Part shown: piece by piece, positions 1 to 64,000 of the stretch
Layout: every line of letters starts with the position of its first letter
Position numbering within the stretch: position 1 is the stretch's first letter
DNA from: Asanoa ishikariensis
Lineage (GTDB): Bacteria > Actinomycetota > Actinomycetes > Mycobacteriales > Micromonosporaceae
Assembly (NCBI RefSeq): GCF_900107455.1
Contig: NZ_FNQB01000003.1
Coordinates: 248,001 to 312,000 of the forward strand
Length of the DNA: 64,000 bases
Direction: 5' to 3'
The notes under the pieces: model-generated
Databases searched by the model: none
The model's input: the letters and a program-made list of their open reading frames with translations, nothing else
Told to the model about the DNA's origin: nothing
Made by a program: the position numbers and the translations under genes

Positions 1-619
1 AAGGCTGCTTCTTCGCTTCCTCGACCTGTGGACCGGTGGCGGCCACGAGGCGGGCGATCTCCTGATCGGTGAAGAACGGCGGCAGGTTCGCGTCGACGAG
101 CACCGCGCCGGAGACCAACTGTGGGTTCGCTCGCGCGAAGTACGTGGCGACCTCGCCCGCCTGCGAGTGCGAGACGAGGAGCACCTTCTGCGTCACGCCG
201 AGCTGGCGTAGGCCGGCCTCCAGGTCGGAGACGGCGGAGTGGACGTTCCACGGGCCGGGTAGCTCGTCGCTGTTGCCCAGACCCGCACGGTCGTACGTGA
301 TGATCATGGATCCGGTGTCTTGCGACAGTTTCGGGGCCAGGCGCTGCCAATAGGAGGAGTCCTCGCCGCCGCCGGCGTCCAGGACGATCGCGGGCAGGTG
401 TCCAGGGGTGACGTGGAAGGCCAGCCGACGTCCGTCGACGTTGACCATCTTCAGGGTCGAAGCCGCCGGGCTGGCTGGGGCCGAGGCACTGGGCGGAGCC
501 TGCGGGCCGGGGGCGGACGGCGGTGAGTTGCCGCACGCGGTCAACCCGGCTACGAGCGCTGCGGGCAGGACCAACGCCAGGGCGATGGAGCGACGCCGAG
601 ACCTTAGTTTCGCGGTCAT
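1..619 (-). CDS. Alpha/beta hydrolase lipoprotein (3' end outside window)
   Basis: The reading frame is open from the ATG at 617-619 to the window edge, so the C-terminal part is missing. The N-terminus is basic (MTAKLRSRRR), followed by a hydrophobic stretch and an LTAC lipobox, so this is predicted to be a secreted lipoprotein. A Pro/Ala/Ser linker follows the cysteine. The rest reads as an alpha/beta-hydrolase: an oxyanion-type DAGGGEDS segment, the conserved YDRAGLGNS motif, and the nucleophile elbow SHSQAG around residue 147, with Ser in the usual GxSxG place but the first Gly replaced by Ser. The Asp and His of the triad would lie outside or near the edge. The substrate cannot be told. 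The fold is fairly certain. Confidence 0.85.
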   Translation of the reverse strand, partial: MTAKLRSRRRSIALALVLPAALVAGLTACGNSPPSAPGPQAPPSASAPASPAASTLKMVNVDGRRLAFHVTPGHLPAIVLDAGGGEDSSYWQRLAPKLSQDTGSMIITYDRAGLGNSDELPGPWNVHSAVSDLEAGLRQLGVTQKVLLVSHSQAGEVATYFARANPQLVSGAVLVDANLPPFFTDQEIARLVAATGPQVEEAKKQP

Positions 620-802
620 GGAACTTCCTTGGAATCTCGGCAAGGCCCAGGGCAACCTCGCTGCGCCCGGCTTTGCCTGCGGTGCGGAACGAGATCAATC
701 CTGGGCTTCGCCGGCGTCCGGCACGATCCTGCTGACCGCAGCTTTTGAACGATGGAGAGCAGCAACACCACTCGGGGGTTGTCCCTACCTACCCTGGCTT
801 CG

Positions 803-1453
803 TCACTTCAGGGCCACCGTCACCCCGCCGGAGAATGGCGAGTCGTGTAGCTCGACCGTGGTGAGCTTCGTTCCCTTTGGTACGTCGAAGACCAGCGTTC
901 CCTTGAGTTGGTTGCCTGGGTTGATGTCCTGGAGGAACACGTCGGTGCCGTCGTTGGCGTACAGGCCCGCCGCGCCGTCGTGGGAGAACTCCGTGCCGTC
1001 GCCGTCGAACGCCTTCTGCGACGAGCCGTCGAACATCTGCGACTTGTTGCCGATGTTGCGGACGGACAGGTCGACGAGGCAGTACACGCCCAGGGCGTCT
1101 TCGCCGATCATGCTGTTGCCGACGCGGGTCGTACCGCAGGCGACTTTGGAGACCTTGAACTCGAACTTGCCGTCACGGGCGGCCTCGTTGAGCCCCGGCG
1201 TCGACACCTTCGGCGGCGCCTCGTCCACGGTGCCGCCGGCAGCGGTCACGGTGTCGGTCGTCGGGTCGTCGCCGCCGGCGTTCAGGGCGGCTATGCCGAC
1301 TCCGCCGCAGCAGAGCAGGAGGACCACGAACCCGCCGACGATCCACGGCGTCTTCGAACGCTTCTTTGCCGGCGGCGGGCCGAAATGCGGGACACCGCCG
1401 GGCGGCGGGAAGCCAGGCGGCGGGAAACTGGGCGGCGGGGGCTGGTAGGTCAT
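803..1453 (-). CDS. Membrane-anchored DUF4352-like protein
   Basis: A 216-residue protein. I start it at the ATG at 1451-1453 because the protein then opens with a Pro/Gly-rich cytoplasmic tail (MTYQPPPPSFPPPG), the usual form in actinomycetes, and longer in-frame starts add only low-complexity sequence. The tail is followed by one transmembrane helix (about residues 37-57) and an extracellular beta-rich domain with two cysteines (VACGT and VYCLVDL). The pattern VYCLVDLSVRNIGNKSQMF followed by a late GTLVFDVPKGT matches the DUF4352/Telokin-like immunoprotective family. The role is unknown; such proteins are cell-surface and often lipoprotein-like. It stands alone between the hydrolase and the ABC exporter. 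Confidence 0.75.
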   Translation of the reverse strand: MTYQPPPPSFPPPGFPPPGGVPHFGPPPAKKRSKTPWIVGGFVVLLLCCGGVGIAALNAGGDDPTTDTVTAAGGTVDEAPPKVSTPGLNEAARDGKFEFKVSKVACGTTRVGNSMIGEDALGVYCLVDLSVRNIGNKSQMFDGSSQKAFDGDGTEFSHDGAAGLYANDGTDVFLQDINPGNQLKGTLVFDVPKGTKLTTVELHDSPFSGGVTVALK

Positions 1454-1725
1454 GGCGGGGCTCCGTGTTCGGGACCGAGAGCGGCGGGATCGACGCGGCC
1501 GGGCGTCTCGATCCCGCGGGCGCCCGGCCGCAGAACCAGGTAACCGGACGAAACGCCCGAGAAAGCAAGAAGACACAGAAATCGGGAGTACGGCGGCCCG
1601 GGCCGTCCAGGCGGACTACCTCGATAGAGATCGTGAGACACCGTGGTGAAGCCAGGGTGAAACCGGGTCGCCGCAGTCTTCCTCTCAGGCGTGGCCGATC
1701 GGGCCGCGGTAACGGGAGGACTGGC

Positions 1726-2685
1726 ATGACACGCGTGCCATCAGGGGCGGCGGTCGAGGTGACCGGGCTGCGTAAGGCGTTCGGCGACAAGGTGGTGCTG
1801 GACGGGGTCGATCTCGAGGTCGCCAGCGGCACCGTCTTCGCCCTGCTCGGGCCCAACGGGGCCGGCAAGACCACCGCTGTGCGGATCTTGTCGACGTTGA
1901 TCCGTGCCGACGGTGGTCAGGCTCGCGTCGCCGGGCACGACCTGGTCAAGGAAGCCGACGAGGTACGGGGAGCGATCGGCGTCACCGGGCAGTTCTCGGC
2001 CGTCGACGACCTGCTCACCGGCGAGGAGAACCTGGTCCTCATGGCGGACCTGCACCACCTCGGCCGGGCCGAGGGCCGTCGCCGCACCGCCGAGCTGCTC
2101 GACCGCTTCGACCTCACCGACGCGGCCCGGAAGGTGGTGTCGACCTACTCCGGCGGCATGCGGCGCCGGCTCGACCTGGCGATGACCCTCGTCGGCGACC
2201 CACAGGTGATCTTCCTCGACGAGCCGACCACCGGCCTGGACCCCCGCAGCCGCCGCACCATGTGGGAGACGATCCGCAGCCTGGTGGCGAGCGGTGTCAC
2301 GATCTTCCTCACCACCCAGTACCTGGACGAGGCGGACGAGCTCGCCGATCGCATCGCCGTGCTCGACCAGGGCAAGGTCGTCGCCGTCGGCACCGCGGAG
2401 GAGCTGAAGCGAGGGCTGCCCGGTGGCCACGTCCGGCTGCGGTTCGCCGACCTCACCCAGGTCAGCGCAGCCGCGGGCCTCTTCCAAGACGCGACCAGGG
2501 ACGACGACGCACTCACTCTGGAAGTGCCCAGCGACGGCGGTGTACGCGCGCTGCGGAACTTGCTGGACCAGCTCGAACGAGAAGGCATCGAGGTCGAGGA
2601 CCTCTCCGTACACACGCCGGATCTTGACGATGTGTTCTTCGCCCTCACCGGGCACCCGACGGCGGAGAAGGAGGCGGTCCGATGA
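1726..2685 (+). CDS. ABC exporter ATP-binding subunit, DrrA-like
   Basis: A 319-residue ATPase. The start is the ATG at 1726, six bases after a strong GGGAGGA; longer frames read through non-coding sequence. It has Walker A GPNGAGKTT (about residue 45), signature YSGGMRRRLDLA, Walker B VIFLDEPTTGLD and an H-loop region reading TTQYLDEADELADR, followed by the C-terminal domain typical of daunorubicin-resistance (DrrA) ATPases, which ends VHTPDLDDVFFALTGH. It should power the permease encoded next, whose ATG overlaps its TGA by 4 bases. The likely role is export of a hydrophobic compound or drug. The substrate is not known; no biosynthetic cluster is adjacent. Confidence 0.93.
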   Translation: MTRVPSGAAVEVTGLRKAFGDKVVLDGVDLEVASGTVFALLGPNGAGKTTAVRILSTLIRADGGQARVAGHDLVKEADEVRGAIGVTGQFSAVDDLLTGEENLVLMADLHHLGRAEGRRRTAELLDRFDLTDAARKVVSTYSGGMRRRLDLAMTLVGDPQVIFLDEPTTGLDPRSRRTMWETIRSLVASGVTIFLTTQYLDEADELADRIAVLDQGKVVAVGTAEELKRGLPGGHVRLRFADLTQVSAAAGLFQDATRDDDALTLEVPSDGGVRALRNLLDQLEREGIEVEDLSVHTPDLDDVFFALTGHPTAEKEAVR

Positions 2686-3449
2686 GCGACGCGATGACGA
2701 TGGTGCGGCGGAACGTCCGGCATACGCGCCGGAACCCCGTCGTGGTGATCATGACCATCGCGCTGCCGGTGTTCATGCTTCTGTTGTTCGTCGGGATCTT
2801 CGGCGGCGCGCTCAACATCGGGCTGGGAGCGGCCGTCCAGGGTGACGACTACATCGACTACCTGGTGCCCGGCATTCTGCTGATGGCCGTCGGGTACGGG
2901 GCCAGCCAGACCGCCATGGCCGTCAACCAGGACGTGACCTCCGGCATCATCTCCCGGTTCCGCACGATGCGGATCTCCCGCACGTCGGTGCTCACCGGGC
3001 ACGTGATCGTGTCCACCGCCCGCACCTTGGTGAGCTCCGTGCTGGTCGTCGGTGTCGCCGTGCTGCTGGGTTACCGCCCCGACGCCGGCGTGAGCGAATG
3101 GCTGGCCGCGGTCGGGCTCGTCGCCTTGTTCACGCTCGCCCTGACCTGGCTCGCGGTGGCCGTCGGCCTGGCCGCCAAGTCGCCCGAGGGCACGACGCCG
3201 TTCCTGTTCGCGGTCCAGCTTCTGCCGTTCGTCAGCAGTGCGTTCGTGCCGCCGGATTCGATGTCCGGGGCCGTGCGGTGGTTCGCCACCCACCAGCCGT
3301 TCACGCCGATCATCGACGCGATGCGCGCTCTGCTGCTCGGCACGCCCGTCGACAACCACGGCATCGTCGCCGTGCTCTGGTGCGTCGGGCTCACGGTGGC
3401 CGGCTACGGCTGGGCGCGGCTGCTGTTCCGCCGGGATCCGGTGACCTGA
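2682..3449 (+). CDS. ABC-2 type permease, DrrB-like
   Basis: A 255-residue integral membrane protein that starts inside the stop of the ATPase gene (ATGA overlap), so the two are translationally coupled and form one exporter. It has six predicted transmembrane segments: an N-terminal helix near residues 24-46 (VVIMTIALPVFMLLLFVGIF), a LVPGILLMAVGYGASQTA segment, and a late segment after the conserved ATHQPFTPIIDAMRALLLG motif seen in DrrB-type permeases. The last 46 bases overlap the end of the convergent regulator gene, and a long hairpin lies about 35 bases past the stop. Confidence 0.92.
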   Translation: MSDAMTMVRRNVRHTRRNPVVVIMTIALPVFMLLLFVGIFGGALNIGLGAAVQGDDYIDYLVPGILLMAVGYGASQTAMAVNQDVTSGIISRFRTMRISRTSVLTGHVIVSTARTLVSSVLVVGVAVLLGYRPDAGVSEWLAAVGLVALFTLALTWLAVAVGLAAKSPEGTTPFLFAVQLLPFVSSAFVPPDSMSGAVRWFATHQPFTPIIDAMRALLLGTPVDNHGIVAVLWCVGLTVAGYGWARLLFRRDPVT

Positions 3450-6442
3450 GCCAGCGCCTCCGACTTCAGGTCCGCAGAGCCCAGGCCGGCGTACGACGAG
3501 ACCGCCTCGTCGTACGCCGGCCCGTCAGCTTGTCGCCCGATGGACGCGACCAGTTCCGGGGTCAGGTCCGGCCGCAGCCCGCGGACCATGCCGAACCGGG
3601 AAGCCAGAGCGATCAGCCGCGCCGCCTCGGGGCCGGACGAGGCCACCGCCATGGCCGTCAGCAGCGTCCCGCACACCGGCAACATGATCGGTGGCGCGGT
3701 CGGCAGCAACCCGGACAGCATCTCCGGCAGTGCGTCCACAATGTCCTGGACCTCGCCGAGGCGGCCGTAGTGCGCGTGTACGAGTACCGCGCCGGCCTCG
3801 ACCTCGAAGGGCCACAGACCGAACTCCGTGCCGAAACTGGCGGGGTCGGCCGGGCCCGCCGCCTGCCGCCATAGGCGCAGGCCGCCGTCGATGTCACCGC
3901 GGCCCAACTGGATCTGCGCCCGGGCGCACAGCTCGAAGCGTGCGGCGTCGACCGGGTCGTCGCCGCGATCCTGGGTAGCCGCAACGAGCTCGCGTTCGGC
4001 CTCGTCCCATGCGCCGCGCTGGAGATTGGCCTGCGCCAGCGCCCACCGGCCGCGGGTCATCGTGGACCAGCCCAGCCGCTCGGCCGTTTCCAACGCTGCC
4101 GAGATGTGCAGATAGGCCGCCTCGCCCGGCTCGACCATCAGGCACAGTTCGCCGACCCGGCTGTGGGCCAGCGCCCGGATCATCTCCATGTCGTCGGCCT
4201 GGAGGTGGGCAAGCATCCGCCGGGCCGCCGCCAGCGCCAACTCCGGCTCGTTGGCCTGCTCCCACCGGTAGCTGAGCACGTAGTTGGCCATGGCCGCCAG
4301 CAGTGGTGAGTCGGCCCCGGCCAGTGCCTCCAACGCCGCCGTGTCACGGGCCCGCAGCGCTAGGTCGATGGCCCGGATCGGGTTGTCCGGCGGTGGGGCC
4401 GGCAGCCGCCGCAGGACGGCCAGGGCGCGCAGCGGGCTCGCGTCCGGCATCACGAACCCGATCATCGCGTTCAGCACGGCGGCCATCCGGGTCGCCTCGA
4501 CGAGGTCGGGGCCAGGCCGGAAGTGGGACAGCACCCAGGTCGTGTCCCTGGTCAGCGCGACGAGGCGGGTGAAGTTGGACTCGGTGACCCAGAGGCTCCC
4601 GAGCCACGCCGCGGTCGCCGTGACGCTCGCGCCGTCCTGCCGGTCGAGCCCGTGGCGCAGGGCCTGGAGCAGGTTGTCCTGTTCGCTGCGCACGTTGTCC
4701 ACATCGGGCAGACCGAGCGCGTCGGGTGCCCACCACACGTCGGCGTCGCCGGCCCAGCCGAGGAAACGGTCGACGGCCGCGGCGGTCTCGCCGGCCTCCT
4801 CCCGGCGGGCGCTGCTGAACTCGCGCACGGTCTCCAGCATCCGGAAGCGGGTGCCGGACGCCCCCTCGGTAAGCCGGAGCAACGACTGGTCGACAAGTTG
4901 TTCCAGGACGGAGTCCGAGCCCAGCACGTGCCGGGCCGCGGCAGCGGTGAAGCCACCCGGGAACACCGACAGCGTGCGCATCGCCGCCTGGGCCGAGGGC
5001 GCGAGCAGGTGCCAGCTCCAGTCGATGACGGCGTGCAGCGTGCGGTGCCGGTCCGGGGCGTCCCTGGTGCCGCCGCGCAACAGCTCGAAGCGGTCGTCCA
5101 ACCGCCGGGCGATCTCGGTCACGGACATCACGCGTACGCGGGCCGCCGCGAGCTCGACCGCCAGCGGGAGCCCGTCGAGCCGGGTGCACAGCTCGGCCAC
5201 CACCGCCGGCGGCAGGTCGACGTCGGGCCGCGTCGCCCGCGCGCGCTGGCCGAACAGCTCGACCATGGTGGGGAGGTCCAGCGACGGCAGCGCGTACACC
5301 GACTCGGCCGCCAGGCGCAGCGGCGCCCGGCTGGTGGTCAGCACCCGCACGTCCCGGCTCGTCGACACCAGTGCGCGCACCAGTTCGGCGACGCCGTTCA
5401 CCACGTGCTCGCAGTTGTCCAGCACCAGCAGCGCGGCGCCGGGTCCGAGAGCGTCGAGAATCGCGTGTGCCGAACCCGCCGGCCGCGCCCCCAGTGCCGA
5501 GCCCACCTCGCCGGCCACGTCCGCGTCGGCCGCCACACCCGCGAGCCCGACGACGTGCACCGTCCGCTGCTCCGCCTGCCGGGCGACGGCATTGGCGAGC
5601 CGGGTCTTGCCGAGTCCGCCGGCCCCGACGATCGAGACCACCCTGGAGGTACGCAGCAGGTCGGCCACGGCGGCGACGTCCTTGTCCCGGCCGAGCATCG
5701 GGTTGGGCTCCTCCGACACGCCCTGCCGGACGGTCGGCGCGTCGCTGGCGAGCAGGCCCTGGTAGACGTCCCGCAGCGCCGGCCCGGGGTCGCTGCCCAG
5801 CTCCGCACGCAGTGCGCGCCGGTACGCGTCGTACCGGATTAGGGCTTCCGGGACCGCTTCGCAGCGCAGCAGCTCGGCCAGCACCTCCTCGTCGCGCGGG
5901 TGCGCGGCGGCCAGCTCCCGGAGCGGCTCGACGGCCTCGGCGGGTCGACCCAGCCGGGCCAGCGCGAGCGCGCGAGCCCGCCCCAGCGCGTGGAGAACGG
6001 GCACCCGGGCGGCACGCAGGGCGGCCAGCGGGTCGTCTCCCGGGTCGGCGGTCACGCCGGCACAGAGCGCGATGCCGGCCTCGGCTTCCCGGAGCGCGCC
6101 GGCATGCTCCCCCGCGCGGGCCGCCCGCTCGCTCGCCTCCGCGTGCAGCCGCACGGCCGACGCGTCGATCTGGTCCGGGCTCAGCGTGAGGCGGTAGCCC
6201 GTGGGTGTGGACGCGATGAGCTCAGGCCCGAGCCGCGCCCGCAGCCGGGACACCAGGATCTGCAGGGCCTTGGCCGGGTGGTCGGGGCGCTTCTGCGGCC
6301 ACAGGTCCTCGACGAGCCGGTTGGTGCTGCTGCCCGTGCGCGGTGAGTCGGCCAGGAGGGCGAGCAGGCTCCGGGGGCCAGAACCGGTGATCTCCTGCCC
6401 CCGGTAGGCCACCCGCGGCAGCAGGACCAGCTCGACCGTCAC
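3404..6442 (-). CDS. SARP/AfsR-like regulator with BTAD and NB-ARC domains
   Basis: A 1012-residue transcriptional regulator. Residues 1-90 form an OmpR-like winged helix (LVEDLWPQKRPDHPAKALQ and VSRLRARLG), residues 95-240 a BTAD bacterial transcriptional activation domain, and residues 245-560 an NB-ARC/STAND ATPase with Walker A VGAGGLGKT (about 272-280) and Walker B LLVLDNCEH. The remainder is TPR-like helical repeats. Proteins of this build activate antibiotic clusters or exporters in actinomycetes. It is convergent with the DrrAB-like exporter and overlaps it by 46 bases, so it may control that exporter, but this is inference. The GTG start at 6440-6442 has no Shine-Dalgarno; a TAGACT box 7 bases upstream points to a leaderless message. 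Confidence 0.9.
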   Translation of the reverse strand: MTVELVLLPRVAYRGQEITGSGPRSLLALLADSPRTGSSTNRLVEDLWPQKRPDHPAKALQILVSRLRARLGPELIASTPTGYRLTLSPDQIDASAVRLHAEASERAARAGEHAGALREAEAGIALCAGVTADPGDDPLAALRAARVPVLHALGRARALALARLGRPAEAVEPLRELAAAHPRDEEVLAELLRCEAVPEALIRYDAYRRALRAELGSDPGPALRDVYQGLLASDAPTVRQGVSEEPNPMLGRDKDVAAVADLLRTSRVVSIVGAGGLGKTRLANAVARQAEQRTVHVVGLAGVAADADVAGEVGSALGARPAGSAHAILDALGPGAALLVLDNCEHVVNGVAELVRALVSTSRDVRVLTTSRAPLRLAAESVYALPSLDLPTMVELFGQRARATRPDVDLPPAVVAELCTRLDGLPLAVELAAARVRVMSVTEIARRLDDRFELLRGGTRDAPDRHRTLHAVIDWSWHLLAPSAQAAMRTLSVFPGGFTAAAARHVLGSDSVLEQLVDQSLLRLTEGASGTRFRMLETVREFSSARREEAGETAAAVDRFLGWAGDADVWWAPDALGLPDVDNVRSEQDNLLQALRHGLDRQDGASVTATAAWLGSLWVTESNFTRLVALTRDTTWVLSHFRPGPDLVEATRMAAVLNAMIGFVMPDASPLRALAVLRRLPAPPPDNPIRAIDLALRARDTAALEALAGADSPLLAAMANYVLSYRWEQANEPELALAAARRMLAHLQADDMEMIRALAHSRVGELCLMVEPGEAAYLHISAALETAERLGWSTMTRGRWALAQANLQRGAWDEAERELVAATQDRGDDPVDAARFELCARAQIQLGRGDIDGGLRLWRQAAGPADPASFGTEFGLWPFEVEAGAVLVHAHYGRLGEVQDIVDALPEMLSGLLPTAPPIMLPVCGTLLTAMAVASSGPEAARLIALASRFGMVRGLRPDLTPELVASIGRQADGPAYDEAVSSYAGLGSADLKSEALAQVTGSRRNSSRAQP
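3484..3522. terminator. 17-bp perfect hairpin inside the 3' end of the SARP-like gene
   Basis: The arms 3484-3500 and 3506-3522 are exact reverse complements (17 bp) around a 5-base loop. The hairpin lies about 35 bases after the stop of the DrrB-like permease, so it can end the exporter transcript. It is also in the coding sequence of the opposing regulator, where it encodes the near-mirrored peptide AYDEAVSSYAG. No U-tract follows, as is common in actinomycetes. Confidence 0.7.
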
Positions 6443-6455
6443 TCACGAGAGTCTA
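6443..6455 (-). promoter_or_regulatory. Leaderless -10 box of the SARP-like regulator
   Basis: On the minus strand TAGACT (6450-6455) lies 7 bases before the GTG start at 6442. That is the TANNNT spacing seen for leaderless actinobacterial transcripts, and no ribosome-binding site is present. Confidence 0.5.
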
Positions 6456-6475
6456 GCCAGGGTGCGGCGTGCGCC

Positions 6476-7429
6476 TCAGGCCGCGAAACCGTCGATGGCC
6501 GCGCTGAGGTCGTCGCCGGTCAGGGGCCGCTGGAGGTCGCTGAGCAGGCGGGCCAGGGCGGGCAGCGCCCGCTCGTCATCGGCCAGGACGACGGCCACGA
6601 AGTCCTGGTCCGGGACCATCAGCATGGCCGCTCGGTAACCCGGCAGACGGCCGTTGACGAAAAGCTGGCCCGAGGGACCGAGCGCCCAGCCCAGGCCGTA
6701 CGCCATCGGGTCGTCCGGAGCCGTCCGTGGTCGCCGGGTCTCCGCCAGCAGGGTCGGGTGGCCGATGACTCGCTCGCCGAAGGTCAGCAGGTCCGGGACA
6801 CGCGACCACAGACCCCCGCTGGGGCGGCGGCCGCGGGGGTAGTCGGTCGCGCCGTCCCGGCTGATGACCGGCCCGCGCGAGGACGGGTCGAAACCGGTGC
6901 CGTCGAGCTGCCAGGGCCGCAGCAGGTTCATGAGCAGGGCCAGCTCGTACGACGTGCCGGTCACGGCCTCCAGCAGCGTGCCGGCCAGGAAGTAGTTGCC
7001 GTTGTTATAGGACCAGCGCTCCCCGGGGCGGCGCTCGCTGCCGGCGCGGACCACGAGCCGGGCGGCCTCCTGGAGCGCGAAGGTGCCGTCGCCCAGGCCG
7101 GCCACGGCCGACGCGTCCACGGACTCGCGTAGTCCGGACACCTGCCCGAGGATCTGCTCGACGGTGAGGCTCCGATCGGCCCGCCAGTCGCGCGCGAGGG
7201 CGGGAAGCAGGTCGATGGCCGGCGTGTGGAGCGCGATGCCCCGCTCGATCAGGGCCAGCCCCAGCACGGCGGACGTGAACGTCTTGGTCAACGACGCGAT
7301 CCGGAAGCAGGCGTCCACCTCCGCGTCGCGGGCGGCCACGCTTCTCGTGCCGCCCGCGGAAACACCGACCACAATGGAGGGTACGTCGCGGAGGTCAGCG
7401 CGCCGCGCGAGCGCGTCCTGGAGATTCAC
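6476..7429 (-). CDS. Serine hydrolase of the beta-lactamase class C / D-Ala-D-Ala carboxypeptidase family
   Basis: A 317-residue protein with the catalytic SxxK motif SLTK (Ser46, Lys49) and the second motif YNN (Tyr141-Asn143), as in class C beta-lactamases, esterases and DD-peptidases. The third HxG-type motif is less clear; FVNGRLPGYRAAM near the C-terminus is the likely site. There is no signal peptide, so a cytoplasmic esterase or peptidase is more likely than a secreted resistance enzyme. The GTG start lies 35 bases inside the 3' end of the upstream DMT transporter gene, so the two are cotranscribed and probably coupled. The substrate is unknown. Confidence 0.85.
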   Translation of the reverse strand: MNLQDALARRADLRDVPSIVVGVSAGGTRSVAARDAEVDACFRIASLTKTFTSAVLGLALIERGIALHTPAIDLLPALARDWRADRSLTVEQILGQVSGLRESVDASAVAGLGDGTFALQEAARLVVRAGSERRPGERWSYNNGNYFLAGTLLEAVTGTSYELALLMNLLRPWQLDGTGFDPSSRGPVISRDGATDYPRGRRPSGGLWSRVPDLLTFGERVIGHPTLLAETRRPRTAPDDPMAYGLGWALGPSGQLFVNGRLPGYRAAMLMVPDQDFVAVVLADDERALPALARLLSDLQRPLTGDDLSAAIDGFAA

Positions 7430-8309
7430 TCAATGGATCTTGCCCTACGCCCGTGGACGCCGTCGACACGAGCCCGGCCAGGACACCGCCGATCACCAGC
7501 AGGCCGCCGAGTACGTCGGTGGGACGCACCGGCTCGTCCAGGAGCAGGGCGGCGCTGGCGATGCCGAACAGCGGCACCAGCATCGCGAACGGCGCGATGG
7601 TGGAGGCGCCGTACCGGCTGATCAGGTGTCCCCAGGCGGCGAAGCCGCCCAGAGTGGCCGCGCCGGCGACGAACAGCACGGCGAAGACGGCGCTCGGTGT
7701 AACCTCCCGCAGTGCTTCGAGGTCCTTGGCGGGCCCGTCGACCAGGAGGGAGAGCAGGATCAGCCAGGGCGACGCGAGCGCGCTGACCCAGACCATGAAG
7801 CGCAGCATGTCCGTGGCACCGGCCTTCCTCGTGGCCACATTGGACAGACCCCAGGCGGCGGCAGCGGCTATCACCAACGCGAAGGCGCCGCCGGGCAGGT
7901 CGTCCCCGACGCCGACGGCCACGACCACCACGCCGACGGCGGCGACCGCCAGGCCGGCGATCCGGCGTCGCCCGGGTCGCTCCTTGAGCAGGAACACGGC
8001 CAGCAGGACCGTGAAGATCGCCTGGCTCTGGAGGACGAGCGAGGAGAGGCCGGCCGGCATCCCCGCCGCCATGCCGGCGAACAGCAGCGAGAACTTGGCG
8101 ACGCCGAGGGCCAGGGCGACGGCGAGGATCCAGCGCCACGGCACCCGGGGCCGGCCGACGAAGAAGACCGCCGGCACCGCCGCGAGGGTGAACCGCAGGG
8201 CGTTGAACAGCAGCGGCGGGAAGTGGTCGAGCCCGACCCGGATGACGACGAAGTTGACACCCCAGAGGGCGGCCACCCCGACGGCGAGGGCGATGTCGCG
8301 TGGTTTCAC
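7395..8309 (-). CDS. EamA/DMT-superfamily transporter
   Basis: A 304-residue protein with ten predicted membrane helices in two EamA repeats. The first opens with DIALAVGVAALWGVNFVVIR and the second with GGAFALVIAAAAAWGLSNVATRK, both carrying the W-G-x-N/S signature of drug/metabolite exporters of the RhaT/YdcZ type. It probably exports amino acids or other small metabolites. It begins at GTG 8307-8309 and diverges from a LysR gene 72 bases away, a classic arrangement in which the LysR protein controls the exporter. The serine hydrolase gene overlaps its end. Confidence 0.88.
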   Translation of the reverse strand: MKPRDIALAVGVAALWGVNFVVIRVGLDHFPPLLFNALRFTLAAVPAVFFVGRPRVPWRWILAVALALGVAKFSLLFAGMAAGMPAGLSSLVLQSQAIFTVLLAVFLLKERPGRRRIAGLAVAAVGVVVVAVGVGDDLPGGAFALVIAAAAAWGLSNVATRKAGATDMLRFMVWVSALASPWLILLSLLVDGPAKDLEALREVTPSAVFAVLFVAGAATLGGFAAWGHLISRYGASTIAPFAMLVPLFGIASAALLLDEPVRPTDVLGGLLVIGGVLAGLVSTASTGVGQDPLSESPGRARAAR

Positions 8310-8338
8310 GACGTTATCGTCTTTGCTGCGGATGGTTT

Positions 8339-8353
8339 AGCACCAGCGATGCT
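8339..8353. promoter_or_regulatory. Candidate LysR-type binding site
   Basis: AGCA-N7-TGCT is an inverted repeat in the 72-base divergent gap between the DMT transporter and the LysR gene, where LysR regulators usually bind. It is 15 bp long, the usual size, but does not fit T-N11-A exactly. Confidence 0.35.
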
Positions 8354-8369
8354 TTCTTCATCGTCCAGG

Positions 8370-8381
8370 TAGTCTCGCTAC
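8370..8381 (+). promoter_or_regulatory. Leaderless -10 box of the LysR gene
   Basis: TAGTCT at 8370-8375 is followed by six bases and the ATG at 8382. There is no Shine-Dalgarno, so transcription probably starts at the A of the start codon. Confidence 0.55.
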
Positions 8382-9278
8382 ATGATCGAGGTCGGTCGGC
8401 TGCGTGCGCTCGACGCCGTGGCCAGCTATGGGACAGTTCTCGCGGCCAGCGCGGCACTGCACTGCACGCCGTCCGCGGTGTCGCAGCAGCTCGGCAAACT
8501 GGAGCGGGAGACCGGCGCCACACTGGTCGAGAAGGACGGCCGGCGGATCCGGCTGACTGAGGCGGGCCGGGTCCTCGCCACCCACGCCGCCAAGGTGCTG
8601 GCCGCGCTCGACGAGGCCGAGGCGGCGCTGGCCGCGCAACGGGACACCGTCACCGGGCGGGTGACGATCGCGGCGTTCGCCACCGCGTGCCGCGGGCTGC
8701 TGCCCCACGCGCTGCACCGGTTGGCCGCCGACCACCCGGACCTGCGTACGGGCCTGGTCGAGGGCGACCCGCACCACGCGCTCGACCTGCTCCAGCGCGG
8801 CCACGTCGACCTGGCCGTGCTCGACGACTGGCCCGAGGCCGCGCTGACCTGGCCCGCCGGAATCGCGACCGAGGAGCTTGGCCTCGACGTCGCCGACCTG
8901 GTCGTCCCGACGGGCCACCGCCTGGCGTCCACGGCCGGACCGGTGCGCCGGGACCAACTCTTCGGCGAGCGGTGGATCGCGGCTCCGCCGGGCGCGATCT
9001 GCTACGAGTGGCTGATGCGGGTGCTGCCCGGCGTCGAGCCGGACTTCCTCGTCGGCGAGTTCGAGACCCAACTGACCCTGGTCGCGTCGGGCCTCGGCGT
9101 GGCGATGCTGCCCCGGCTGGCCCGACCGACGCTGCCGGCCGGAGTGGTCACGTTGGCCGTCGCGCCCCGGCCGACCCGGCGGGTGACGGTCGCGTGGCGG
9201 GCCGCCTCGGCCGCGCGCCCGGCCCTCCAGGAGACGGTGGCGGCGCTGCGCGAATCATGGGCACGATCGTACGGGTAG
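8382..9278 (+). CDS. LysR-family transcriptional regulator
   Basis: A 298-residue protein. Residues 4-62 are the LysR winged helix-turn-helix (LRALDAVASYGTVLAASAALH, then SAVSQQLGKLERETGATLVEK), and the rest is the periplasmic-binding-protein-like effector domain (GRVTIAAFATACRGLLPHAL; GLGVAMLPRLARP). It diverges from the DMT exporter, which is its most likely target. Its stop codon TAG (9276-9278) is part of the -10 box of the next gene. The start is the ATG 6 bases after a TAGTCT box. Confidence 0.92.
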   Translation: MIEVGRLRALDAVASYGTVLAASAALHCTPSAVSQQLGKLERETGATLVEKDGRRIRLTEAGRVLATHAAKVLAALDEAEAALAAQRDTVTGRVTIAAFATACRGLLPHALHRLAADHPDLRTGLVEGDPHHALDLLQRGHVDLAVLDDWPEAALTWPAGIATEELGLDVADLVVPTGHRLASTAGPVRRDQLFGERWIAAPPGAICYEWLMRVLPGVEPDFLVGEFETQLTLVASGLGVAMLPRLARPTLPAGVVTLAVAPRPTRRVTVAWRAASAARPALQETVAALRESWARSYG

Positions 9279-9287
9279 GCTCGTACC
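9274..9287 (+). promoter_or_regulatory. Leaderless promoter and operator of the ArsR-like gene
   Basis: TAGGCT (9276-9281) is followed by CGTACC and the ATG at 9288. It lies within the inverted repeat GGTA-N6-TACC. The same TANNNT-CGTACC-start layout is present before the MFS gene at 9632-9643. Confidence 0.5.
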
Positions 9288-9611
9288 ATGACGACGATGC
9301 CGCAGCCCAGCCGGGAGCAGTTGGACATCTCGCGCGTCCTCGAGGCGCTGTCGAATCCGATCCGGCAGCGCGTCGTCGCCCAGCTCGCGACGACGACCGA
9401 CTTCAGGTTCACCTGCGGCGAGCTCCTGCCGGACCTGCCCAAGTCGACGGCGACCCACCACTGGCGGATGCTGCGCGACAGCGGCGTGGTCGGCGTGGAG
9501 CGCAACGGGCGCGAGTTCCGGGCCGGCCTGCGCCGCGATGACCTCGACGCCCGCTTCCCGGGCCTGCTGGACGCGGTCCTCGCGGCGGTTGCCCCGCTCA
9601 CAGTCGGTTGA
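9288..9611 (+). CDS. ArsR-like winged-helix repressor
   Basis: A 107-residue protein with an ArsR-type winged helix: ISRVLEALSNPIRQRVVAQL, then a recognition region reading LPDLPKSTATHHWRMLRDSG and a wing with VGVERNGREFRAGLRRDDL. No metal-binding cysteine pair (CxC) is present in helix alpha3, so it is probably not a metal sensor. It is followed, 32 bases on, by the MFS transporter. A shared palindrome overlaps the -10 box of both genes, which suggests that it represses itself and the transporter. Confidence 0.88.
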   Translation: MTTMPQPSREQLDISRVLEALSNPIRQRVVAQLATTTDFRFTCGELLPDLPKSTATHHWRMLRDSGVVGVERNGREFRAGLRRDDLDARFPGLLDAVLAAVAPLTVG

Positions 9612-9623
9612 GCTGAGTTCGAG

Positions 9624-9643
9624 GGTACGCGTACGTTCGTACC
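9624..9643 (+). promoter_or_regulatory. 20-bp palindromic operator and leaderless -10 box of the MFS gene
   Basis: GGTACG (9624-9629) and CGTACC (9638-9643) are exact reverse complements around an 8-base centre. TACGTT (9632-9637) lies six bases before the GTG start at 9644. A bound repressor would cover both the -10 box and the start codon. Confidence 0.55.
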
Positions 9644-11101
9644 GTGCCTGCTCATGAAAAGCGCGACACGCGCCTGATCCTTCCCGTGCTGCTCCTGGGC
9701 GTCGTGTCGTACGCGCTGATCCAGTCGCTCATCGCCCCCGTCCTGCCGGTGATCCAGCAGGACCTGGGCACGACGCAGAGCACGGTCACCTGGGTGCTCA
9801 CCGCCAACCTGCTCTCCGCGTCGATCTTCACGCCGATCCTGGGCCGCCTCGGCGACCGGGCCGGCAAGGACAAGGTGCTGCTCGTCGCCCTGATCGCCCT
9901 GGCCGCCGGCGCCCTGATCTCGGCCGTCGCACCGAACATCTTTGTGATGCTGGTAGGCCGCGCCCTCTCGGGAGTCGGCGGCGGTGTGCTGCCGTTGGCG
10001 TTCGGCATCGTCCGCGACGAGCTGCCGCGCGAACGGGTCGCCCCCGCCGTCGGCCTGATCGCCGCGCTGCTCGCGATCGGCGCCGGCCTCGGCATCGTCC
10101 TGGCCGGTCCGATCGTCGACCTCCTCGGCTACCGCGCCCTGTTCTGGCTGCCCGCGATCGCGGTCGTGATCGCCGCGGTCACCACCTACTTCCGCATCCC
10201 CGCCTCACAGTCGCGCGCACCCGGCCGGTTCAGTTGGACCGCCTCGGCGCTGCTGGCGCTCTGGCTGGTCAGCCTTTTGGTCGCGCTGACCGAGGCGGCA
10301 TCGTGGGGTTGGGGTTCTTTGCGAGTGCTGGGCCTGCTCGCGGCCGCCGTCGTGCTCCTCGTGACCTGGGTCGTCCTGGAGACCCGCTCGGCGAGCCCGC
10401 TCATCGACATGCGGATGATGCGCGCCCCCGCGGTCTGGACCACCAACCTGGTGGCGCTGCTGTTCGGCATCGGCATGTACGGCCTGATGGGCTTCCTGCC
10501 GGCGTTCATGCAGACTTCTCCGTCTCTTGGCTACGGCTTCGGCGCCAGCGTCACCCGGGCGGGCCTGCTGATGCTGCCGCTGAGCGTGACGATGTTCGTC
10601 TCGGGCCTGGCCGCACCGCGCCTGACCCACCGCTACGGCGCCAAGGGCGTACTCGTCGGCGGCACGGTCTTCGCGGTCGGCTCGTTCGCCCTCCTCACCC
10701 TGGCCCACGGCCAGCAATGGCAGATCCTCGTGTCGATGGCCCTCCTCGGCATCGGCTTCGGAGCGGCCTTCGCGACGATGTCCAACGTGATCGTGGCCGC
10801 GGTACCCGCGCACCAGACCGGCGCCGCGAACGGCATGAACGCGAACATCCGCAGCATCGGCGGCGCGATGGGCGCGGCCGTGATGGCGAGCATCGTCGGT
10901 GCGCACGTGCTGCCGAGCGGCCTGCCCACGGAACGCGGCTACAGCATCGGGTTCGCGGTGCTGGGCCTGGCCTGCGTCGGCGCCGCCCTGGCCGCGCTCC
11001 TGGTGCCACGCAACCACCAGCACGTAGCGGCTCTCCCTCTCAGAGACGAGGAGTCGTACGCGGAGGCGGCCGTGGTCGGTGTCCCGGGTCTGGCCCGCTG
11101 A
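9644..11101 (+). CDS. MFS drug-resistance transporter (DHA2-like)
   Basis: A 485-residue transporter with about 14 predicted membrane helices. It opens LILPVLLLGVVSYALIQSLIAPVLPVIQQDLGTTQSTVTW-like in order, with motif A as GRLGDRAGKDKVLL and motif C-like glycine-rich segment ALLAIGAGLGIVLAGPI, typical of 14-helix drug:H+ antiporters. The GTG at 9644 is used: no in-frame ATG exists nearby, and a -10 box lies exactly six bases upstream. It is probably controlled by the ArsR-like protein just before it. The substrate is unknown. Confidence 0.9.
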   Translation: MPAHEKRDTRLILPVLLLGVVSYALIQSLIAPVLPVIQQDLGTTQSTVTWVLTANLLSASIFTPILGRLGDRAGKDKVLLVALIALAAGALISAVAPNIFVMLVGRALSGVGGGVLPLAFGIVRDELPRERVAPAVGLIAALLAIGAGLGIVLAGPIVDLLGYRALFWLPAIAVVIAAVTTYFRIPASQSRAPGRFSWTASALLALWLVSLLVALTEAASWGWGSLRVLGLLAAAVVLLVTWVVLETRSASPLIDMRMMRAPAVWTTNLVALLFGIGMYGLMGFLPAFMQTSPSLGYGFGASVTRAGLLMLPLSVTMFVSGLAAPRLTHRYGAKGVLVGGTVFAVGSFALLTLAHGQQWQILVSMALLGIGFGAAFATMSNVIVAAVPAHQTGAANGMNANIRSIGGAMGAAVMASIVGAHVLPSGLPTERGYSIGFAVLGLACVGAALAALLVPRNHQHVAALPLRDEESYAEAAVVGVPGLAR

Positions 11102-11125
11102 CCGTCGTGCTGCCATCGTCTTCTC

Positions 11126-11662
11126 ATGACGGCGATCGTGGGGCTGGTGGAGTCAGATTCGGTCTACATCGGAGGTGACAGTGCCGGGGTCTCCGGCATG
11201 AGCCTGACGGTGCGGGCCGACGCCAAAGTGTTCCGCAAGAAGCGCTACCTGTTCGGCTTCACGACCTCGTTCCGGATGGGCCAACTCATCCGCTACTCGT
11301 TGACCCTCCCCAAGCCGACCGGCGACCTGGACGCCTTCATGTCGACAACCTTCATCGACGCACTGCGTGACTGCCTCAAGACGGGCGGCTGGGCGGCCAA
11401 GGAGAACGAGCGCGAGGAGGGTGGCACGTTCCTGGTGGCCGTGCGAGGGTCACTGTTCGCGATCCACGACGACTACCAGGTGGCCAAGGCCGCGGACGGG
11501 TTCGCCGCCGTAGGGTCTGGGGAACAGATCGCCTTGGGCGCGTTGTACGCGACGGCGGACGCGGGGCTGTCACCACGACGGCGGGTGATGAGCGCCCTGG
11601 CCGCGGCTGAACGGTACAGCGCGGGCGTACGCGGCCCGTTCATCTGCCTCAAGAGTCGATGA
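11126..11662 (+). CDS. Stand-alone Ntn-hydrolase resembling HslV/proteasome beta subunits
   Basis: A 178-residue protein. After removal of Met1 it would expose Thr2, the nucleophile of proteasome-type Ntn hydrolases. The N-terminal pattern MTAIVGLVESDSVYIGGDSAG is close in layout to HslV (TTIV...V.I.GDGQ): Thr at the N-terminus, an Asp in GGDSAG near residue 18, and a lysine near residue 34 (RADAKVFRK) where HslV has its catalytic Lys. A late GSGEQIALGALYA segment matches the family G-S/G-x-x-A-x-G-A pattern. No HslU-like ATPase or proteasome partner is nearby. Similar stand-alone members occur in phages and actinomycetes. The function may be proteolytic or an aminohydrolase activity. No ribosome-binding site is evident. 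Confidence 0.75.
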   Translation: MTAIVGLVESDSVYIGGDSAGVSGMSLTVRADAKVFRKKRYLFGFTTSFRMGQLIRYSLTLPKPTGDLDAFMSTTFIDALRDCLKTGGWAAKENEREEGGTFLVAVRGSLFAIHDDYQVAKAADGFAAVGSGEQIALGALYATADAGLSPRRRVMSALAAAERYSAGVRGPFICLKSR

Positions 11663-11894
11663 TCGTCAAGTCGCTCTGGACGACCGACCACGGTCCTGAT
11701 CCGTGGCTGCGGGAGCGCTTCGCCGCTGACCACCCGTCCGTGGTGACGAGAGCGACGGTCGAGGAGTGGACGTCCTCGTCACGCTGGTGGACGAGCACGA
11801 GGACTTCGACTGCGACCGCGGCGACCTCCATGACGAGCGTTGCCCGAGCCCGGCCTGCCGCCGCCGCCACCTGTGTTGCGTCGAGGGTGGCCAG
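11659..11894 (+). other. Region with a doubtful small ORF after the Ntn-hydrolase
   Basis: An ATG at 11659 overlaps the preceding stop and could encode a 79-residue protein (to 11898). Its first 37 residues look protein-like (IVKSLWTTDHGPDPWLRERF). After that the frame becomes Thr/Ser/Ala-rich, as an out-of-frame read would, while a second frame from the GTG at 11766 reads VDVLVTLVDEHEDFDCDRGDL with several cysteines. This may be two overlapping tiny genes or one frameshifted remnant. I do not call a function. Confidence 0.3.
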
Positions 11895-12161
11895 TTAGCG
11901 GGCGCGAGAACCGGATCGAGGATTCACCTCGATGCCCGGGGTCGGCCGGCGTCGAGGCGAATCCGCGTCGATAGAACCGTACAGAGACATTTCTACTTCG
12001 GACAGGGGAATGTCGACTGGCGCACCCGGGTGATATGCGAACGAAGACCATCCGTTCCTGCGGCGCGTCTCGATGGCGATTGCTTCCATCATGGGCAGCG
12101 AGCGTCTGAGTCCGGCATCGGCTGGGCGGCATGCGTTGAGCAGTGTCGCAAGCGCCGTCAC
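11895..12161 (-). CDS. Small hypothetical protein, divergent from the nuclease operon
   Basis: An 88-residue reading frame starting at GTG 12159-12161, preceded by AAGGAGA at 4-5 bases, a good ribosome-binding site. The longer in-frame ORF upstream is antisense to the nuclease gene and not believed. The product is protein-like (VTALATLLNACRPADAG; SLPMMEAIAIETRRRNGWSS; YHPGAPVDIPLSEVEMSLYG) with a helical N-terminal half. I do not recognise the family. Codon third positions are less G/C-biased than in the rest of the window, which could mean transferred DNA. It is divergent from the four-gene operon and may belong to that accessory region. Confidence 0.5.
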   Translation of the reverse strand: MTALATLLNACRPADAGLRRSLPMMEAIAIETRRRNGWSSFAYHPGAPVDIPLSEVEMSLYGSIDADSPRRRPTPGIEVNPRSGSRAR

Positions 12162-12338
12162 ATCTCTCCTTCGGGGCATCGTTCGAACTAACGCCATCCG
12201 CCACCCGGAAATGATCACGTCGCCTTCTTGGCAATGAAGCACACGCCTGCCGGGAAAGACAAGAACGCGGCGGGCCAGAACGGTCTCGGGCAAACAGCCG
12301 ACTGTAGCGATCAATATCTCCGTGTACGGTCGAGGATC
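12162..12338. promoter_or_regulatory. Divergent intergenic region before the four-gene operon
   Basis: This 177-base gap should hold the promoters of the small minus-strand gene and of the nuclease operon. A TACGGT box (12325-12330) lies 8 bases before the GTG start at 12339, and GAGG lies at 12332-12335; either a leaderless or a short-leader start is possible. I see no clear operator. The base composition is lower in G+C than the flanks. Confidence 0.35.
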
Positions 12339-13421
12339 GTGACCCTGGGGGAGCGGTGGTGGACCAAGCCGCCGCTCGGCCAGGTCAGCTATCTGGCCGA
12401 CGTCGACCCCGCGCTTCTCAGTCTGGGGTTCGATCCATTGCCGGCCGGTGCTCCGGCCATCATCAGGTTTCGGCCGGCGCCAGGGCAGCGGGTCGGGCAG
12501 TACGTCAACGCCTTCCTCGACGCCTTGGACCGGGCCGTGTTGGAGCTCTTTCCGCGCTGGTTGCCAGGTGCCGAACACTTGGACGGGCCGACCAAACTGG
12601 GCATCGCCGCTGTTCGCGCCCTTGCGGCCGGGGTTGCCGCTCGCTCGGATCACTTCGGGCCTTTCCTCGCCGCCACCGCCGAACGTGCCCTGCGCGACGA
12701 TCTGGCTGCCGGGCGGTCACGGTTTCCCGCCGAAGTTCGGGCTCGAGGCCTGGCCCTTATCGTTGCCGATGTCTACGGCCGGGAGTCCGTGGCGCTGCAC
12801 ACCGACGTTCCGAATGGTCTGACGCCGGACGGCGAGCGCGCCCTGGCCGCTGCGGCGGAGTGGCTCGCCCAGCACGGTCGGTTCACGGTGTGGTTGACCG
12901 GCACACCTCTTCGGAGCGTGGACCGCATCCCTTCCGTCCGGATCACGTTGCCGGTCTATTTGACCCGGCTCGCCGCTGAGGCCGGTCCGCGGCCGGGTCC
13001 TGTCGCTGCAGCCGGGCCGGGTCCCGTCGCTGCTGCTCCGCCGGTGCTGACCTACCCGCCGTTGTCCGGCCAGCCGCGCGCGGACAGTGCTGCCGAGCAG
13101 GCACTGGAGCGTGCCCTCGCGCCACACGAGTGGGCGCGAGGCCGCCGCTGGAACGAGGTGCTGGATTGGCACCTCCTCGGTAAGGAATACCGACTTGACC
13201 TCTTCTGGCCGACGGACGGTTTGGTGGTGGAGGTCGACGGCGACGACCATCGGGAACGTTTGAAATACGCTTCCGACCGCCAACGCGACGCCCGGCTGCA
13301 ACTGCTCGGCAAAGACGTTTTGCGCTTCACCAACGACCAGGTCCTGACCGATCCCGCGGCCACGGCCTACGTCATCAGGGATCTTCTGCTGCTTCGCCGC
13401 CGTCCTCTTCGACAGAAATGA
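12339..13421 (+). CDS. DUF559/Vsr-like PD-(D/E)xK nuclease with unknown N-terminal domain
   Basis: A 360-residue protein from GTG 12339; a longer TTG start at 12228 is in frame but adds sequence that does not look coding. Residues 1-225 form a domain I do not recognise (RPAPGQRVGQYVNAFLDALDRAVLELFPRWLPGAE; SDHFGPFLAATAERALRDD). A Pro/Ala-Gly linker with the repeat GPVAAAGPGPVAAA follows. The C-terminal 115 residues match the DUF559/Vsr-like restriction-endonuclease fold: an early SAAEQALERAL glutamate, YRLDLFWPTDG, the core EVDGDDH, then a RDARLQLLGKDVLRFTNDQV helix-strand. It should act as a DNA nuclease or nickase. It is the first gene of a four-gene operon with a 6-base gap to the next. 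Confidence 0.78.
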   Translation: MTLGERWWTKPPLGQVSYLADVDPALLSLGFDPLPAGAPAIIRFRPAPGQRVGQYVNAFLDALDRAVLELFPRWLPGAEHLDGPTKLGIAAVRALAAGVAARSDHFGPFLAATAERALRDDLAAGRSRFPAEVRARGLALIVADVYGRESVALHTDVPNGLTPDGERALAAAAEWLAQHGRFTVWLTGTPLRSVDRIPSVRITLPVYLTRLAAEAGPRPGPVAAAGPGPVAAAPPVLTYPPLSGQPRADSAAEQALERALAPHEWARGRRWNEVLDWHLLGKEYRLDLFWPTDGLVVEVDGDDHRERLKYASDRQRDARLQLLGKDVLRFTNDQVLTDPAATAYVIRDLLLLRRRPLRQK

Positions 13422-13427
13422 GCTTCC

Positions 13428-14378
13428 ATGCCCTCCGATGACCTCTCGGCCCTGACCCCGACCCAGATCAAGGCGCTGAAGGCCCTCTTGACCGAGGGGC
13501 GCGAGGTCGACAACAAGGAGTTGGAGAGCCGTTTCGGCATTTCTCTCACCGGCGCCAACAGTAGGAAATTGGAGGAGCTCGGGCTGGTGGAGGCCACTCG
13601 TTCGAGCCGGCCGTTTTCCCACAAGCTCACGTCGAAGGGCCAGGCGGTGGCCCTGCAACTGAACGACCCAGAGCCGCCACGGGCGTCGAAGCCTGACGTC
13701 CCGAAGTACGACTCCGCCATACCGAAGCTCTCGCCGAACCAGATTCTTGTTCTGGTGGTGCTGATGTCCGAGGCTCGCGAGCTGAACAACAACGAGCTGA
13801 AGGAACTCGCCGGATTCCCGCTCTCCGGCACCGACAACAAGAAGCTGGAACAAACGCTCGGCCTCGTGGAGACCGACCGGTCGCACGCGCCCTACTCCCA
13901 CCAGCTGACCGACAAGGGCTGGTCGCAGGTTCGGAGTCTGCACCTGATGGAACCGCCGAAGGAGTCGAGGTCGGCGACTCGGACTCTGTTGACCCTGCTC
14001 GGCAACATCAACCGGTCGCTGGGACAGTTGCAGACCACCCACGGCGTCAAGCTCAGCCACGGCGAGTTCTTCCGGCGACAGCCGGCTCCGGCTGAGGGCG
14101 GCGCTGCCGAGGTCGTGGACGCCGAATCGGTGGTTCGGAAGGCGTACGCGCTGCTGGCTGGACAACCCGGCGAGTGGGTCGGCCTTGCCGATCTGCGCGA
14201 TCAGTTGCCCGGCTTGTCGCGCGCCGACGTGGACGGGGCGCTGCTGGCTCTGCTCGACCAGGACGGCGTACGGATCATTCCCGTTGCCAACACCAAGGCG
14301 CTCACCGCGCGTGACCGGGCCGCTGCCATCGATATCGGCGGCGAGGCCAACCACGTTCTGTCGATCGGCCACCCGTGA
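13428..14378 (+). CDS. Multi-winged-helix protein of the candidate defence operon
   Basis: A 316-residue protein with two clear tandem winged-helix repeats. The first (residues 8-80) reads LTPTQIKALKALLTEGREVDN, then NSRKLEELGLVEATRS and FSHKLTSKGQAVAL. The second (about 100-178) reads LSPNQILVLVVLMSEARELNN, then DNKKLEQTLGLVETDRS and YSHQLTDKGWSQV. A third winged-helix-like segment (about 235-305) reads VVRKAYALLAGQPGEWVGLA and ADVDGALLALLDQDGVRI. It probably binds DNA or links partner proteins. The gene lies 6 bases after the nuclease gene, and its TGA overlaps the GTG of the ATPase gene, so its dose is tied to both. I know no named family for the full length. Confidence 0.72.
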   Translation: MPSDDLSALTPTQIKALKALLTEGREVDNKELESRFGISLTGANSRKLEELGLVEATRSSRPFSHKLTSKGQAVALQLNDPEPPRASKPDVPKYDSAIPKLSPNQILVLVVLMSEARELNNNELKELAGFPLSGTDNKKLEQTLGLVETDRSHAPYSHQLTDKGWSQVRSLHLMEPPKESRSATRTLLTLLGNINRSLGQLQTTHGVKLSHGEFFRRQPAPAEGGAAEVVDAESVVRKAYALLAGQPGEWVGLADLRDQLPGLSRADVDGALLALLDQDGVRIIPVANTKALTARDRAAAIDIGGEANHVLSIGHP

Positions 14379-17300
14379 TACCGGCCGCCGAACGGTCCGC
14401 ACTGGAGGCACTCCACTTCAACCCGGCGCCAACTCCGGAGGACATCTGGCGGCCGTCGCCGTACGACGTGCCGGAGCTCCACGAGCGGGCGGTCAAGGAG
14501 ATTCTCAGCGGCGTCGGCAAAGCCCGGCGCGACGACACCGTGACCCCGCTGGGCGTCGCACTGCAAGGGCGGGCCGGCTCGGGGAAGACCCATCTGCTGG
14601 GTGCGGTACGCGAGACGATCCAGCGCGCTGACGGCGGCGGCTACTTCTTCCTCGTGAGCATGATCAACGGGCGTACGTTCTGGGAGAGCACGGTCCAAGG
14701 CATCATCGGCGGGCTCGCCCGCGAGACGCTCGGCCTGGGCACGCAACTCAAGACGTTCCTGCGTCGTCTCACGCCGTATCTGGGCATCCGGCCGGAGGTC
14801 CGCGACGCGGTCGTTGGCAACGCCCCGCTCACCCGTGAACACATGGATGCCTTCATCGCCGGGCTGCGCCGGTTCGACAAAGCCGTCGGTCTCGAGTGCC
14901 AGGACACCGCTCGCGCGCTGGTCCTCTACGGATCGCTCGACTTCGACCAACAGGATGTCGGCCTGGCCCACCTCATCTCCGAACCGGCCGAGCCGACGGA
15001 CCGTGCGGAATGGGGCTTCACCCCGCACGTCCGGAAGCCGCAAGAAGTCGTCCGCGACATCTCCCGGCTCATCGCGTTGACGCTGAGCCCCAGCGTGATC
15101 GCGATCGACCAGCTCGACACGCTGTTCGCGCAGAGCGCCATCTCGCTGACCAGCCGGGATGAGGTCTTGGAGTTCGGCCAGGCGGCGGCCGTCGGCCTCG
15201 TCGCCGATGGACTACTGACCCTGCGCGACGTCACGCAGCGCACCGTGGTGGTGATGTCGTGCCTGCCGGACACCTGGGAGTTGCTGAAGCGCAGTGCTCC
15301 CGGGCCGGTCATCGATCGCTTCCGGGAGACGCTGCTGCCCGACCGGATCAACAGCGCCGAGATTGCCCGCATGATCGTGGAGAAGCGGTTCGCCGACGTC
15401 TACGGTGCGCACCACCTCTCGGCGGACTACCCGAGCTGGCCGATCCTTCCGGCAGCGTTCGACGAAGCCCGCCGGTTCACCCCGAGGATCCTTCTCCGTC
15501 GGGTCGACCAACACCTGCGCCGCTGCCTCGACAACGATGAAATCACCGAGTTGCAACGGTTTTCCGAACAGTCGTACACGTCCAAGGAGGACAAGGAGCG
15601 GGAACGGGGCATCGAGGACGGGTCTGCGCTCGAAGAGTTGGACGCCATGTTCCAGCGGCTCTTGCAGGACGCGGACGTACGCGTCGCCCTTCACAAGCAC
15701 GGCGAGGACGTCGCGATGCCGCCGCTGCTCTCGGCGGGCTTGCGTGCGTGGATCGACGAGCGGTCGCCCACCGGCGCCGTCTACAAGCAGGACGCGCCAC
15801 CGAGCGCCAAGCCGGACCTGCACGCGCGTCTCGTCGAAGTGCTCGACGAGGCGACGGAAAACGAGGCGCACTGGGGCTTTCGTGCAATCGCCCACGACAA
15901 TGCGCGTGCGGTCATCACCCGGATCAAGAACGCCTGCACGGCGACCGGCCTGGACCGGGCGATTCCACAGCGCCGGCTGGTGCTATTGCGACGGGGCGAC
16001 TGGCCAAGCGGTACGCGCACCGTGGAGACCGTGAACAGGTTCTTGCAGGACGGTGGCGTGTGGCACAGGATCAGCGACTCTGACCTCAAGGTGTTCGACG
16101 CGTTGCGGCGCATGCAGACGGTTCCGCACGCCTCGTTCGGCGAGTGGCTGGTCTCCCGGAACCCAGCCAGCAACACGCGCCTGTTCCAGGAGCTGTTCGG
16201 CGAACCTGCCGCGCCGCTGGCACCTGACGCGGTGCCTTTGCCGTCCCCCGAGACCGACGCAGCTCAACGGCCGTCGCCCGTCTCAGCGGCGTCGAGTCCA
16301 GCCCCACCGAAAGGGGGCGGTCGCTCGATCCTGCTCGGGCAGGTGATGCGGGAAGAGACCGCGTTCGCCGTGGACCTGGAGTCCCTGCGGCGGCATACTG
16401 TCATCTTTGCGGGCTCTGGCTCCGGCAAGACCGTGCTCATCCGGCGCCTGGTCGAGGAGTGCGCTCGGCAGGGTGTTTCGGCGATCGTGCTCGACCCTAA
16501 CAACGATCTCGCCCGGCTCGGCGACGCGTGGCCCGAGCCACCGGCTGGTTGGAGGGCCGGGGACGACCAGCACGCCCGCGATTACCTGGAGCACACCGAC
16601 GTCGTCGTGTGGACGCCCGGCGTCAGCGGGGGCCGGCCGCTCAGTTTCCAGCCGTTGCCGGATTTCGCGCCCGTCCGTGATTCGCAGGACGAGTTCGACC
16701 AAGCGGTCCGGGCGGCGGTGGAGGCGCTCGCCCCGCGCGCGGGCGTCGGCGGTGCCACGAAGTCCGCCGCGCAGGGCAAAGCGGTGCTCACCGAGGCACT
16801 GCAGGCGTACGCCCGCGGCGGAACCGTCGGGCTGGAGGGCTTTACGGACTTCCTGGGCGACCTGCCTGAGGACGTAAGCCGGATGAGTAGAGCCGGCAAG
16901 CTCGCACACGACCTGTCCGAGACCCTCAAGGCCGCGATGGTGAACGACCCGTTGTTCGGCGGCAAGGGCTCGTCGGCGGATCCGGGAGTGCTGCTGACGC
17001 CGCCTCCTGGCAAGCGTGCGCGGGTTTCGGTGATCAGCTTTGTCGGGCTCATGTCCGACTTGGAGAAGCAGGGGTTCGTCAACCAGCTCCAGATGGCGCT
17101 GTTCACGTGGCTCAAGCGGCACCCGGCCGGCGACCGGCCATTGGGCGGGCTGTTCATCATGGACGAGGCGCAGACCCTGGCGCCCTCGACCGGCACGACC
17201 GCCTCCACGGCGAGCACGATCACGTTGGCATCGCAGGCCCGCAAGTACGGCCTCGGCCTGGTGTTCGCCACCCAGGCGCCGAAGGGCCTGCACAACCAGA

Positions 17301-17560
17301 TCTCGGGCAACGCCACCACGCAGTTCTTCGGCCTGCTGAACGCCCCGGCGCAGATCGACGCGGCGCGCGAGCTGGCCCAGGCCAAGGGCGGCCGGCTGCC
17401 CGACATCGGCCTGTTGGGCAGTGGCGAGTTCTACGCGGCTGGCGAGGGATTCTCCTTCGTCAAGGTCCGCACACCGCTGTGTCTGACACACCACCCCAAG
17501 GCTCCGCTGACCCCGGAAGAGGTTCTGGAGCGTGCCCGCCGTCAGCACGACAGAAAGTGA
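14375..17560 (+). CDS. Double P-loop protein: AAA-type ATPase fused to HerA-like helicase/translocase
   Basis: A 1061-residue protein with two separate P-loop domains. The N-terminal one has Walker A GRAGSGKT (65-72), Walker B SVIAIDQLD (240-248) and a sensor-like strand RTVVVMSCLPD; it looks like the AAA/STAND ATPases of BREX- or Dnd-type defence operons. A helical middle (about 400-600) has no clear match. The C-terminal one has Walker A AGSGSGKT (679-686), Walker B LFIMDEAQ (926-933) and a sensor GLVFATQAPKGL (961-972), the form of HerA/FtsK/VirB4-like DNA translocases (DUF87 type). It probably moves along DNA and drives the nuclease. Start is GTG 14375, overlapping the previous stop by 4 bases. 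Confidence 0.85.
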   Translation: MIPAAERSALEALHFNPAPTPEDIWRPSPYDVPELHERAVKEILSGVGKARRDDTVTPLGVALQGRAGSGKTHLLGAVRETIQRADGGGYFFLVSMINGRTFWESTVQGIIGGLARETLGLGTQLKTFLRRLTPYLGIRPEVRDAVVGNAPLTREHMDAFIAGLRRFDKAVGLECQDTARALVLYGSLDFDQQDVGLAHLISEPAEPTDRAEWGFTPHVRKPQEVVRDISRLIALTLSPSVIAIDQLDTLFAQSAISLTSRDEVLEFGQAAAVGLVADGLLTLRDVTQRTVVVMSCLPDTWELLKRSAPGPVIDRFRETLLPDRINSAEIARMIVEKRFADVYGAHHLSADYPSWPILPAAFDEARRFTPRILLRRVDQHLRRCLDNDEITELQRFSEQSYTSKEDKERERGIEDGSALEELDAMFQRLLQDADVRVALHKHGEDVAMPPLLSAGLRAWIDERSPTGAVYKQDAPPSAKPDLHARLVEVLDEATENEAHWGFRAIAHDNARAVITRIKNACTATGLDRAIPQRRLVLLRRGDWPSGTRTVETVNRFLQDGGVWHRISDSDLKVFDALRRMQTVPHASFGEWLVSRNPASNTRLFQELFGEPAAPLAPDAVPLPSPETDAAQRPSPVSAASSPAPPKGGGRSILLGQVMREETAFAVDLESLRRHTVIFAGSGSGKTVLIRRLVEECARQGVSAIVLDPNNDLARLGDAWPEPPAGWRAGDDQHARDYLEHTDVVVWTPGVSGGRPLSFQPLPDFAPVRDSQDEFDQAVRAAVEALAPRAGVGGATKSAAQGKAVLTEALQAYARGGTVGLEGFTDFLGDLPEDVSRMSRAGKLAHDLSETLKAAMVNDPLFGGKGSSADPGVLLTPPPGKRARVSVISFVGLMSDLEKQGFVNQLQMALFTWLKRHPAGDRPLGGLFIMDEAQTLAPSTGTTASTASTITLASQARKYGLGLVFATQAPKGLHNQISGNATTQFFGLLNAPAQIDAARELAQAKGGRLPDIGLLGSGEFYAAGEGFSFVKVRTPLCLTHHPKAPLTPEEVLERARRQHDRK

Positions 17561-17565
17561 CTCGC

Positions 17566-18954
17566 ATGCCTTCGGAACGCTCTCGTCGTGAACACATGCT
17601 CGACGGCCGCCGGGTCCGCATCGTCGACCTGATCGACGCCGGGTACCTGAAACCGGGCGACGGCCTCTACTACCACCAGCGCATCGGCGAGCCGCCGCAC
17701 GAGGCGACGGTGACGGAGCGGGGTCGGCTCCGACTCCTTGACGGGCGGGAGTTCAACACGCCGTCCGCGGCCGGCGCCGCGGCCGCCGGGGTGCGCGCCG
17801 TGCCTGGATGGTCGGTTTGGCGGCGTGGCCTTCACGGGCCGACCCTGCACCAACTGCGTCAGCAGTTGCTGAAGTCCGTCGCTGACGAGGTAAGCGCGGA
17901 CAGCGAGCTACCGACTCCGAAGGACGACCTGGTGCGCCGCCGGTTCACGTTCTTGGAGGACACCCATGCGAAGGCGGCTGCTGGCGAGCCCACATCCGTG
18001 ACCGTGCGCGAGCTGATCACGCTCTGGGACCTGACTGACCGCGACCGCGCCGCCAGCGCTCAGGTCGAGGCCGACCTTGCCAACCACAACCTGACCACCG
18101 CACCGGACTTTCGGGCGGTCGGTCTGGACAGCACCGTGCGCCTGTTGCAGTTGCCCGAGCGCCGTGTCGAGGAGATCAGTGCCGCGCCGGATGAGGCGGA
18201 GACGAAGGTTGCGGGCGCGATCGACGAGGAGAGCGTCGACATCGGGCTGACGCTGGGCAACCTCTTGTCGGAGGACTTGAGACTCGCATGGGTTCCGCCG
18301 ACCGCGTCGTTCGAAGAAGTAATCACGATGCTGCAGATCAACGACTATTCACAGGTTGCGGTCCTGGCCAACCAGTACACGCTGCACGGTGCGATCTCGT
18401 GGAAGTCGATCGCCGAGGCCAAGCACCTGAACGCCGACGCGACCATAAGCGACGCTGTGCATCCCGCCCAGGTGTTCGACTACGACCGACGCCTGCTCGA
18501 CGTGCTCGCCACGCTGCAGGAGAACGAGTTCATCTTCGTCCGCGACTTTGACCGCAAGATCAGCGGAATCGTCACCGCCGCCGACGTGGTACGCAAGTAC
18601 GACGACACGGCCATCCCGTTCTTCCTGATCGGCGAGGTGGACCAGGAGCTGCGCCAGTTGATCGTGAACACCTTCGACGAGGACACCGTCCGCGGCGCGT
18701 GCAATTCCGCCGGGATTGGGTTCAAGTCGTTGGAAACCATGACGGTTGGTCAGTACCAGGCCGTTCTCGCGAGTCCGGACTGCTGGCAGCAGTTGGGCTG
18801 GCCACTGCACCGGGCCCAGTTCGTCAAGAGGCTCGACGAGATCCGCCAGGTACGGAACAACGTCATGCACTTCAACCCGGATCCGCCGAAGCCCATTGAC
18901 GTTGCCAAGCTGCGAAATTTCCTTCGCCTCATCCGCCGCTACCGCCGGCACTAA
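17566..18954 (+). CDS. RAMA-CBS-HEPN protein, probable effector of the operon
   Basis: A 462-residue protein starting at ATG 17566, 5 bases after the ATPase stop. Residues 13-88 match a RAMA domain (restriction enzyme adenine methylase associated): VRIVDLIDAGYLKPGDGLYYH, a short ATVTERGRLRLLDG hairpin, and the end PGWSVWRRG. Residues 235-345 form a pair of CBS motifs (DYSQVAVLANQYTLHGAIS; ENEFIFVRDFDRKISGIVTAADVV), which usually bind adenine nucleotides. Residues 355-460 form an all-helical domain ending in RNNVMH (430-435), the Rx4H motif of HEPN ribonucleases, and resemble the Swt1-type HEPN group. The likely role is sensing of modified DNA or nucleotides coupled to RNA cleavage, that is, an abortive-infection effector. 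Function is inferred. Confidence 0.8.
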   Translation: MPSERSRREHMLDGRRVRIVDLIDAGYLKPGDGLYYHQRIGEPPHEATVTERGRLRLLDGREFNTPSAAGAAAAGVRAVPGWSVWRRGLHGPTLHQLRQQLLKSVADEVSADSELPTPKDDLVRRRFTFLEDTHAKAAAGEPTSVTVRELITLWDLTDRDRAASAQVEADLANHNLTTAPDFRAVGLDSTVRLLQLPERRVEEISAAPDEAETKVAGAIDEESVDIGLTLGNLLSEDLRLAWVPPTASFEEVITMLQINDYSQVAVLANQYTLHGAISWKSIAEAKHLNADATISDAVHPAQVFDYDRRLLDVLATLQENEFIFVRDFDRKISGIVTAADVVRKYDDTAIPFFLIGEVDQELRQLIVNTFDEDTVRGACNSAGIGFKSLETMTVGQYQAVLASPDCWQQLGWPLHRAQFVKRLDEIRQVRNNVMHFNPDPPKPIDVAKLRNFLRLIRRYRRH

Positions 18955-19095
18955 CCGCGCGACGAAGAGCAAGGGTGGAGCGCCCCGGCACGCGCTGTCA
19001 CCTGAGAGTTCAAACCGCCGGCCAGGAGCGTCGGGACGTCTCTGGTGGGGTTGGAGTTCAACGACTCGATCGGATACGAGAACCTGCTCGCGGAG
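18955..19095. other. Gap between convergent genes
   Basis: These 141 bases separate the RAMA-CBS-HEPN gene from the convergent helical-repeat gene. I see no good hairpin, RNA gene or coding frame. Confidence 0.4.
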
Positions 19096-19629
19096 TCAGC
19101 TCGGTGCCGCCTTGCGGCGCAGCTCGCGGATGACGCCGTGGCGTTTCAAGGCCCAGACCAGCCGGCGCGCGGGGCGGTGCCGCACGAGCAAGAGCGTCAC
19201 CTGCCCGACCAGCGTGAGCCGGTGGCCGCGGAACTCGTCCTCCGCCACCTTCCACAGCAGCGCCCGGATCTTCGGCGACTCCAGGGCCTCCCGGGTCTCG
19301 GTCCGGACGGCGGGATCGTCCAGGGCGGACCGAACCGACGACGCCAGACCAGGGCGGTCGGCGAGGTTGTCCGAGATCGCTGTGACAAGGCTGTGCCGGA
19401 TGTCGTCGGTCTCGATCAGCAGCAGCACCGCGCGGCGGATCTCGGCGGTCTCCAGCGCCGACCGTAGGAGCTCCATCGAACGGCGCCGCACCTCGTCGTC
19501 GTGGTCGTCGACCGCCAGCGCGGCGAGCAGGGACGTCACTTCGTCGAGGTCGATCAGGTGCTGCAGGCCGGCCCGGAAGTCGGGTCGTTCCCACGCGCCT
19601 AGCAGCACCTTGACCACGTTGCGATCCAT
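19096..19629 (-). CDS. Helical-repeat hypothetical protein
   Basis: A 177-residue protein. I choose the ATG at 19627-19629 because a GTGAGGG sequence lies about 3 bases upstream on the coding strand and longer starts add poor sequence. It is almost all helix, with HEAT-like units such as DEVTSLLAALAVDDHDDEVRR, ETAEIRRAVLLLIETDDIRHS and DPAVRTETREALESPKIRALL. The C-terminus is rich in Arg/Lys (RRLVWALKRHGVIRELRRKAA), so binding to nucleic acid or membrane is possible. No family is recognised. It lies between the defence candidate and a secreted protease, and belongs to neither operon by strand and spacing. Confidence 0.65.
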   Translation of the reverse strand: MDRNVVKVLLGAWERPDFRAGLQHLIDLDEVTSLLAALAVDDHDDEVRRRSMELLRSALETAEIRRAVLLLIETDDIRHSLVTAISDNLADRPGLASSVRSALDDPAVRTETREALESPKIRALLWKVAEDEFRGHRLTLVGQVTLLLVRHRPARRLVWALKRHGVIRELRRKAAPS

Positions 19630-19685
19630 GCCCTCACCTACCCGATCGACCGGCAGGCCGAAACGACGAAGGTGTCCCAGGTCCC

Positions 19686-22600
19686 TCAGCGAACGACGAG
19701 GTTGCCCCCGGCCAACCTGAGTTCCTGGCTCTTGGCTCCTGTCCACTCGGAGGAGAAGAGCAGCGTGTTTCCGTTCCAGAGGGTGATCGCGAACGAATCC
19801 GCAGACCCCGGCGAGCCCCGGTCGCTCACCGTCACCTGCAGGGTCAACCCGCTGGCCACCAGCGTTGAACCGGTTACGTCGTGGAGGTTGGCCTTCGCCC
19901 GAAGGTCAGCCCGAGCGACCCCGCCGGCGGAGCTGGACCCGAGCGACTCGATCGAAGTGCTCCGGATCTCGTACGTGCGGCTGCCGCTCTGGAACCGCAC
20001 CGTCGCCTGGCCGGACCCGTTCTTCGGCGTGAAGTCGACCTGCGAACCAAGCCTGGCCGGATACGTGCCGGCAGACCTGAGCGGGCGGATGTTGCCGCTC
20101 CCGGTGATGGAACCCAACTTGGCGACCGTGACCAACCCCGAGTCGCCACCCACGTAGTAGCCACCCACCGAGACCGTGATGGTGTGCGAGCCCCGCGAAA
20201 GCGGCGCGCTGCACGACGCCGACCCGACCGTAGGAGCGGCGCCCACCAAACCGACCGGCGCGCTGCACAGCGTCGCCCCGCCCTCCGTGAACGTCACCGT
20301 CGCGTTGCGTACGTCGCCCGGCGTCCGGTCGGTCGCAGCCGCGAACGCCGAGCTGTCCCGGACGGTCGCTCGCAGGACCGTGACACCACCAGACCCGAGC
20401 GTGTCACCCGTGTACGTCGCCTCGGCGTTCTCAGGTGACACCACCACTGTGAAGGACGTGGACCCCACCACGCCGGTGGAGTCGGCGACCGTGACCGTGA
20501 CCGGGTAGGCGCCCGGGGCCGCCAAAGTCGCGCCCGCCACCGTCCAGGTCCGAGTCCCAGGTCGGACAGCGTCTCCGGACGTCGACGCCACCTCCAGCGA
20601 CAGGCCCGCCGGCAGGCCAGCAGCAGTCGCGGAAAGCTCCGAGCCAGCGGTGTCCCCGTCGCTAGCCGACACCGTCACCGCAGGAGACAGGGCATCGCTG
20701 TACTGGACGTGCGCCCCGCCAGCAGGGGCGTCGGACGACACGACCGGAGCCGCGTTGATCGTCAGGTCCGCGTCGCTGAGATCGAAGAAGATGTTGCCGA
20801 CCGCCTCGATCTTGATTCGGCCAGCAGCCGTGCCGACGTTCGGCAGCGTGACCGACTCGCTTCCGTCGTTGGCCGTGCTCGAGGCCAGCACGTACGGGAA
20901 GGTCGCCCCGCCGTCCGTGGACAGCGAGATGCGCACGTTGGCCGCGTTCACCGGAGCGACATCAGTGCCCGCGACATCCCAACTCAAAGCCAGAGGCGCG
21001 CCACCCGAGACAGTGGTCGCCGCCGACTGCGAGGTGACCAGGAACGGCCCGGCCGAAGGCGCCAGCGTGATCGCGACCTCCGCGTTGGCGACGCCGCCGC
21101 CACCGGAGTGCCCATCCCGGGCCGTGAGCCGGAAGTGCATGGTCCGGTCGTTGTCGAAGCCGACCCAGTCCGCGGTGGGCAGGAACTCCGAGTAGCAGTC
21201 GCGGACGTCCGCCGGCACGTTGGAGCCGCCCGATGTCGGCGGTGGCGGCGCAGCGGGACAGGTGCCGGTCGCCGCGTTCGTGTTGCCCGCGGCGATCTGT
21301 GCCAGATCGGGGAACACCCGCGTCGGATCGACAGACACCGCGTTCTCGCCGGGGGAGTAGTACTCGAGGGTGTCGGTGGGGGACACGATCGCGGCCGTGC
21401 CGAACTGGCGGAACAGCGGGCCGTTCGTCTTCACGTTGTTGACCAGCGCCGTCCCGACCGTGCTGCCACCGGAGAGTCCGCCGCGGTCGTTCTGCTCCCA
21501 CAGGTAAGTCACCGCGTCGCCCTCAGCATCGATGGCGCTGCCGGTGAGGGCGAACGGCGTCCGGACCGGGATGGTCACGGCGGCCGGGACCGTCACGACC
21601 GGCGCGTGGTTGCCGGTCTCCGTGACCACGTTGCCACCGTTGTCGATCGGGCCGCCCTTGGCCGTCTCGCCGACGAACCCGGACGCACCGACCAGGTCCG
21701 TGAGGGCGAGCGCCGAGACGTTCGCGGCGCCCGTGAAGGTGACCTGGAAGCCGACGTCGGTCAACGTGCCCGTGCCCCCGAAGGCCGCCACGGTGACGGT
21801 CGTGCCGGCGGGCAACACCGCGTCGATCGCCGCCTTGATCCCGGCCAGCGAATACCCGACACCCCGCACCACAGGAGAGGAGGCGACGCCGTCGAACGAG
21901 AGCGTGAACGAGTCGCCGTCCGTGTCGAAGTCCCGCAGCGAGACCGTCTGCACCTCGTTGATCGCTGGACGGTTCGACGTGATGTACGTCGTGATCTCGG
22001 TGAAGCTGCGCTGCGACCAGTACGGGTCGCTGTGCGGCTGGAGGTCGTCCTGACGGCAGATCCCCGCGTACGCCATGATGGACGATCCACTGCCCGGCTC
22101 GACCGAGTTCGCGGCGCTGCGGTTGCCCCCGGAGCAGTTGAGCTGGGTGCCGTTGAAGGTGTGGTTGCCGGCGAACTGGTGGCCCATCTCGTGCGCGACG
22201 TAGTCGACGGCGTAGAAGTCGCCGACCGGGGTGGGCAGGCCCGTGCAGCCGCGCGCCTTGCCGTCACCGCCGACGACGCCGAGGCCGGCCACACCACCGC
22301 CGGCGACGCCGAGGCCGAGGTGGCCCACGTCGTAGTTGCTGGCGCCGACGAGCTGGCCGAGCACGATCCGGTTGCGGTTGAGCGCCCCGCCGGTGCATGC
22401 GGTGAGCTGGGCCGGCGTGAAGCACGCCGACGCGCCGCACGGCCCGTTGGGCTCGGTCGCCAGCGCCGCGGTGTTCAGGTTGGTCTTGTCGGTGTCGTTG
22501 ACCAGGACCAGGCGGATGGCGGTCTCGTCCTCGTAGACCTGCGTCACCCGGTTCATCAACGTGACCTTCGCGGCGGTCACGTTGTCGGCACCGAAGAAGG

Positions 22601-23303
22601 TGGCGTACGACGGGTCGGTGACCAACGCGACCCGATAGGTGCGCAGGGACACCGGTGCCCCGGCCACCGCGGCGACCTCGTCGGCGAGGGCCGATGCCGC
22701 GGTCGCGACGTCCTCGCGCTCGACGAACTCACCGTGGCTGTCGGTCAGGTCCCGGCCGTAGTAGCTCGCGTACAGGCTCTGGTCCTGGTTGTAGTACGGG
22801 TCGATGTACCACGCGCCGTGCGGCGAACGGACGGACGCGTGGAACCCCAACGGCGTCAGGTCCGCCCGGATCGTCGCGGTCGGGTCGTCGATGCCCTTGC
22901 CGGCGTACGTCTTGATCTCCGGGTGCTTGGCCGCGAGTCCGGCTTCCATGACGGGCGAGTCGGCCAGCCTGAAGCGTTGGAACCCGCCGGCCGGCGTGGG
23001 GAGTGACACCACCAACGAGCCCGCCCGGGAAGACAACGTCGACGTCAGCGCGGCCCGGTCGAGGGTGTGCGTGGCGGCCCGTTTGGCCCGGACGTCCACC
23101 CGGTGGGCACCCTTGGCCGCCGCGGGCTTGCCGGTGACCCTGGTCCAGGGCGCCTTCGGGTCGGCCGGGGCGGCGGCAGCGGGTGTCGACGCCAGCATCG
23201 GCAGCAGTGCCGCCACGAGCGCGGCGACCACGACAGCGGCGAGCGGTCCGCGCCGCCGTCCGTGGCCCGAGCCTCGATTGTGGACAGTGCGGGTCACGGA
23301 CAT
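19686..23303 (-). CDS. Large secreted zinc metalloprotease, reprolysin-like (M12B)
   Basis: A 1205-residue exported protein. The N-terminus has a basic region, a hydrophobic helix (about 20-38) and an Ala-rich cleavage site (TPAAAAPAD). A propeptide region follows, then a metzincin catalytic domain with the full zinc motif HEMGHQFAGNH (His371, Glu372, His375, His381), preceded by YRVALVTDPSYATFFG and many cysteines that could pair. The C-terminal half holds beta-sandwich repeats: a dystroglycan/cadherin-like segment (SDAPAGGAHVQYSDALSPAVTV) and Ig-like stretches. It probably degrades host, fungal or plant protein outside the cell. It is transcribed alone, with a GGAGATGAG site before the ATG. 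Confidence 0.9.
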   Translation of the reverse strand: MSVTRTVHNRGSGHGRRRGPLAAVVVAALVAALLPMLASTPAAAAPADPKAPWTRVTGKPAAAKGAHRVDVRAKRAATHTLDRAALTSTLSSRAGSLVVSLPTPAGGFQRFRLADSPVMEAGLAAKHPEIKTYAGKGIDDPTATIRADLTPLGFHASVRSPHGAWYIDPYYNQDQSLYASYYGRDLTDSHGEFVEREDVATAASALADEVAAVAGAPVSLRTYRVALVTDPSYATFFGADNVTAAKVTLMNRVTQVYEDETAIRLVLVNDTDKTNLNTAALATEPNGPCGASACFTPAQLTACTGGALNRNRIVLGQLVGASNYDVGHLGLGVAGGGVAGLGVVGGDGKARGCTGLPTPVGDFYAVDYVAHEMGHQFAGNHTFNGTQLNCSGGNRSAANSVEPGSGSSIMAYAGICRQDDLQPHSDPYWSQRSFTEITTYITSNRPAINEVQTVSLRDFDTDGDSFTLSFDGVASSPVVRGVGYSLAGIKAAIDAVLPAGTTVTVAAFGGTGTLTDVGFQVTFTGAANVSALALTDLVGASGFVGETAKGGPIDNGGNVVTETGNHAPVVTVPAAVTIPVRTPFALTGSAIDAEGDAVTYLWEQNDRGGLSGGSTVGTALVNNVKTNGPLFRQFGTAAIVSPTDTLEYYSPGENAVSVDPTRVFPDLAQIAAGNTNAATGTCPAAPPPPTSGGSNVPADVRDCYSEFLPTADWVGFDNDRTMHFRLTARDGHSGGGGVANAEVAITLAPSAGPFLVTSQSAATTVSGGAPLALSWDVAGTDVAPVNAANVRISLSTDGGATFPYVLASSTANDGSESVTLPNVGTAAGRIKIEAVGNIFFDLSDADLTINAAPVVSSDAPAGGAHVQYSDALSPAVTVSASDGDTAGSELSATAAGLPAGLSLEVASTSGDAVRPGTRTWTVAGATLAAPGAYPVTVTVADSTGVVGSTSFTVVVSPENAEATYTGDTLGSGGVTVLRATVRDSSAFAAATDRTPGDVRNATVTFTEGGATLCSAPVGLVGAAPTVGSASCSAPLSRGSHTITVSVGGYYVGGDSGLVTVAKLGSITGSGNIRPLRSAGTYPARLGSQVDFTPKNGSGQATVRFQSGSRTYEIRSTSIESLGSSSAGGVARADLRAKANLHDVTGSTLVASGLTLQVTVSDRGSPGSADSFAITLWNGNTLLFSSEWTGAKSQELRLAGGNLVVR

Positions 23304-23407
23304 CTGGACTCATCTCCTTCGACGGGCCGACGCACCGACACCGTAGGCAGTCGGGCGATGCCGTGACCATGGTCCGTACGGAGGAGAAATCGAACGATGG
23401 AAGTTCC

Positions 23408-24055
23408 TTAATGCCTCGCGGTGAGGTACTCGATGACGACGTCGCCCAGCATCGTGCGGTAGTGGGCGCGGCGGGTCGGGTCGAGCATGTCCCGGTTGAA
23501 GATGGCGTTGAACGTGTAGCGGTTGGCGGTGCGGAAGACGCAGAACGCGCTGATCAGCATGTGTACGTCGATCGGGTCGACCCCGTCGCGGAACTCGCCG
23601 GCGGCCGCACCGCGTTCCAGGATCTGGCGCAGGACGTCCACCGCCGGGTTGGCCAGGCCGACCAGGGTCGTCGAGCGGACCAGGTGCTCGGCCCGGTGGA
23701 TGTTCTCGATGCTGACCAGCCGGATGAAGTCCGGGTGCGCCTCGTGGTGGTCGAAGGTCAGCTCGGCCAACTGCCGGATCGCCTCGGTCGGCGACAGGTG
23801 CGCCACGTCGAGGCCCTGCTCGAGCGACCGGATCACCGTGTACGCGCGCTCGAGGACCGCGACGTAGAGCTGCTCCTTGCCGCCGAAGTAGTAGTAGATC
23901 ATCCGCTTCGTCGTGCGCGTCTTCGCGGCGATCTCGTCGACCCGCGCGCCGGCGTACCCCTTGTCGGCGAACTCGTGGGTGGCGACGTCGAGGATCTCGC
24001 CGCGGGTGCGGTCGGCGTCGCGCCCCGCGGGTGCCTCTGCTTGTTGCGTTCGCAC
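23408..24055 (-). CDS. TetR-family repressor of the shikimate/quinate genes (likely)
   Basis: A 215-residue TetR protein beginning at GTG 24053-24055, with GGAGGGAC 6 bases upstream. The DNA-binding domain reads RGEILDVATHEFADKGYAGAR, VDEIAAKTRTTKRMIYYYFGG, then KEQLYVAVLERAY. The C-terminal domain is a TetR_C type with HHEAHPDFIRLVSIENIHRA. It diverges from the shikimate dehydrogenase gene 104 bases away. A palindrome around ACTAGT in the gap is its probable operator, so it most likely represses the aroE-like operon and itself, released by a pathway metabolite such as shikimate, quinate or dehydroshikimate. Confidence 0.88.
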   Translation of the reverse strand: MRTQQAEAPAGRDADRTRGEILDVATHEFADKGYAGARVDEIAAKTRTTKRMIYYYFGGKEQLYVAVLERAYTVIRSLEQGLDVAHLSPTEAIRQLAELTFDHHEAHPDFIRLVSIENIHRAEHLVRSTTLVGLANPAVDVLRQILERGAAAGEFRDGVDPIDVHMLISAFCVFRTANRYTFNAIFNRDMLDPTRRAHYRTMLGDVVIEYLTARH

Positions 24056-24117
24056 GGTGCCGTCCCTCCAGATATCGACGAGCCACTGTAGGTCTTCCGG
24101 ACGGCGGCCGCTCCGAG

Positions 24118-24141
24118 TATAAGTAACTAACTAGTTCGTAC
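24118..24141 (+). promoter_or_regulatory. Promoter and TetR operator of the aroE-like operon
   Basis: TATAAG (24118-24123) is a likely -10 box for the plus-strand operon. Directly after it, 24123-24141 holds an imperfect palindrome GTAACTAACTAGTTCGTAC centred on AACTAGTT, the right size and place for the divergent TetR protein. Confidence 0.45.
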
Positions 24142-24159
24142 ATAGCGAGGAGGCCCGGT

Positions 24160-25041
24160 GTGTCCTCACCGCACGATCGACAACTTCTGGTCGGCCTGAT
24201 CGGTGCCGGCATCGGCCCGTCGCTCAGTCCCGCCCTGCACGAGCGCGAAGCCGACGAGCTCGGGATCCGCTGCCTGTACCGCCTGCTGGACCTCGACGTG
24301 CTCGACCGGCCGGTCGGCCAGCTCCTGGAAGCCGTGCGGCTGGCGGGCTTCGACGGCGTCAACGTCACCCACCCGGCCAAGCAGCTCGTCATCGCCCACC
24401 TCGACGCGCTTTCCCCCGACGCGGCCGCGCTCGGCGCCGTCAACACCGTGGTGTTCTCCGGCGGCCGGGCGGTCGGCCACAACACGGACCTGCCCGGCTT
24501 CGCCCGCGCCTTCCGAACAGGGCTGCCGGACGTGGCCCTCGAGCGCGTCGTGCTCCTCGGCGCGGGGGGAGCGGGTGCCGCCGTCGCGCACGGCCTGCTC
24601 TCGTCGGGTGTGGCGACCCTGCGGATCGTCGACACCGATCGGGTACGCAGCACCGCGCTGGCCCACTCGGCCGCGGAGCGCTTCGGCGCCGGCCGCGCCG
24701 TCGCGGTGCCGGTGGCCGACCTCGCCGAAGCGATGCGGGACGCCGACGGCCTGGCCCACGCGACGCCCACCGGCATGGCGGCACACCCCGGGCTGCCGGT
24801 CCCCGCCGACCTGCTGCGCCCCGACCTGTGGGTGGCCGAGATCGTCTACCGCCCGCTGGAGACGGCACTGGTCAGGTTGGCCCGCGCCCGTGGTTGCCGG
24901 GTTCTCGACGGCGGCCGGATGGCGGTCTTCCAGGCGGTCGACGCGTTCCGGCTCTTCAGCGGCATCGAGCCGGACGCCGACCGGATGCTGGCGCACTTCG
25001 CCGACCTGACCCGAAAGCAGGACGCCCGTGACCACCGTTGA
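24160..25041 (+). CDS. Shikimate/quinate 5-dehydrogenase-like protein (AroE/YdiB/QsuD family)
   Basis: A 293-residue dehydrogenase from GTG 24160, with GAGGAGG upstream. The N-terminal substrate domain has the shikimate-binding serines in GPSLSPALHE, the catalytic lysine and Asn in NVTHPAKQL, and N-T-D in GHNTDLPGFAR. The C-terminal Rossmann domain has GAGGAGAAVAHGLL and later THATPTGMAAHPGLPVP-like order with the conserved Y-x-P-L-x-T motif as YRPLETAL. VDTDR after the second strand is an acidic residue that favours NAD+ over NADP+, in line with a catabolic role. It would convert shikimate or quinate to the 3-dehydro compound. The next gene starts 14 bases before its stop. Confidence 0.9.
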   Translation: MSSPHDRQLLVGLIGAGIGPSLSPALHEREADELGIRCLYRLLDLDVLDRPVGQLLEAVRLAGFDGVNVTHPAKQLVIAHLDALSPDAAALGAVNTVVFSGGRAVGHNTDLPGFARAFRTGLPDVALERVVLLGAGGAGAAVAHGLLSSGVATLRIVDTDRVRSTALAHSAAERFGAGRAVAVPVADLAEAMRDADGLAHATPTGMAAHPGLPVPADLLRPDLWVAEIVYRPLETALVRLARARGCRVLDGGRMAVFQAVDAFRLFSGIEPDADRMLAHFADLTRKQDARDHR

Positions 25042-27730
25042 GCAGTCCCGCACCCGCCTCGGCATCGCGTCGGTCTGCCTGTCCGGCACGCTCGAGGACA
25101 AGCTCGCGGCGGCCGCCGCGGCCCGCTTCCACGGCGTGGAGATCTTCGCCAACGACCTGGTCGCCTCGTCGTGGTCGCCGGCGCGGATCCGCCAGGAGTG
25201 CGCCCGCCGCGGCCTTTCGATCGACCTCTACCAGCCGTTCCGCGACTTCGAGGCGGTGCCGCCGGCGGTCCTCGCCGCCAACCTCCGGCGGGCGGAGCGG
25301 ACCTTCGACGTGGTCGAGCAACTGGGCGCCACGACGATGCTGGTGTGCTCGACGGTCGCACCCGAGGCGGTCGACGACGACGACCTCGCCGCCGAGCAGC
25401 TCCACCTGCTGGCCGACCGCGCGGCGCGGCGCGGCATCCGGATAGCGTACGAGCCGCTGGCCTGGGGTCGGTTCGTCAACTCGTACGCGCACGCCTGGCG
25501 CATCGTCCGCCGCGCCGACCATCCCGCGCTCGGGCTGTGCCTGGACAGCTTCCACGTCTGCTCCCGGGGCGACGACCCGGCCGGGATCCGCGTCATCCCC
25601 GGCGAGAAAGTCTTCCACCTGCAACTGGCCGACGCCCCGCGCCTGACGATGGACGTCGTCGAATGGAGCCGGCACCACCGCCTGTTCCCGGGCATGGGCT
25701 CGTTCGACCTGGCCGGCTTCGTCGGCCATGTGCTCAGCACCGGCTACGCCGGGCCGCTCTCGCTCGAGGTCTTCAACGACGTCTACCGCCAGGCGGACCC
25801 CCGGCAGGCCGCGATCGACGGCATGCGGTCGCTGCTCGCCCTGGAAGAAGCGGTGACCGATCAGCGGCACGACCTGCCGCCCGCACCCGCGTTGAGCGGA
25901 CACGCGTTCACCGAGCTCGCGGTCGACGAGATCTCCGGCCCGGTGGTGGCCCGGGCCCTGGGCACGCTCGGATTCGTCCACAATGGGCAGCATCGCTCCA
26001 AGCCGGTGCAGCTGTGGGAGCAGGGCCGCGCCCGGATCCTGTTGAACTTCGCCGCCCAGCGCACGGTTCCACCGGGCACCGCCGCGATCTGTGCGCTGGC
26101 CGTGGACACCGCCGACCCGACGGGCTCGACCCAGCGGGCCGAGCGGCTCCTGGCCCCGGTGCTGCCCCGGCTGCGGGAGCGGCAGGAAGCGGAGCTCGCC
26201 TCCATCGCCGCACCGGACGGCACCGCCATCTTCCTGGTCGGAGCCGGCGACGGCGCTGAGAGCTGGCTCGACGACTTCCTCCCGACCGGCGCACCACCAC
26301 GCGCCGACCGCTTCGTGACCGCGATCGACCACGTCTCGCTGACGGGGTCGGTCGACGACTTCGACGAGGCGGCCCTGTTCTATCGCACGGTCCTCGGCCT
26401 TCGACACACGGACACCGCCGAGATCGCGGCGCCGTTCGGCCTGATCCGGAGCCGGACCGCCGCGGACCCCAGCCGGCGGGTACGGATCGCCCTGCACACC
26501 GCGCCGCTGCGCCGCGGGGACTGGGCTCCGGCGATCCCGAGTCCCCAGCACGTGGCGTTCAGCACCGACGACGCGGTCGCCGCCGCCCGGGCGATGCGCG
26601 CACTCGGCGCGCCCGTCCTGTCCGTTCCCGACAACTACTACGTCGACCTCGAGGCCCGGGAGGCGCTCGCCCCCGAGTTGCTGGCGGCGCTGCGCGAGCA
26701 CTCGATCTTCTACGACCGCGACGAGCAGGGGGAGTACCTGCACTTCTACACCGAGATCCTGGGCTCGCGCCTGTTCTTCGCGGTCGTCCAGCGGATCGGC
26801 GACTACGCCGGCTACGGCGACCCCGCCAGCGCCCCCGTGCGGATGGCCGCCCACCGGGAACGGCGGCTGCTGACGTTGCGGGACGCAGGCGCGGACGAGA
26901 CAGCGCCGCGGCACCACTATTCGCTGGCCCACCTCACCGCGCTGAGCCTGTCGCCGCCCGAGCTCGTCGAGGCCGCCGCCGACGGCGGCTACCGGTACGT
27001 GGGCCTGCGGTTGACCCGGGTCACGCCCCAGGAGCCGCACTACCCGCTGGCCACCGACCCGGCGCTGATGCGCACCACGAAGACCCGCCTCGCCGCGACC
27101 GGTGTCGAGGTCCTCGACGTCGAGCTGGCCCGGATCAGCCCGGACGAGCACCCGCGCGACTTCCAGCGATTCCTGGAAGCGGGCGCGGAGCTAGGCGCCC
27201 GCCACGTCATCACGCAGCTTCCCGATCCGGACCGCGCCCGCAAGACCGACCGGTTCGCGGAGCTGTGTGAGATGGCCCGTCCGCTGGGCCTCACGGTCGA
27301 CCTCGAGTTCCCGTCGTGGACGGAGACCCCGGACCTGGGCGAGGCGGTACGGGTCCTGCGGGGCGCCGACCAACCCAACGCGGGGATCCTGGTCGACCTG
27401 CTGCACTTCGCCCGGTCCGGGTCCAGCGTGGCCGACCTGCGCCTGCTGCCGGCGCACTGGTTCCACTTCGTCCACGTCTGCGACGCGCCGCCGGGCGTAC
27501 CGCCCACCAACGAAGGGCTCATCCACACCGCGCGGTTCGAGCGCCTGTGCCCGGGACAGGGCGGCATCGACGTCCGTGGCATCCTCGACGCGCTGCCGCC
27601 GGGCCTGCCGTACGCGCTGGAGATCCCGCGCGCGACGCTGGTCGCCCAGGTCGGCGCGAAGGAGCACGCCCGCATGTCGATCGCCGCGACCCGCGACTAT
27701 CTCGACCGCGCCGCCGCGCCGATCAGCTAG
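25028..27730 (+). CDS. Three-domain 3-dehydroshikimate dehydratase-like protein (TIM barrel - VOC/HPPD - TIM barrel)
   Basis: A 900-residue protein from GTG 25028. Residues 1-280 are a xylose-isomerase-like TIM barrel (AP endonuclease 2 family) of the QsuB/DHS dehydratase type: ASVCLSGTLEDKLAAAAAA, HGVEIFANDL, with metal ligands in YEPLAWGR, DSFHV, HLQLAD and LSLEVFND. Residues 300-620 are a VOC domain of the 4-hydroxyphenylpyruvate dioxygenase type (DHVSLTGS; PQHVAFSTDD; GEYLHFYTEILG with a His and Glu). Residues 635-895 form a second TIM barrel (VDLEFPSWTETPDLG; LVDLLHFARSGS; HFVHVCDAPPG; LPYALEIPR). QsuB proteins usually stop after the VOC domain (about 620-640 residues). The first part should turn 3-dehydroshikimate into protocatechuate; the last part is unassigned. 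Confidence 0.88.
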   Translation: MTTVEQSRTRLGIASVCLSGTLEDKLAAAAAARFHGVEIFANDLVASSWSPARIRQECARRGLSIDLYQPFRDFEAVPPAVLAANLRRAERTFDVVEQLGATTMLVCSTVAPEAVDDDDLAAEQLHLLADRAARRGIRIAYEPLAWGRFVNSYAHAWRIVRRADHPALGLCLDSFHVCSRGDDPAGIRVIPGEKVFHLQLADAPRLTMDVVEWSRHHRLFPGMGSFDLAGFVGHVLSTGYAGPLSLEVFNDVYRQADPRQAAIDGMRSLLALEEAVTDQRHDLPPAPALSGHAFTELAVDEISGPVVARALGTLGFVHNGQHRSKPVQLWEQGRARILLNFAAQRTVPPGTAAICALAVDTADPTGSTQRAERLLAPVLPRLRERQEAELASIAAPDGTAIFLVGAGDGAESWLDDFLPTGAPPRADRFVTAIDHVSLTGSVDDFDEAALFYRTVLGLRHTDTAEIAAPFGLIRSRTAADPSRRVRIALHTAPLRRGDWAPAIPSPQHVAFSTDDAVAAARAMRALGAPVLSVPDNYYVDLEAREALAPELLAALREHSIFYDRDEQGEYLHFYTEILGSRLFFAVVQRIGDYAGYGDPASAPVRMAAHRERRLLTLRDAGADETAPRHHYSLAHLTALSLSPPELVEAAADGGYRYVGLRLTRVTPQEPHYPLATDPALMRTTKTRLAATGVEVLDVELARISPDEHPRDFQRFLEAGAELGARHVITQLPDPDRARKTDRFAELCEMARPLGLTVDLEFPSWTETPDLGEAVRVLRGADQPNAGILVDLLHFARSGSSVADLRLLPAHWFHFVHVCDAPPGVPPTNEGLIHTARFERLCPGQGGIDVRGILDALPPGLPYALEIPRATLVAQVGAKEHARMSIAATRDYLDRAAAPIS

Positions 27731-28116
27731 AAGAGGGCAAGGGCCCGGATCGCCAGCACATATCCGTGCACGCCGAATCCGGCGATCAGGCCGCGGGCCG
27801 CCGGGCACCCGCGCCGCAGGGCGCCGTCGGTGGAGAGGCGGACCTCGACGACCGGGAGCCCCACTTCGACGATGGCATCGTGCAGCGCCACCGAGCTCAG
27901 GGCGCCCTGGTTGAGCACCGCGCCGATCGAACGGCCGGCTTGGACGGCGGCGCCTTCCTGGTGGATCCAGTCGACCAGGTCACCCTCGTGGTTCGACCGG
28001 CGGAAGGTCGCGGTGAGGCCGAGGCCGGCCGCGACCGCACGGCACGCCACCTCGACCTCGACCGCGGACCCGAACGGAAGCGGAGGTGGCCCGTCGAGGA
28101 TGGTCACCCCTGGCAT
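27727..28116 (-). CDS. Degenerate type II 3-dehydroquinate dehydratase
   Basis: A 129-residue protein, shorter than normal type II enzymes (about 145). It keeps RRSNHEGDLVDWIHQ, LNQGALSSVAL and IAGFGVHGY, clear marks of the AroQ fold. The catalytic loop, normally NGPNLNLLGxRxPxxYG with Arg and Tyr, is replaced by DGPPPLPFGS, and the HLSN motif reads VRLST, so the usual catalytic His is Arg. It may be a non-catalytic or altered-specificity paralogue. It starts at ATG 28114-28116 with AGGAG and follows the PQQ dehydrogenase gene by 8 bases, the last gene of a long minus-strand operon. It ends 4 bases inside the convergent dehydratase gene. Confidence 0.75.
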   Translation of the reverse strand: MPGVTILDGPPPLPFGSAVEVEVACRAVAAGLGLTATFRRSNHEGDLVDWIHQEGAAVQAGRSIGAVLNQGALSSVALHDAIVEVGLPVVEVRLSTDGALRRGCPAARGLIAGFGVHGYVLAIRALALF

Positions 28117-28124
28117 ACGCGCTC

Positions 28125-30245
28125 CTAATACACTTCGATCTTTCCGGTGGAGCGGGGGCTTCCCGGGTCGTTGAAGAAGTACTCGCCGGCCCGGGCGAAG
28201 CGGTAGGTGAATGACTCACCGGGCGCCAGCCGCACGTCGAAGAGGCCCTCGAAGAACTGGGTGACGCCGCGTACGCCGGCATTGCCGGCGTGGTTGGTGA
28301 AGGTCACGGTCGTGCCGACCGGCACCCGCAAGTGCGTGGGCGCCATCCCGTTGACCCCGAACGACTCGGTCGCGCCGACCTGGCCGGTGGCGGCGTTGTA
28401 GGTGCGGCCGATGACGACCGTGTTCGCGACCGCCGCCCCTTCCACCGGACCGCCGGACACCGGTCGCCGGATCACCGGAGGCACGGGCGTGGGCGCGGGG
28501 CCGACATCTCCGCCCACCTCGAACGCCCACAGGAAGTCGCCGCGGGGAGCGGAGTTGCCGTACGGGATGCTCGTGCCGCCCGCGTACACGGCGAGGTATT
28601 CCTTGTTCCCGACCCGGTACATGATGGGGCTGGAGCTGATCGCCGCGCCGGTCTGGAAGCGCCAGAGCTCGCGCCCGTTGCGGGCGTCCATGGCGAGCAG
28701 GTTGCCGTCGGGTTGGCCGATGAACATCAGGTCGCTGGCCGTGGTCAGGATCCCGTTGCCATGAGCCAGCGAGTACGGCATGCGCCGCTTCCACCGCACG
28801 TGGTTGGTGCTGACGTCCACGGCCACGATGCCGCCGGTCTGGTACTCGCCGGGCGGACGCAGGCCGTTGCTGCTCTCGGTGAGCGAGTGCGCGGCTGCCA
28901 CGTACCCGTAGCCGGTGTAGACCAGGCCGGTGCGGTGGCTGAACGACAGGTGCGACCAGTCGCCACCGCCGCCGTGACCGGGGATGGACAGGATCGGGGT
29001 GTCCCAGTGGGGGTCGTAGAGCGCGCCCTGGACGTAGTTGGGCACCGCCCGGTTCGGGTCGCCGGGCACGGAGGTGCCCAGCGGCTGGTCGACGACGCGG
29101 TTCTCGGTCCAGCCGCCCTGCACCGGATAGGGCTGGGTCGGCCAGGTCTTCTGCCGTGGTTCCTGCGGCACCGGGCGCTCGACGATGCCCAGCGGTGCCG
29201 TGCCGTCGGTGCGGTCCAGGATGAAGAACATGCCGGACTTGCTGCCGTAGACGACGACCTTGCGGCGCCGGCCACGGATCTTCACATCGGCCAGCACCGG
29301 CGACATGACGTTGTCCATGTCCCAGATGTCGTGGTGGATCGACTGGAAGTGCCAGCGGTACGCGCCGGTGCGCAGGTCCAGGGCGACCAGCGAGTTGGCG
29401 AAGAGGTTCTGCCCGCCGCGGGCCGACCCGTCCTGTGAGGAGTTGAAGCCGCGGGCGTTGCCGAAGGTCCAGTAGGTCAGGCCTAGCTCCGGGTCGACGG
29501 CGGGATGGATCCACGGCGTCGCGCCGCCCTCGGTCCAGGAGTCGCCCTCCCACGTCTCGTGGCCGAGCTCGCCCGGCCCCGGCGTGCCCCAGAAGTGCCA
29601 GAGGACCTCGCCGTCGCGGGCGTCGAGGGCGATCGCGGCACCGCGCGGACCGTCGTTGGTGCCGCAGAACAGCATCCCGTCGTGGTAGACGACGGCGACC
29701 TTCTCGATGTTGCCGAACCCCTCGACCTGGCGCTCCCAGGCGACCTGGCCGGTCTCCTGGTCGAGGGCGATGACGTAGTTCTCGTTGGACTTGGTGAACA
29801 CGTACCCCGCGCCGACCGCGACCCCGCGTCGGGTCAGCGCACCGCGGGTCTGGTCGTAGCGCCACTTCGTCGCCCCGGTGACGCCGTCGACGGCGATGAC
29901 GTTTCCCAGCGCGGACTCGATGTACAGCACCCCGTCGACGGCCACGGCCGTGCTCTGGCTGCTGCCGGAGGTCAGCCCGCCCTCGATGCGGTTGACCCAG
30001 GCGCCGCGCAGGCGGCGGACGTTGCCGTGGTCGACGCGGTGCAGCGAGGTGTAGTTCTGGTTGCCGAGGTTGCCGCCGACCTTGGGGAAGTCCCGGTCGC
30101 CGGGGGTGTCGAAGTGGGCGAGGTCGGCAGCGGTGGGCCGGCGGCCGGCGGCCGCCGGTGGCGGTGCGACGGCGGGACCCACCGCGGCCGCCACGGCGGT
30201 CGCCGCCGCGCCTTTGAGCACCTGACGTCGGTCGATGTGTGCCAC
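28125..30245 (-). CDS. PQQ-dependent dehydrogenase with C-terminal cupredoxin-like domain
   Basis: A 706-residue exported protein. I start it at GTG 30243-30245, behind AGAGGTG; the open frame continues upstream over the ABC genes but is not coding there. The signal is twin-arginine type (DRRQVLKGAAATAVAAAVG). The main part is an eight-bladed quinoprotein propeller with repeats such as VIALDQETGQVAWERQVEGF and LVALDLRTGAYRWHFQ, and the motif HHDIWDMD found in quinate/glucose-type PQQ dehydrogenases. Residues 610-706 resemble a cupredoxin (VGTTVTFTNHAG; GESFTYRFARAGEYFFNDPG), which could pass electrons on. Quinate, shikimate or another polyol/alcohol is the likely substrate. The gene follows livF by 59 bases. 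Confidence 0.85.
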   Translation of the reverse strand: MAHIDRRQVLKGAAATAVAAAVGPAVAPPPAAAGRRPTAADLAHFDTPGDRDFPKVGGNLGNQNYTSLHRVDHGNVRRLRGAWVNRIEGGLTSGSSQSTAVAVDGVLYIESALGNVIAVDGVTGATKWRYDQTRGALTRRGVAVGAGYVFTKSNENYVIALDQETGQVAWERQVEGFGNIEKVAVVYHDGMLFCGTNDGPRGAAIALDARDGEVLWHFWGTPGPGELGHETWEGDSWTEGGATPWIHPAVDPELGLTYWTFGNARGFNSSQDGSARGGQNLFANSLVALDLRTGAYRWHFQSIHHDIWDMDNVMSPVLADVKIRGRRRKVVVYGSKSGMFFILDRTDGTAPLGIVERPVPQEPRQKTWPTQPYPVQGGWTENRVVDQPLGTSVPGDPNRAVPNYVQGALYDPHWDTPILSIPGHGGGGDWSHLSFSHRTGLVYTGYGYVAAAHSLTESSNGLRPPGEYQTGGIVAVDVSTNHVRWKRRMPYSLAHGNGILTTASDLMFIGQPDGNLLAMDARNGRELWRFQTGAAISSSPIMYRVGNKEYLAVYAGGTSIPYGNSAPRGDFLWAFEVGGDVGPAPTPVPPVIRRPVSGGPVEGAAVANTVVIGRTYNAATGQVGATESFGVNGMAPTHLRVPVGTTVTFTNHAGNAGVRGVTQFFEGLFDVRLAPGESFTYRFARAGEYFFNDPGSPRSTGKIEVY

Positions 30246-30304
30246 GGTCACCTCTTTCTCGGCCGCCAGTGCGGCCGGGACGCGTCGGTTGCGGGCAGGG
30301 CAGG

Positions 30305-31018
30305 TCAGAGGCCCAGGTAGATCTTGCGGACCTGGGGGTTCTGCCGGAGCGACTCGGACGTGCCGGTCATGGCGACGGCCCCGTTCTCCATGACAAGGCA
30401 CTCCGTTGTCACCTCGAACGTGAGCTGGGCGTTCTGCTCGACGAGCAGCATGCTCAGGCCGCGTTCGTTGAGCTTCTTGAGGACGCCGACGATGTCGCTG
30501 ACCAACTTGGGCGACAGGCCCATCGACGGCTCGTCGAGGAGCATCAGGCGCGGTGCCGACATCAGTGCGCGGCCGATGGCCAGCATCTGCTGCTGGCCGC
30601 CGGACAGGGCGCCGGCGAGGCGTCCCCGCATCTCGCGCAGGATCGGGAACAGCTCGTACACCTCGTCGAGGGTGTCGAGCGTGGCGCCCTTCCACCGCCG
30701 GGTGTACGCGCCGAGGAGCAGGTTCTTCTCGACGGGCAGCCCGGGGAACACGTGGCGGCCCTCGGGCACGTAGCCGATGCCGTGGCGGACCATGTCGCGC
30801 CCGGGGACGCGGGTCAGGTCCTGGTCGCCGAACCGGACCGAGCGCACGGTGCGTGGCACCAGGCCCATCAGCGCCTTGAGCGTGGAGGTCTTGCCGGCCC
30901 CGTTGGCGCCGATGATGCCCAACGACTGTCCGGGTTGGATGGTGAACGAGACGTCCCGCGCGGCGGTGACACCGCCGTAGCGCACGGAGAGCCCATCGAC
31001 TTCGAGCGCGTCGGTCAT
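30305..31018 (-). CDS. Branched-chain-type ABC importer ATPase, LivF-like
   Basis: A 237-residue ATPase starting at ATG 31016-31018, which overlaps the stop of the upstream LivM-LivG gene. Walker A is GANGAGKT, the signature is LSGGQQQMLAIGRAL, Walker B is LMLLDEPSMGL, and the switch reads LLVEQNAQ. The short length and the LEVDGLSVRYGG N-terminus are typical of LivF. It works with the fused LivM-LivG protein, LivH and the binding protein encoded upstream. The genes around it are catabolic rather than amino-acid related, so the cargo is more likely an aromatic, hydroaromatic or short organic acid. Confidence 0.92.
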   Translation of the reverse strand: MTDALEVDGLSVRYGGVTAARDVSFTIQPGQSLGIIGANGAGKTSTLKALMGLVPRTVRSVRFGDQDLTRVPGRDMVRHGIGYVPEGRHVFPGLPVEKNLLLGAYTRRWKGATLDTLDEVYELFPILREMRGRLAGALSGGQQQMLAIGRALMSAPRLMLLDEPSMGLSPKLVSDIVGVLKKLNERGLSMLLVEQNAQLTFEVTTECLVMENGAVAMTGTSESLRQNPQVRKIYLGL

Positions 31019-32817
31019 CCCTGGACCTCCGACGCGACCGGGGCCGGCATGGCCATCGACTCGCCCAGGTAGGCCTCGATGACCTCGGGGGAGATGGCGA
31101 CCTCGGCGGGCGGGCCGTCGGCGATGATCGCGCCGTGGGCGAAGACGGTGACGTGGTCGCACAAGGACATGACCATCCCCATGTTGTGTTCGATGACCAC
31201 GACGGTGACGCCGAAGTCGCGGATCGAGCGGACGATGTCGCAGAGCTGCCGGACCTCGTCGCCGTTGAGGCCCGCGGCCGGCTCGTCGAGCAGCAGCAGC
31301 CGTGGCCGCGCCGCCATGGCCCGGGCGATCTCGACGCGCCGCTGGATGCCGTAGGGGAGCGCGGTCGGCAGGTTGTCGGCGAAGGCGGCCAGGCCGAACC
31401 GGTCGAGCAGCGCGTCGGCCTCCCGCCGCAGGGCGCGGTCCCGGCGCCAGACACCGACCGGCAGCACGAGGTAGCGCCAGGTGCCGCTCGCGCGGGTCGG
31501 GTCGAGCGCCACCAGCACGTTGTCCCGCACGCTGAGCGCGGAGAACAGGCGCAGGTTCTGGAAGGTCCGGGCGATGCCCGCGTGGGCGAGGGCGAACGGC
31601 CGTGCGGCGGTGACGTCCCGGCCGTCGAGGACGACCCGGCCCGCGGTGGGCCGGTAGAGCCCGCTGACGACGTTGAACAGCGTGGTCTTGCCGGAGCCGT
31701 TGGGCCCGACGATGCCGCGGATCTGCCCGGCCGGCACTTCCAGGCTCACCTCGGTGAGCGCCTTGACTCCGCGGAAGTGCATGCTCAGGTCCCGCACCGC
31801 GAGCATCGGCGCGTCCGGCTCGCCCGTGGTGCCGGCCGGGTCGTACGGCCGGAACGGGGTGAGGCCGCTGGAGGCGGTCGCGGTGGTGCGCCGGTGCAGC
31901 AGCCCGCGCAGCCGGACCGGGAGCCCGGCCAGGCCGGTCGGCGCGAACACGACGGTCAGCACTACCACGGTGCCGTAGGCGACCTGCGCGTAGGTCGGGT
32001 AGTCGATCAGCACCTCGCGGACCAGGGCGAGGGAGATCGCCCCGATCACGCAGCCGACGAGGCTCTGCCGACCCCCGATGATCACCATCGCGAGGAGCAG
32101 GAACATGTTGGCGATGCTGAACGTCTCCGGCGCCACGTAGCCGATCAGTCCTGAGTAGAGGACACCGGCGACGCCGCCGTAGACGCTGGCGAGCAGGAAC
32201 GCGGTCATCCGCAGGGCCGGCACCTCGACGCCGACCGCACCGGCGGCGAGGGAGTCGTCGCGCATGGCCCGCATCCGGCGCCCGAGCGAGGTGTGCACGA
32301 CGAAGAGCCCGAACACGAGGGTGACGGCGAACAGGGCCAGCTCGACGTAGTAGAAGAGGTAGTCGCTGGACAGGTCGACGCCGGGCAGGGTGGGCCGGGG
32401 GATGCCGGGAATGCCCTCGGCTCCGCCGGCCAGCGTCGAGTTGGTGACCCAGTTGGTGAACGCGAGGGCGAGGCCGAGCGTCACGATGCCCAGGTAGTGC
32501 GACTGCACGCGCAGGGCGGGCGTGCCGACCACCAGACCGATCGCCGCAGTCGCGAGCAGCGCCAGGACCGCGGCGGTCCAGAAGCCCATGCCCTCCTTGA
32601 CGGTCAGGACCGCGGTCGCGTACGCGCCGACGCCGAAGAACGCCACCTGCGCCAGGTTGATCTGGCCGGCGATGCCCATGCACAGACCCAGGCCGACGGA
32701 GAGGATCGCGTAGAGCAGCATCACGTTGACCACGTGCATGGCGTACGAGTTGAGCTGGTAGGGCAGCAGCCACGCGGCGACGGCCAGCGCGGCGATGGCA
32801 CCGAGCCGGATCCTCAT
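31015..32817 (-). CDS. Fused LivM permease - LivG ATPase of ABC importer
   Basis: A 600-residue fusion starting at ATG 32815-32817, overlapping the stop of livH by 4 bases. Residues 1-295 are a LivM permease (about 8-9 helices; MGIAGQINLAQVAFFGVGAYA; ANMFLLLAMVIIGGRQSLVG). A linker of about 45 residues rich in Thr/Arg/Pro follows. Residues 345-590 are a LivG ATPase: Walker A GPNGSGKTTLFN, AHAGIARTFQNLRLF, signature-like region LPYGIQRRVEIARAM, Walker B LLLLDEPAAGLN and HNMGMVM. The first signature residues read PYG instead of LSYG, as is usual for LivG. Such fusions occur in several actinomycetes and enforce equal numbers of the two parts. Confidence 0.92.
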   Translation of the reverse strand: MRIRLGAIAALAVAAWLLPYQLNSYAMHVVNVMLLYAILSVGLGLCMGIAGQINLAQVAFFGVGAYATAVLTVKEGMGFWTAAVLALLATAAIGLVVGTPALRVQSHYLGIVTLGLALAFTNWVTNSTLAGGAEGIPGIPRPTLPGVDLSSDYLFYYVELALFAVTLVFGLFVVHTSLGRRMRAMRDDSLAAGAVGVEVPALRMTAFLLASVYGGVAGVLYSGLIGYVAPETFSIANMFLLLAMVIIGGRQSLVGCVIGAISLALVREVLIDYPTYAQVAYGTVVVLTVVFAPTGLAGLPVRLRGLLHRRTTATASSGLTPFRPYDPAGTTGEPDAPMLAVRDLSMHFRGVKALTEVSLEVPAGQIRGIVGPNGSGKTTLFNVVSGLYRPTAGRVVLDGRDVTAARPFALAHAGIARTFQNLRLFSALSVRDNVLVALDPTRASGTWRYLVLPVGVWRRDRALRREADALLDRFGLAAFADNLPTALPYGIQRRVEIARAMAARPRLLLLDEPAAGLNGDEVRQLCDIVRSIRDFGVTVVVIEHNMGMVMSLCDHVTVFAHGAIIADGPPAEVAISPEVIEAYLGESMAMPAPVASEVQG

Positions 32818-33683
32818 GCCCGGTTCACCGTCCTCTCGCCGAAGATCCCGGTCGGGCGGATCATGATGATGACGGTGAAGATCAGGAAGGTGACGAGCTC
32901 GGAGTAGCCCTGGAACTGTCCGGCGGCGAACGAGTCGATGACGCCGATGCCGAGGCCGCCGAGGATCGCGCCCGGGATGCTGCCGAAGCCGCCGAGGATG
33001 GCGCCCGCGAAGCCCTTGATGCCCAGCAGGCCGCCCATCGCCGGGCTGACGTACAACAGGGGTCCGACGAGTCCGCCGGCCAGCGCGGCGAGGCCGGCAC
33101 CGATCATGAACGCCATCGCGTTGCTGCGGCCGACGTGGATGCCGACGGCCGTGGCGGCCTGGTGGTCCATCGCCACCGCCTGCATCGCGGCCCCGCGCTT
33201 GGTGCGCTGGAGGAAGTAGACCAGCAGTGCGGTGGCCGCGGCCGCGATCGCCAGCACCACCAGGTCGTACGTGCGGATCCGCAGGCCGCCCAGGTCGATC
33301 GGCGCGGCAGGCACCGGGGAGGGCACGGCCCGGCCGGTCGCGCCCCAGATGATGATCGCGAGGGCCTCCAGCACGATGCCGAAGCCGATCGTGCCGATCA
33401 GCATCAGGTCGAAGTCCTTGTTCTCCAAGGGCCGCAGCACCCGCTCGATGATGATGCCGATCAGGCCGGTCACCCCGATCGCGACCGCCATCGCGAGCGC
33501 GAACGGCAGCTTCACCGACAGGTAGAACGTCGACGCGATGTACGCGCCGATCATGACGACGCTGCCGTGGGCGAAGTTGACCAGGCCCATGGTGCGGTAG
33601 ACGAGCGAGAAACCCATCGCGACGAGCGCGTAGATCGCGCCCAGACTCATCCCGCCGATGAACGTCTGCAGAAAGACTTGCAT
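32814..33683 (-). CDS. Branched-chain-type ABC importer permease, LivH-like
   Basis: A 289-residue permease starting at ATG 33681-33683 with GAGAGG upstream. It has about eight membrane helices and the LivH signatures GMSLGAIYALVAMGFSLVYR, FAHGSVVMIGAYI and LGGFGSIPGAILGGLGIGV. It pairs with the LivM half of the next gene to form the membrane channel. It lies 74 bases after the binding-protein gene and overlaps the next start by 4 bases. Confidence 0.93.
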   Translation of the reverse strand: MQVFLQTFIGGMSLGAIYALVAMGFSLVYRTMGLVNFAHGSVVMIGAYIASTFYLSVKLPFALAMAVAIGVTGLIGIIIERVLRPLENKDFDLMLIGTIGFGIVLEALAIIIWGATGRAVPSPVPAAPIDLGGLRIRTYDLVVLAIAAAATALLVYFLQRTKRGAAMQAVAMDHQAATAVGIHVGRSNAMAFMIGAGLAALAGGLVGPLLYVSPAMGGLLGIKGFAGAILGGFGSIPGAILGGLGIGVIDSFAAGQFQGYSELVTFLIFTVIIMIRPTGIFGERTVNRA

Positions 33684-33757
33684 ACCTCTCCCCTGAACCG
33701 CGTGCTGCGACGTCGATGGTCCGGGACGGCCCAGGCGCGGGCCGACCCGGACGGTGC

Positions 33758-34915
33758 TCAACCCGCCGCCGGGACCAGCTTGCCGCTGGTGATGGTGCCG
33801 ATCGAGGTGGCGAAGATGCCGACACCGGTGTCGTCGTACGCGAAGTCGCCGAGCAGTCCCTTGTGCTTGACGGCCCGGATGGCGTCGGCGAGCTCCTTGC
33901 CCTTCGCCGCGTTGCTGTTCTTCAGCGCGGTCAGCAGGATCTGCGCGCCGTCGTACGCCTTGGCGCCGTGCATCTCGGCCTCTTCGCCGGTGGCCGTCTT
34001 GTACGCCGCGGCGAAGGTCTTGGACGCGTCGTCGACCTCGTTGCTCAGGTAGGGCGTGCTGACGATGGTGCCCTCGACGTTGGCCGCACCGGCGGTGTCC
34101 AGGAACACCGGGGTGCCCTGCGGGGCGGCGCCGGCGAACGGTGCCTTGATGCCGAGGTCGCGGGCCTGCTTGACGATCAGGCCGGACTGCACCTCCTCGG
34201 CGCCGACGAAGATGAGCTGCGGGTTCTTCTGCCGGATGTTGGTGAGGGCGGCGCTGAAGTCCTTCTGGTCGGTGGTGACGACCTGGTCGGCCACCGGCGT
34301 GACGCCTCGGGTCGCGAGCGCCTTGGTGAACGAGTCGTGCTCGCCCTTGCCGTACGACCCGTTGTTGGTGATCAGCGCGATGGTCTTGAGGCCCTTCTGG
34401 TCGACCACGTGCTTGGCCAACGTCTCGTCGTACGTGAGGCTGGTCGGTCCGTTGAGGAACAGGAACGGGCTCTTGACCGCGATCAGACCCGGCGACTGCC
34501 CGGAGGTGATGTTCGGGATCTGTGCCTGTTGCAGGATCGGCGCCATCGCGATGGTGACCGCGCTCTCGGCGGTGCCGAGCATCGCGACGAAGCCCTCGCT
34601 CGCGATCTTGCGGGCCACGTTGGTGCCGACCGTCGGGTCGCCCTGGCTGTCGAAGACGCCGATCTCGATCTGCCGGCCGTTGATGCCGCCCTTCGCGTTC
34701 CACTCGTCGATGGCGAGTTTGGCGCCCTTGAGCTCCCAGGCGCCCAGCGAGCTGAGCTGCCCGCTCTGCGCGTTGGCAATAGCGATCTTGATGGGTCCGG
34801 TGTTCTCGCCGCCGCCGCCGGTCTGCTCCTCGCCGGGCGGGGAGCAGGCGGCGACGAAGAGCACGCCGAGAGCGAGCAAACCTGCGGCGAGGGGGCGCCG
34901 CACACGTCCGAGCAT
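33758..34915 (-). CDS. ABC importer substrate-binding lipoprotein (Leu/Ile/Val-binding fold)
   Basis: A 385-residue lipoprotein from ATG 34913-34915, behind GAGGTGAT. The signal ends in the lipobox FVAAC, then a Gly-rich linker. The mature part is a type I periplasmic binding protein (PBP1, LivJ/K-like): GPIKIAIANAQSGQLSSLG, LAIDEWNAKGGINGRQIEI, VAMLGTAESAV and FVGAEEVQSGLIVKQARDLG. It should capture the solute for the LivH/LivM-LivG/LivF importer. It follows the ThDP enzyme gene by 22 bases, so uptake and early metabolism are on one transcript. The ligand is not known. Confidence 0.92.
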   Translation of the reverse strand: MLGRVRRPLAAGLLALGVLFVAACSPPGEEQTGGGGENTGPIKIAIANAQSGQLSSLGAWELKGAKLAIDEWNAKGGINGRQIEIGVFDSQGDPTVGTNVARKIASEGFVAMLGTAESAVTIAMAPILQQAQIPNITSGQSPGLIAVKSPFLFLNGPTSLTYDETLAKHVVDQKGLKTIALITNNGSYGKGEHDSFTKALATRGVTPVADQVVTTDQKDFSAALTNIRQKNPQLIFVGAEEVQSGLIVKQARDLGIKAPFAGAAPQGTPVFLDTAGAANVEGTIVSTPYLSNEVDDASKTFAAAYKTATGEEAEMHGAKAYDGAQILLTALKNSNAAKGKELADAIRAVKHKGLLGDFAYDDTGVGIFATSIGTITSGKLVPAAG

Positions 34916-34937
34916 GGGGATCACCTCGTTGTCGTAG

Positions 34938-36680
34938 TCAGTCGAACAGGCCGTGGTAGATGTCCTTGATATTCCAGTGGCCGGGGGTCGGCACCGGTTC
35001 GTTGACCATCGGTACGTCCAGCACCGCCGGGCGGCGGGCGGCAATGGCGGCGCGCAGTGCGACACCCAGGTCGTCGGCACTCGCGACGGTGTAGCCGTCC
35101 GCACCACACGCCCGGCCGTACGCGGCGAAGTCCGGGCTGTAGGGCGCACCGTCCGGCCCGGTGAAGTCGCAGCCGAAGCTGCGCCCGAAGTTCGCGGCCT
35201 GCAGGTCGGAGATCGTGCCGTGCGAACGGTTGTTCATCACGACGAAGATGACCGGCGCGCCCTGCTCGACGGCCATGGGCACGGCGGGAAGCTGCGCGCC
35301 CATGCCCCCGTCGCCGATCAGCGCGACCACCGTGCGCTCCGGCTGGGCGATCTGCACGCCGACCGCCGCCGCCGGCCCGAATCCCATCGTCGAGGCACCG
35401 CCGGGCGTGATGAACCGGCCGTCGTCGGGAAGCTCGTAGCACTGGGCGACGCCGTTCTTGTTCCAACCGACGTCGGTGACGAGGATGGCGTCGGACGGCA
35501 GGGCGGCCCGCAGGTCGGTCAGGATCCGCTCGGGCCGCAGCGGGAACTGGGCACTGGTCCCGCGCTCGCGGCTCTCGGTGAACAGGGTGCGGCGGGTCGT
35601 GGTGATGGTGTCCCGCAGTCCCGGGCGGGTCGACGGTGCCGGTTGGCGCTCCCGCACGGCGGCCTCGATGGCCAGCACGGCGTCGGTGACGTCGGCGACC
35701 GCGCCGACCGCGACCGGGAAGTTGCGGCCGATCTCGGCGGGGTCGATGTCGATCTGGATGAGCTGCCCGGGCGGGAACTGCCAGGTGTAGCGGGGGTCCC
35801 ACGAGCTGGCGTCGGTCTCGGCGAACCGGGTCGCCAGGGCCAGGACCACATCGGCCTCGCGCGTGTACTGGTTGGTCAGCTCGAGTCCCCAGAAGCCGGG
35901 CATGCCCAGCAGCAGCGGGTGCGTGTCGGGCAGGGTTCCCTTGGCCATCAACGAGTGCGCGACGGGGATGTCGAGATGTTCGACGAGTGCGCGGAGCGCG
36001 TCGGTCCCGGCGCCGCGCCGCAGCCCGCCGCCGAGATACACCAGCGGCCGCTGCGCGCCGACCAGCAGGTCGGCGATGCGCGCGGCGACGTCGGCCGGCA
36101 GTGCGGGCCGCTCCTGGACGGCCAGGGGGTACGCCGTCGCCGTGTCATCCGGCACCGGGCGCGAGAAGTGGTCCATCGGGACGCTGAGCAGCACCGCACC
36201 CGGGCGCCCGGACGTGGCGGTCCAGAAGGCGCGCTCGGTGAACCTCGGGAGGTCGGCGACCCGGTGCACCTGCCACGCCCGCTTCACGAACGGCCGGTAG
36301 ACGGCGGTCTGGTCGGCGTCGGCGTGGAGGTTGATCTCCTGGTGCGGGTGGCGGCCGTAGTAGTAGGACGGGATGTCGCCGGTGATGGCGACGAGCGGCA
36401 CCGAGTCCATCGCCGCGGTGAGCACGCCGGTGACCGCGTTGGTCATGCCGGGGCCGACGTGCATCAGCAGGACGCCGGGCTTGCCGGTGGCCCGGGCGTA
36501 GCCGTCGGCGGCGTGGGCCGCGGCCTGCTCGTGGCGGGCGATGACGAACCGGATGCTGCTGCGACCCATCGCGTCCAGCAGGGCGATGTTGGTGTGGCCG
36601 CAGGTGCCGAAGACGTACTCGACGCCGTACGACTCGAGTTGGGTGACCATCGCCTCCGCCGCGGAGACCGTGTCGCTCAT
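34938..36680 (-). CDS. Thiamine-diphosphate-dependent enzyme (acetolactate synthase/decarboxylase family)
   Basis: A 580-residue enzyme with the three-domain ThDP layout. The N-terminal PYR domain has YGVEYVFGTCGHTN and the catalytic glutamate in RHEQAAAHAADGYARATGKPG. The middle domain reads RPLVYLGGGLRRG. The C-terminal PP domain has the cofactor motif GDGGMGAQLP ending in VVMNN. It resembles acetolactate synthase large subunits and 2-keto-acid decarboxylases, but no regulatory subunit is encoded and the neighbours are catabolic. Because an aldehyde dehydrogenase gene overlaps it by 4 bases, I favour a 2-oxo-acid decarboxylase that makes an aldehyde. Carboligation is the main alternative. 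Confidence 0.85.
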   Translation of the reverse strand: MSDTVSAAEAMVTQLESYGVEYVFGTCGHTNIALLDAMGRSSIRFVIARHEQAAAHAADGYARATGKPGVLLMHVGPGMTNAVTGVLTAAMDSVPLVAITGDIPSYYYGRHPHQEINLHADADQTAVYRPFVKRAWQVHRVADLPRFTERAFWTATSGRPGAVLLSVPMDHFSRPVPDDTATAYPLAVQERPALPADVAARIADLLVGAQRPLVYLGGGLRRGAGTDALRALVEHLDIPVAHSLMAKGTLPDTHPLLLGMPGFWGLELTNQYTREADVVLALATRFAETDASSWDPRYTWQFPPGQLIQIDIDPAEIGRNFPVAVGAVADVTDAVLAIEAAVRERQPAPSTRPGLRDTITTTRRTLFTESRERGTSAQFPLRPERILTDLRAALPSDAILVTDVGWNKNGVAQCYELPDDGRFITPGGASTMGFGPAAAVGVQIAQPERTVVALIGDGGMGAQLPAVPMAVEQGAPVIFVVMNNRSHGTISDLQAANFGRSFGCDFTGPDGAPYSPDFAAYGRACGADGYTVASADDLGVALRAAIAARRPAVLDVPMVNEPVPTPGHWNIKDIYHGLFD

Positions 36681-38167
36681 CGGGTTCCCTCCTGATCGCC
36701 GAACAACGACATGCCGCGCAGCAGGAGGGTCTTGACCACGGTGTAGTCCTCGACCATCCAGCGCGGCGACTCCCGCCCGAACCCGGAGTCCTTGACCCCG
36801 CCGAACGGGACGTGGTCGAGCCGGAAGTTCGAGGAGCCGTTGACCACCAGGCCGCCGACCTCGAGCTCGCGCCACGCGGTCAGGATCCGGCGGATGTCAT
36901 AGGTGAACAGGCCCGCCTGCAGGCCGTAGCGGCTGTCGTTGCAGGCCGCCACCACGTCGTCGAAGTCGTCGTAGGGCAGCACGCTGACCGCGGCGCCGAA
37001 CACCTCCTCGCGGACCAGGCGGGCGTCCGGCGGCGGCGACGCGACGACGGTGGGCGCCACCGTGGCACCGTCCCGGTCGCCGCCGGTGGTGATCGTGGCG
37101 CCGGCCGCGGCCGCCTCGGCCGCCCAGGTGACCACCCGCTGCGCGGCGTCGTCGTCGACCATCGAGCCGATGTCCGTGGCGGGGTCGAGCGGGTCGCCGA
37201 GCCGCAGCCGGCGGACCGCGTCGGTCAGGGCCGACACGAACTCGTCGTAGCGTCCATGGTGGACGTAGACCCGCTGCACCGAGATGCAGCTCTGGCCGGA
37301 GTTGCTGTATCCGGTGGCCGCGCAGACGCGGGCGGCGGCCGCGATGTCCGCGTCCTCGCAGACGATCGTGGCGGCGTTCCCGCCCAGTTCCATGACCAGG
37401 CGCTTGGCGCCGGCGGCGCGGGCCACCGCGGCTCCGGTCGCGACGCTGCCGGTGAAGCTGATGACGCCGACCTCGGGAGCCGCGCACAACGCGGCTCCCA
37501 CGCTCCCGTCACCGTGCAGGAGCTGCACCGCCTCGGGTGGCAGGCCGGCCTCGAGCAGGATCTCGACCACGGCGGCGGACGCGGCCGGCGCCTGCGGTGG
37601 TGGCTTGACGATCGTCGTGTTGCCGGCGGCGAACGCGGCGGCCAGCTTGTGTGCCAGCAGGTTGGCCGGGGCGTTGAACGGCGTGATGGCCAGCGCCACC
37701 CCGACCGGCGCGCGGTGCGTGAACGCCGTGTTGCCCACACCGCGGGCGAAGCCCGCGACCGGCAACACCTCTCCGCCGATCCGGCGGGCCTCGGCGGCCG
37801 ACACGGTGAACGTGTCCGCGACCCGGTCGGCCTCACCGAGCCCGTCGCGGACCGGCTTGCCCAGCTCGAGTGCCAGCAACCGGGCGATGCGGTCGCGGTG
37901 CGCGGTGGTGACGACCGCCGCCCGCTCGAGCACGGCGGCCCGCGCGGCCGGTGACATCCGGGCCACCTGCCTGGCGCCGCTTCGGGCGTAGGTGAGCGCC
38001 GCTTCGAGGTCCTGCTGGTCCACCTGGTGGGCCGTGCTGACGACACCGCGGACCCAGGGGCCGATCCGGTCGGCGTGCGGTCCCGCGGTCACCCACTGGC
38101 CCGCGACCAGGCTCGGAGCCTCGACCACCTCGGCCGGCGGCGGAGTCCGAATGAGGTTGTCGAGCAT
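36677..38167 (-). CDS. NAD(P)-dependent aldehyde dehydrogenase
   Basis: A 496-residue ALDH. The ATG at 38165-38167 has AGGAG at a better distance than the GTG one codon earlier. It shows the family marks: FNAPANLLAHKLAAAFAAGN, catalytic Glu in VMELGGNAA, catalytic Cys in NSGQSCISVQRVYV, and a late EVFGAAVSVLPYDD. It is the first gene of the long operon and should oxidise the aldehyde made by the ThDP enzyme. A promoter with TTGCCA-N17-TACGTT lies upstream, and a GGACC repeat between promoter and gene may be the site of the divergent IclR protein. Confidence 0.92.
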   Translation of the reverse strand: MLDNLIRTPPPAEVVEAPSLVAGQWVTAGPHADRIGPWVRGVVSTAHQVDQQDLEAALTYARSGARQVARMSPAARAAVLERAAVVTTAHRDRIARLLALELGKPVRDGLGEADRVADTFTVSAAEARRIGGEVLPVAGFARGVGNTAFTHRAPVGVALAITPFNAPANLLAHKLAAAFAAGNTTIVKPPPQAPAASAAVVEILLEAGLPPEAVQLLHGDGSVGAALCAAPEVGVISFTGSVATGAAVARAAGAKRLVMELGGNAATIVCEDADIAAAARVCAATGYSNSGQSCISVQRVYVHHGRYDEFVSALTDAVRRLRLGDPLDPATDIGSMVDDDAAQRVVTWAAEAAAAGATITTGGDRDGATVAPTVVASPPPDARLVREEVFGAAVSVLPYDDFDDVVAACNDSRYGLQAGLFTYDIRRILTAWRELEVGGLVVNGSSNFRLDHVPFGGVKDSGFGRESPRWMVEDYTVVKTLLLRGMSLFGDQEGTR

Positions 38168-38195
38168 CACCGCTCCTCCGCTTGAACCGCTTGGT

Positions 38196-38209
38196 GGACC
38201 TTATGGACC
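38196..38209. promoter_or_regulatory. Candidate IclR operator
   Basis: GGACCTTATGGACC is both a direct repeat of GGACC and a partial palindrome (GGnCCnTAnGGnCC). It lies between the ALDH promoter and its start codon, where a repressor would block transcription, and next to the divergent IclR gene. Confidence 0.35.
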
Positions 38210-38227
38210 GACCTGCGGACTAGGTGT

Positions 38228-38256
38228 AACGTACGGGCGGCGAGGTCCCCTGGCAA
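38228..38256 (-). promoter_or_regulatory. Promoter of the eight-gene catabolic operon
   Basis: On the minus strand TTGCCA (38251-38256) and TACGTT (38228-38233) are spaced by 17 bases, a good match to the housekeeping consensus. The ALDH start codon is about 60 bases downstream. Confidence 0.5.
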
Positions 38257-38317
38257 TAGGTGGTTTCAAATCTGTTACGGGGACGGGAAGCCGTGCGGGA
38301 GGGCTCGAAAGGGGACC

Positions 38318-39124
38318 ATGGAATCCGTGGCCGAACAACACTCACCGCTACGGCGGTCGTCATCCACCGAGCCGTCCGACGCCGGCGGTGTCCGAAGTGT
38401 CCAGCGCGCGATGGAGATTCTGTCGCTGCTGACCGAGACCCAGCCGTCGGTGACCATCCGCGAGATCGTGGACCGCACGGGTCTCGCCAAGACCACCGTC
38501 ATCCGCCTCGTGCAGACGCTCGAGCAGAACGGTCTACTGTGGGCGACCAGCCGCGGCTACACGGCCGGACCGGGCCTGTGGCGGTGGGCGCACCTGGCCC
38601 AGCGGAGCTGGGAGGTCCCGCCGGAGACCCGCCAACTCATGCGTGACCTCGCGGCGGCGCACCGGGAGACCGTCAACCTCTACATGACCCGCGACGTCAA
38701 CCGCGTCTGCGTCGCGCAGGAGGAGAGCCCGCAGGCCCTCCGCCACGTCGTCCGGGTCGGCGACGAGCTGCCCATGTGGGCCGGTGCGTCGTCGAAGGTC
38801 CTGCTCCACGACGCGGGCCCGGCGATGCTGGTCCGCATCGCCACCAACTCGCCGTGGGGCGACGGGCACGCCGACACGCTGCGGGAGTGGGCGCGGGAGG
38901 CCACCGCCAACGGCTACGCGACCAGCGCCGGCGAGCGCGAGCCCGGCCTGTCGGCGGTCGCGGTCCCGGTCACGGGACGCTCGGTGTCCGTCGTCGCCGC
39001 ACTCTGCCTCAGCGGGCCCACCCTGCGGTTCACCCCGGAGCGGGTCGCCGAGTTCATCCCGGCGCTCCAGGAAGCCGCCGCCCGGATGTCCGAGAAGGGG
39101 TTCGACCACCCACTCGCCGGCTGA
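38318..39124 (+). CDS. IclR-family transcriptional regulator
   Basis: A 268-residue regulator from ATG 38318, with AAGGGGA upstream. The N-terminal winged helix reads VQRAMEILSLLTETQPSVTIREIVDRTGLA in order, with the recognition part KTTVIRLVQTLEQNGLL. The C-terminal effector domain has LPMWAGASSKVLLHDAG and GLSAVAVPVTG, typical of IclR sensors of aromatic or organic acids. It diverges from the ALDH operon and is followed by the CoA-transferase and lyase genes, so it may control both sides. Confidence 0.92.
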   Translation: MESVAEQHSPLRRSSSTEPSDAGGVRSVQRAMEILSLLTETQPSVTIREIVDRTGLAKTTVIRLVQTLEQNGLLWATSRGYTAGPGLWRWAHLAQRSWEVPPETRQLMRDLAAAHRETVNLYMTRDVNRVCVAQEESPQALRHVVRVGDELPMWAGASSKVLLHDAGPAMLVRIATNSPWGDGHADTLREWAREATANGYATSAGEREPGLSAVAVPVTGRSVSVVAALCLSGPTLRFTPERVAEFIPALQEAAARMSEKGFDHPLAG

Positions 39125-39161
39125 GAACGAGATCCCCCACCACCGACCGAGGGATGCACGC

Positions 39162-40340
39162 ATGGACGATCGACCGCTGCGCGGCGTACGGGTCCTGGAT
39201 CTGACCAACGTCCTGGCCGGGCCCTACTGCAGTTACCAGCTCATGCTGCTCGGCGCCGAGGTCGTGAAGATCGAAAGACCGGGACAGGGCGACCTCGCCC
39301 GCCGGCTCGGCCCCGAGCCGGGTCTCAACCGGGCAGGCGTCGGCGCGTCGTTCCTCGCCCAGAACGCCGGCAAGAAGTCGGTCGAGCTGGACCTCAAGGA
39401 CCCGCGCGACCGGGCCACCTTCGACCGGATGCTGGGCGACGCGGACGTGCTGCTCGAGAACTTCCGGGCCGGCGTCCTCGACCGGCTGGGCTACGGCTGG
39501 AAGGTGCTGGAGCGGGCGAACCCGGCCCTGGTCTACTGCGCGATCTCCGGCTTCGGGCAGGCCGGGCCGATGAGCGGGGCGCCGGCGTACGACCAGATCA
39601 TCCAGGGATTGTCCGGGATGATGAGCATCACCGGCACGCCGGAGACCGCCCCGCTGCGTGTCGGGTTCCCGGTCTCCGACTCGGTCGGCGGGTTGGTCGC
39701 CGCGATGGCCATCTGCGCCGCGCTCGCCGGCCGGGCCCGCACCGGCAAGGGCTCCTACCTGGATGTGTCCATGTTGGAGGCCTCGATGTCGGCCATGGGC
39801 TGGGCCGCCTCCAACTATCTCGTCAGCGGCGTGCCGCCCGAGCCGATGGGCGACCAGAACGCCACCGCCGCACCGTCGGGAACCTTCGACACCGCGGACG
39901 GGCCGCTCAACATCGCCGCCAACCGGCAGGAGCAGTTCGAGGTGCTGTGCCGCCTGGTGCAGCGCGAGGACCTCGTGGTCGACGACCGCTTCGCGGACCG
40001 TGAGGCGCGGAAGGTGAATCGGGCGGCGCTGAACGAGGAGCTCAACGCGGCGCTGCGGCGGCGGCCCGCACTGGAGTGGGAAGAACTGCTCTCGGGCGCC
40101 GGCGTGCCGGCCGCACGGATCCTGACCGTGCCCCAGGCGGTCCAGCTCGAACAGCTCCGGGCCCGCGGCTTCTTCACCGACCTGCCCTTTCCCGGCGACA
40201 CCGCCCGGACGCTGCGGGTCAGCGGCAACGGTGTCCTGGTCAACGGCGCCGCGCTGCGACCGGAGTCGCCACCGCCCGTGCTGGGCGAGCACAACACCGA
40301 GGTCCACCTGGCCGCCACCGACGAGGTGGCGGCGCCGTGA
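39162..40340 (+). CDS. Class III CoA-transferase (CaiB/BaiF family)
   Basis: A 392-residue CoA-transferase starting at ATG 39162 after CCGAGGG. It carries the family marks VLDLTNVLAGPYCSYQLMLLG, VVKIERPGQGD, and the catalytic aspartate in GSYLDVSMLEAS. It would move CoA from a donor such as succinyl-CoA to a carboxylic acid. The stop overlaps the GTG of a citrate-synthase-like lyase, so the two should act in series: the acid is made into its CoA ester, which is then split. The acid is not identified. Confidence 0.9.
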   Translation: MDDRPLRGVRVLDLTNVLAGPYCSYQLMLLGAEVVKIERPGQGDLARRLGPEPGLNRAGVGASFLAQNAGKKSVELDLKDPRDRATFDRMLGDADVLLENFRAGVLDRLGYGWKVLERANPALVYCAISGFGQAGPMSGAPAYDQIIQGLSGMMSITGTPETAPLRVGFPVSDSVGGLVAAMAICAALAGRARTGKGSYLDVSMLEASMSAMGWAASNYLVSGVPPEPMGDQNATAAPSGTFDTADGPLNIAANRQEQFEVLCRLVQREDLVVDDRFADREARKVNRAALNEELNAALRRRPALEWEELLSGAGVPAARILTVPQAVQLEQLRARGFFTDLPFPGDTARTLRVSGNGVLVNGAALRPESPPPVLGEHNTEVHLAATDEVAAP

Positions 40341-41137
40341 CCGGGGAGCCGACGGTCCAGGAGGTCGCGGACTGGTGGGCGACCGCGGTCTCCCGTGTCG
40401 AGCCCGACGTCATCGAGCTGCGGGGACGGCCCATCCAGGAGGTCATCGCCGACACGAGCTTCGTCGGGGTCATCTGGTTGCTGCTGCGGGGGCAGTCGCC
40501 GACGCCGGCCCAGGAGCGGTTGCTGGAGGCGGCGATGGTCGCCTCGGTCGACCACGGGCCGCACGCACCGTCGATCGCCGTGGCGCGCATGGCGGCCACG
40601 TGCGGCATCGGCCTCAACAACGCGATGGCCACGGGGGTGAACCTCCTGGGCGACTCCCACGGCGGTGCGGGGGAGCAGTGCCTGGAGATGCTCACGGCCA
40701 TCACCAGCCGGCAGGCCGACGGCGAGCCGCTCGAATCCGCGGCGGCGTCCGTCGTGGACCAGTGGCGGGCACGCTCGAAGTATTTGCCCGGCTTCGGGCA
40801 CCGCTTCCATCGCGTCGACCCGCGCCGCGCACCGTTGCTGGAGCGGGTGTCGGCCGCCGTCGCTGACGGCGTCGTCGATGGCGGCTTCCTGCGGGCCGCG
40901 AACGCCGTGGAGGCGATCCTGGCCGGCGGCCGGCCCCGGCCGGTGCCGATCAACATCGACGGCTGCACCGCGGTCGTATACGGCGAGCTCGGCTTCGCGC
41001 CCCCCTTGGCGCGCGGCCTGTTCGTGCTCAGCCGCAGCGTCGGGATCCTCGCGCACGCCTGGGAGGAGGCCGGGCAGGGCCGACGCAACAAGGGACCGAT
41101 TCCGCCCTCCGTCACCCCGACGTTCCTGCCTCTCTGA
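40337..41137 (+). CDS. Citryl-CoA lyase-like (short citrate synthase superfamily)
   Basis: A 266-residue protein with the citrate-synthase fold but shorter than true citrate synthases (about 370-430 residues). It lacks the long N-terminal part and has the active-site-like histidines in DSHGGAGEQ and LPGFGHRFHRVDPRR, plus a conserved late segment ending GRRNKGPIPPSV. It belongs with the stand-alone citryl-CoA lyase-like proteins coded next to class III CoA-transferases. It probably cleaves a 3-hydroxy-3-carboxy-type acyl-CoA into acetyl-CoA (or an analogue) and a 2-oxo acid. That oxo acid could feed the ThDP enzyme coded across the IclR gene. Start GTG 40337 overlaps the previous stop. Confidence 0.82.
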   Translation: MTGEPTVQEVADWWATAVSRVEPDVIELRGRPIQEVIADTSFVGVIWLLLRGQSPTPAQERLLEAAMVASVDHGPHAPSIAVARMAATCGIGLNNAMATGVNLLGDSHGGAGEQCLEMLTAITSRQADGEPLESAAASVVDQWRARSKYLPGFGHRFHRVDPRRAPLLERVSAAVADGVVDGGFLRAANAVEAILAGGRPRPVPINIDGCTAVVYGELGFAPPLARGLFVLSRSVGILAHAWEEAGQGRRNKGPIPPSVTPTFLPL

Positions 41138-41149
41138 CAAGGAGCTGCC

Positions 41150-42130
41150 ATGCCCCTACGGCGCAGGTCCATCCTGAGCGCCACCCTCGGCGCCGCGGTC
41201 ACCGCGGCCGTCCTGATCGCCGCACACTCCTTCGTGAGCTCGCCGGCCACGACCCAGGCCGCCTCGCCCCGCAGCGGTGCCGACCACCTCGGCCGACCCG
41301 ACTACGGCGTGTGCCGCGGCACCGACCCCGACTGCTACCACGACTGGGGCAACTTCGACCCCGCCACCGACGGCTACCGGGTGCTGGTCTACAGCCGCAC
41401 CGCCGGACCACGCCACGCCCACCTCGGCCCGGCCCTGCCCGCCGGCCTCAACCCGCCGCTCGCCCCCGCCAACGCCGCGCAGAGCGCGCTCGTCAAGCTG
41501 GGCGCGGAGCACGACTTCGCCGTCGACTGGACCGAGGACGTCACCCAGCTCTCGTCGCCGTCGCGGCTGTTCCGCTACAACGCCGTCATCTTCATGAGCA
41601 CGACCCGCGACGCGCTCGACGACCCGGCGCAGACCGCCCTGCGGCAGTACATCCGTGGCGGCGGCGGTTTCGTCGGCATCCACAACGCCTTCGGCACCGA
41701 GTACAACTGGGAGTGGTACGAGGGCCTGCTCGGCGGCACCAACTACTACGACCACGGTCGCAACCAACCGGGGACGGTGGTGACCGGGAGCCGCAAGGAC
41801 GCGTCCACCAAGGGCCTGCCGGCTCGCTGGGACTTCGCCGACGAGTGGTACAACCTGGTGCCGTTCCCCAGCGATGTCCGGGTCCTGGCCCGGGTCGACG
41901 AGGCCACCCTGCCCGACGGCGCCGCCGGCGGCAGCGGCCACCCCGGCCACGGCCGCGACCACCCGGTGTCGTGGTGCCAGTACTACGACGGCGGGCGCTC
42001 GTGGGTGACCACCCTCGGCCACGCCGTCGAAGCGTGGACCGACGCGCCGATGGCCGGCGACCAGCAGTTCACGTCGCACGTCCTGGGCGGCATCGAGTCC
42101 GCCATGGGCCGCAGCCCGTTCTGCCGCTAG
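41150..42130 (+). CDS. Secreted ThuA-like protein
   Basis: A 326-residue exported protein from ATG 41150 with AAGGAG 6 bases upstream. The signal peptide has RRRSIL, a hydrophobic core and an ATTQAAS cleavage region. The mature part matches the ThuA/trehalose-utilisation-like glutamine amidotransferase fold: YRVLVYSRTAGPRHAHL, LFRYNAVIFMSTTRD, LRQYIRGGGGFVGIHNAFG and LPARWDFADEWYNL. The cysteine nucleophile of true amidotransferases is absent, as usual in ThuA proteins. It lies 12 bases after the lyase gene and may be on the same transcript, but its export suggests a separate role on extracellular sugar or glycan. Confidence 0.85.
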   Translation: MPLRRRSILSATLGAAVTAAVLIAAHSFVSSPATTQAASPRSGADHLGRPDYGVCRGTDPDCYHDWGNFDPATDGYRVLVYSRTAGPRHAHLGPALPAGLNPPLAPANAAQSALVKLGAEHDFAVDWTEDVTQLSSPSRLFRYNAVIFMSTTRDALDDPAQTALRQYIRGGGGFVGIHNAFGTEYNWEWYEGLLGGTNYYDHGRNQPGTVVTGSRKDASTKGLPARWDFADEWYNLVPFPSDVRVLARVDEATLPDGAAGGSGHPGHGRDHPVSWCQYYDGGRSWVTTLGHAVEAWTDAPMAGDQQFTSHVLGGIESAMGRSPFCR

Positions 42131-42135
42131 CCCCG

Positions 42136-42174
42136 ACGGTGCCGGGACGCTCCCCTCGGGCGTCCCGGCGCCGT
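42136..42174. terminator. Bidirectional hairpin terminator
   Basis: The arms GCCGGGACGC (42141-42150) and GCGTCCCGGC (42160-42169) pair perfectly over a 9-base loop, and the stem extends to about 15 bp through a T-G pair. It lies between the convergent ThuA-like and methyltransferase genes and can end both. Confidence 0.8.
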
Positions 42175-42177
42175 TCG

Positions 42178-42978
42178 CTAGGCCGGCTTGCTGATCACGG
42201 CCTGGAGGTAGTCCATCCGCAGCACCAGGGTGGCGTCGTCGGAGACGTTGAAGCGCTTGACGACCTCGACCATCTCGGCCTTGAGGTCCGCCGCGCGGTC
42301 GGGCTCGAGGGCGGCCAGCGCCTTGTGGGTCGGGCCGTAGAAGCTGCCGAAGAACTCCGCCTGGTGTTCGGGCGACGGGAACCGCCACAGGAACTCGCGG
42401 ACCGGTGCCTCGATGGTGACCTCCGGGCCGAACAGCTCCCGCAACCGGTCGGGGCTGCCCCACAGCGCCGGCGGAAGCAGCCCGGGCGGCGGCGGCACGT
42501 AGCGGCCGAGGGTCTGGAAGAGCGTGCCGACGTAGCTGTCCGGGGTCCAGTTCACCATGCCGATCCGGCCGCCGGGCCGGCACACCCGCAGCAGTTCGGC
42601 TGCCGTCTTCTCCTGGTCGGGGGCGAACATCGCGCCGCAGGTCGACAGGACCGCGTCGAACGAGTCGTCGGCGAAGGGCAGATCCTCGGCGTCGGCCTCC
42701 TGGAACGACGCCTCCAGGCCTTCGGCCCGGGCGCGGCCGCGAGCGCGCTCCAGCAGCGCCGCCACGTAGTCGACGCCGGTGACCTGGCAGAAGCGGCGGG
42801 CGGCGGCGAGGCTCGCGTTGCCGTTGCCGCAGGCCACGTCCAGCACCCGTTCGCCTGCGCGCAGGTCGACGGCCTCGCACAACAGCTCCGCGGTGAGCAG
42901 CAGGCGCGTGCCCACGGCCGAGTAGTCACCCGAGGCCCAGGTCGCCTGCTGCTTCTGCTTGATGACGGTGGTGTCCAT
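42178..42978 (-). CDS. Class I SAM-dependent methyltransferase
   Basis: A 266-residue methyltransferase. The ATG at 42976-42978 has AAGGAGGAA at a good distance; a longer in-frame start has no such site. Motif I is VLDVACGNGNASLAAARR, followed by GVDYVAALLERAR, QEADAEDLPFADDSFDAVLS and the motif III region LLRVCRPGGRIGMVNWTP. It resembles the Methyltransf_11/UbiE-type group. The acceptor is not known. The gene follows the LuxR-type regulator by 32 bases and is probably cotranscribed with it. Confidence 0.92.
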   Translation of the reverse strand: MDTTVIKQKQQATWASGDYSAVGTRLLLTAELLCEAVDLRAGERVLDVACGNGNASLAAARRFCQVTGVDYVAALLERARGRARAEGLEASFQEADAEDLPFADDSFDAVLSTCGAMFAPDQEKTAAELLRVCRPGGRIGMVNWTPDSYVGTLFQTLGRYVPPPPGLLPPALWGSPDRLRELFGPEVTIEAPVREFLWRFPSPEHQAEFFGSFYGPTHKALAALEPDRAADLKAEMVEVVKRFNVSDDATLVLRMDYLQAVISKPA

Positions 42979-43010
42979 CTGTGGTTCCTCCTTGGTAGTC
43001 AGGAGAAACG

Positions 43011-45647
43011 CTACGAATCCTCGGCCGTGGGCGTATCGGAAACGCGCCCCCAACTCCGGTTCACCGGGTCCCCATCTTTCGGCGGGGCGATCCCCAGCTC
43101 ACCGGCGCGCGCCGCGGCCTCGTGCCGCGACCCCACGGCGAGCTTGGCGAGGACGGCGGAGACGTGGTGGCCCACCGTCTTGGCCGACAGCGACAGGCGG
43201 GCGGCGATCTCAGCGTCGCGGAGGCCGTCGGCGACCAGGACGAGCACCTCGACCTGCCGGGCGGTGAGGCCGGCCGGGTTGGCGGAGGTGGACCGGGTCG
43301 GCCCGCGGGGGACGGGCACGCCGCGGGTTCGCAGCTCGCGCCGCAGCCGCCCGGCCGTCTGGCGGGCACCGAGCGCGTCGAGCACGGCCAGCGCCTCCAG
43401 GACGGCCGCGTCGTCCGCGCCGTGCGCCAGGGCCAGAGCCCGGTGGTACGGGCAACCGAGCGCCTCCCACGACGAGGCCGCCCCGCGCCAGTCACCGCTG
43501 AACAGGAGCCGGTACGGCTCGGCGGCCACCAGGTCGGCCGGCACCGGCGTCCCCGCGCGCAGCAGCCAGTAGCCCAGCTCGCCCGCGAACCACGGTTGAC
43601 CGGCCTCGACGGCGAGCGCGAAGGTCTCCTCCAGAGCGGCGTCCGCGCCGCCGCGCAGCCACCGGTGCTCGGCCCGCGCCGCGACCGCCGGGGCGATCCA
43701 CTGCAGGTCGCCGGTCGCGAACGCGAGGTCGGCGGCCTCGTCGAGGGTGGCGTCGGCGGCCGGGTCGCCGCGCCGCGCCTGGAGCAGGCCCAGCGGCACC
43801 AGCGCGTCGACCACCCGGGCGCCACCGTGCACGAGCTCTGCGAGGGCCTCGTGCGCGTCCCGCTCCGCGCCCGGCCAGTCGCCCCGGTCGAGGCGCAGGC
43901 GGGCCCGATGGCCGAGCAGGTGCTGGGTGTAGCCGGCCAGCTCGCGGGGCCGGGTGAAGGCGAGCGCCCGATCCAGGTCGTCGCCGGCGTGGCGGTAGTC
44001 GCGCAACTCGGCGGCGGTGGTGGCCAGGTTGCACAGCGCGCGGGCGGCGTGGTCGTCCAGCCCGGACGCGACCGCGACCTGGAAACCCTCCTCGAGGTCG
44101 GCGCGCCCGCCGTCGTCACCGCCCTGGAGCCGGGCCGTGCCGATGTTGGTCAGCGCGTGGGTGAGGATCTCCTGATCCCCGAACCGCCGGGCCAGCTCGA
44201 TCGCTGGTGCCGCCCACTCCCGCGCGGCCGACAGGCGGTAGGCGAGCATGTCGAGCTGGGCCTGGTTGCTGTAGGCCATCGCGAGGCGCGGGCCGGGCGG
44301 CAGCTCGCGCAGCACGGCGATGGCCCTGGCCGCCGCGTCCTCGGCCGCCCGCCGGTTGCCGTCCCACCAGTGCAGGCGCGACAACCACCGCAGCCCGTCG
44401 CCGACCTTCTCCCGGTCGCCGGCCGTCTCCCGCAGCGCCAGGGCGGCGCGGCGGGCGGTGACCGCCTCGGCGGAGAGCCCCGACAGGTAGCACTCGACCG
44501 AATAGCCTTCGAGCACCTCGGCGGGTACGGGCGCCCCGAGCCGCTCGGAGTGGGTGAGGATCGCGCGGTAGTGCCCGACGGCCTCGCGGTGCGCGGCGAC
44601 CGCGGCCGCCTGCCGCGCCGCCTCCGGCCCGTAGCGCAGGACGGCAGCGTCGTCGCCGGCCTCGCGGGCGTGATGCATCAGCCTGGCCACGTCGACGCGA
44701 CCGCCGGTCAGCGCCGCGAGGATCCGCCGGTTGAGCCCGCGCCGGTGCAGGACGGACAGCGATCCCTCGACCGCTCGCCGGAGCAGCTCGTGGCGGAACC
44801 CGATCGTGTCGTCGCGGACCACGAGCAGCCCGGCCGACACCGCCGCGTCGACCGCCGCTGCCGGCGCGTCCAGGACCCGCTCCAGCAGATCGAGCTCGGC
44901 CGCGGTCGGCACCACGGCGACGAATCGCAGGACCTCGCGCGCGTCCTCCGGCAGGCCGCCGAAGCGGGCCAGCACCAGGTCGCGGATGGTCAGGGGCACA
45001 CCGGCGTCACCGGCGGCCAGCACCTCGGAGACCAGCAGCGGGTTTCCGCCGGTCAACGCCCGCAGCCCGGTCGCGGGGCGGCCGGCCCGCCGCGCCAGCG
45101 AAGCCACCGCCGCCTCGGACAACGCTTCGAGGGGCAGCCGCCGTACCGACTCGGCGGGGAGCCGGCCGACGACGGTGCGAAGGGGATGGTCGGCCGCGAG
45201 CTCGTCGTCCCGGTAGGTGACGACGAGCAGCGTCGTGGTGCCCGCAATCCGCCGGCCGAGGAACACCAGCAGGTCCAGCGTGGCCTCGTCGGCCCAATGG
45301 GCGTCCTCGACCACCACCACCTGTGGGCGCCCGCCGCCGAGCTCGTCGAGCAGGGCCGCGAAGAGCTGCTCGCGGGACCCGCCCGCGGCCAGCAGCGCGG
45401 CCAGCCGGCCACCCGTCTGGCGTCCGAGATCGTGCAGCGGACCCAGCGCGCGCGGGGTCAGCAGCGGGTCACAGGCACCGAGCAGGAACCGTGCCCCGGC
45501 CGCGTGCCGCCGCGTGAAGTGCCGGACGAGAGCGGACTTCCCGATCCCGGCCTCACCGGTGACCAGCACGACGCTGCCCCGCGAAGCGGTCGCGGTCAGC
45601 GCCTCGCCCAGCTCGTCCAACAGTGCGGCACGCTCGAGCAGCTCCAT
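43011..45647 (-). CDS. LuxR-family ATPase regulator (LAL/MalT-like)
   Basis: An 878-residue regulator. An N-terminal AAA/STAND domain has Walker A GEAGIGKSALVRHF (about 31-44) and Walker B VVVVEDAHWADEATLDLL. A long TPR-like helical middle follows. The C-terminal 65 residues form a LuxR helix-turn-helix: LTARQVEVLVLVADGLRDAEI and LSLSAKTVGHHVSAVLAKL. This is the LAL (large ATP-binding LuxR) layout seen in actinomycete pathway activators. No clear ribosome-binding site precedes the ATG at 45645-45647; a TAGCGT box 8 bases upstream may mark a leaderless start. It likely activates the methyltransferase gene downstream. Confidence 0.92.
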   Translation of the reverse strand: MELLERAALLDELGEALTATASRGSVVLVTGEAGIGKSALVRHFTRRHAAGARFLLGACDPLLTPRALGPLHDLGRQTGGRLAALLAAGGSREQLFAALLDELGGGRPQVVVVEDAHWADEATLDLLVFLGRRIAGTTTLLVVTYRDDELAADHPLRTVVGRLPAESVRRLPLEALSEAAVASLARRAGRPATGLRALTGGNPLLVSEVLAAGDAGVPLTIRDLVLARFGGLPEDAREVLRFVAVVPTAAELDLLERVLDAPAAAVDAAVSAGLLVVRDDTIGFRHELLRRAVEGSLSVLHRRGLNRRILAALTGGRVDVARLMHHAREAGDDAAVLRYGPEAARQAAAVAAHREAVGHYRAILTHSERLGAPVPAEVLEGYSVECYLSGLSAEAVTARRAALALRETAGDREKVGDGLRWLSRLHWWDGNRRAAEDAAARAIAVLRELPPGPRLAMAYSNQAQLDMLAYRLSAAREWAAPAIELARRFGDQEILTHALTNIGTARLQGGDDGGRADLEEGFQVAVASGLDDHAARALCNLATTAAELRDYRHAGDDLDRALAFTRPRELAGYTQHLLGHRARLRLDRGDWPGAERDAHEALAELVHGGARVVDALVPLGLLQARRGDPAADATLDEAADLAFATGDLQWIAPAVAARAEHRWLRGGADAALEETFALAVEAGQPWFAGELGYWLLRAGTPVPADLVAAEPYRLLFSGDWRGAASSWEALGCPYHRALALAHGADDAAVLEALAVLDALGARQTAGRLRRELRTRGVPVPRGPTRSTSANPAGLTARQVEVLVLVADGLRDAEIAARLSLSAKTVGHHVSAVLAKLAVGSRHEAAARAGELGIAPPKDGDPVNRSWGRVSDTPTAEDS

Positions 45648-45666
45648 CAGCAGCGACGCTACCGGC

Positions 45667-46917
45667 TCACGGAGGCTCGATGCCTCCGTCCGGGCGGCGG
45701 ATCCGGGTCGACCAGCGTTCGTGTCCGTAGTGCCGGGGCGGGTACTTCGCCGCCGCCTTCTCGTCGAGGTCGATGCCCCAGCCCGGTGCGTCCGACGGTG
45801 TCAGGTAGCCGTTCGTGTGCCGCAGCGTGCCGGGGAAGACCTCGTGCACCTCATCGGCGTACACGTGGCCTTCCTGGATGCCGAACGCGTGGCTGGACAC
45901 GTCGAGCGCCAGGTTCGCGGCCATCCCGACCGGTGACACGTCGGCGGGGGAGTGCCACGCGGTGCGCACCCCGGCCAGCTCGCACAGCGCGGTCAGCTTG
46001 CGGGCCGGGGTCAGGCCGCCGATCGCGGAGATGTGCAGCCGCAGCAGGTCGACGCCGCCGGCGGTGACCAGCCGGGCCGCGTCAGGGACCGAGCCGACCT
46101 GTTCGCCGGCCGCGATCGGCACCGGCGCCGCCGCGCGCAGCTCCGGCAGTCGGTCGTAGTGTTCCGGCGCGATCGGGTCCTCGACGAAGAACAGCCGGTG
46201 CGGCTCCAGCGCGCGGCACAGCACCAGCGCCTGCTTGACGGTCAGCCGGCTGTGCACGTCGTGCAGCAGCGAGATCTCGTCGCCGAGGGCGTCCCGGGCG
46301 GCCGCGAACAACCGTGGCGTCGCCGCCAGGTACTGCTCGACGTCCCAGCCGTCCGCGTAGGGCGCGGAGGGGTACGCGCCCGGGATGCCCGGCGCCCCGT
46401 AGGTGCCGACGCCAGGGCCGCCCGTCTGCAACCGCACATGCCGCAGCCCGTCGGCGACGAGCGAACGGGCGTGGTCCACCGTGTCGGCGATCGTGGCGCC
46501 GCTGGCGTGCAGGTAGATCGGGACCGCTGCCCGGACCCGGCCGCCGAGCAGCTCGTAGACCGGCATGCCGGCCCGCTTGCCGGCGATGTCCCAGAGCGCC
46601 ATGTCCAGCCCGGACAGTGCGTTGTTGAGGACCGGGCCGTTCCGCCAGTACGACGAGAGGTGCACCATCCGGGTGATGTCCTCGATGTCGGCGGGATGCC
46701 GGCCGACGACGAGCTCCGCGATGTGCTCGACAACCGCTGCCACCGCACCCGCGCGCTGGGTGAAGGTCGCGCAGCCCAGGCCGTACAACCCGTCCTCGGA
46801 GGTGTCGACCCGCACCACGACGAGCGTCGCCTCGGGCGCGGTCACGATCGCGCGTACCCGGGTGATCCGCAGCCCGTCGCGCCCCGCCCAGGGCGGTTGG
46901 GCCTCCGCCATCGTCAT
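45667..46917 (-). CDS. Enolase-superfamily sugar-acid dehydratase (ManD/RspA-like)
   Basis: A 416-residue enzyme from ATG 46915-46917, with GAGGAGGAG upstream and a 4-base overlap with the previous gene. It has the ManD/RspA marks: YWRNGPVLNNALSGLDMALWD, YLHASG, a metal-ligand region LLHDVHSRLTVKQ, LFFVEDPIAPEHY, IAAGEQVGSV, and the tail GWGIDLDEKAAAKYPPR. The family dehydrates D-mannonate, D-gluconate or related sugar acids to 2-keto-3-deoxy acids. Neighbouring genes for an SDR-type sugar dehydrogenase and a sugar importer fit this. The exact acid cannot be told. Confidence 0.9.
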   Translation of the reverse strand: MTMAEAQPPWAGRDGLRITRVRAIVTAPEATLVVVRVDTSEDGLYGLGCATFTQRAGAVAAVVEHIAELVVGRHPADIEDITRMVHLSSYWRNGPVLNNALSGLDMALWDIAGKRAGMPVYELLGGRVRAAVPIYLHASGATIADTVDHARSLVADGLRHVRLQTGGPGVGTYGAPGIPGAYPSAPYADGWDVEQYLAATPRLFAAARDALGDEISLLHDVHSRLTVKQALVLCRALEPHRLFFVEDPIAPEHYDRLPELRAAAPVPIAAGEQVGSVPDAARLVTAGGVDLLRLHISAIGGLTPARKLTALCELAGVRTAWHSPADVSPVGMAANLALDVSSHAFGIQEGHVYADEVHEVFPGTLRHTNGYLTPSDAPGWGIDLDEKAAAKYPPRHYGHERWSTRIRRPDGGIEPP

Positions 46918-47792
46918 GCCGGCTCCTCCTCGATCAACGACCGTGAGCCTAACGGCAGGTGCCGCGTCGCAGTGAAGCCGAGCAACCGCCGGGCCGGCTC
47001 CAGCGCGACCGGCACGGTCCGCCCCGGGAACCGGGCCCGCAGCGGCACCCCCGGCAGGAAGGCGGCCAGCAGGTCCTCGGTCGGGTAGGGCGCGAGGGTC
47101 TCCGGCGCGGCGACGAACAGCACGTGTGAGCCGGCCGGCGGCGCGGTCAGCCCGAGCAGGCAGGCCGCGGCCGCGTCGTCGACGTGCAGGTAGGACCACA
47201 GCTCCTGGGCGCCCGACGCCGGGTCGGCGCGGAACTCCTCGGACCGCCGGGCCAGCCGCTCGACGCCGCCCAGAAAAGGGAAGCGCAGCGCCGTCACCGC
47301 CATCCCGTGCCGCCGGGCGACCATCGCCGCGGTCGCCTCGTCGGCCTGTTTCGACAGCGCGTACGGGTCGGTGACCTGCAGCGGATGCCGGAGGTCGACC
47401 GGCAGGTAGACCGGCTGGAGCGGGACCTGCGCCCAGGCCAGCCCGAGCACGGACATGCTGCTGGCCAGCACCACGCGCCGGACTCCCGCGAGCGCGGCGG
47501 AGTGCAGCACCACGAAGGTCGCCCGGGTGTTGCCACCGAACACCGCCAACGGCGTGTCCAGCGTCGGTGCCGGGATCGCCGCCAGGTGGATGACCGCGTC
47601 GACGTCCGCCAGGGCCCGCCGGACCACGTCCGGATCACCGGCGTCGCCCACCACGACCCGGTCCACCGGCAGGTCGCCGGGGTCGACCCGGTCCAGCGCG
47701 GTGACCCGGACGCCCGACAGCGCGTCGAGCACGGCCCGGCCGAGCAGCCCCGCGGCGCCGGTCACCAGCACCCGGTCAGTTCTTGACGGCAC
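46914..47792 (-). CDS. NAD-dependent epimerase/dehydratase-family dehydrogenase (uronate dehydrogenase-like)
   Basis: A 292-residue extended SDR. It has the cofactor loop VTGAAGLLGRAVLDAL, the acidic ALDRVDPGD after strand 2, HLAAIPAPT and the catalytic YALSK (Tyr and Lys), with SSMSVLG upstream for the serine. The size and motifs are close to uronate/sugar-acid dehydrogenases. With the ManD-like dehydratase it would turn an aldose or uronate into a keto-deoxy acid. It starts at GTG 47790-47792, 17 bases within the end of the upstream permease gene, and overlaps the next gene by 4 bases. Confidence 0.85.
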   Translation of the reverse strand: MPSRTDRVLVTGAAGLLGRAVLDALSGVRVTALDRVDPGDLPVDRVVVGDAGDPDVVRRALADVDAVIHLAAIPAPTLDTPLAVFGGNTRATFVVLHSAALAGVRRVVLASSMSVLGLAWAQVPLQPVYLPVDLRHPLQVTDPYALSKQADEATAAMVARRHGMAVTALRFPFLGGVERLARRSEEFRADPASGAQELWSYLHVDDAAAACLLGLTAPPAGSHVLFVAAPETLAPYPTEDLLAAFLPGVPLRARFPGRTVPVALEPARRLLGFTATRHLPLGSRSLIEEEPA

Positions 47793-48585
47793 CGGACAGC
47801 CCGTTGACGAAGTAGCGCTGGAGGGCCAGGAACAGCACGATCACCGGAATGACCAGGATCAGCGAGCCGGCCATGATCTCGTTGTACGAGGGCACGGTGC
47901 CGGACGCGAGCCGCTCCAGCGCGAGCGGCAGCGTGTAGCGGGACTCGTCGTTGAGCGACACCCGGGTGAGCACGTACTCGTTCCAGGTCGGCACCGCGGT
48001 CAGCACGCCGATGGTGACCAGCGTCGGCCGGGCCAGCGGCAGGTAGACCCGCCAGAAGATCCGCCACTCGCCGGCACCGTCGGCGGTCGCGGCGTCGTGC
48101 AGGTCGACCGGTATCGCGCGGAACGCGTTGGTCAGCATCAGCACCGCCAGCGGCGCGGTCCCGTTGACGAACGGCAGGATCAGGCCGGCGTGCGTACCCA
48201 GGATGCCCAGCTTGTTCTCCAGGATGGTCAGTGGGAGCAGCACGGTGATGCTCGGCACGAACAGCAGCGCGACGAAGAACCAGAACACGAAGCGCCGGCC
48301 CGGGAAGTCGATCATCGCGAACGCGTAGCCGGCCAGGCTGTAGACGACCAGCACGCCCAGCACGGTGAAACCGGTGACCTGGAGGCTGTTGAGGAAGTAG
48401 TCGAAGAAGTGCAGCCGGCTCCAGGTGTCGACGAGCGTCGCCAGCGTGGGCCGGCGCGGGATCAGGTGCCCGCCTTCGAGGATCTCCAGCCGGTCCTTGA
48501 AGGCGCCGGAGACCATCCAGACGAACGGGTAGAGGCTGACCGCCGCGTAGACCGTCAACGCGAGCAAGGGGACGACGCGCCTCAT
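47776..48585 (-). CDS. Sugar ABC importer permease, MalG-like
   Basis: A 269-residue permease from ATG 48583-48585, overlapping the upstream permease stop. It has six predicted helices and the EAA loop as ATADGAGEWRIFWRVYLPLARP, which touches the ATPase. It pairs with the MalF-like protein. No ATPase gene is present in the cluster, so a shared MsiK-type ATPase, usual in actinomycetes, is expected to drive it. Confidence 0.93.
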   Translation of the reverse strand: MRRVVPLLALTVYAAVSLYPFVWMVSGAFKDRLEILEGGHLIPRRPTLATLVDTWSRLHFFDYFLNSLQVTGFTVLGVLVVYSLAGYAFAMIDFPGRRFVFWFFVALLFVPSITVLLPLTILENKLGILGTHAGLILPFVNGTAPLAVLMLTNAFRAIPVDLHDAATADGAGEWRIFWRVYLPLARPTLVTIGVLTAVPTWNEYVLTRVSLNDESRYTLPLALERLASGTVPSYNEIMAGSLILVIPVIVLFLALQRYFVNGLSGAVKN

Positions 48586-49547
48586 CGTTGGCCCCGCAGC
48601 AGCCGGGCGTTGACCACCGCGAGCAGCAGCGCGGCCAGGAAGATGAGCCAGCCCAGGGCGCTGGCGACACCGAGCGTGGGGGACAGGCTCTGGAAGAACG
48701 CCTGCTGGTACGCCTTGAGCCCGAGTACGTCGGTGTGCCCGGCCGGGCCGCCGTTGGTCATGATCAGGAAGATCTGGAAACCCTGCATGGTGTCGCGCAG
48801 CCCGAGCAGCACGATCGCGACCGTGATCGGCACGAGCAGTGGCCAGGTGATGTGCCGCAGCCGGCGGACCGCGCCGGCGCCGTCGAGCGAGGCCGCCTCG
48901 GTCACGGCCGGGTCGATCGCCTGCAGGCCGGCCAGGTAGAGCAGCATCGCGACCGGGACGCTGCCCCAGATCATGATGACGATCAGGGTCGGCAGCGCCG
49001 TGTCCGGGTCGGCGAGGAAGCCCTGCGGCCGGGCCAGGCTGCCGAGGCCGACCGCCCGCAGGGCCAGGTTGACGGCGCCGTCGGGTTCGAGCACGTAGCG
49101 CCAGGCGTAGTAGACCGCGATGCCGGCCGTCACGTACGGCAGGAAGAAGATCGAACGCAGGGTGCCGCGCAGCCGGGTGATGCTGTTGAGCAGCGTGGCC
49201 AGCGGCAGGGCGATCAGGACGGTGCCGAACGAGACGGCGACCATCGCGAGGCCGGTGTTCAGCGCGGCGCCGCGGATCTCCGGTGCCAGCCGGGGGTCGG
49301 CGTAGAGCAGGTCGCGGTAGTTCTCCAAACCCACCCAGTCCCAGCTCGGCGAGAAGCCGTTCCACTTGGCGAAGCTGAGCCCGAAGCTGTAGACCAGCGT
49401 GTAGAGGCCCATCACCAGGAAGAGCACGACCGCGGGGGCGATGAAGGCGTAGCCCACCAGGGCCCGGCGTCCCCGCTGCCGGGACCGGGTGGCGCGGCGC
49501 GGCTCGCGTACGAGCCGCGCCGCCACACTGTCGGTGGTGACGGCCAC
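48582..49547 (-). CDS. Sugar ABC importer permease, MalF-like
   Basis: A 321-residue permease with a basic cytoplasmic tail, then six predicted helices (LVGYAFIAPAVVLFLVMGLYT; LPYVTAGIAVYYAWRYV) and an EAA loop reading EAASLDGAGAVRRLRHITWPL. The GTG at 49545-49547 directly abuts the stop of the binding-protein gene (TAA-GTG), so translation is probably coupled. It forms the channel with the MalG-like subunit. Confidence 0.93.
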   Translation of the reverse strand: MAVTTDSVAARLVREPRRATRSRQRGRRALVGYAFIAPAVVLFLVMGLYTLVYSFGLSFAKWNGFSPSWDWVGLENYRDLLYADPRLAPEIRGAALNTGLAMVAVSFGTVLIALPLATLLNSITRLRGTLRSIFFLPYVTAGIAVYYAWRYVLEPDGAVNLALRAVGLGSLARPQGFLADPDTALPTLIVIMIWGSVPVAMLLYLAGLQAIDPAVTEAASLDGAGAVRRLRHITWPLLVPITVAIVLLGLRDTMQGFQIFLIMTNGGPAGHTDVLGLKAYQQAFFQSLSPTLGVASALGWLIFLAALLLAVVNARLLRGQR

Positions 49548-50906
49548 TTACTTCGCGTCCCACATCGCCTTGATGACCGTGTCGAGCGTGCGGCCGGTGG
49601 TGGCCGCGTCGGCCTCGCCCAGGGGCGCGAGCTTCAGCAGCGGGTTGCCCATCTCGACCTCGTCGTAGTCCGGCGGGCGGAACCCCCGGTTGCCGGCGTC
49701 GTACGTGTCCTGCGCCGGGCCGGTGAAGAACTGTTGCAGCGCCGCGAGGTCCGGGCCGATCAGCGTCTCGGCCCGCGTGCCTAGGTCGGTGGCCGGCAGG
49801 TCGAGCGACCCCTTGGCGAAGATGCCGGCGCCCTCGGGAGAGGTGAGGAAGTCGACCCACTGGGTCGCCGTGGCGGCGTTGGCGCTGGTCGAGGTGACCG
49901 ACAGGCCGGTCAGCGCCAGGGGCGCCAGGCGCAGGTCGCGCACCGCGCCGCCGGTGGCCGGCGGGATCGGGAAGGCCAGCACGTTCTCGGGCTTCATGCC
50001 GTTCTGGGCCAGGAAGGCCAGGGTGAACGTGCCGCCCACGTTGAACGTCGACTTGCCCTGCGCGAACGCGATGTCGGCCTCGTCGATGCCGAGCGCGCTG
50101 ACGCCCGGGATCCAGTAGGGCCGCAGCTGCGCGTACAGGTCGAGGGTCCGCAGGCCGTCCGGCGAGCCGAAGCCGGCCGTGGTGCCCTTCCCGAACAGGG
50201 CTTCGAACTTCTGCTGACCGAGGTACGCGAAGGCGAGCTGCTCGTACACCCAGTTGAACCCGGTCTGGGTCACCTTGAGCCCGAGCGAGACCCCGCCCTG
50301 CGCCTTGTCGGCGGTGGTGGTGGCCTTCAGGTAGCTGAGGAACTCCTCCCAGGTGGCCGGCGGCTTGGTCGGGTCGAGGCCGGCCGCGGCCAGCTTCTCC
50401 TTGTTGGCGTAGACGATGCCGAACGTGCCGGCGGTGAACGGGACACTGTAGAGGCTGCCGACGGTCGCGCCCGACAGCTCCTCGACCGTGTCCTTGCGTT
50501 GCTGGGTGACCCGGCCGGACTCCCGCGTGCTGGGCAGGAACCGGTCGAGCTTGCCGTCGAAGTCGCCCTTGAGGTCGGCGAGCAGCCCGCCGCCGCCGAC
50601 CCGCAGGTCCTCGCCGCCGGAGTGCAGCTCGAGCACGTCGGGCAGGTCCTTGGTCTGTGCCGCGCTCTGGATCTTCGCGGTGAAGACGTCGTCGGGTGTG
50701 AACGCCTCGATCTTCACGTCGATGCCGCTCTTGGCCTTGAACGCGGCGGCGGCCTGTTGCAGTGCCTCGACGTGGGTGCGCTTGAACGTCCACATCGTCA
50801 GGCTCTTGCCGGACTCGCCGCTCTCGTCGTCACCGCCGCACGCGGTGACGGTCAGGCCGAGGGCGACGGCGGCCACCGCCGCGAGGAAGCGTCTGTTTCC
50901 GATCAT
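49548..50906 (-). CDS. Sugar-binding lipoprotein of ABC importer (SBP family 1)
   Basis: A 452-residue lipoprotein with lipobox LTVTAC and an acidic linker. The mature part is a family 1 extracellular solute-binding protein: LTMWTFKRTHVEALQQAAAAF, DLPDVLELHSGGEDL, SVPFTAGTFGIVYANKEKL. It delivers a sugar or sugar acid to the MalF/MalG-like permeases. It is the first gene of the operon and the LacI gene lies upstream on the same strand. A TTGACT-N16-TAGATT promoter is present between them. Confidence 0.92.
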   Translation of the reverse strand: MIGNRRFLAAVAAVALGLTVTACGGDDESGESGKSLTMWTFKRTHVEALQQAAAAFKAKSGIDVKIEAFTPDDVFTAKIQSAAQTKDLPDVLELHSGGEDLRVGGGGLLADLKGDFDGKLDRFLPSTRESGRVTQQRKDTVEELSGATVGSLYSVPFTAGTFGIVYANKEKLAAAGLDPTKPPATWEEFLSYLKATTTADKAQGGVSLGLKVTQTGFNWVYEQLAFAYLGQQKFEALFGKGTTAGFGSPDGLRTLDLYAQLRPYWIPGVSALGIDEADIAFAQGKSTFNVGGTFTLAFLAQNGMKPENVLAFPIPPATGGAVRDLRLAPLALTGLSVTSTSANAATATQWVDFLTSPEGAGIFAKGSLDLPATDLGTRAETLIGPDLAALQQFFTGPAQDTYDAGNRGFRPPDYDEVEMGNPLLKLAPLGEADAATTGRTLDTVIKAMWDAK

Positions 50907-50944
50907 GGTCTGGCCCTCCCACTGGACGAAGGGGATCTATCGGG

Positions 50945-50998
50945 CTAGCAAATCGTTAAGACTGACCGGCAATCTACCCGCAAACAGACGGAAGTCAA
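50945..50998 (-). promoter_or_regulatory. Promoter and possible LacI operator of the sugar-acid operon
   Basis: On the minus strand TTGACT (50993-50998) and TAGATT (50971-50976) are spaced by 16 bases. Downstream, 50945-50960 reads CTTAACGATTTGCTAG, with a CG-centred core that weakly resembles LacI-family sites. Confidence 0.4.
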
Positions 50999-51023
50999 GA
51001 GGTTCTATATGTACGGGCGTCAG

Positions 51024-52031
51024 TCAGGTGGACTGGCGGCGGACGAGTTGGGTCGGAATGACGATCTCCCGCGGCGGCCCGGCCACGCCGTTGATCCGGT
51101 CGAGCAGCAGCCGCGCGCAGGCCACGCCTATCTCCCGTGCCGGGTTGGCGATCGTGGTCAGTTGCGGTGTGACCAGGCTGGCCGCGTCGATGTCGTCGAA
51201 GCCCATCACCGCGAGGTCCTCGGGCACCCGCAGCCCGCGTTCCCGGGCCGCGTCGAGCGCGCCGATCGCCATCATGTCGTTGGCGCACAGCACCGCGTCG
51301 GGCCGCTTGCGTTGCCTGATCAGCCTTTCCACGCCGTGCGCGCCGCCGGCGCGGCTGAAGTCGGTGTGCACCAACAGGTTCTGCTGTGGACCGACACCGG
51401 CTTCGGCGAGTGCGGCGCGGTAGCCGGCGACCCGCTCGGCGGCCGGCCCCTCGGCGGCGGGGCCGCAGATGAAGGCGATCCGCCGATATCCATTGTGGAT
51501 CAGGTAGCGGACCGCGTCGCGGGCGCCGCCCTCGTCGTCGCTGTGCACCAGGTCGACGCCGGGCTGCGTCTGGCGCCCGCCGAGCCGGACCACCGGGATC
51601 TGCGCGTCGATCACCGGCTGGAGGTCGTCGGTGTGGGTGTTGAAGACGGCGAACGCGACGCCGTCGACCTGCCGCGAGATCATCTTGTCGAGGGCGGCCC
51701 GTTCCAGATCGCGGACGCCGTTGGTGTTGGTGATGATCTCGTCGTAGCCGGCCGGGCCGAGCACGTCCTGCACACCTCGGGCGAGCACCGGGTAGAACGG
51801 GTTGGTGATGTCGGGGATCACCAGGCCGATCGTCAGGCTGCGGCCGGCGCGCAGGCCGCGGGCCACCACGTTGGGCCGGTAGCCGAGCTCCTCGATCGCG
51901 TCCATGATCCGCTGTCGGGTCTGGGCCGACACCGGCCGGCGCCCGTTGAGGGCGTGCGAGACCGTGGTCGCGCTGACCCCGGCGAGCTGCGCGACCTGGC
52001 CGATCCGCGGCCGGTCGCCGCGAAACGCCAC
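51024..52031 (-). CDS. LacI-family transcriptional repressor
   Basis: A 335-residue regulator. I use the GTG at 52029-52031 because AGGAGGTCC lies just upstream, which removes a long non-coding extension. The LacI helix-turn-helix reads RIGQVAQLAGVSATTVSHALNG, then RPVSAQTRQRIMDAIEELGYRPN. The sugar-sensing domain has TIGLVIPDITNPFYPVLARG and VLCANDMMAIGALDAARERG. It very probably represses the sugar-acid import and dehydratase operon that follows on the same strand. Confidence 0.93.
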   Translation of the reverse strand: MAFRGDRPRIGQVAQLAGVSATTVSHALNGRRPVSAQTRQRIMDAIEELGYRPNVVARGLRAGRSLTIGLVIPDITNPFYPVLARGVQDVLGPAGYDEIITNTNGVRDLERAALDKMISRQVDGVAFAVFNTHTDDLQPVIDAQIPVVRLGGRQTQPGVDLVHSDDEGGARDAVRYLIHNGYRRIAFICGPAAEGPAAERVAGYRAALAEAGVGPQQNLLVHTDFSRAGGAHGVERLIRQRKRPDAVLCANDMMAIGALDAARERGLRVPEDLAVMGFDDIDAASLVTPQLTTIANPAREIGVACARLLLDRINGVAGPPREIVIPTQLVRRQST

Positions 52032-52194
52032 CCCGGACCTCCTCGGCTCGGCGAGTCCTGCTGGCCGGATCGTACCGCGCTCGCAGTGACGTCCGTCGAA
52101 CTGAGCCGGACACGCCGGGAGTGTTGATGCCTCAACGTAGTCGGACCGTGACCTAAAGTTATCGGCGTTTGCCACAACAGGGGAGTCACGGGGA

Positions 52195-52773
52195 ATGGGA
52201 TCGTCGCATGTCGCGCTGCCCTTTGAGGGGCGGCTGCACCTGCTGCGGGAGTGGGGGCACGAGCTGCCCGCAAGCTGGCGATGGGCCGCGGATCGGGACA
52301 TTCCCGGGGCCGACGACGCCGACCCGCGGGCGATCCGCGCCCTGTTGCGCGCCACCTACCCGCGATTGGTCCCGACGCGGGTCCTGGCGCCGCCGTCGCA
52401 CGACACCACGTTGTGGCTTCCGCCGTCCGTGGCCCTGCGGCTCGCGACGGGAGTGCGGTTGCCGCACCTCCTGACCGCGCCAGAAAGGCGCCGGCCCAGC
52501 TTCCGCCTTCGCGGAGGCCGGTCCGACCCAGAGGTGGCCGAGGCCGCGTTGGCGGCGGCGGACGAGGTCGACGAATGCGCCGTGGTGATCCGGGAGTCGG
52601 TCCTGATCGGATACCTGACACTGCTGCCGGGCTGGCACGCCGAGCCGGAGGTGCTCCGCGACTACCTGGCCACACGTCTGGCCGCGCCGCGCGTGCCGCG
52701 CAGGTTGCTGGTGCTGGAGCGGTTCCCGCGTACCCCGGACGGCGCGATCGACCGAGCGGCGCTGCCGGATTAG
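52195..52773 (+). CDS. Orphan protein resembling an adenylation-enzyme C-terminal subdomain
   Basis: A 192-residue protein from ATG 52195, after GGGGAG. The N-terminal 110 residues match nothing I know (LHLLREWGHELPASWRWA; LLRATYPRLVPTRVLAPPS). Residues 118-192 look like the C-terminal swinging domain of AMP-forming ligases and NRPS adenylation domains: VDECAVVIRESVLIGYLTLLPG, LRDYLATRLAAPRVPRRLLVLE, RFPRTPDGAIDRAALPD. The usual catalytic lysine of the NGKxDR motif is replaced (DGAIDR). No NRPS or acyl-ligase gene is adjacent. It may be a fragment or a recruited regulatory domain. It diverges from the LacI gene by 163 bases. Confidence 0.6.
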   Translation: MGSSHVALPFEGRLHLLREWGHELPASWRWAADRDIPGADDADPRAIRALLRATYPRLVPTRVLAPPSHDTTLWLPPSVALRLATGVRLPHLLTAPERRRPSFRLRGGRSDPEVAEAALAAADEVDECAVVIRESVLIGYLTLLPGWHAEPEVLRDYLATRLAAPRVPRRLLVLERFPRTPDGAIDRAALPD

Positions 52774-52786
52774 GCCCGGTGCCGGG

Positions 52787-55117
52787 TCAGGCCCGGTCGC
52801 GCTGGGCGCGCAGGGCGGCCGTCGCACGCTCGACGGACAGCGGCGGCGAGAGCAGATGGCCCTGGCCGTAGCCGCAGCCGAGGTCGAGCAGCGCGTCGAG
52901 CTGCGCCGGCGTCTCGATGCCCTCGGCGAACGCCTTCATCGACAGTGAGTCGGCCACCGCCATGATGGCGCGGACGATGCCGCGACCGTTGTTCTCGGAC
53001 TCTCCCATCGCCGCCACGAACGCCCGGTCGATCTTCAGCCCCTCGACCGGGAACCGCTGCAGATAGGCCAGGCTGGAGTACGACATCCCGAAGTCGTCGA
53101 GCGCGAAGTGCACGCCCGCGTCGCGCAGCGCCGACACCTGGCTGGAGATGTCCTCCGCGGTGTCCATGTGCTCGGTGACCTCGAGCCAGATGTCGGCCGG
53201 GTCCACCCCGGCCGCACGGATCACGTCGAGCAACTCGCCGTGCCCACGCTCGAGCTGCACGGCCGAGATGTTGACGCTCATCGTCAGGCGCTCGGACGGG
53301 AACTCGCGCTGCCACGCCGCGAGCTGCCGGCACGCCTGGTCGAGCACCCAGGCGCCGATCGGCACTATCGCGCCGGTCTCCTCGGCGAGCGGGATGAACA
53401 CGTCCGGCGGCACGTTGCCGCGCTCCGGATGGCGCCAGCGCGCCAGCGCCTCGAACGAGCGGATCGTGTCGCTCTTCAGCTCGACCATCGGCTGGTACGC
53501 CACCGAGAGCTCGCCGTGGTCGAGTGCCTCGGACAGGTCGGAGCGCAGGTCGAGCCGGTCTATCGAGCGGTGCGAGGCCTCGTCGTCGAAGACCTCCAGC
53601 CGGCCGGTGCCGCGGGCCTTGGCCGCGTACATCGCGGCGTCGGCGTCGCGCAGCATCGCGCTGGCGGAGGCGGTGCCGCGCCGGCCGAGCACCGCGCCGA
53701 TGCTCGCGGTGACCTCGACCCGCTCGCCGCGCAGCGGGAACTCGTCGGCCAGCGCCACCTGGATGCGGCGGCCCATGTCGTTGACGTCGGTCAGGTCGGT
53801 GGCGCCGTTGACCAGCAGGACGAACTCGTCGCCGCCGAACCGGGCCAGCATGTCGCCCGGGCGCACCACCTTGCGCAGCCGCTGGGCCACCTGCTGGATC
53901 AGCTCGTCACCGGCCTCGTGGCCGAGCCGGTCGTTGACCGCCTTGAACTTGTCGAGGTCGAAGAAGAGCAGCCCGGCCGCGCCGGTCGGCGAGTTGGCCA
54001 GCGCCTCGTCGATCCGCTGGGCGGCGGTCATCCGGTTGGCCAGCCCGGTCAGCGGGTCGCGCGAGGCCCGCCGGTGCAGCTCCTGCTCGCGGGCCTTGAG
54101 CCGGCGGTAGTGCTCGCCGTTGCTCATCGCCACGCTCAGATAGCTGGCCAGCACCTGGGCGACCTCGACGGACGACTTGCCGAACGACCGGGCGCGCCGG
54201 CCCCTGGCGGCCAGGACCGCGATCACCGTGCCGTCGCGCATCACCGGGACGAGCAGCATCGGGTCGTCGTTCGTGGTGCCCGGCCCGACGTACGCCTCGC
54301 CGGCCGCCAGCCGAGGCCAGCCGGGCAGCTCGGCAGCGGGTCTCGGCCACCGTGTTCCCGTGTCGACGTTGGTGTCGGCCGCCGCTGCCACCTCGGCGAG
54401 GTCGTCGCGCACCGTGAGCACCCAGGCGGAGTCGGTGCCGGTCAGCTCGCGCAGCAGCACCACGGCCTCGTCGAGCAGCGACCCGACGTCGAGGTGGCGG
54501 GCCAGGCCCGGGCCGGCCTGGGCGAGCCGTTCGATCGCCGCGCCGCGCTCGCGCGACTCGACGGCCGAGTACATCCGGTAGGCCATCGAGAGCAGCACCT
54601 GCAGGTCGGCCGGCGTGAACAGGTCGCCGCCGCTGCGGTAGAGCACGAGCATGTCGCCGGCGAACTCGGTGCCCACGCCGGACAGCGGAATCCAGGCCGC
54701 CGACGTGCTCTCGACGTCACGCAGCGGCGGCGGACGGTCGTCGACCGGCACGCTGTGGCGGGCCGCGGCGCTGCCGGAGGTGATCACCCGGCGGGCGGTC
54801 GGGCCGACCGGCCAGCCGGTCGTGAACGCCGGGTCGTCCTCGGGTAGCCCGCAGGACGCGGTGACGAACAACCGGTCGTCGATGGCCTCGGCTATGCAGA
54901 CCACGTCGGCGGCGAACACCTCGGACAGCACGGTCAGGGTGCGGTCGATCAGCCGGGCCGGGGACGACGGCGTGCCGATGACGGTCAGCAGCCGGATCAG
55001 CCGGGCGGTGTCCCGGTACGCCGCCGCGGCAGCGCCCTCCGCACGGGAGAGGGCGGCGCGGAGGGTCTCCGCCTCGGACTCGAAGCGGGGTGTCTGTGCG
55101 TCCCCGTAGGCCACCAC
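52787..55117 (-). CDS. GAF-GGDEF-EAL cyclic-di-GMP protein
   Basis: A 776-residue signalling protein. The N-terminal 340 residues hold two GAF-like sensor regions (LIRLLTVIGTPSSPARLIDRT; ARHLDVGSLLDEAVVLLRELTG). A GGDEF domain follows with the intact catalytic motif GGDEF (about 425-431), and an EAL domain with EALARWRHPE and the later DDFGMSYSSLAYLQRFPVEG, carrying the residues expected for phosphodiesterase activity. It could both make and break c-di-GMP. No membrane helix is predicted. The GTG start at 55115-55117 is 6 bases after the FIST gene, so the two form one sensory operon. Confidence 0.92.
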   Translation of the reverse strand: MVAYGDAQTPRFESEAETLRAALSRAEGAAAAAYRDTARLIRLLTVIGTPSSPARLIDRTLTVLSEVFAADVVCIAEAIDDRLFVTASCGLPEDDPAFTTGWPVGPTARRVITSGSAAARHSVPVDDRPPPLRDVESTSAAWIPLSGVGTEFAGDMLVLYRSGGDLFTPADLQVLLSMAYRMYSAVESRERGAAIERLAQAGPGLARHLDVGSLLDEAVVLLRELTGTDSAWVLTVRDDLAEVAAAADTNVDTGTRWPRPAAELPGWPRLAAGEAYVGPGTTNDDPMLLVPVMRDGTVIAVLAARGRRARSFGKSSVEVAQVLASYLSVAMSNGEHYRRLKAREQELHRRASRDPLTGLANRMTAAQRIDEALANSPTGAAGLLFFDLDKFKAVNDRLGHEAGDELIQQVAQRLRKVVRPGDMLARFGGDEFVLLVNGATDLTDVNDMGRRIQVALADEFPLRGERVEVTASIGAVLGRRGTASASAMLRDADAAMYAAKARGTGRLEVFDDEASHRSIDRLDLRSDLSEALDHGELSVAYQPMVELKSDTIRSFEALARWRHPERGNVPPDVFIPLAEETGAIVPIGAWVLDQACRQLAAWQREFPSERLTMSVNISAVQLERGHGELLDVIRAAGVDPADIWLEVTEHMDTAEDISSQVSALRDAGVHFALDDFGMSYSSLAYLQRFPVEGLKIDRAFVAAMGESENNGRGIVRAIMAVADSLSMKAFAEGIETPAQLDALLDLGCGYGQGHLLSPPLSVERATAALRAQRDRA

Positions 55118-55123
55118 GGCCGG

Positions 55124-56311
55124 TCAGAGCGCCATCGCCGCGATGGTGGCGTTGTGGTAACCCGCGACGCCGGTGGTCCGCGCGAACTCGCCGTACGTGT
55201 AGTAGCCGAACGTCGGCGCGTTGCCCGCCGCCCGCTGAAGCCGCCGGGCCTCCTCATGCCCGCGCTCGCCCAGGATGTCGAGCCGGGCGACGCAGTCGAA
55301 CACCAGCACCACCGCTGGTTCCTCGTCGTCGACGACGCCGGCCACCACCTGCTCGCCGACCTCGAGGAGGTCCTCGGTGTCGCAGGAGACCACCTGGACG
55401 GCTGAGAAGGGCGGCAGCGGCGAGAAGGTGCGCAGGTCGCCGTCGCTGTCGATGAACGCGCCGCGGATCAGCAGCGATCCGTCCGGCTGGATGAGCCCGA
55501 AGGCGTGCTCCGAGTGGTATCCGCCAGCCCGCGGATAGAGCTTGTGGCCGGTCTGGACGGGCCGGAAGTTCTCCCTGTAGACCTCCAGCGCGGGCCGGCC
55601 CCCGAGCTCGCGGACTATCTGGCCGTCGACCCCGCTGAGCATCAGCGGCAGGCTCGTCGGCTGCCAGCCGTGCCCACCGATCACCCGTAGCGGCCGGTCC
55701 GAGCCGATCCAGATGGCCACCGCGGCGTCCCGGAGCACCTTGTCGCCGGCGAACACGAACGTCTCGGCGAGGTTGCGGTCGTCGGCCGCCGCTCCGCCGA
55801 TCACCGGAATCTGGAACCCCGTGACCTTGTGGATGCCGTTGAGTAGCTCCTGCTGGTCACCGGCCAGACCGTCGGAGAAGATCAGAACCGCCTCGTGCGG
55901 GGAGCGCACCGGTCCCACCGCGTCCAGCGCGGCCCGCGCCAGCGAGCGCCCGGCCCGGGTGGCGTCGGCCTCCACACCGGTGGCGTGCCCGAGGCCGAAG
56001 CGGTAGCCGCCGCCGGCCAGGGCCAGCACGGCGATGCCGTCACCGGGCTCGGTGAGCTGGCCGTTGTGTAGTTGACCGGAGCTCGTGGCACCGGCGATCA
56101 CGGCCGAGCCGGCGGCCGCGTTGACGGTCTTCAGCATGGTCTCGAGGTCGTACCGGACAGAGGCGTACACCAGGACCAGATCGGGCTGGTGGCCCTCAAG
56201 TGGGCGCAATGCCTCGTTGACCGCCGTCTCGGCGGCCAGTCGCGTGTCGGCGCCGCTTCCGGTGCCGACGCCGCGGACAACGCGGTTGCTGGTCAGAACC
56301 CTCACCCCCAC
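55124..56311 (-). CDS. FIST-domain sensory protein
   Basis: A 395-residue protein with FIST N-terminal (DLVLVYASVRYDLETMLKTVN; AGATSSGQLHNG; IPVIGGAAADD) and FIST_C regions (ALEVYRENF; LIRGAFIDSDGDLRTFSPLP; VVLVFDCVARLDILGER; TFGYYTYGEFA). FIST domains sense small molecules, possibly amino acids, and are often encoded with GGDEF/EAL or kinase proteins, as here. It starts at GTG 56309-56311. A TACAAT box at 56338-56343 on the minus strand is a likely -10 element. Confidence 0.88.
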   Translation of the reverse strand: MGVRVLTSNRVVRGVGTGSGADTRLAAETAVNEALRPLEGHQPDLVLVYASVRYDLETMLKTVNAAAGSAVIAGATSSGQLHNGQLTEPGDGIAVLALAGGGYRFGLGHATGVEADATRAGRSLARAALDAVGPVRSPHEAVLIFSDGLAGDQQELLNGIHKVTGFQIPVIGGAAADDRNLAETFVFAGDKVLRDAAVAIWIGSDRPLRVIGGHGWQPTSLPLMLSGVDGQIVRELGGRPALEVYRENFRPVQTGHKLYPRAGGYHSEHAFGLIQPDGSLLIRGAFIDSDGDLRTFSPLPPFSAVQVVSCDTEDLLEVGEQVVAGVVDDEEPAVVLVFDCVARLDILGERGHEEARRLQRAAGNAPTFGYYTYGEFARTTGVAGYHNATIAAMAL

Positions 56312-56337
56312 ACGAATGCGTGGTCAGACAACCACCG

Positions 56338-56343
56338 ATTGTA
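56338..56343 (-). promoter_or_regulatory. -10 box of the FIST/GGDEF-EAL operon
   Basis: TACAAT on the minus strand, with TGAAGG 17 bases upstream as a weak -35, lies 26 bases before the GTG start of the FIST gene. Confidence 0.4.
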
Positions 56344-56406
56344 GTGGTGAGGTCAGTTCGCCTTCAGGGATGAGTGGCGATGGTCATAACGCGTTCTGGG
56401 GCGGGT

Positions 56407-56447
56407 GGCACCCGGTGGTCCCCGAGGGGCGGGAACCACCGGGTGCC
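56407..56447 (-). terminator. Hairpin terminator of the M14 peptidase gene
   Basis: Arms GGCACCCGGTGGT (56407-56419) and ACCACCGGGTGCC (56435-56447) pair over 13 bp around a 15-base loop, 6 bases past the stop of the peptidase gene. Confidence 0.8.
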
Positions 56448-56452
56448 GTGAC

Positions 56453-59242
56453 TCACCCTACGACCGACTTGAGCGAGATCCCGGCCGCGCGCAGGTCACT
56501 GACCAGATCGCGCAGGTACGGGTGCTCGTCGGCCTGCAGGCCCTCGGGGTTGGGGATGACCAGCCAGGCCGAGCCGTCGGCCTGGCTGACCCGGGCGGTG
56601 TCGGTGTAGCCGTCGACCACCGACTCGGCGCGGGCCAGATCGGCCGAAGCGACCTTGATGGTGATCGGGCGCCACTCGCCGCCCAGGTTCTCCGGTGTCG
56701 GTGCGGCCGCCGCGGCCGCTCGGGCCGGGTCGACCGTCGCCGACGCCGACCTGCGCGCCACCGACTGGCCCGCCGGGTAGAGCACCGAGTTGGCGAGCAT
56801 CTGGATGCCGCTCTCGTTGTACGCCCGGAACAGCGGGTTGAAGGCGAACAGCACCGCCCGACCGGCACCGGTCGGCTCGTCGACCACGGCCGCCGTGCCG
56901 GCGAGCAGGTGCTCGTCGACCGTGAAGCCGTTGTGCCAGAAGGTGTCGTCCGTGGGGTAGGTGACCACGTTGGTGCCGGTGGTGCTCGGGTTGAGGATCG
57001 GGTCCTCGTTGTTGAACTCGAAGTCCTCGGCGGGGCGACCGGCGCCAACCGGGCTGCTGCCGTCGACGTCGACCCGGAAGTGCGAGCCGATCACCGTGTA
57101 GTCCGGCGTCTGGGGCTTCTCGGTGGTCGAGGTGAGCCCAGCCGCCCGAGCGACCCGGGTGCCTTCGTTGCGCAGGCCGATGTAGGTGTTGCCGGCGGCC
57201 ACCCAGTTACGCAGGTTCTGCTGGCCGGCGGCGGTCAGACCACCGGTCGCGCTGCTGCCGTCCGGCACCAGCACCACCGTGCGGCCGGTGAAGGCCGCGG
57301 TGTTGTCGTTGATGTCGGCCGTGGTGACCGGCTTCAGGTCGAGGCCCCAGCGGGCGCCGAGCACGTAGCGCGCCTCGCCGTAGGAGCCGGAGGTGGTGGA
57401 GATGCCGGTGCCCCGGAACAGGCCGACGTCCGGCAGATTGACCGCCGCGCCGACCGGCGCCTTGCGGCTGGCGCTGAGCGTCACGCCCAGGCCGAGGGCC
57501 CGGTCGTTGAGCGCACCGGTCAGGCCGGCCTCCGGGAAGGTGGCCACGTTGGCGGAGTCGCGGCTGACCGCGACGCCGGCACCGAGCAGCGCGAAGGTGA
57601 GCTCCGCGGCGCCGGCCGAGTCGAGCCGGAACTGGTAGGAGCCGCCCTCGGGTGCGGTGGCCGCCTTGCCGCCGGCCGGCCGCGCCACGCGCTGCACCTT
57701 GGGCTTGAGCTCGTCACCGGTGTAGATGGTGTCGATGCCCATCAGCAGCGGGTTGCTCCAGGAGGACACGTCGTAGAAGTACGGGAACGGCACGTACGGG
57801 TCCTCGCCCAACGTCGCCTGGATCCAGTGCTTCTGCGGCTGCGCCATCGGGATCCAGTAAGCGCCCTTCGGCACGGTCAGGTTGTCGGCGTCGCGGCCAC
57901 CGAACACGTGCGCCTTCGGCACCGTGATCGGCTCCTTGACCTCGTACACCTCGACGTCCATCCCACGCAGCCGCTCGACCAGCCGGCGCACGTCGGCCTG
58001 CTGGCGGTCGGGGAGCAGGAAGTACGACTTGATGTTGACGTCCGGCACCGGGAACTGCACCGTGTTGTCGGGCTGCACGACCTCGTTGGGGGAGAGCGTG
58101 CCGGCCTTGCCCTCGGCGAGGGCGTCGGTCCAGACCTTGAACCAGCCGTTGAGCACCTCGCGCTTGTTGGCCGAGGTCCAGCCGATCGTCGACCACTGGG
58201 TGTTGAACTGCTGCTGCACCCGGTCCTGGACCGCCGACGCGCTGCCCTTCTCGTAGGTCATGCCGGCGGCACCGAAGCCGGCTGCCGGCACCGTGTCGCC
58301 GTAACCCATGTAGAAGAGGTCGTAGGTGTCGTAGTTGAAGTAGCACTCGGTGGTGACCGCGCCGGCGCAGGCGCCGTTGTAGCCGAAGCCGGCCTTGTTG
58401 GCCTCACCGATGCGGTTGATCCAGTCCACCGGCTCGCTGGCGATCTCGTGGTGGATCGGGTCGGCGTTCGGCGGGAAGAAGTACCGCCGGCTGCCCATCT
58501 CGTGCGCGTCGATGAAGACCTGCGGCGGGTACTTGCGCAGCAGGTCGATCTTGCCGTCGGTCTCCGGCTGGGTGCGGGCGAACCAGTCGCGGTTCAGGTC
58601 GAAGCCGTACTCGTTCTGCCGGCGGCTGGCGGCGCGGCCGTCCGGGTTCTGGGTCGGGATGATGACCGTGACCAGGTTGTCGTTGCGGTCACGCACGTCG
58701 CAGGACAGGCCGGCGGCGAGCTCGTAGAGCGACTTCAGCGAAGCGTCGGCGCCGCTGGTCTCACCACCGTGGACGTTGCCGGCGATGTAGACGATGGCCG
58801 GACCGTCGTGCGCGATCCGGGCGGCCTTCGAGGGGGCCATCGTGCGCGGGTCACGCAGGTCGCGGATGTTCTCCGCGATCTCGGCGAGACCCGCCTTGGT
58901 GACGTGCGAGCTGTCGGAGACGATCGCGTACGGCAGCGGTTGGCCGGTGACGCTGGTGGCCATCGTGCCGGTGACCACGCGGTCGGAGGCGTTGTCGACG
59001 GCCGCCACGTACCGGCGGATCTCGTCGTTGGTGACGACCCGCTGCTGACCGACACCGAGCGGGAAGCCGAGGAAGGCCTCCGGGCTCGGAACGTCGGCCA
59101 GGTGGGCCTGGGGGTTCGGGTCACAGGCTGGACGAGGGGGGTTGGCGCTTGCGGGGACGCCGTTGAGCATCGGCAGCGTGCCGGCGAGCAACAGCGCTGT
59201 CGCTGCACCCGCAAGCCGTTTTGCGCGGTTCGGTAGTCGCAT
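56453..59242 (-). CDS. Secreted M14-family zinc carboxypeptidase
   Basis: A 929-residue exported peptidase from ATG 59240-59242, behind GGAAGGGAAG. A signal peptide (residues 1-33, ending PASA) is followed by the peptidase: zinc ligands in NVHGGETSG (His158, Glu161) and IDAHEMG (His247), with NPDGRAASRR and DLNRDWFAR between. The C-terminal 500 residues hold beta-rich and flavodoxin-like segments (LVPDGSSATGGLTAAGQQNLRNW region; AVLFAFNPLFRAYNESG) and no cell-wall anchor. It probably trims peptides or murein-linked peptides outside the cell. It is monocistronic, with its own promoter and terminator. Confidence 0.9.
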   Translation of the reverse strand: MRLPNRAKRLAGAATALLLAGTLPMLNGVPASANPPRPACDPNPQAHLADVPSPEAFLGFPLGVGQQRVVTNDEIRRYVAAVDNASDRVVTGTMATSVTGQPLPYAIVSDSSHVTKAGLAEIAENIRDLRDPRTMAPSKAARIAHDGPAIVYIAGNVHGGETSGADASLKSLYELAAGLSCDVRDRNDNLVTVIIPTQNPDGRAASRRQNEYGFDLNRDWFARTQPETDGKIDLLRKYPPQVFIDAHEMGSRRYFFPPNADPIHHEIASEPVDWINRIGEANKAGFGYNGACAGAVTTECYFNYDTYDLFYMGYGDTVPAAGFGAAGMTYEKGSASAVQDRVQQQFNTQWSTIGWTSANKREVLNGWFKVWTDALAEGKAGTLSPNEVVQPDNTVQFPVPDVNIKSYFLLPDRQQADVRRLVERLRGMDVEVYEVKEPITVPKAHVFGGRDADNLTVPKGAYWIPMAQPQKHWIQATLGEDPYVPFPYFYDVSSWSNPLLMGIDTIYTGDELKPKVQRVARPAGGKAATAPEGGSYQFRLDSAGAAELTFALLGAGVAVSRDSANVATFPEAGLTGALNDRALGLGVTLSASRKAPVGAAVNLPDVGLFRGTGISTTSGSYGEARYVLGARWGLDLKPVTTADINDNTAAFTGRTVVLVPDGSSATGGLTAAGQQNLRNWVAAGNTYIGLRNEGTRVARAAGLTSTTEKPQTPDYTVIGSHFRVDVDGSSPVGAGRPAEDFEFNNEDPILNPSTTGTNVVTYPTDDTFWHNGFTVDEHLLAGTAAVVDEPTGAGRAVLFAFNPLFRAYNESGIQMLANSVLYPAGQSVARRSASATVDPARAAAAAAPTPENLGGEWRPITIKVASADLARAESVVDGYTDTARVSQADGSAWLVIPNPEGLQADEHPYLRDLVSDLRAAGISLKSVVG

Positions 59243-59287
59243 TAAACCCGCTTCCCTTCCCGGAAAGGTGGAGTGAAAGGCAAAACG

Positions 59288-59317
59288 AGCCTAGGACCTG
59301 GCATTTCCCATGGTCAA
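59288..59317 (-). promoter_or_regulatory. Housekeeping-type promoter of the M14 peptidase gene
   Basis: TTGACC (59312-59317) and TAGGCT (59288-59293) on the minus strand are spaced by 18 bases. The start codon is about 45 bases downstream of the -10 box. The rest of the 274-base gap to 59516 shows nothing clear; a 53-codon plus-strand frame (59310-59471) has no ribosome-binding site. Confidence 0.6.
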
Positions 59318-59516
59318 GATCCGAATGGCGGATCCCATTTACTGTGGCGAATACCAGGAAATCCGGCCGAACCGGACGAAGTCTATCGTGGACCGTCCGG
59401 CCGGCAGGACGCTCGAAAAAATCTTCCCGCCGGATGTCGAAACCAGGCCGGCCCGTTCGCAGCACTGGTGAGGACCGCCCGCGGCGTGCGGGTGGCGTCG
59501 ACGCAAGGAGACCGAC

Positions 59517-59807
59517 ATGTCGTTCCAGGCCTACCTCGACGCGGCGGAGGACAAGACCGGCAAGACCCCGCGCGAGCTGGTCGACGAGGCCCGCGCCCGG
59601 GGCTTCGACGCGGCTTCCGTGAAGGCGACCACCATCGTCGAGTGGCTGCGCGACGACTACGGCCTGGGTCGCGGGCACGCGATGGCCCTGGTCCACGTCA
59701 TCAAGAAGGGCCCGCGGATCTCCACCAAGCACGTCGGTCGCGCCGGCTCCCACGGCGACGCCTCCGACCTGCTCTGGCTGGACGGGAAGGCGAGCCGGCC
59801 GGCATAG
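59517..59807 (+). CDS. DUF4287-containing protein
   Basis: A 96-residue protein starting at ATG 59517, after AAGGAGACC. It matches the DUF4287 family: SFQAYLDAAEDKTGKTPREL, then ATTIVEWLRDDYGLGRGHAMA and LVHVIKKGP. These small helical proteins are common in actinomycetes and proteobacteria and have no known biochemical role. It lies 7 bases before the PaaK-like gene and may share its transcript. Confidence 0.88.
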   Translation: MSFQAYLDAAEDKTGKTPRELVDEARARGFDAASVKATTIVEWLRDDYGLGRGHAMALVHVIKKGPRISTKHVGRAGSHGDASDLLWLDGKASRPA

Positions 59808-59814
59808 TCGCGGC

Positions 59815-61089
59815 ATGTCGCTTGAACCCATCGAGCGGGCCTCGGTCGACGAGCTGCGCGCCCTCCAGTTGGACAGGCTTCGCTGGTCCCTGCGGCACGC
59901 CTACGACAACGTCCCGCACTACCGGGCCGCGTTCGACGCGGCCGGCGTACACCCGGACGACCTGAAGTCCCTCGACGACCTGGCGGCGTTCCCGACGACC
60001 AGCAAGGACGACCTGCGGGCCAACTACCCCTTCGGGATGTTCGCCGTGCCACGCGAGCAGGTGGTCCGGGTGCACGCCTCGTCGGGCACCACCGGCCGGC
60101 CGACGGTGGTGGGCTACACCAGGGACGACATCGCGACCTGGGCCAGGCTGATGGCCCGCTCGATCCGGGCCTCCGGCGGAAACCCCGGCGACATCGTGCA
60201 CGTGGCGTACGGGTACGGCCTGTTCACCGGCGGCCTCGGCGCCCACTACGGCGCCGAGGAGCTCGGCTGCACGGTGGTGCCGGTGTCCGGTGGGATGACC
60301 TCACGCCAGGTCATGCTCATCCAGGACTTCCAGCCGTCGATCATCATGGTGACGCCCAGCTACCTGCTCGCGATCGTCGACGAGATGGAGCGGCAGGGCG
60401 TCGACCCGCGGAGCACCTCGCTGCGGACCGGCATCCTCGGCGCGGAGCCGTGGACGGAGGACATGCGCCGCGAGATCGAGGAGCGGCTCGGCATCGACGC
60501 GGTCGACATCTACGGCCTGTCCGAGGTGATGGGTCCGGGCGTGGCCAACGAGTGCGTGGAGACCAAGGACGGCCCACACATCTGGGAGGACCACTTCTAT
60601 CCGGAGATCATCGACCCGGTCACCGGTGCGGTGCTGCCCGACGGCGAGTTCGGCGAGCTGGTCTTCACGTCGCTGACGAAGCAGGCGATGCCGGTCGTCC
60701 GCTACCGCACCCGCGACCTGACCCGGCTGCTGCCCGGCACCGCCCGCCCGATGCGCCGGATGGCGAAGATCACCGGGCGCACCGACGACATGATGATCGT
60801 GCGCGGAGTCAACGTGTTCCCGACCCAGATCGAGGAGCTGATCCTCGGCACCGCCGAGTTGTCGCCGCATTTCCAGTGCGTGCTCAGCCGGTCGGGGCGG
60901 CTCGACTCGCTGACCGTCCGGGTCGAGCGCCGACCCGGTGTGGACGCCTCCACCGCCGCCGCCGCTCTGGCCGCCGCGGTGAAGGACCGCATCGGCGTCA
61001 CCATCGCCGTCGAGGTGCTGGAGCCGGACGGCGTCGAGCGCTCGATGGGCAAGATGAGGCGGATCGTCGACGAGCGCCAGGTCGTTTAG
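59815..61089 (+). CDS. Phenylacetate-CoA ligase-like AMP-forming enzyme (PaaK family)
   Basis: A 424-residue acyl-CoA ligase. It has the PaaK marks: RLRWSLRHAYDNVPHYR, phosphate loop SSGTTGRPTVVGYT, EPWTEDMRREIEERLG, the adenine-binding YGLSEVMGPG, RYRTRDLTRLL, GRTDDMMIVRGVNVFPTQIE, and a late GKMRRIVDE with a lysine near the usual catalytic place. It turns phenylacetate or a related aryl acid into its CoA ester with ATP. No other paa genes are in the window, so aryl-acid salvage or a biosynthetic use is possible. It overlaps the convergent acyltransferase gene by 4 bases. Confidence 0.9.
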   Translation: MSLEPIERASVDELRALQLDRLRWSLRHAYDNVPHYRAAFDAAGVHPDDLKSLDDLAAFPTTSKDDLRANYPFGMFAVPREQVVRVHASSGTTGRPTVVGYTRDDIATWARLMARSIRASGGNPGDIVHVAYGYGLFTGGLGAHYGAEELGCTVVPVSGGMTSRQVMLIQDFQPSIIMVTPSYLLAIVDEMERQGVDPRSTSLRTGILGAEPWTEDMRREIEERLGIDAVDIYGLSEVMGPGVANECVETKDGPHIWEDHFYPEIIDPVTGAVLPDGEFGELVFTSLTKQAMPVVRYRTRDLTRLLPGTARPMRRMAKITGRTDDMMIVRGVNVFPTQIEELILGTAELSPHFQCVLSRSGRLDSLTVRVERRPGVDASTAAAALAAAVKDRIGVTIAVEVLEPDGVERSMGKMRRIVDERQVV

Positions 61090-62327
61090 GTCGGGAGCAG
61101 GCGGGGTCTGCGGCGGGCGGAGACGTCCTCGACCCAGCCGAAGTGGATGACCGCCATGGCGAGCAGCCAGAGCGCGATCGCGGTGTAGCCGACCTCGGCG
61201 ACCGTGTCGCCGAACACCCAGACGTGCAGCAGGTCGCCGATCGGGAAGGCGGCCGTGATCGCCGCGTTGTGCCACAGGTAGATGGTCACCGCCCGCGAGT
61301 TGAGCAGGGTGACCGCGGCGTCGGCGCGCCGGCGCTTGGTCAGCCAGTCCATTCGGGGCGCCAGCCGCAGCAGCACGAGCACGAAGCCGATCGAGTAGAC
61401 GGCGTACGCCAGCGGGCTGTCCGCGAGGTCGATGCCGTCCGCCCCGTGGTGGGTGACCACCCAGCCGACCGCGCCGGAGGTGGCCACGACCGAGATGGCG
61501 AGAACCACCGGGAACCGAAGGCGGCGCAGGTCTCCGTCGCGGTGCGCGAAGCCGAGGACCCAGCATGCCGCGAACGTCAGCACGTCCTCGATGACGGAGG
61601 CGGACCGGTCGCCGAAGGGCCAGGGCACGAAGTCGAACAGCGGCAGGAGCGCCAGCGGCGCCAGCACCGTCAGCAGCCTGGCCCTGCGGTAGAGCGCGAG
61701 CAGCAACGGCGAGAGCAGCACCAGCCAGAGGTACGTGACCAGATACCAGAGCACGCCGCTGACCGGCTCGGCCCACGCGGCGGCCTGCGGCTCGGCGATC
61801 GGCAGCAGCCACAGCAGCAGCGCCGGCCAGCCTGGCCGGTCGTCCCAACCGAGCACCAGCATCGCGGGTACGAGCACCGCGGCGAGCAACCACAACGCCG
61901 GCAGAAGGCGTCGCAACCGGCCGCGGACGGCGCGCGTGGCCGACCGGTCGACGGATCGGGCCATCAGGGAGCCGCCGAGCGCGAACATCACGCCCATCGC
62001 CGGGAATCCCAGGCCCAGCCAGGCGACCGGGAACATGTGGTAGAGCACCACCCGCACGATCGCGGCGGCCCGCAGCAGGTCGAACCAGCGGTCGCGGCCG
62101 TTGCCGGCAGCCGTGGCGTTGGTCGCCGTGGTCTCGGCCGGGGTGGGCGCGGTGGCTTCGGCCATGGTGATTCCGGGCGCCGTGGCCCTGGCCCAGACGG
62201 TGGGCTGTGGGTGGGGTGCGGGCCGTGCCGGCGCCGGTGCTCGTGCCGGTGCCTGTGGTGCGGGTGGCGTGGCGGTCGCGGTGTGGTAGCGCGGCGGCCC
62301 GACCCAGTCGTCTTCCCTCGCGGTCAC
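61086..62327 (-). CDS. Acyltransferase-3 family membrane protein
   Basis: A 413-residue membrane protein, starting at GTG 62325-62327, with a Pro/Ala-rich cytoplasmic tail of about 75 residues that may instead begin later. Ten or so helices follow. The first reads RWFDLLRAAAIVRVVLYHMF, with the family's R/H-type motif (arginine and histidine in helix 1), and a later AVTIYLWHNAAI. The family moves acyl groups to sugars or antibiotics at the membrane. The substrate is unknown. Confidence 0.8.
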   Translation of the reverse strand: MTAREDDWVGPPRYHTATATPPAPQAPARAPAPARPAPHPQPTVWARATAPGITMAEATAPTPAETTATNATAAGNGRDRWFDLLRAAAIVRVVLYHMFPVAWLGLGFPAMGVMFALGGSLMARSVDRSATRAVRGRLRRLLPALWLLAAVLVPAMLVLGWDDRPGWPALLLWLLPIAEPQAAAWAEPVSGVLWYLVTYLWLVLLSPLLLALYRRARLLTVLAPLALLPLFDFVPWPFGDRSASVIEDVLTFAACWVLGFAHRDGDLRRLRFPVVLAISVVATSGAVGWVVTHHGADGIDLADSPLAYAVYSIGFVLVLLRLAPRMDWLTKRRRADAAVTLLNSRAVTIYLWHNAAITAAFPIGDLLHVWVFGDTVAEVGYTAIALWLLAMAVIHFGWVEDVSARRRPRLLPT

Positions 62328-62431
62328 CGGCCGACACTAACCACGGCCGGTGCCGCGCGGCGGGTGTGCGTACCCCGCCCGGGGGATGGCCTTCCGGTCG
62401 GTCATCGCACCCGATAGAGCCGTAACTGTTC

Positions 62432-63064
62432 CTAGAGTGCCGAGATCGTCTCCGGCGCGCGCTCCCGGCGGCTCAGCGCCCGCACGATCGCGACCTGGCC
62501 GTGCCGGGCGACCGCCAGGTCGGTCAGCAGCCCGAGGACCGGCCGGAGCACCGCCGGCGGGAACTCCGGCGTCGGCACGCCGACGCTGACCGCCAGGTCG
62601 TCACTGTGGACGGTGAGCTCCATCATGCGGGTGAGCAGCAGGTCGTCGAGGGTCAGCGCCCAGCCCGTCCAGGGCAGCAGCACGCTGGTGTCCGCCGGCA
62701 CCGCGGGCAGCGTGCCGCGGAGGGCGACGAGGTCCGTGCGCAACGTCTCGACCATGTCCGGGTGACCGGCGGCGGCGAACGCGTCGCTCTGTGCCCTGAT
62801 CCCGACGTTGGCCGGCGTGTCGATGTCCTTGCCGAGCCAGGGCGACTCGCCGTAGTGCGCCATCAGGTCGCGCGGCGGCTGGTCGGCGTGCGGTGCGCTG
62901 AGGATCTCGACCATCATGTGCACCTGGCGCCCGAGGTGCCCGGCCAGGCCGCCGACGGAGAGCTCGGCCAGCGCGCTCGGCTCGGGCCAGCGATCGGCGA
63001 CAGCCGGGTCGGCGAGCAGGTCGACGGCGATCGCCGCCGCGTCGAGATAGGCCTCGCTGTGCAT
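62432..63064 (-). CDS. DinB/maleylpyruvate isomerase-like protein
   Basis: A 210-residue protein from ATG 63062-63064. It has the four-helix mycothiol-dependent/DinB_2-like layout: LSVGGLAGHLGRQVHMMVEIL near the N-terminus with a conserved His, and LDDLLLTRMMELTVHSDDLAVS with the paired His/Asp of the metal site. Members include mycothiol-dependent maleylpyruvate isomerase and S-transferases. No aromatic dioxygenase gene is nearby, so the reaction is uncertain. Confidence 0.75.
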   Translation of the reverse strand: MHSEAYLDAAAIAVDLLADPAVADRWPEPSALAELSVGGLAGHLGRQVHMMVEILSAPHADQPPRDLMAHYGESPWLGKDIDTPANVGIRAQSDAFAAAGHPDMVETLRTDLVALRGTLPAVPADTSVLLPWTGWALTLDDLLLTRMMELTVHSDDLAVSVGVPTPEFPPAVLRPVLGLLTDLAVARHGQVAIVRALSRRERAPETISAL

Positions 63065-63081
63065 GCGGCGGAGCCTATCGG

Positions 63082-63504
63082 TCAGTTGATCGCGACGCTG
63101 ACCTCGGTGGCCTTGACCAGGGCGAGCACCTCGTCGCCCTCGCTGAGGTCGAGGTCGTTGACGGCGTCGTTGGTGACCACCGCGGTGAGCGCGCCGCCGC
63201 CGTCGACCGCCACCTTCAACGTGGTCATCGCGGCGCCGCCGGTCAGCGAGGTGATCCGGCCGGGAAGCTGGTTGCGGATGCTCACGTCGCCGACCGCTCC
63301 GGTGGCCAGCGCGACGTCGGTCGCCTTGACCAGCATCGTCACGGGCAGCCCGGCGATGAGCTCGAGCTCGTCGGCGCTCTCCCGGGTGATCGCGGCGGTC
63401 ACCTCCTGACCGCTGGCGAGCTGGGCCTTCACAGCGGCCATCGCGTCGCCACGGGACACCGACAGGATCGTGGCGTCGAGTTGGTTGCGGATGCTGAGTC
63501 GCAT
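63082..63504 (-). CDS. Double Mop-domain molybdate-binding protein
   Basis: A 140-residue protein with two TOBE/Mop repeats: SIRNQLDATILSVSRGDAMAA to LVKATDVALATG, and SIRNQLPGRITSLTGGAAM to LVKATEVSVAIN. The start at ATG 63502-63504 gives the usual MRLSIRNQ N-terminus; an ATG at 63516 is also possible. Such Molbindin-type proteins form hexamers that store or buffer molybdate or tungstate. No ModABC genes are in the window. It lies 17 bases upstream of the DinB-like gene on the same strand. Confidence 0.9.
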   Translation of the reverse strand: MRLSIRNQLDATILSVSRGDAMAAVKAQLASGQEVTAAITRESADELELIAGLPVTMLVKATDVALATGAVGDVSIRNQLPGRITSLTGGAAMTTLKVAVDGGGALTAVVTNDAVNDLDLSEGDEVLALVKATEVSVAIN

Positions 63505-63642
63505 GGGCCTGTCCATTCGCGATCATTTGGTACGCGTTTGTCCTCAACCATCCTGCCCCCGCCTCCGGACCCTCCACCGCGCGACACGCGGCGGGATGGA
63601 CCTCGGCCGGCCCGTGGATGGCGTCGGCGCCGGTCGGACCAG

Positions 63643-63663
63643 TAGATTGCAGTCCGAGTGCAA
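63643..63663 (+). promoter_or_regulatory. Promoter box and inverted repeat before the acyl-CoA dehydrogenase gene
   Basis: TAGATT (63643-63648) is a likely -10 box, and TTGCA-N7-TGCAA (63647-63663) overlaps it, as a repressor site would. The gene starts at 63700. Confidence 0.4.
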
Positions 63664-63699
63664 ATTCTTCTGGCACGTTCCTGACTGAGGGGGGACGCG

Positions 63700-64000
63700 A
63701 TGGCGTCGGTGATGACCGAGGCCGACCTGCGGGCGCGGATCTCGGCTTTCCTGGCCGAGCACGATCCGGCCGCGGCGGCCGGCGGCGGCGACGCGGATCG
63801 GCTGGCGTTCCTGCGTGCGCGGTTCGACGCGGGGCTCGCCTGGGTCCACTTTCCCACCGGCCTCGGCGGGCTCGGCGCCGGCCGGTCGCTGCAACCGGTC
63901 GCCGACGACGCGTTCGCCGCGGCCGGCGCGCCCGACAACCGGCCCGGCCGCATCGGCATCGGCCTCGGCATGGCGGCGCCGACGATCCTCGTCCACGGCT
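63700..64000 (+). CDS. Acyl-CoA dehydrogenase, N-terminal part (runs off window)
   Basis: The first 100 residues of a protein starting at ATG 63700, after GAGGGGGGA. They match the N-terminal helical domain of acyl-CoA dehydrogenases: FLRARFDAGLAWVHFPTGLGG, LGAGRSLQPVADDAF, and GIGLGMAAPTILVHG at the window edge. The FAD and active-site parts lie outside, so the substrate class cannot be judged. Confidence 0.82.
   Translation, partial: MASVMTEADLRARISAFLAEHDPAAAAGGGDADRLAFLRARFDAGLAWVHFPTGLGGLGAGRSLQPVADDAFAAAGAPDNRPGRIGIGLGMAAPTILVHG

Follow-up and report, generated by a model that had tools for sequence, protein, structure and literature searches.

The locus considered here raises the question of whether four tightly packed genes of Asanoa ishikariensis, called A, B, C and D, constitute a single defence system or a combination of separate ones. 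The window analysed is the whole stretch of 64,000 nt, which corresponds to positions 248,001-312,000 of contig NZ_FNQB01000003.1 (assembly GCF_900107455.1). Coordinates confirm the one-strand packing given in a preliminary description of this DNA: A and B are separated by 6 bp, B and C overlap by 4 bp (GTGA), and C and D lie 5 bp apart (Table 1). The domain identities proposed there for the four genes are supported by profile matches, weak ones in the case of B. An alternative start of gene A exists at 12228 (TTG), and the alignments of its homologues begin near the 12339 start. A scan for promoters and terminators returned nothing exceeding chance. Our analysis replaces the four-gene unit by two testable units, A-B-C and D. 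We consider it likely that A-B-C is a modular anti-invader DNA-restriction cassette of the HerA/AAA kind, and that D is an independent RNase-type defence gene.

Table 1. Positions of the four genes and of the inserted block in the window.
Feature	Position	Strand	Description
Gene A	12339-13421	+	PD-(D/E)XK nuclease of the DUF559 type at the C-terminal end; N-terminal region conserved
Gene B	13428-14378	+	DNA-binding-type protein; winged-helix-like units in tandem, C-terminal region conserved
Gene C	14375-17560	+	Fusion of 1061 aa: N-terminal AAA ATPase (Orc/Cdc6/STAND-like), middle part (~395-640), C-terminal HerA-type motor
Gene D	17566-18954	+	RAMA domain joined by a linker to a CBS pair; helical domain of the HEPN type with Rx4H (R430-H435) at the C-terminal end
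Block missing from congener G396	11663-19124	no strand	From gene order and empty-site comparison

The insertion-like character ascribed to the locus is supported by an empty site: congener G396 is without a block of 7,462 bp that includes all four genes, and the convergent genes flanking it are there 9 bp apart. The GC3 of genes A-D is 0.765-0.863, against a minimum of 0.872 among 41 other genes. Since the block is precisely absent from the congener and its genes have a low GC3, it was probably acquired. The small flanking gene (11126-11662) does show the unusual codon use noted for it (GC3 of 0.860 versus a mean of 0.935 in 41 other window genes), but it is located outside the block and is present in a congener. 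The precise presence/absence between congeners would also suit a mobile element whose spread depends on A-C and which carries D as cargo. We regard this as highly improbable, because no direct or inverted repeats of at least 8 bp were found between the two block ends, no recombinase occurs among the four genes (the scan covered A-D), and other cassettes are found in differing contexts. A phage-borne origin was rejected: a search of 50,697 phage records gave no match to gene C, and the 35 matches to the C pattern in IMG/VR viral contigs include no relatives.

Gene A scores 38.2 bits with Pfam DUF559 (cut-off 20.6), and an intact PD-(D/E)XK nuclease is predicted, the domain occupying residues ~320-383 of protein P0001 (numbering from 12228). 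Residues D324, E335, D337 and H341 are kept in 18 of the 19 alignment rows (window copy counted), one row having a gap. Profile searches with gene B gave winged-helix matches, all weak. Its residues 9-88 are repeated at 101-181, and the window copy has one additional N-terminal repeat. For gene C, the C-terminal end matches Pfam DUF87/HerA with 42.9 bits (cut-off 23.2), and its motor is matched by HerA chains from the PDB. The N-terminal part scores 29.7 bits with AAA_16, slightly under the cut-off of 32.6, which its relative L216 exceeds (33.1). Residues K71, T72, D245, K685, T686, D930 and E931, which represent both ATPase sites, are conserved in all 35 rows (window copy counted); R315 and R371 of the AAA part are invariant as well. 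The region 418-612 has a pLDDT of 38.4 in a single-sequence structure model.

A-B-C is a conserved cassette, and B-C is its core. Among 65 other C loci, B stands alongside C in 61, A in 36, and D in none; the value for A is a lower bound, since some loci scored as lacking it (L073, L077, L208, L217) stop at a contig edge or close to one. This count leaves out L198 (the window itself), L199-L203, and the duplicates L204 and L205, and it contains close relatives, e.g., one second copy shared by six genomes of a single genus. Genes of the fetched loci were called with our own codon-score caller, so that their starts may be off, and B of L227 was observed as an open frame only. The nearest cassettes (L231 and L232; 68% identity for A, 70-71% for B and 74-76% for C) have the same A-B-C spacing and are without D. 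The gene order is kept in Tsukamurella, where the products are annotated as DUF559, hypothetical and DUF87 and adjoin a PIN-VapB pair, and on a Methylobacterium megaplasmid from a distant class, where an open frame with a winged-helix-like start takes the middle place. The conservation of gene order is borne out across actinobacterial loci and in Methylobacterium for A-B-C only. Pairwise distances of A correlate with those of C (r 0.78, 24 loci, 0/2000 permutations), and those of B do so more weakly (r 0.53, 46 loci, 0/2000 permutations).

The partners of the core are informative with respect to its function. In three loci, B-C is directly preceded by PDC-M02A and PDC-M02B (best E 1e-100 and 4.8e-141), and in one locus an AbiU/AIPR abortive-infection protein is located directly downstream, 27 bp after C (E 9.7e-75). 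The joining of B-C by these genes supports a defence role of the core. Enrichment near defence genes, a check suggested in the preliminary description, was addressed by a crude PADLOC test, which gave no clear signal outside the operon itself. The near genes (110 of 154) yielded 64 families, among the listed ones of which PDC-M02B and general helicase models lead with two members each, and the far genes (110 of 281) yielded 14 families with one member each; counting families instead of proteins and excluding genes below 100 or above 700 aa, this comparison shows no clear surplus of PADLOC matches near the cassettes.

Motors of the HerA/FtsK group are known to perform maintenance work of the DNA-end or replicon processing type, and B-C, with or without A, might represent such a device for the chromosome or a plasmid. 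A housekeeping role would suit the data as well, since 154 of the 250 family genomes contain the AAA part of C (the own genome is included, and relatives without HerA may be counted) and B-C without A occupies stable positions in several related genomes (L062, L065, L066, L068, L069). Another B-C copy is present in the genome itself, as well as in the five congeners examined. However, the class-wide spread is patchy (46 of 394 genomes, own included), the neighbourhoods of the cassettes vary between loci, the cassette reaches a megaplasmid of a distant class, and the direct operon partners are PDC-M02A/B and AbiU. We consequently judge the maintenance role to be rather improbable and retain the restriction cassette as the preferred reading of A-B-C.

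Comparison with the known systems qualifies the statement that no named system has this gene set. It stands for PADLOC and NCBIfam: neither PADLOC 2023 nor NCBIfam 2026 contains a dedicated model for A-B-C, common as the cassette is in the family. The core, however, closely resembles the predicted Orc/Cdc6-HerA capture systems, and D has a named relative in DS-11. HerA-DUF4297, Sir2-HerA and comparable pairs combine a HerA motor with a partner effector, as A-B-C does. In our cassette, however, HerA is no stand-alone protein with one effector but forms the C-terminal half of a fusion with an AAA ATPase, accompanied by a winged-helix-like protein and by effectors of other families. Against the mad8 model of MADS, the HerA half of C scores 86.8 bits, but no further mad model matches A, B, C or D, and membership in MADS was rejected. 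Membership in BREX or Dnd was rejected likewise, the sole matches being DndH for C (7.9 bits) and DpdF of Dpd for A (15.7 bits). The PADLOC candidate PDC-M02, which in the three loci mentioned occupies the slot held here by A, has no match among the four genes of the window.

Judged by domain composition, A-B-C most closely resembles the Orc/Cdc6-HerA/FtsK capture systems, predicted by Rakesh, Aravind and Krishnan in 2024 (PMC10853773); membership was tested in part. Both have an AAA ATPase coupled to HerA, a nuclease gene and a separate fast-evolving multi-wHTH protein, and the domains of the capture systems may be spread over one or several proteins. The motor of C agrees with this description in its DUF87 match, HerA chains and fully conserved motifs, and B has repeated wHTH-like units, for which family matches are weak. 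In the two sections consulted, an inactive REase is placed between the AAA core and the wHTH, and the active REase belongs to one of two families; partners of the PDC-M02, AbiU or RAMA-CBS-HEPN kind do not come up there, and DUF559 is absent from the main text. The literature searched contained no experiments on A-B-C and, among the papers listed, no evident one on the DUF559-DUF87 gene set. We infer the defence function of A-B-C itself, as well as every biochemical step proposed for it. The winged helices of B and the AAA part of C would recognise incoming DNA and load the complex onto it, the HerA part would assemble into a ring and pump the DNA, and nuclease A would cut the DNA pumped; the slot of A could be filled by other effectors.

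Gene D matches RAMA with 80.1 bits and contains two CBS stretches (Pfam). Its residues 148-455 cover the NCBIfam model NF053863 (DS11_antiphage) end to end with 250.5 bits, below the curated cut-off of 260. R430 and H435 of the Rx4H motif are kept in all 49 rows (window copy counted). Y261 is aligned with Y157 of an E. coli relative, which carries the residue number mutated in DS-11, and is aromatic in 48 of the 49 rows. The structure model (pLDDT 90.8) has fold matches that include CBS pairs, and the 50 listed of its 572 matches contain no HEPN chain. DS-11 is a proven RNA-cutting anti-phage protein of the CBS-HEPN type that works alone in E. coli (PMC13092281). It shares with D the CBS pair, the CBS-site tyrosine and the HEPN Rx4H, while D adds the N-terminal RAMA domain and scores under the curated cut-off. 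These sequence features make gene D a relative of DS-11 with a fused RAMA domain, and it shows that the DS-11 module also occurs joined to a modified-base sensor domain. We suppose that the RAMA part would read a modified base or another DNA feature, and that the CBS pair would bind an adenine nucleotide and release the C-terminal HEPN RNase, which probably serves as a growth-arrest back-up.

One may suggest that the four genes form a single system in this strain, with A-B-C acting first, against DNA, and D as a built-in back-up, switched on once A-B-C is overcome or the DNA is protected by modification. The common strand, the short C-D distance and the absence of the whole block from the congener agree with this suggestion, and the AbiU/AIPR protein found at the equivalent place elsewhere offers a parallel for a back-up effector following C. 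Moreover, among the places listed, at least two genomes (G403 and G484, from a single other genus) have D at ~15 kb from A-B-C, which means that the two are not always far apart. The distribution of D nevertheless speaks against the four-gene system proposed initially. No C occurs in the fetched stretch of any of the 105 D loci (103 distinct, with L083/L178 and L120/L242 as duplicates); the RAMA part is reached in 56 of the 105, the remainder being more distant CBS-HEPN relatives, and in 19 of the 105 the shorter flank is below 5 kb. The best 80 of 90 relatives were kept in the D search; the codon-score caller missed D in seven of these 80 loci, and all 80 match by tblastn. The 103 distinct D loci without C accord with defence by a single protein, as in DS-11. 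Across the 250 family genomes, own genome included, D and C are independent (20/31 vs 134/219, p = 0.84), C being scored by its AAA part, possibly with relatives lacking HerA. With D absent from the other C loci and DS-11 functioning alone, we consider the single four-gene system unlikely and have set it aside. With a spacing of 5 bp, D may yet cooperate with A-B-C in this strain.

With the A-B-C cassette and an independent D as the preferred reading, a broader one can be put forward tentatively. B-C may be a general defence chassis for the sensing or capture of foreign DNA, with exchangeable effectors before B or after C: the DUF559 nuclease, AbiU/AIPR, the PDC-M02 pair, a divergent protein of WD40 repeats and, in the present locus, a CBS-HEPN RNase that reads modified bases. 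If so, the window would contain a two-effector version, in which DNA is cut first and RNA serves as the back-up target. The known and candidate defence effectors that join the B-C core in some loci mark a widespread actinobacterial locus as a candidate immune system.

As regards the wider surroundings of gene D, its pattern has 66 matches in viral contigs, one of which is a distant relative, and 13 of the 80 D loci include, within the stretch fetched, a gene similar to a DruE-like helicase.

The position and spacing of the four genes, as given in the preliminary description, were borne out by the sequence of the window, the intergenic distances being 6, -4 and 5 bases. Pfam profile searches detected the DUF559 nuclease domain in gene A, an AAA domain in the N-terminal part of gene C (the AAA_16 match being just under the cut-off), a HerA domain in its C-terminal part, and the RAMA domain and CBS pair in gene D. 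The winged-helix matches of gene B are weak in profile searches, and an internal repeat is evident in it. In alignments that include the window row, the residues of both ATPase sites of C are kept in 35/35 rows, and the active-site residues in 18/19 rows for A (the remaining row has a gap) and in 49/49 for D.

Judged from sequence, A-B-C is a conserved cassette. Counting A. ishikariensis, a search of 394 genomes of the class found C in 46, and one of 250 family genomes found its AAA part in 154. Among 65 C loci fetched from outside the window, B adjoins C in 61 and A is present in 36. The nearest cassettes (L231 and L232; identity 68% for A, 70-71% for B and 74-76% for C) have the gene order and spacing of the window and are without D, and L244 has an enlarged B as in the window. 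The Tsukamurella cassette (L226) lies in a ribosomal-protein gene cluster, next to a PIN-VapB pair, in a record that is labelled plasmid and appears chromosomal; by eye, the place of L071 is similar. On a megaplasmid of Methylobacterium aquaticum the order is likewise A, then an open frame of winged-helix-like type, then C. Distances of A and of B agree with those of C beyond 2000 permutations, to which common descent of the hosts contributes.

The joint search for conserved gene order recovered the A-B-C part of the proposed four-gene defence operon but D in none of the 65 C stretches. Relatives of D were searched with a RAMA-CBS-HEPN alignment in genomes of 84,980 species; 80 loci were kept of 90 relatives found and were fetched with up to 10 kb per side (shorter near contig ends), and these stretches hold no C match. 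Likewise, C occurs in none of 105 D stretches (103 distinct), 56 of which extend into the RAMA part. In the 250 family genomes, D is found in 31, the AAA part of C in 154 and both in 20, a number that matches the chance expectation (odds ratio 1.15, p = 0.84). In genome G095, which has both, they lie at 0.76 and 5.99 Mb. These data argue against A-D being one system. Counting against full separation, two genomes of one genus (G403, G484) have ~15 kb between D and A-B-C. Less probably, D may act jointly with A-B-C in the A. ishikariensis strain.

Within the cassette, gene neighbourhoods indicate that B-C is the core and that its partners vary. In L067 and L068 the same genes flank the cassette on both sides and A is present in L067 only, while L065 shares their upstream side and has no A. 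In L075, L104 and L116, B is directly preceded by PDC-M02A and PDC-M02B, which PADLOC (a defence-system model library) lists as a candidate pair for phage defence; PDC-M02A is a DUF4365 protein in the one copy scanned with Pfam. In L216, an AIPR protein matching AbiU (E 9.7e-75) starts 27 bp after C, and in L222 C is followed by a partial gene with no family match. A gene of ~1,300 aa is divergent from B-C in seven loci (L059, L113, L209, L211, L213-L215), as is one of 1,081 aa in L212; the three scanned (L113, L209, L212) encode WD40-repeat proteins. Several of these long genes begin, by eye, with a trypsin-like stretch that has no family match. A probable role of B-C in defence is supported mainly by the direct partners (PDC-M02A/B and AbiU/AIPR); the main rival is that B-C represents a maintenance device. 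Across a wider set of neighbours, PADLOC matches were not clearly more numerous in 110 near genes than in 110 far genes.

D was assigned to HEPN because of its match to the NCBI model of DS-11, a proven CBS-HEPN anti-phage protein (residues 148-455, 250.5 bits, cut-off 260), its helical C-terminal part and its Rx4H motif. Its predicted structure has a mean pLDDT of 90.8, and the best 50 of 572 fold matches are nearly all CBS-pair proteins, several with bound AMP, ATP or c-di-AMP. DS-11 is reported to lose defence in Y157A and HEPN mutants (PMC13092281). In a 365 aa E. coli relative of D, which may or may not be DS-11 itself, Y157 falls opposite Y261 of D in the alignment, and an aromatic residue occupies the Y261 position in 48/49 rows. 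Relatives of D carry an N-terminal RAMA, another stretch or none. In L083, L086, L094 and L096 a different stretch of ~150 aa replaces RAMA, with no Pfam match in the two scanned (L083, L086). The relative at L078:9141-11156 has a long N-terminal extension, RNase H-like by eye, and its true start may be internal.

Mobile "HerA/FtsK capture" systems have been predicted to comprise an Orc/Cdc6 ATPase, inactive and active REases, wHTH proteins and HerA, either fused in a single polypeptide or spread over several (PMC10853773), and PMC12839542 returns to this theme and counts RAMA among reader modules. In its HerA, AAA, nuclease and winged-helix-like parts, A-B-C agrees with the plan given in PMC10853773, and is therefore filed as a probable variant, a candidate member that probably works like a capture system. 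Among the papers listed by literature searches on DUF559-DUF87 systems, and on RAMA with HEPN or CBS, none evidently describes this set. In the likeliest mechanism, B together with the AAA part of C would find foreign DNA and load onto it, the HerA part would pump it and A would cut it, while D, with a trigger of its own, would cut RNA and stop growth; the anatomy alone is observed.

Window positions 11663-19124 (7,462 bp) are missing from the congener G396, where 9 bp separate the peptidase-like gene upstream from the convergent gene downstream (19096-19629 in the window). The stop codon of the peptidase-like gene is exactly where the left alignment ends. No repeats of at least 8 bp shared by the two block ends were seen, and the scan, which covered genes A-D of the block, found no recombinase. 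GC3 of A-D is 0.765-0.863 versus a mean of 0.935 (minimum 0.872) for 41 other window genes. D is absent from all five congeners searched; some of their C relatives are orthologues of the second B-C copy of the A. ishikariensis genome. Gain of the block in A. ishikariensis is likelier than its loss in G396. The small flanking gene with unusual codon use, earlier ascribed to the island, does have low GC3 but adjoins the inserted block outside its bounds.

ParA-like and Rho_N-like genes accompany D in 16 of the 80 D loci; overall, a ParA-like ATPase occurs in 19 and a Rho_N-domain-like protein in 16, always with the ParA-like gene. In 13/80 loci the fetched stretch holds a gene resembling a DruE-like helicase (~2,140 aa), and six of these loci also have a UvrD/GajB-like gene.

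Gene flanking the inserted block and companions of D in fetched loci (L numbers)
Feature	Location	Remarks
HslV-like peptidase gene, small	window 11126-11662	PHROG 1040, 70.6 bits; low GC3
Cassette of ParA-like ATPase, Rho_N-like protein, then RAMA-CBS-HEPN	L138, L141-L145, L150, L151, L154, L163, L172, L179, L184, L195 and two more	D near 10001 in most
Gene resembling a DruE-like helicase	L119, L120, L122, L124, L126, L129, L130, L133, L134, L136, L137, L139, L174
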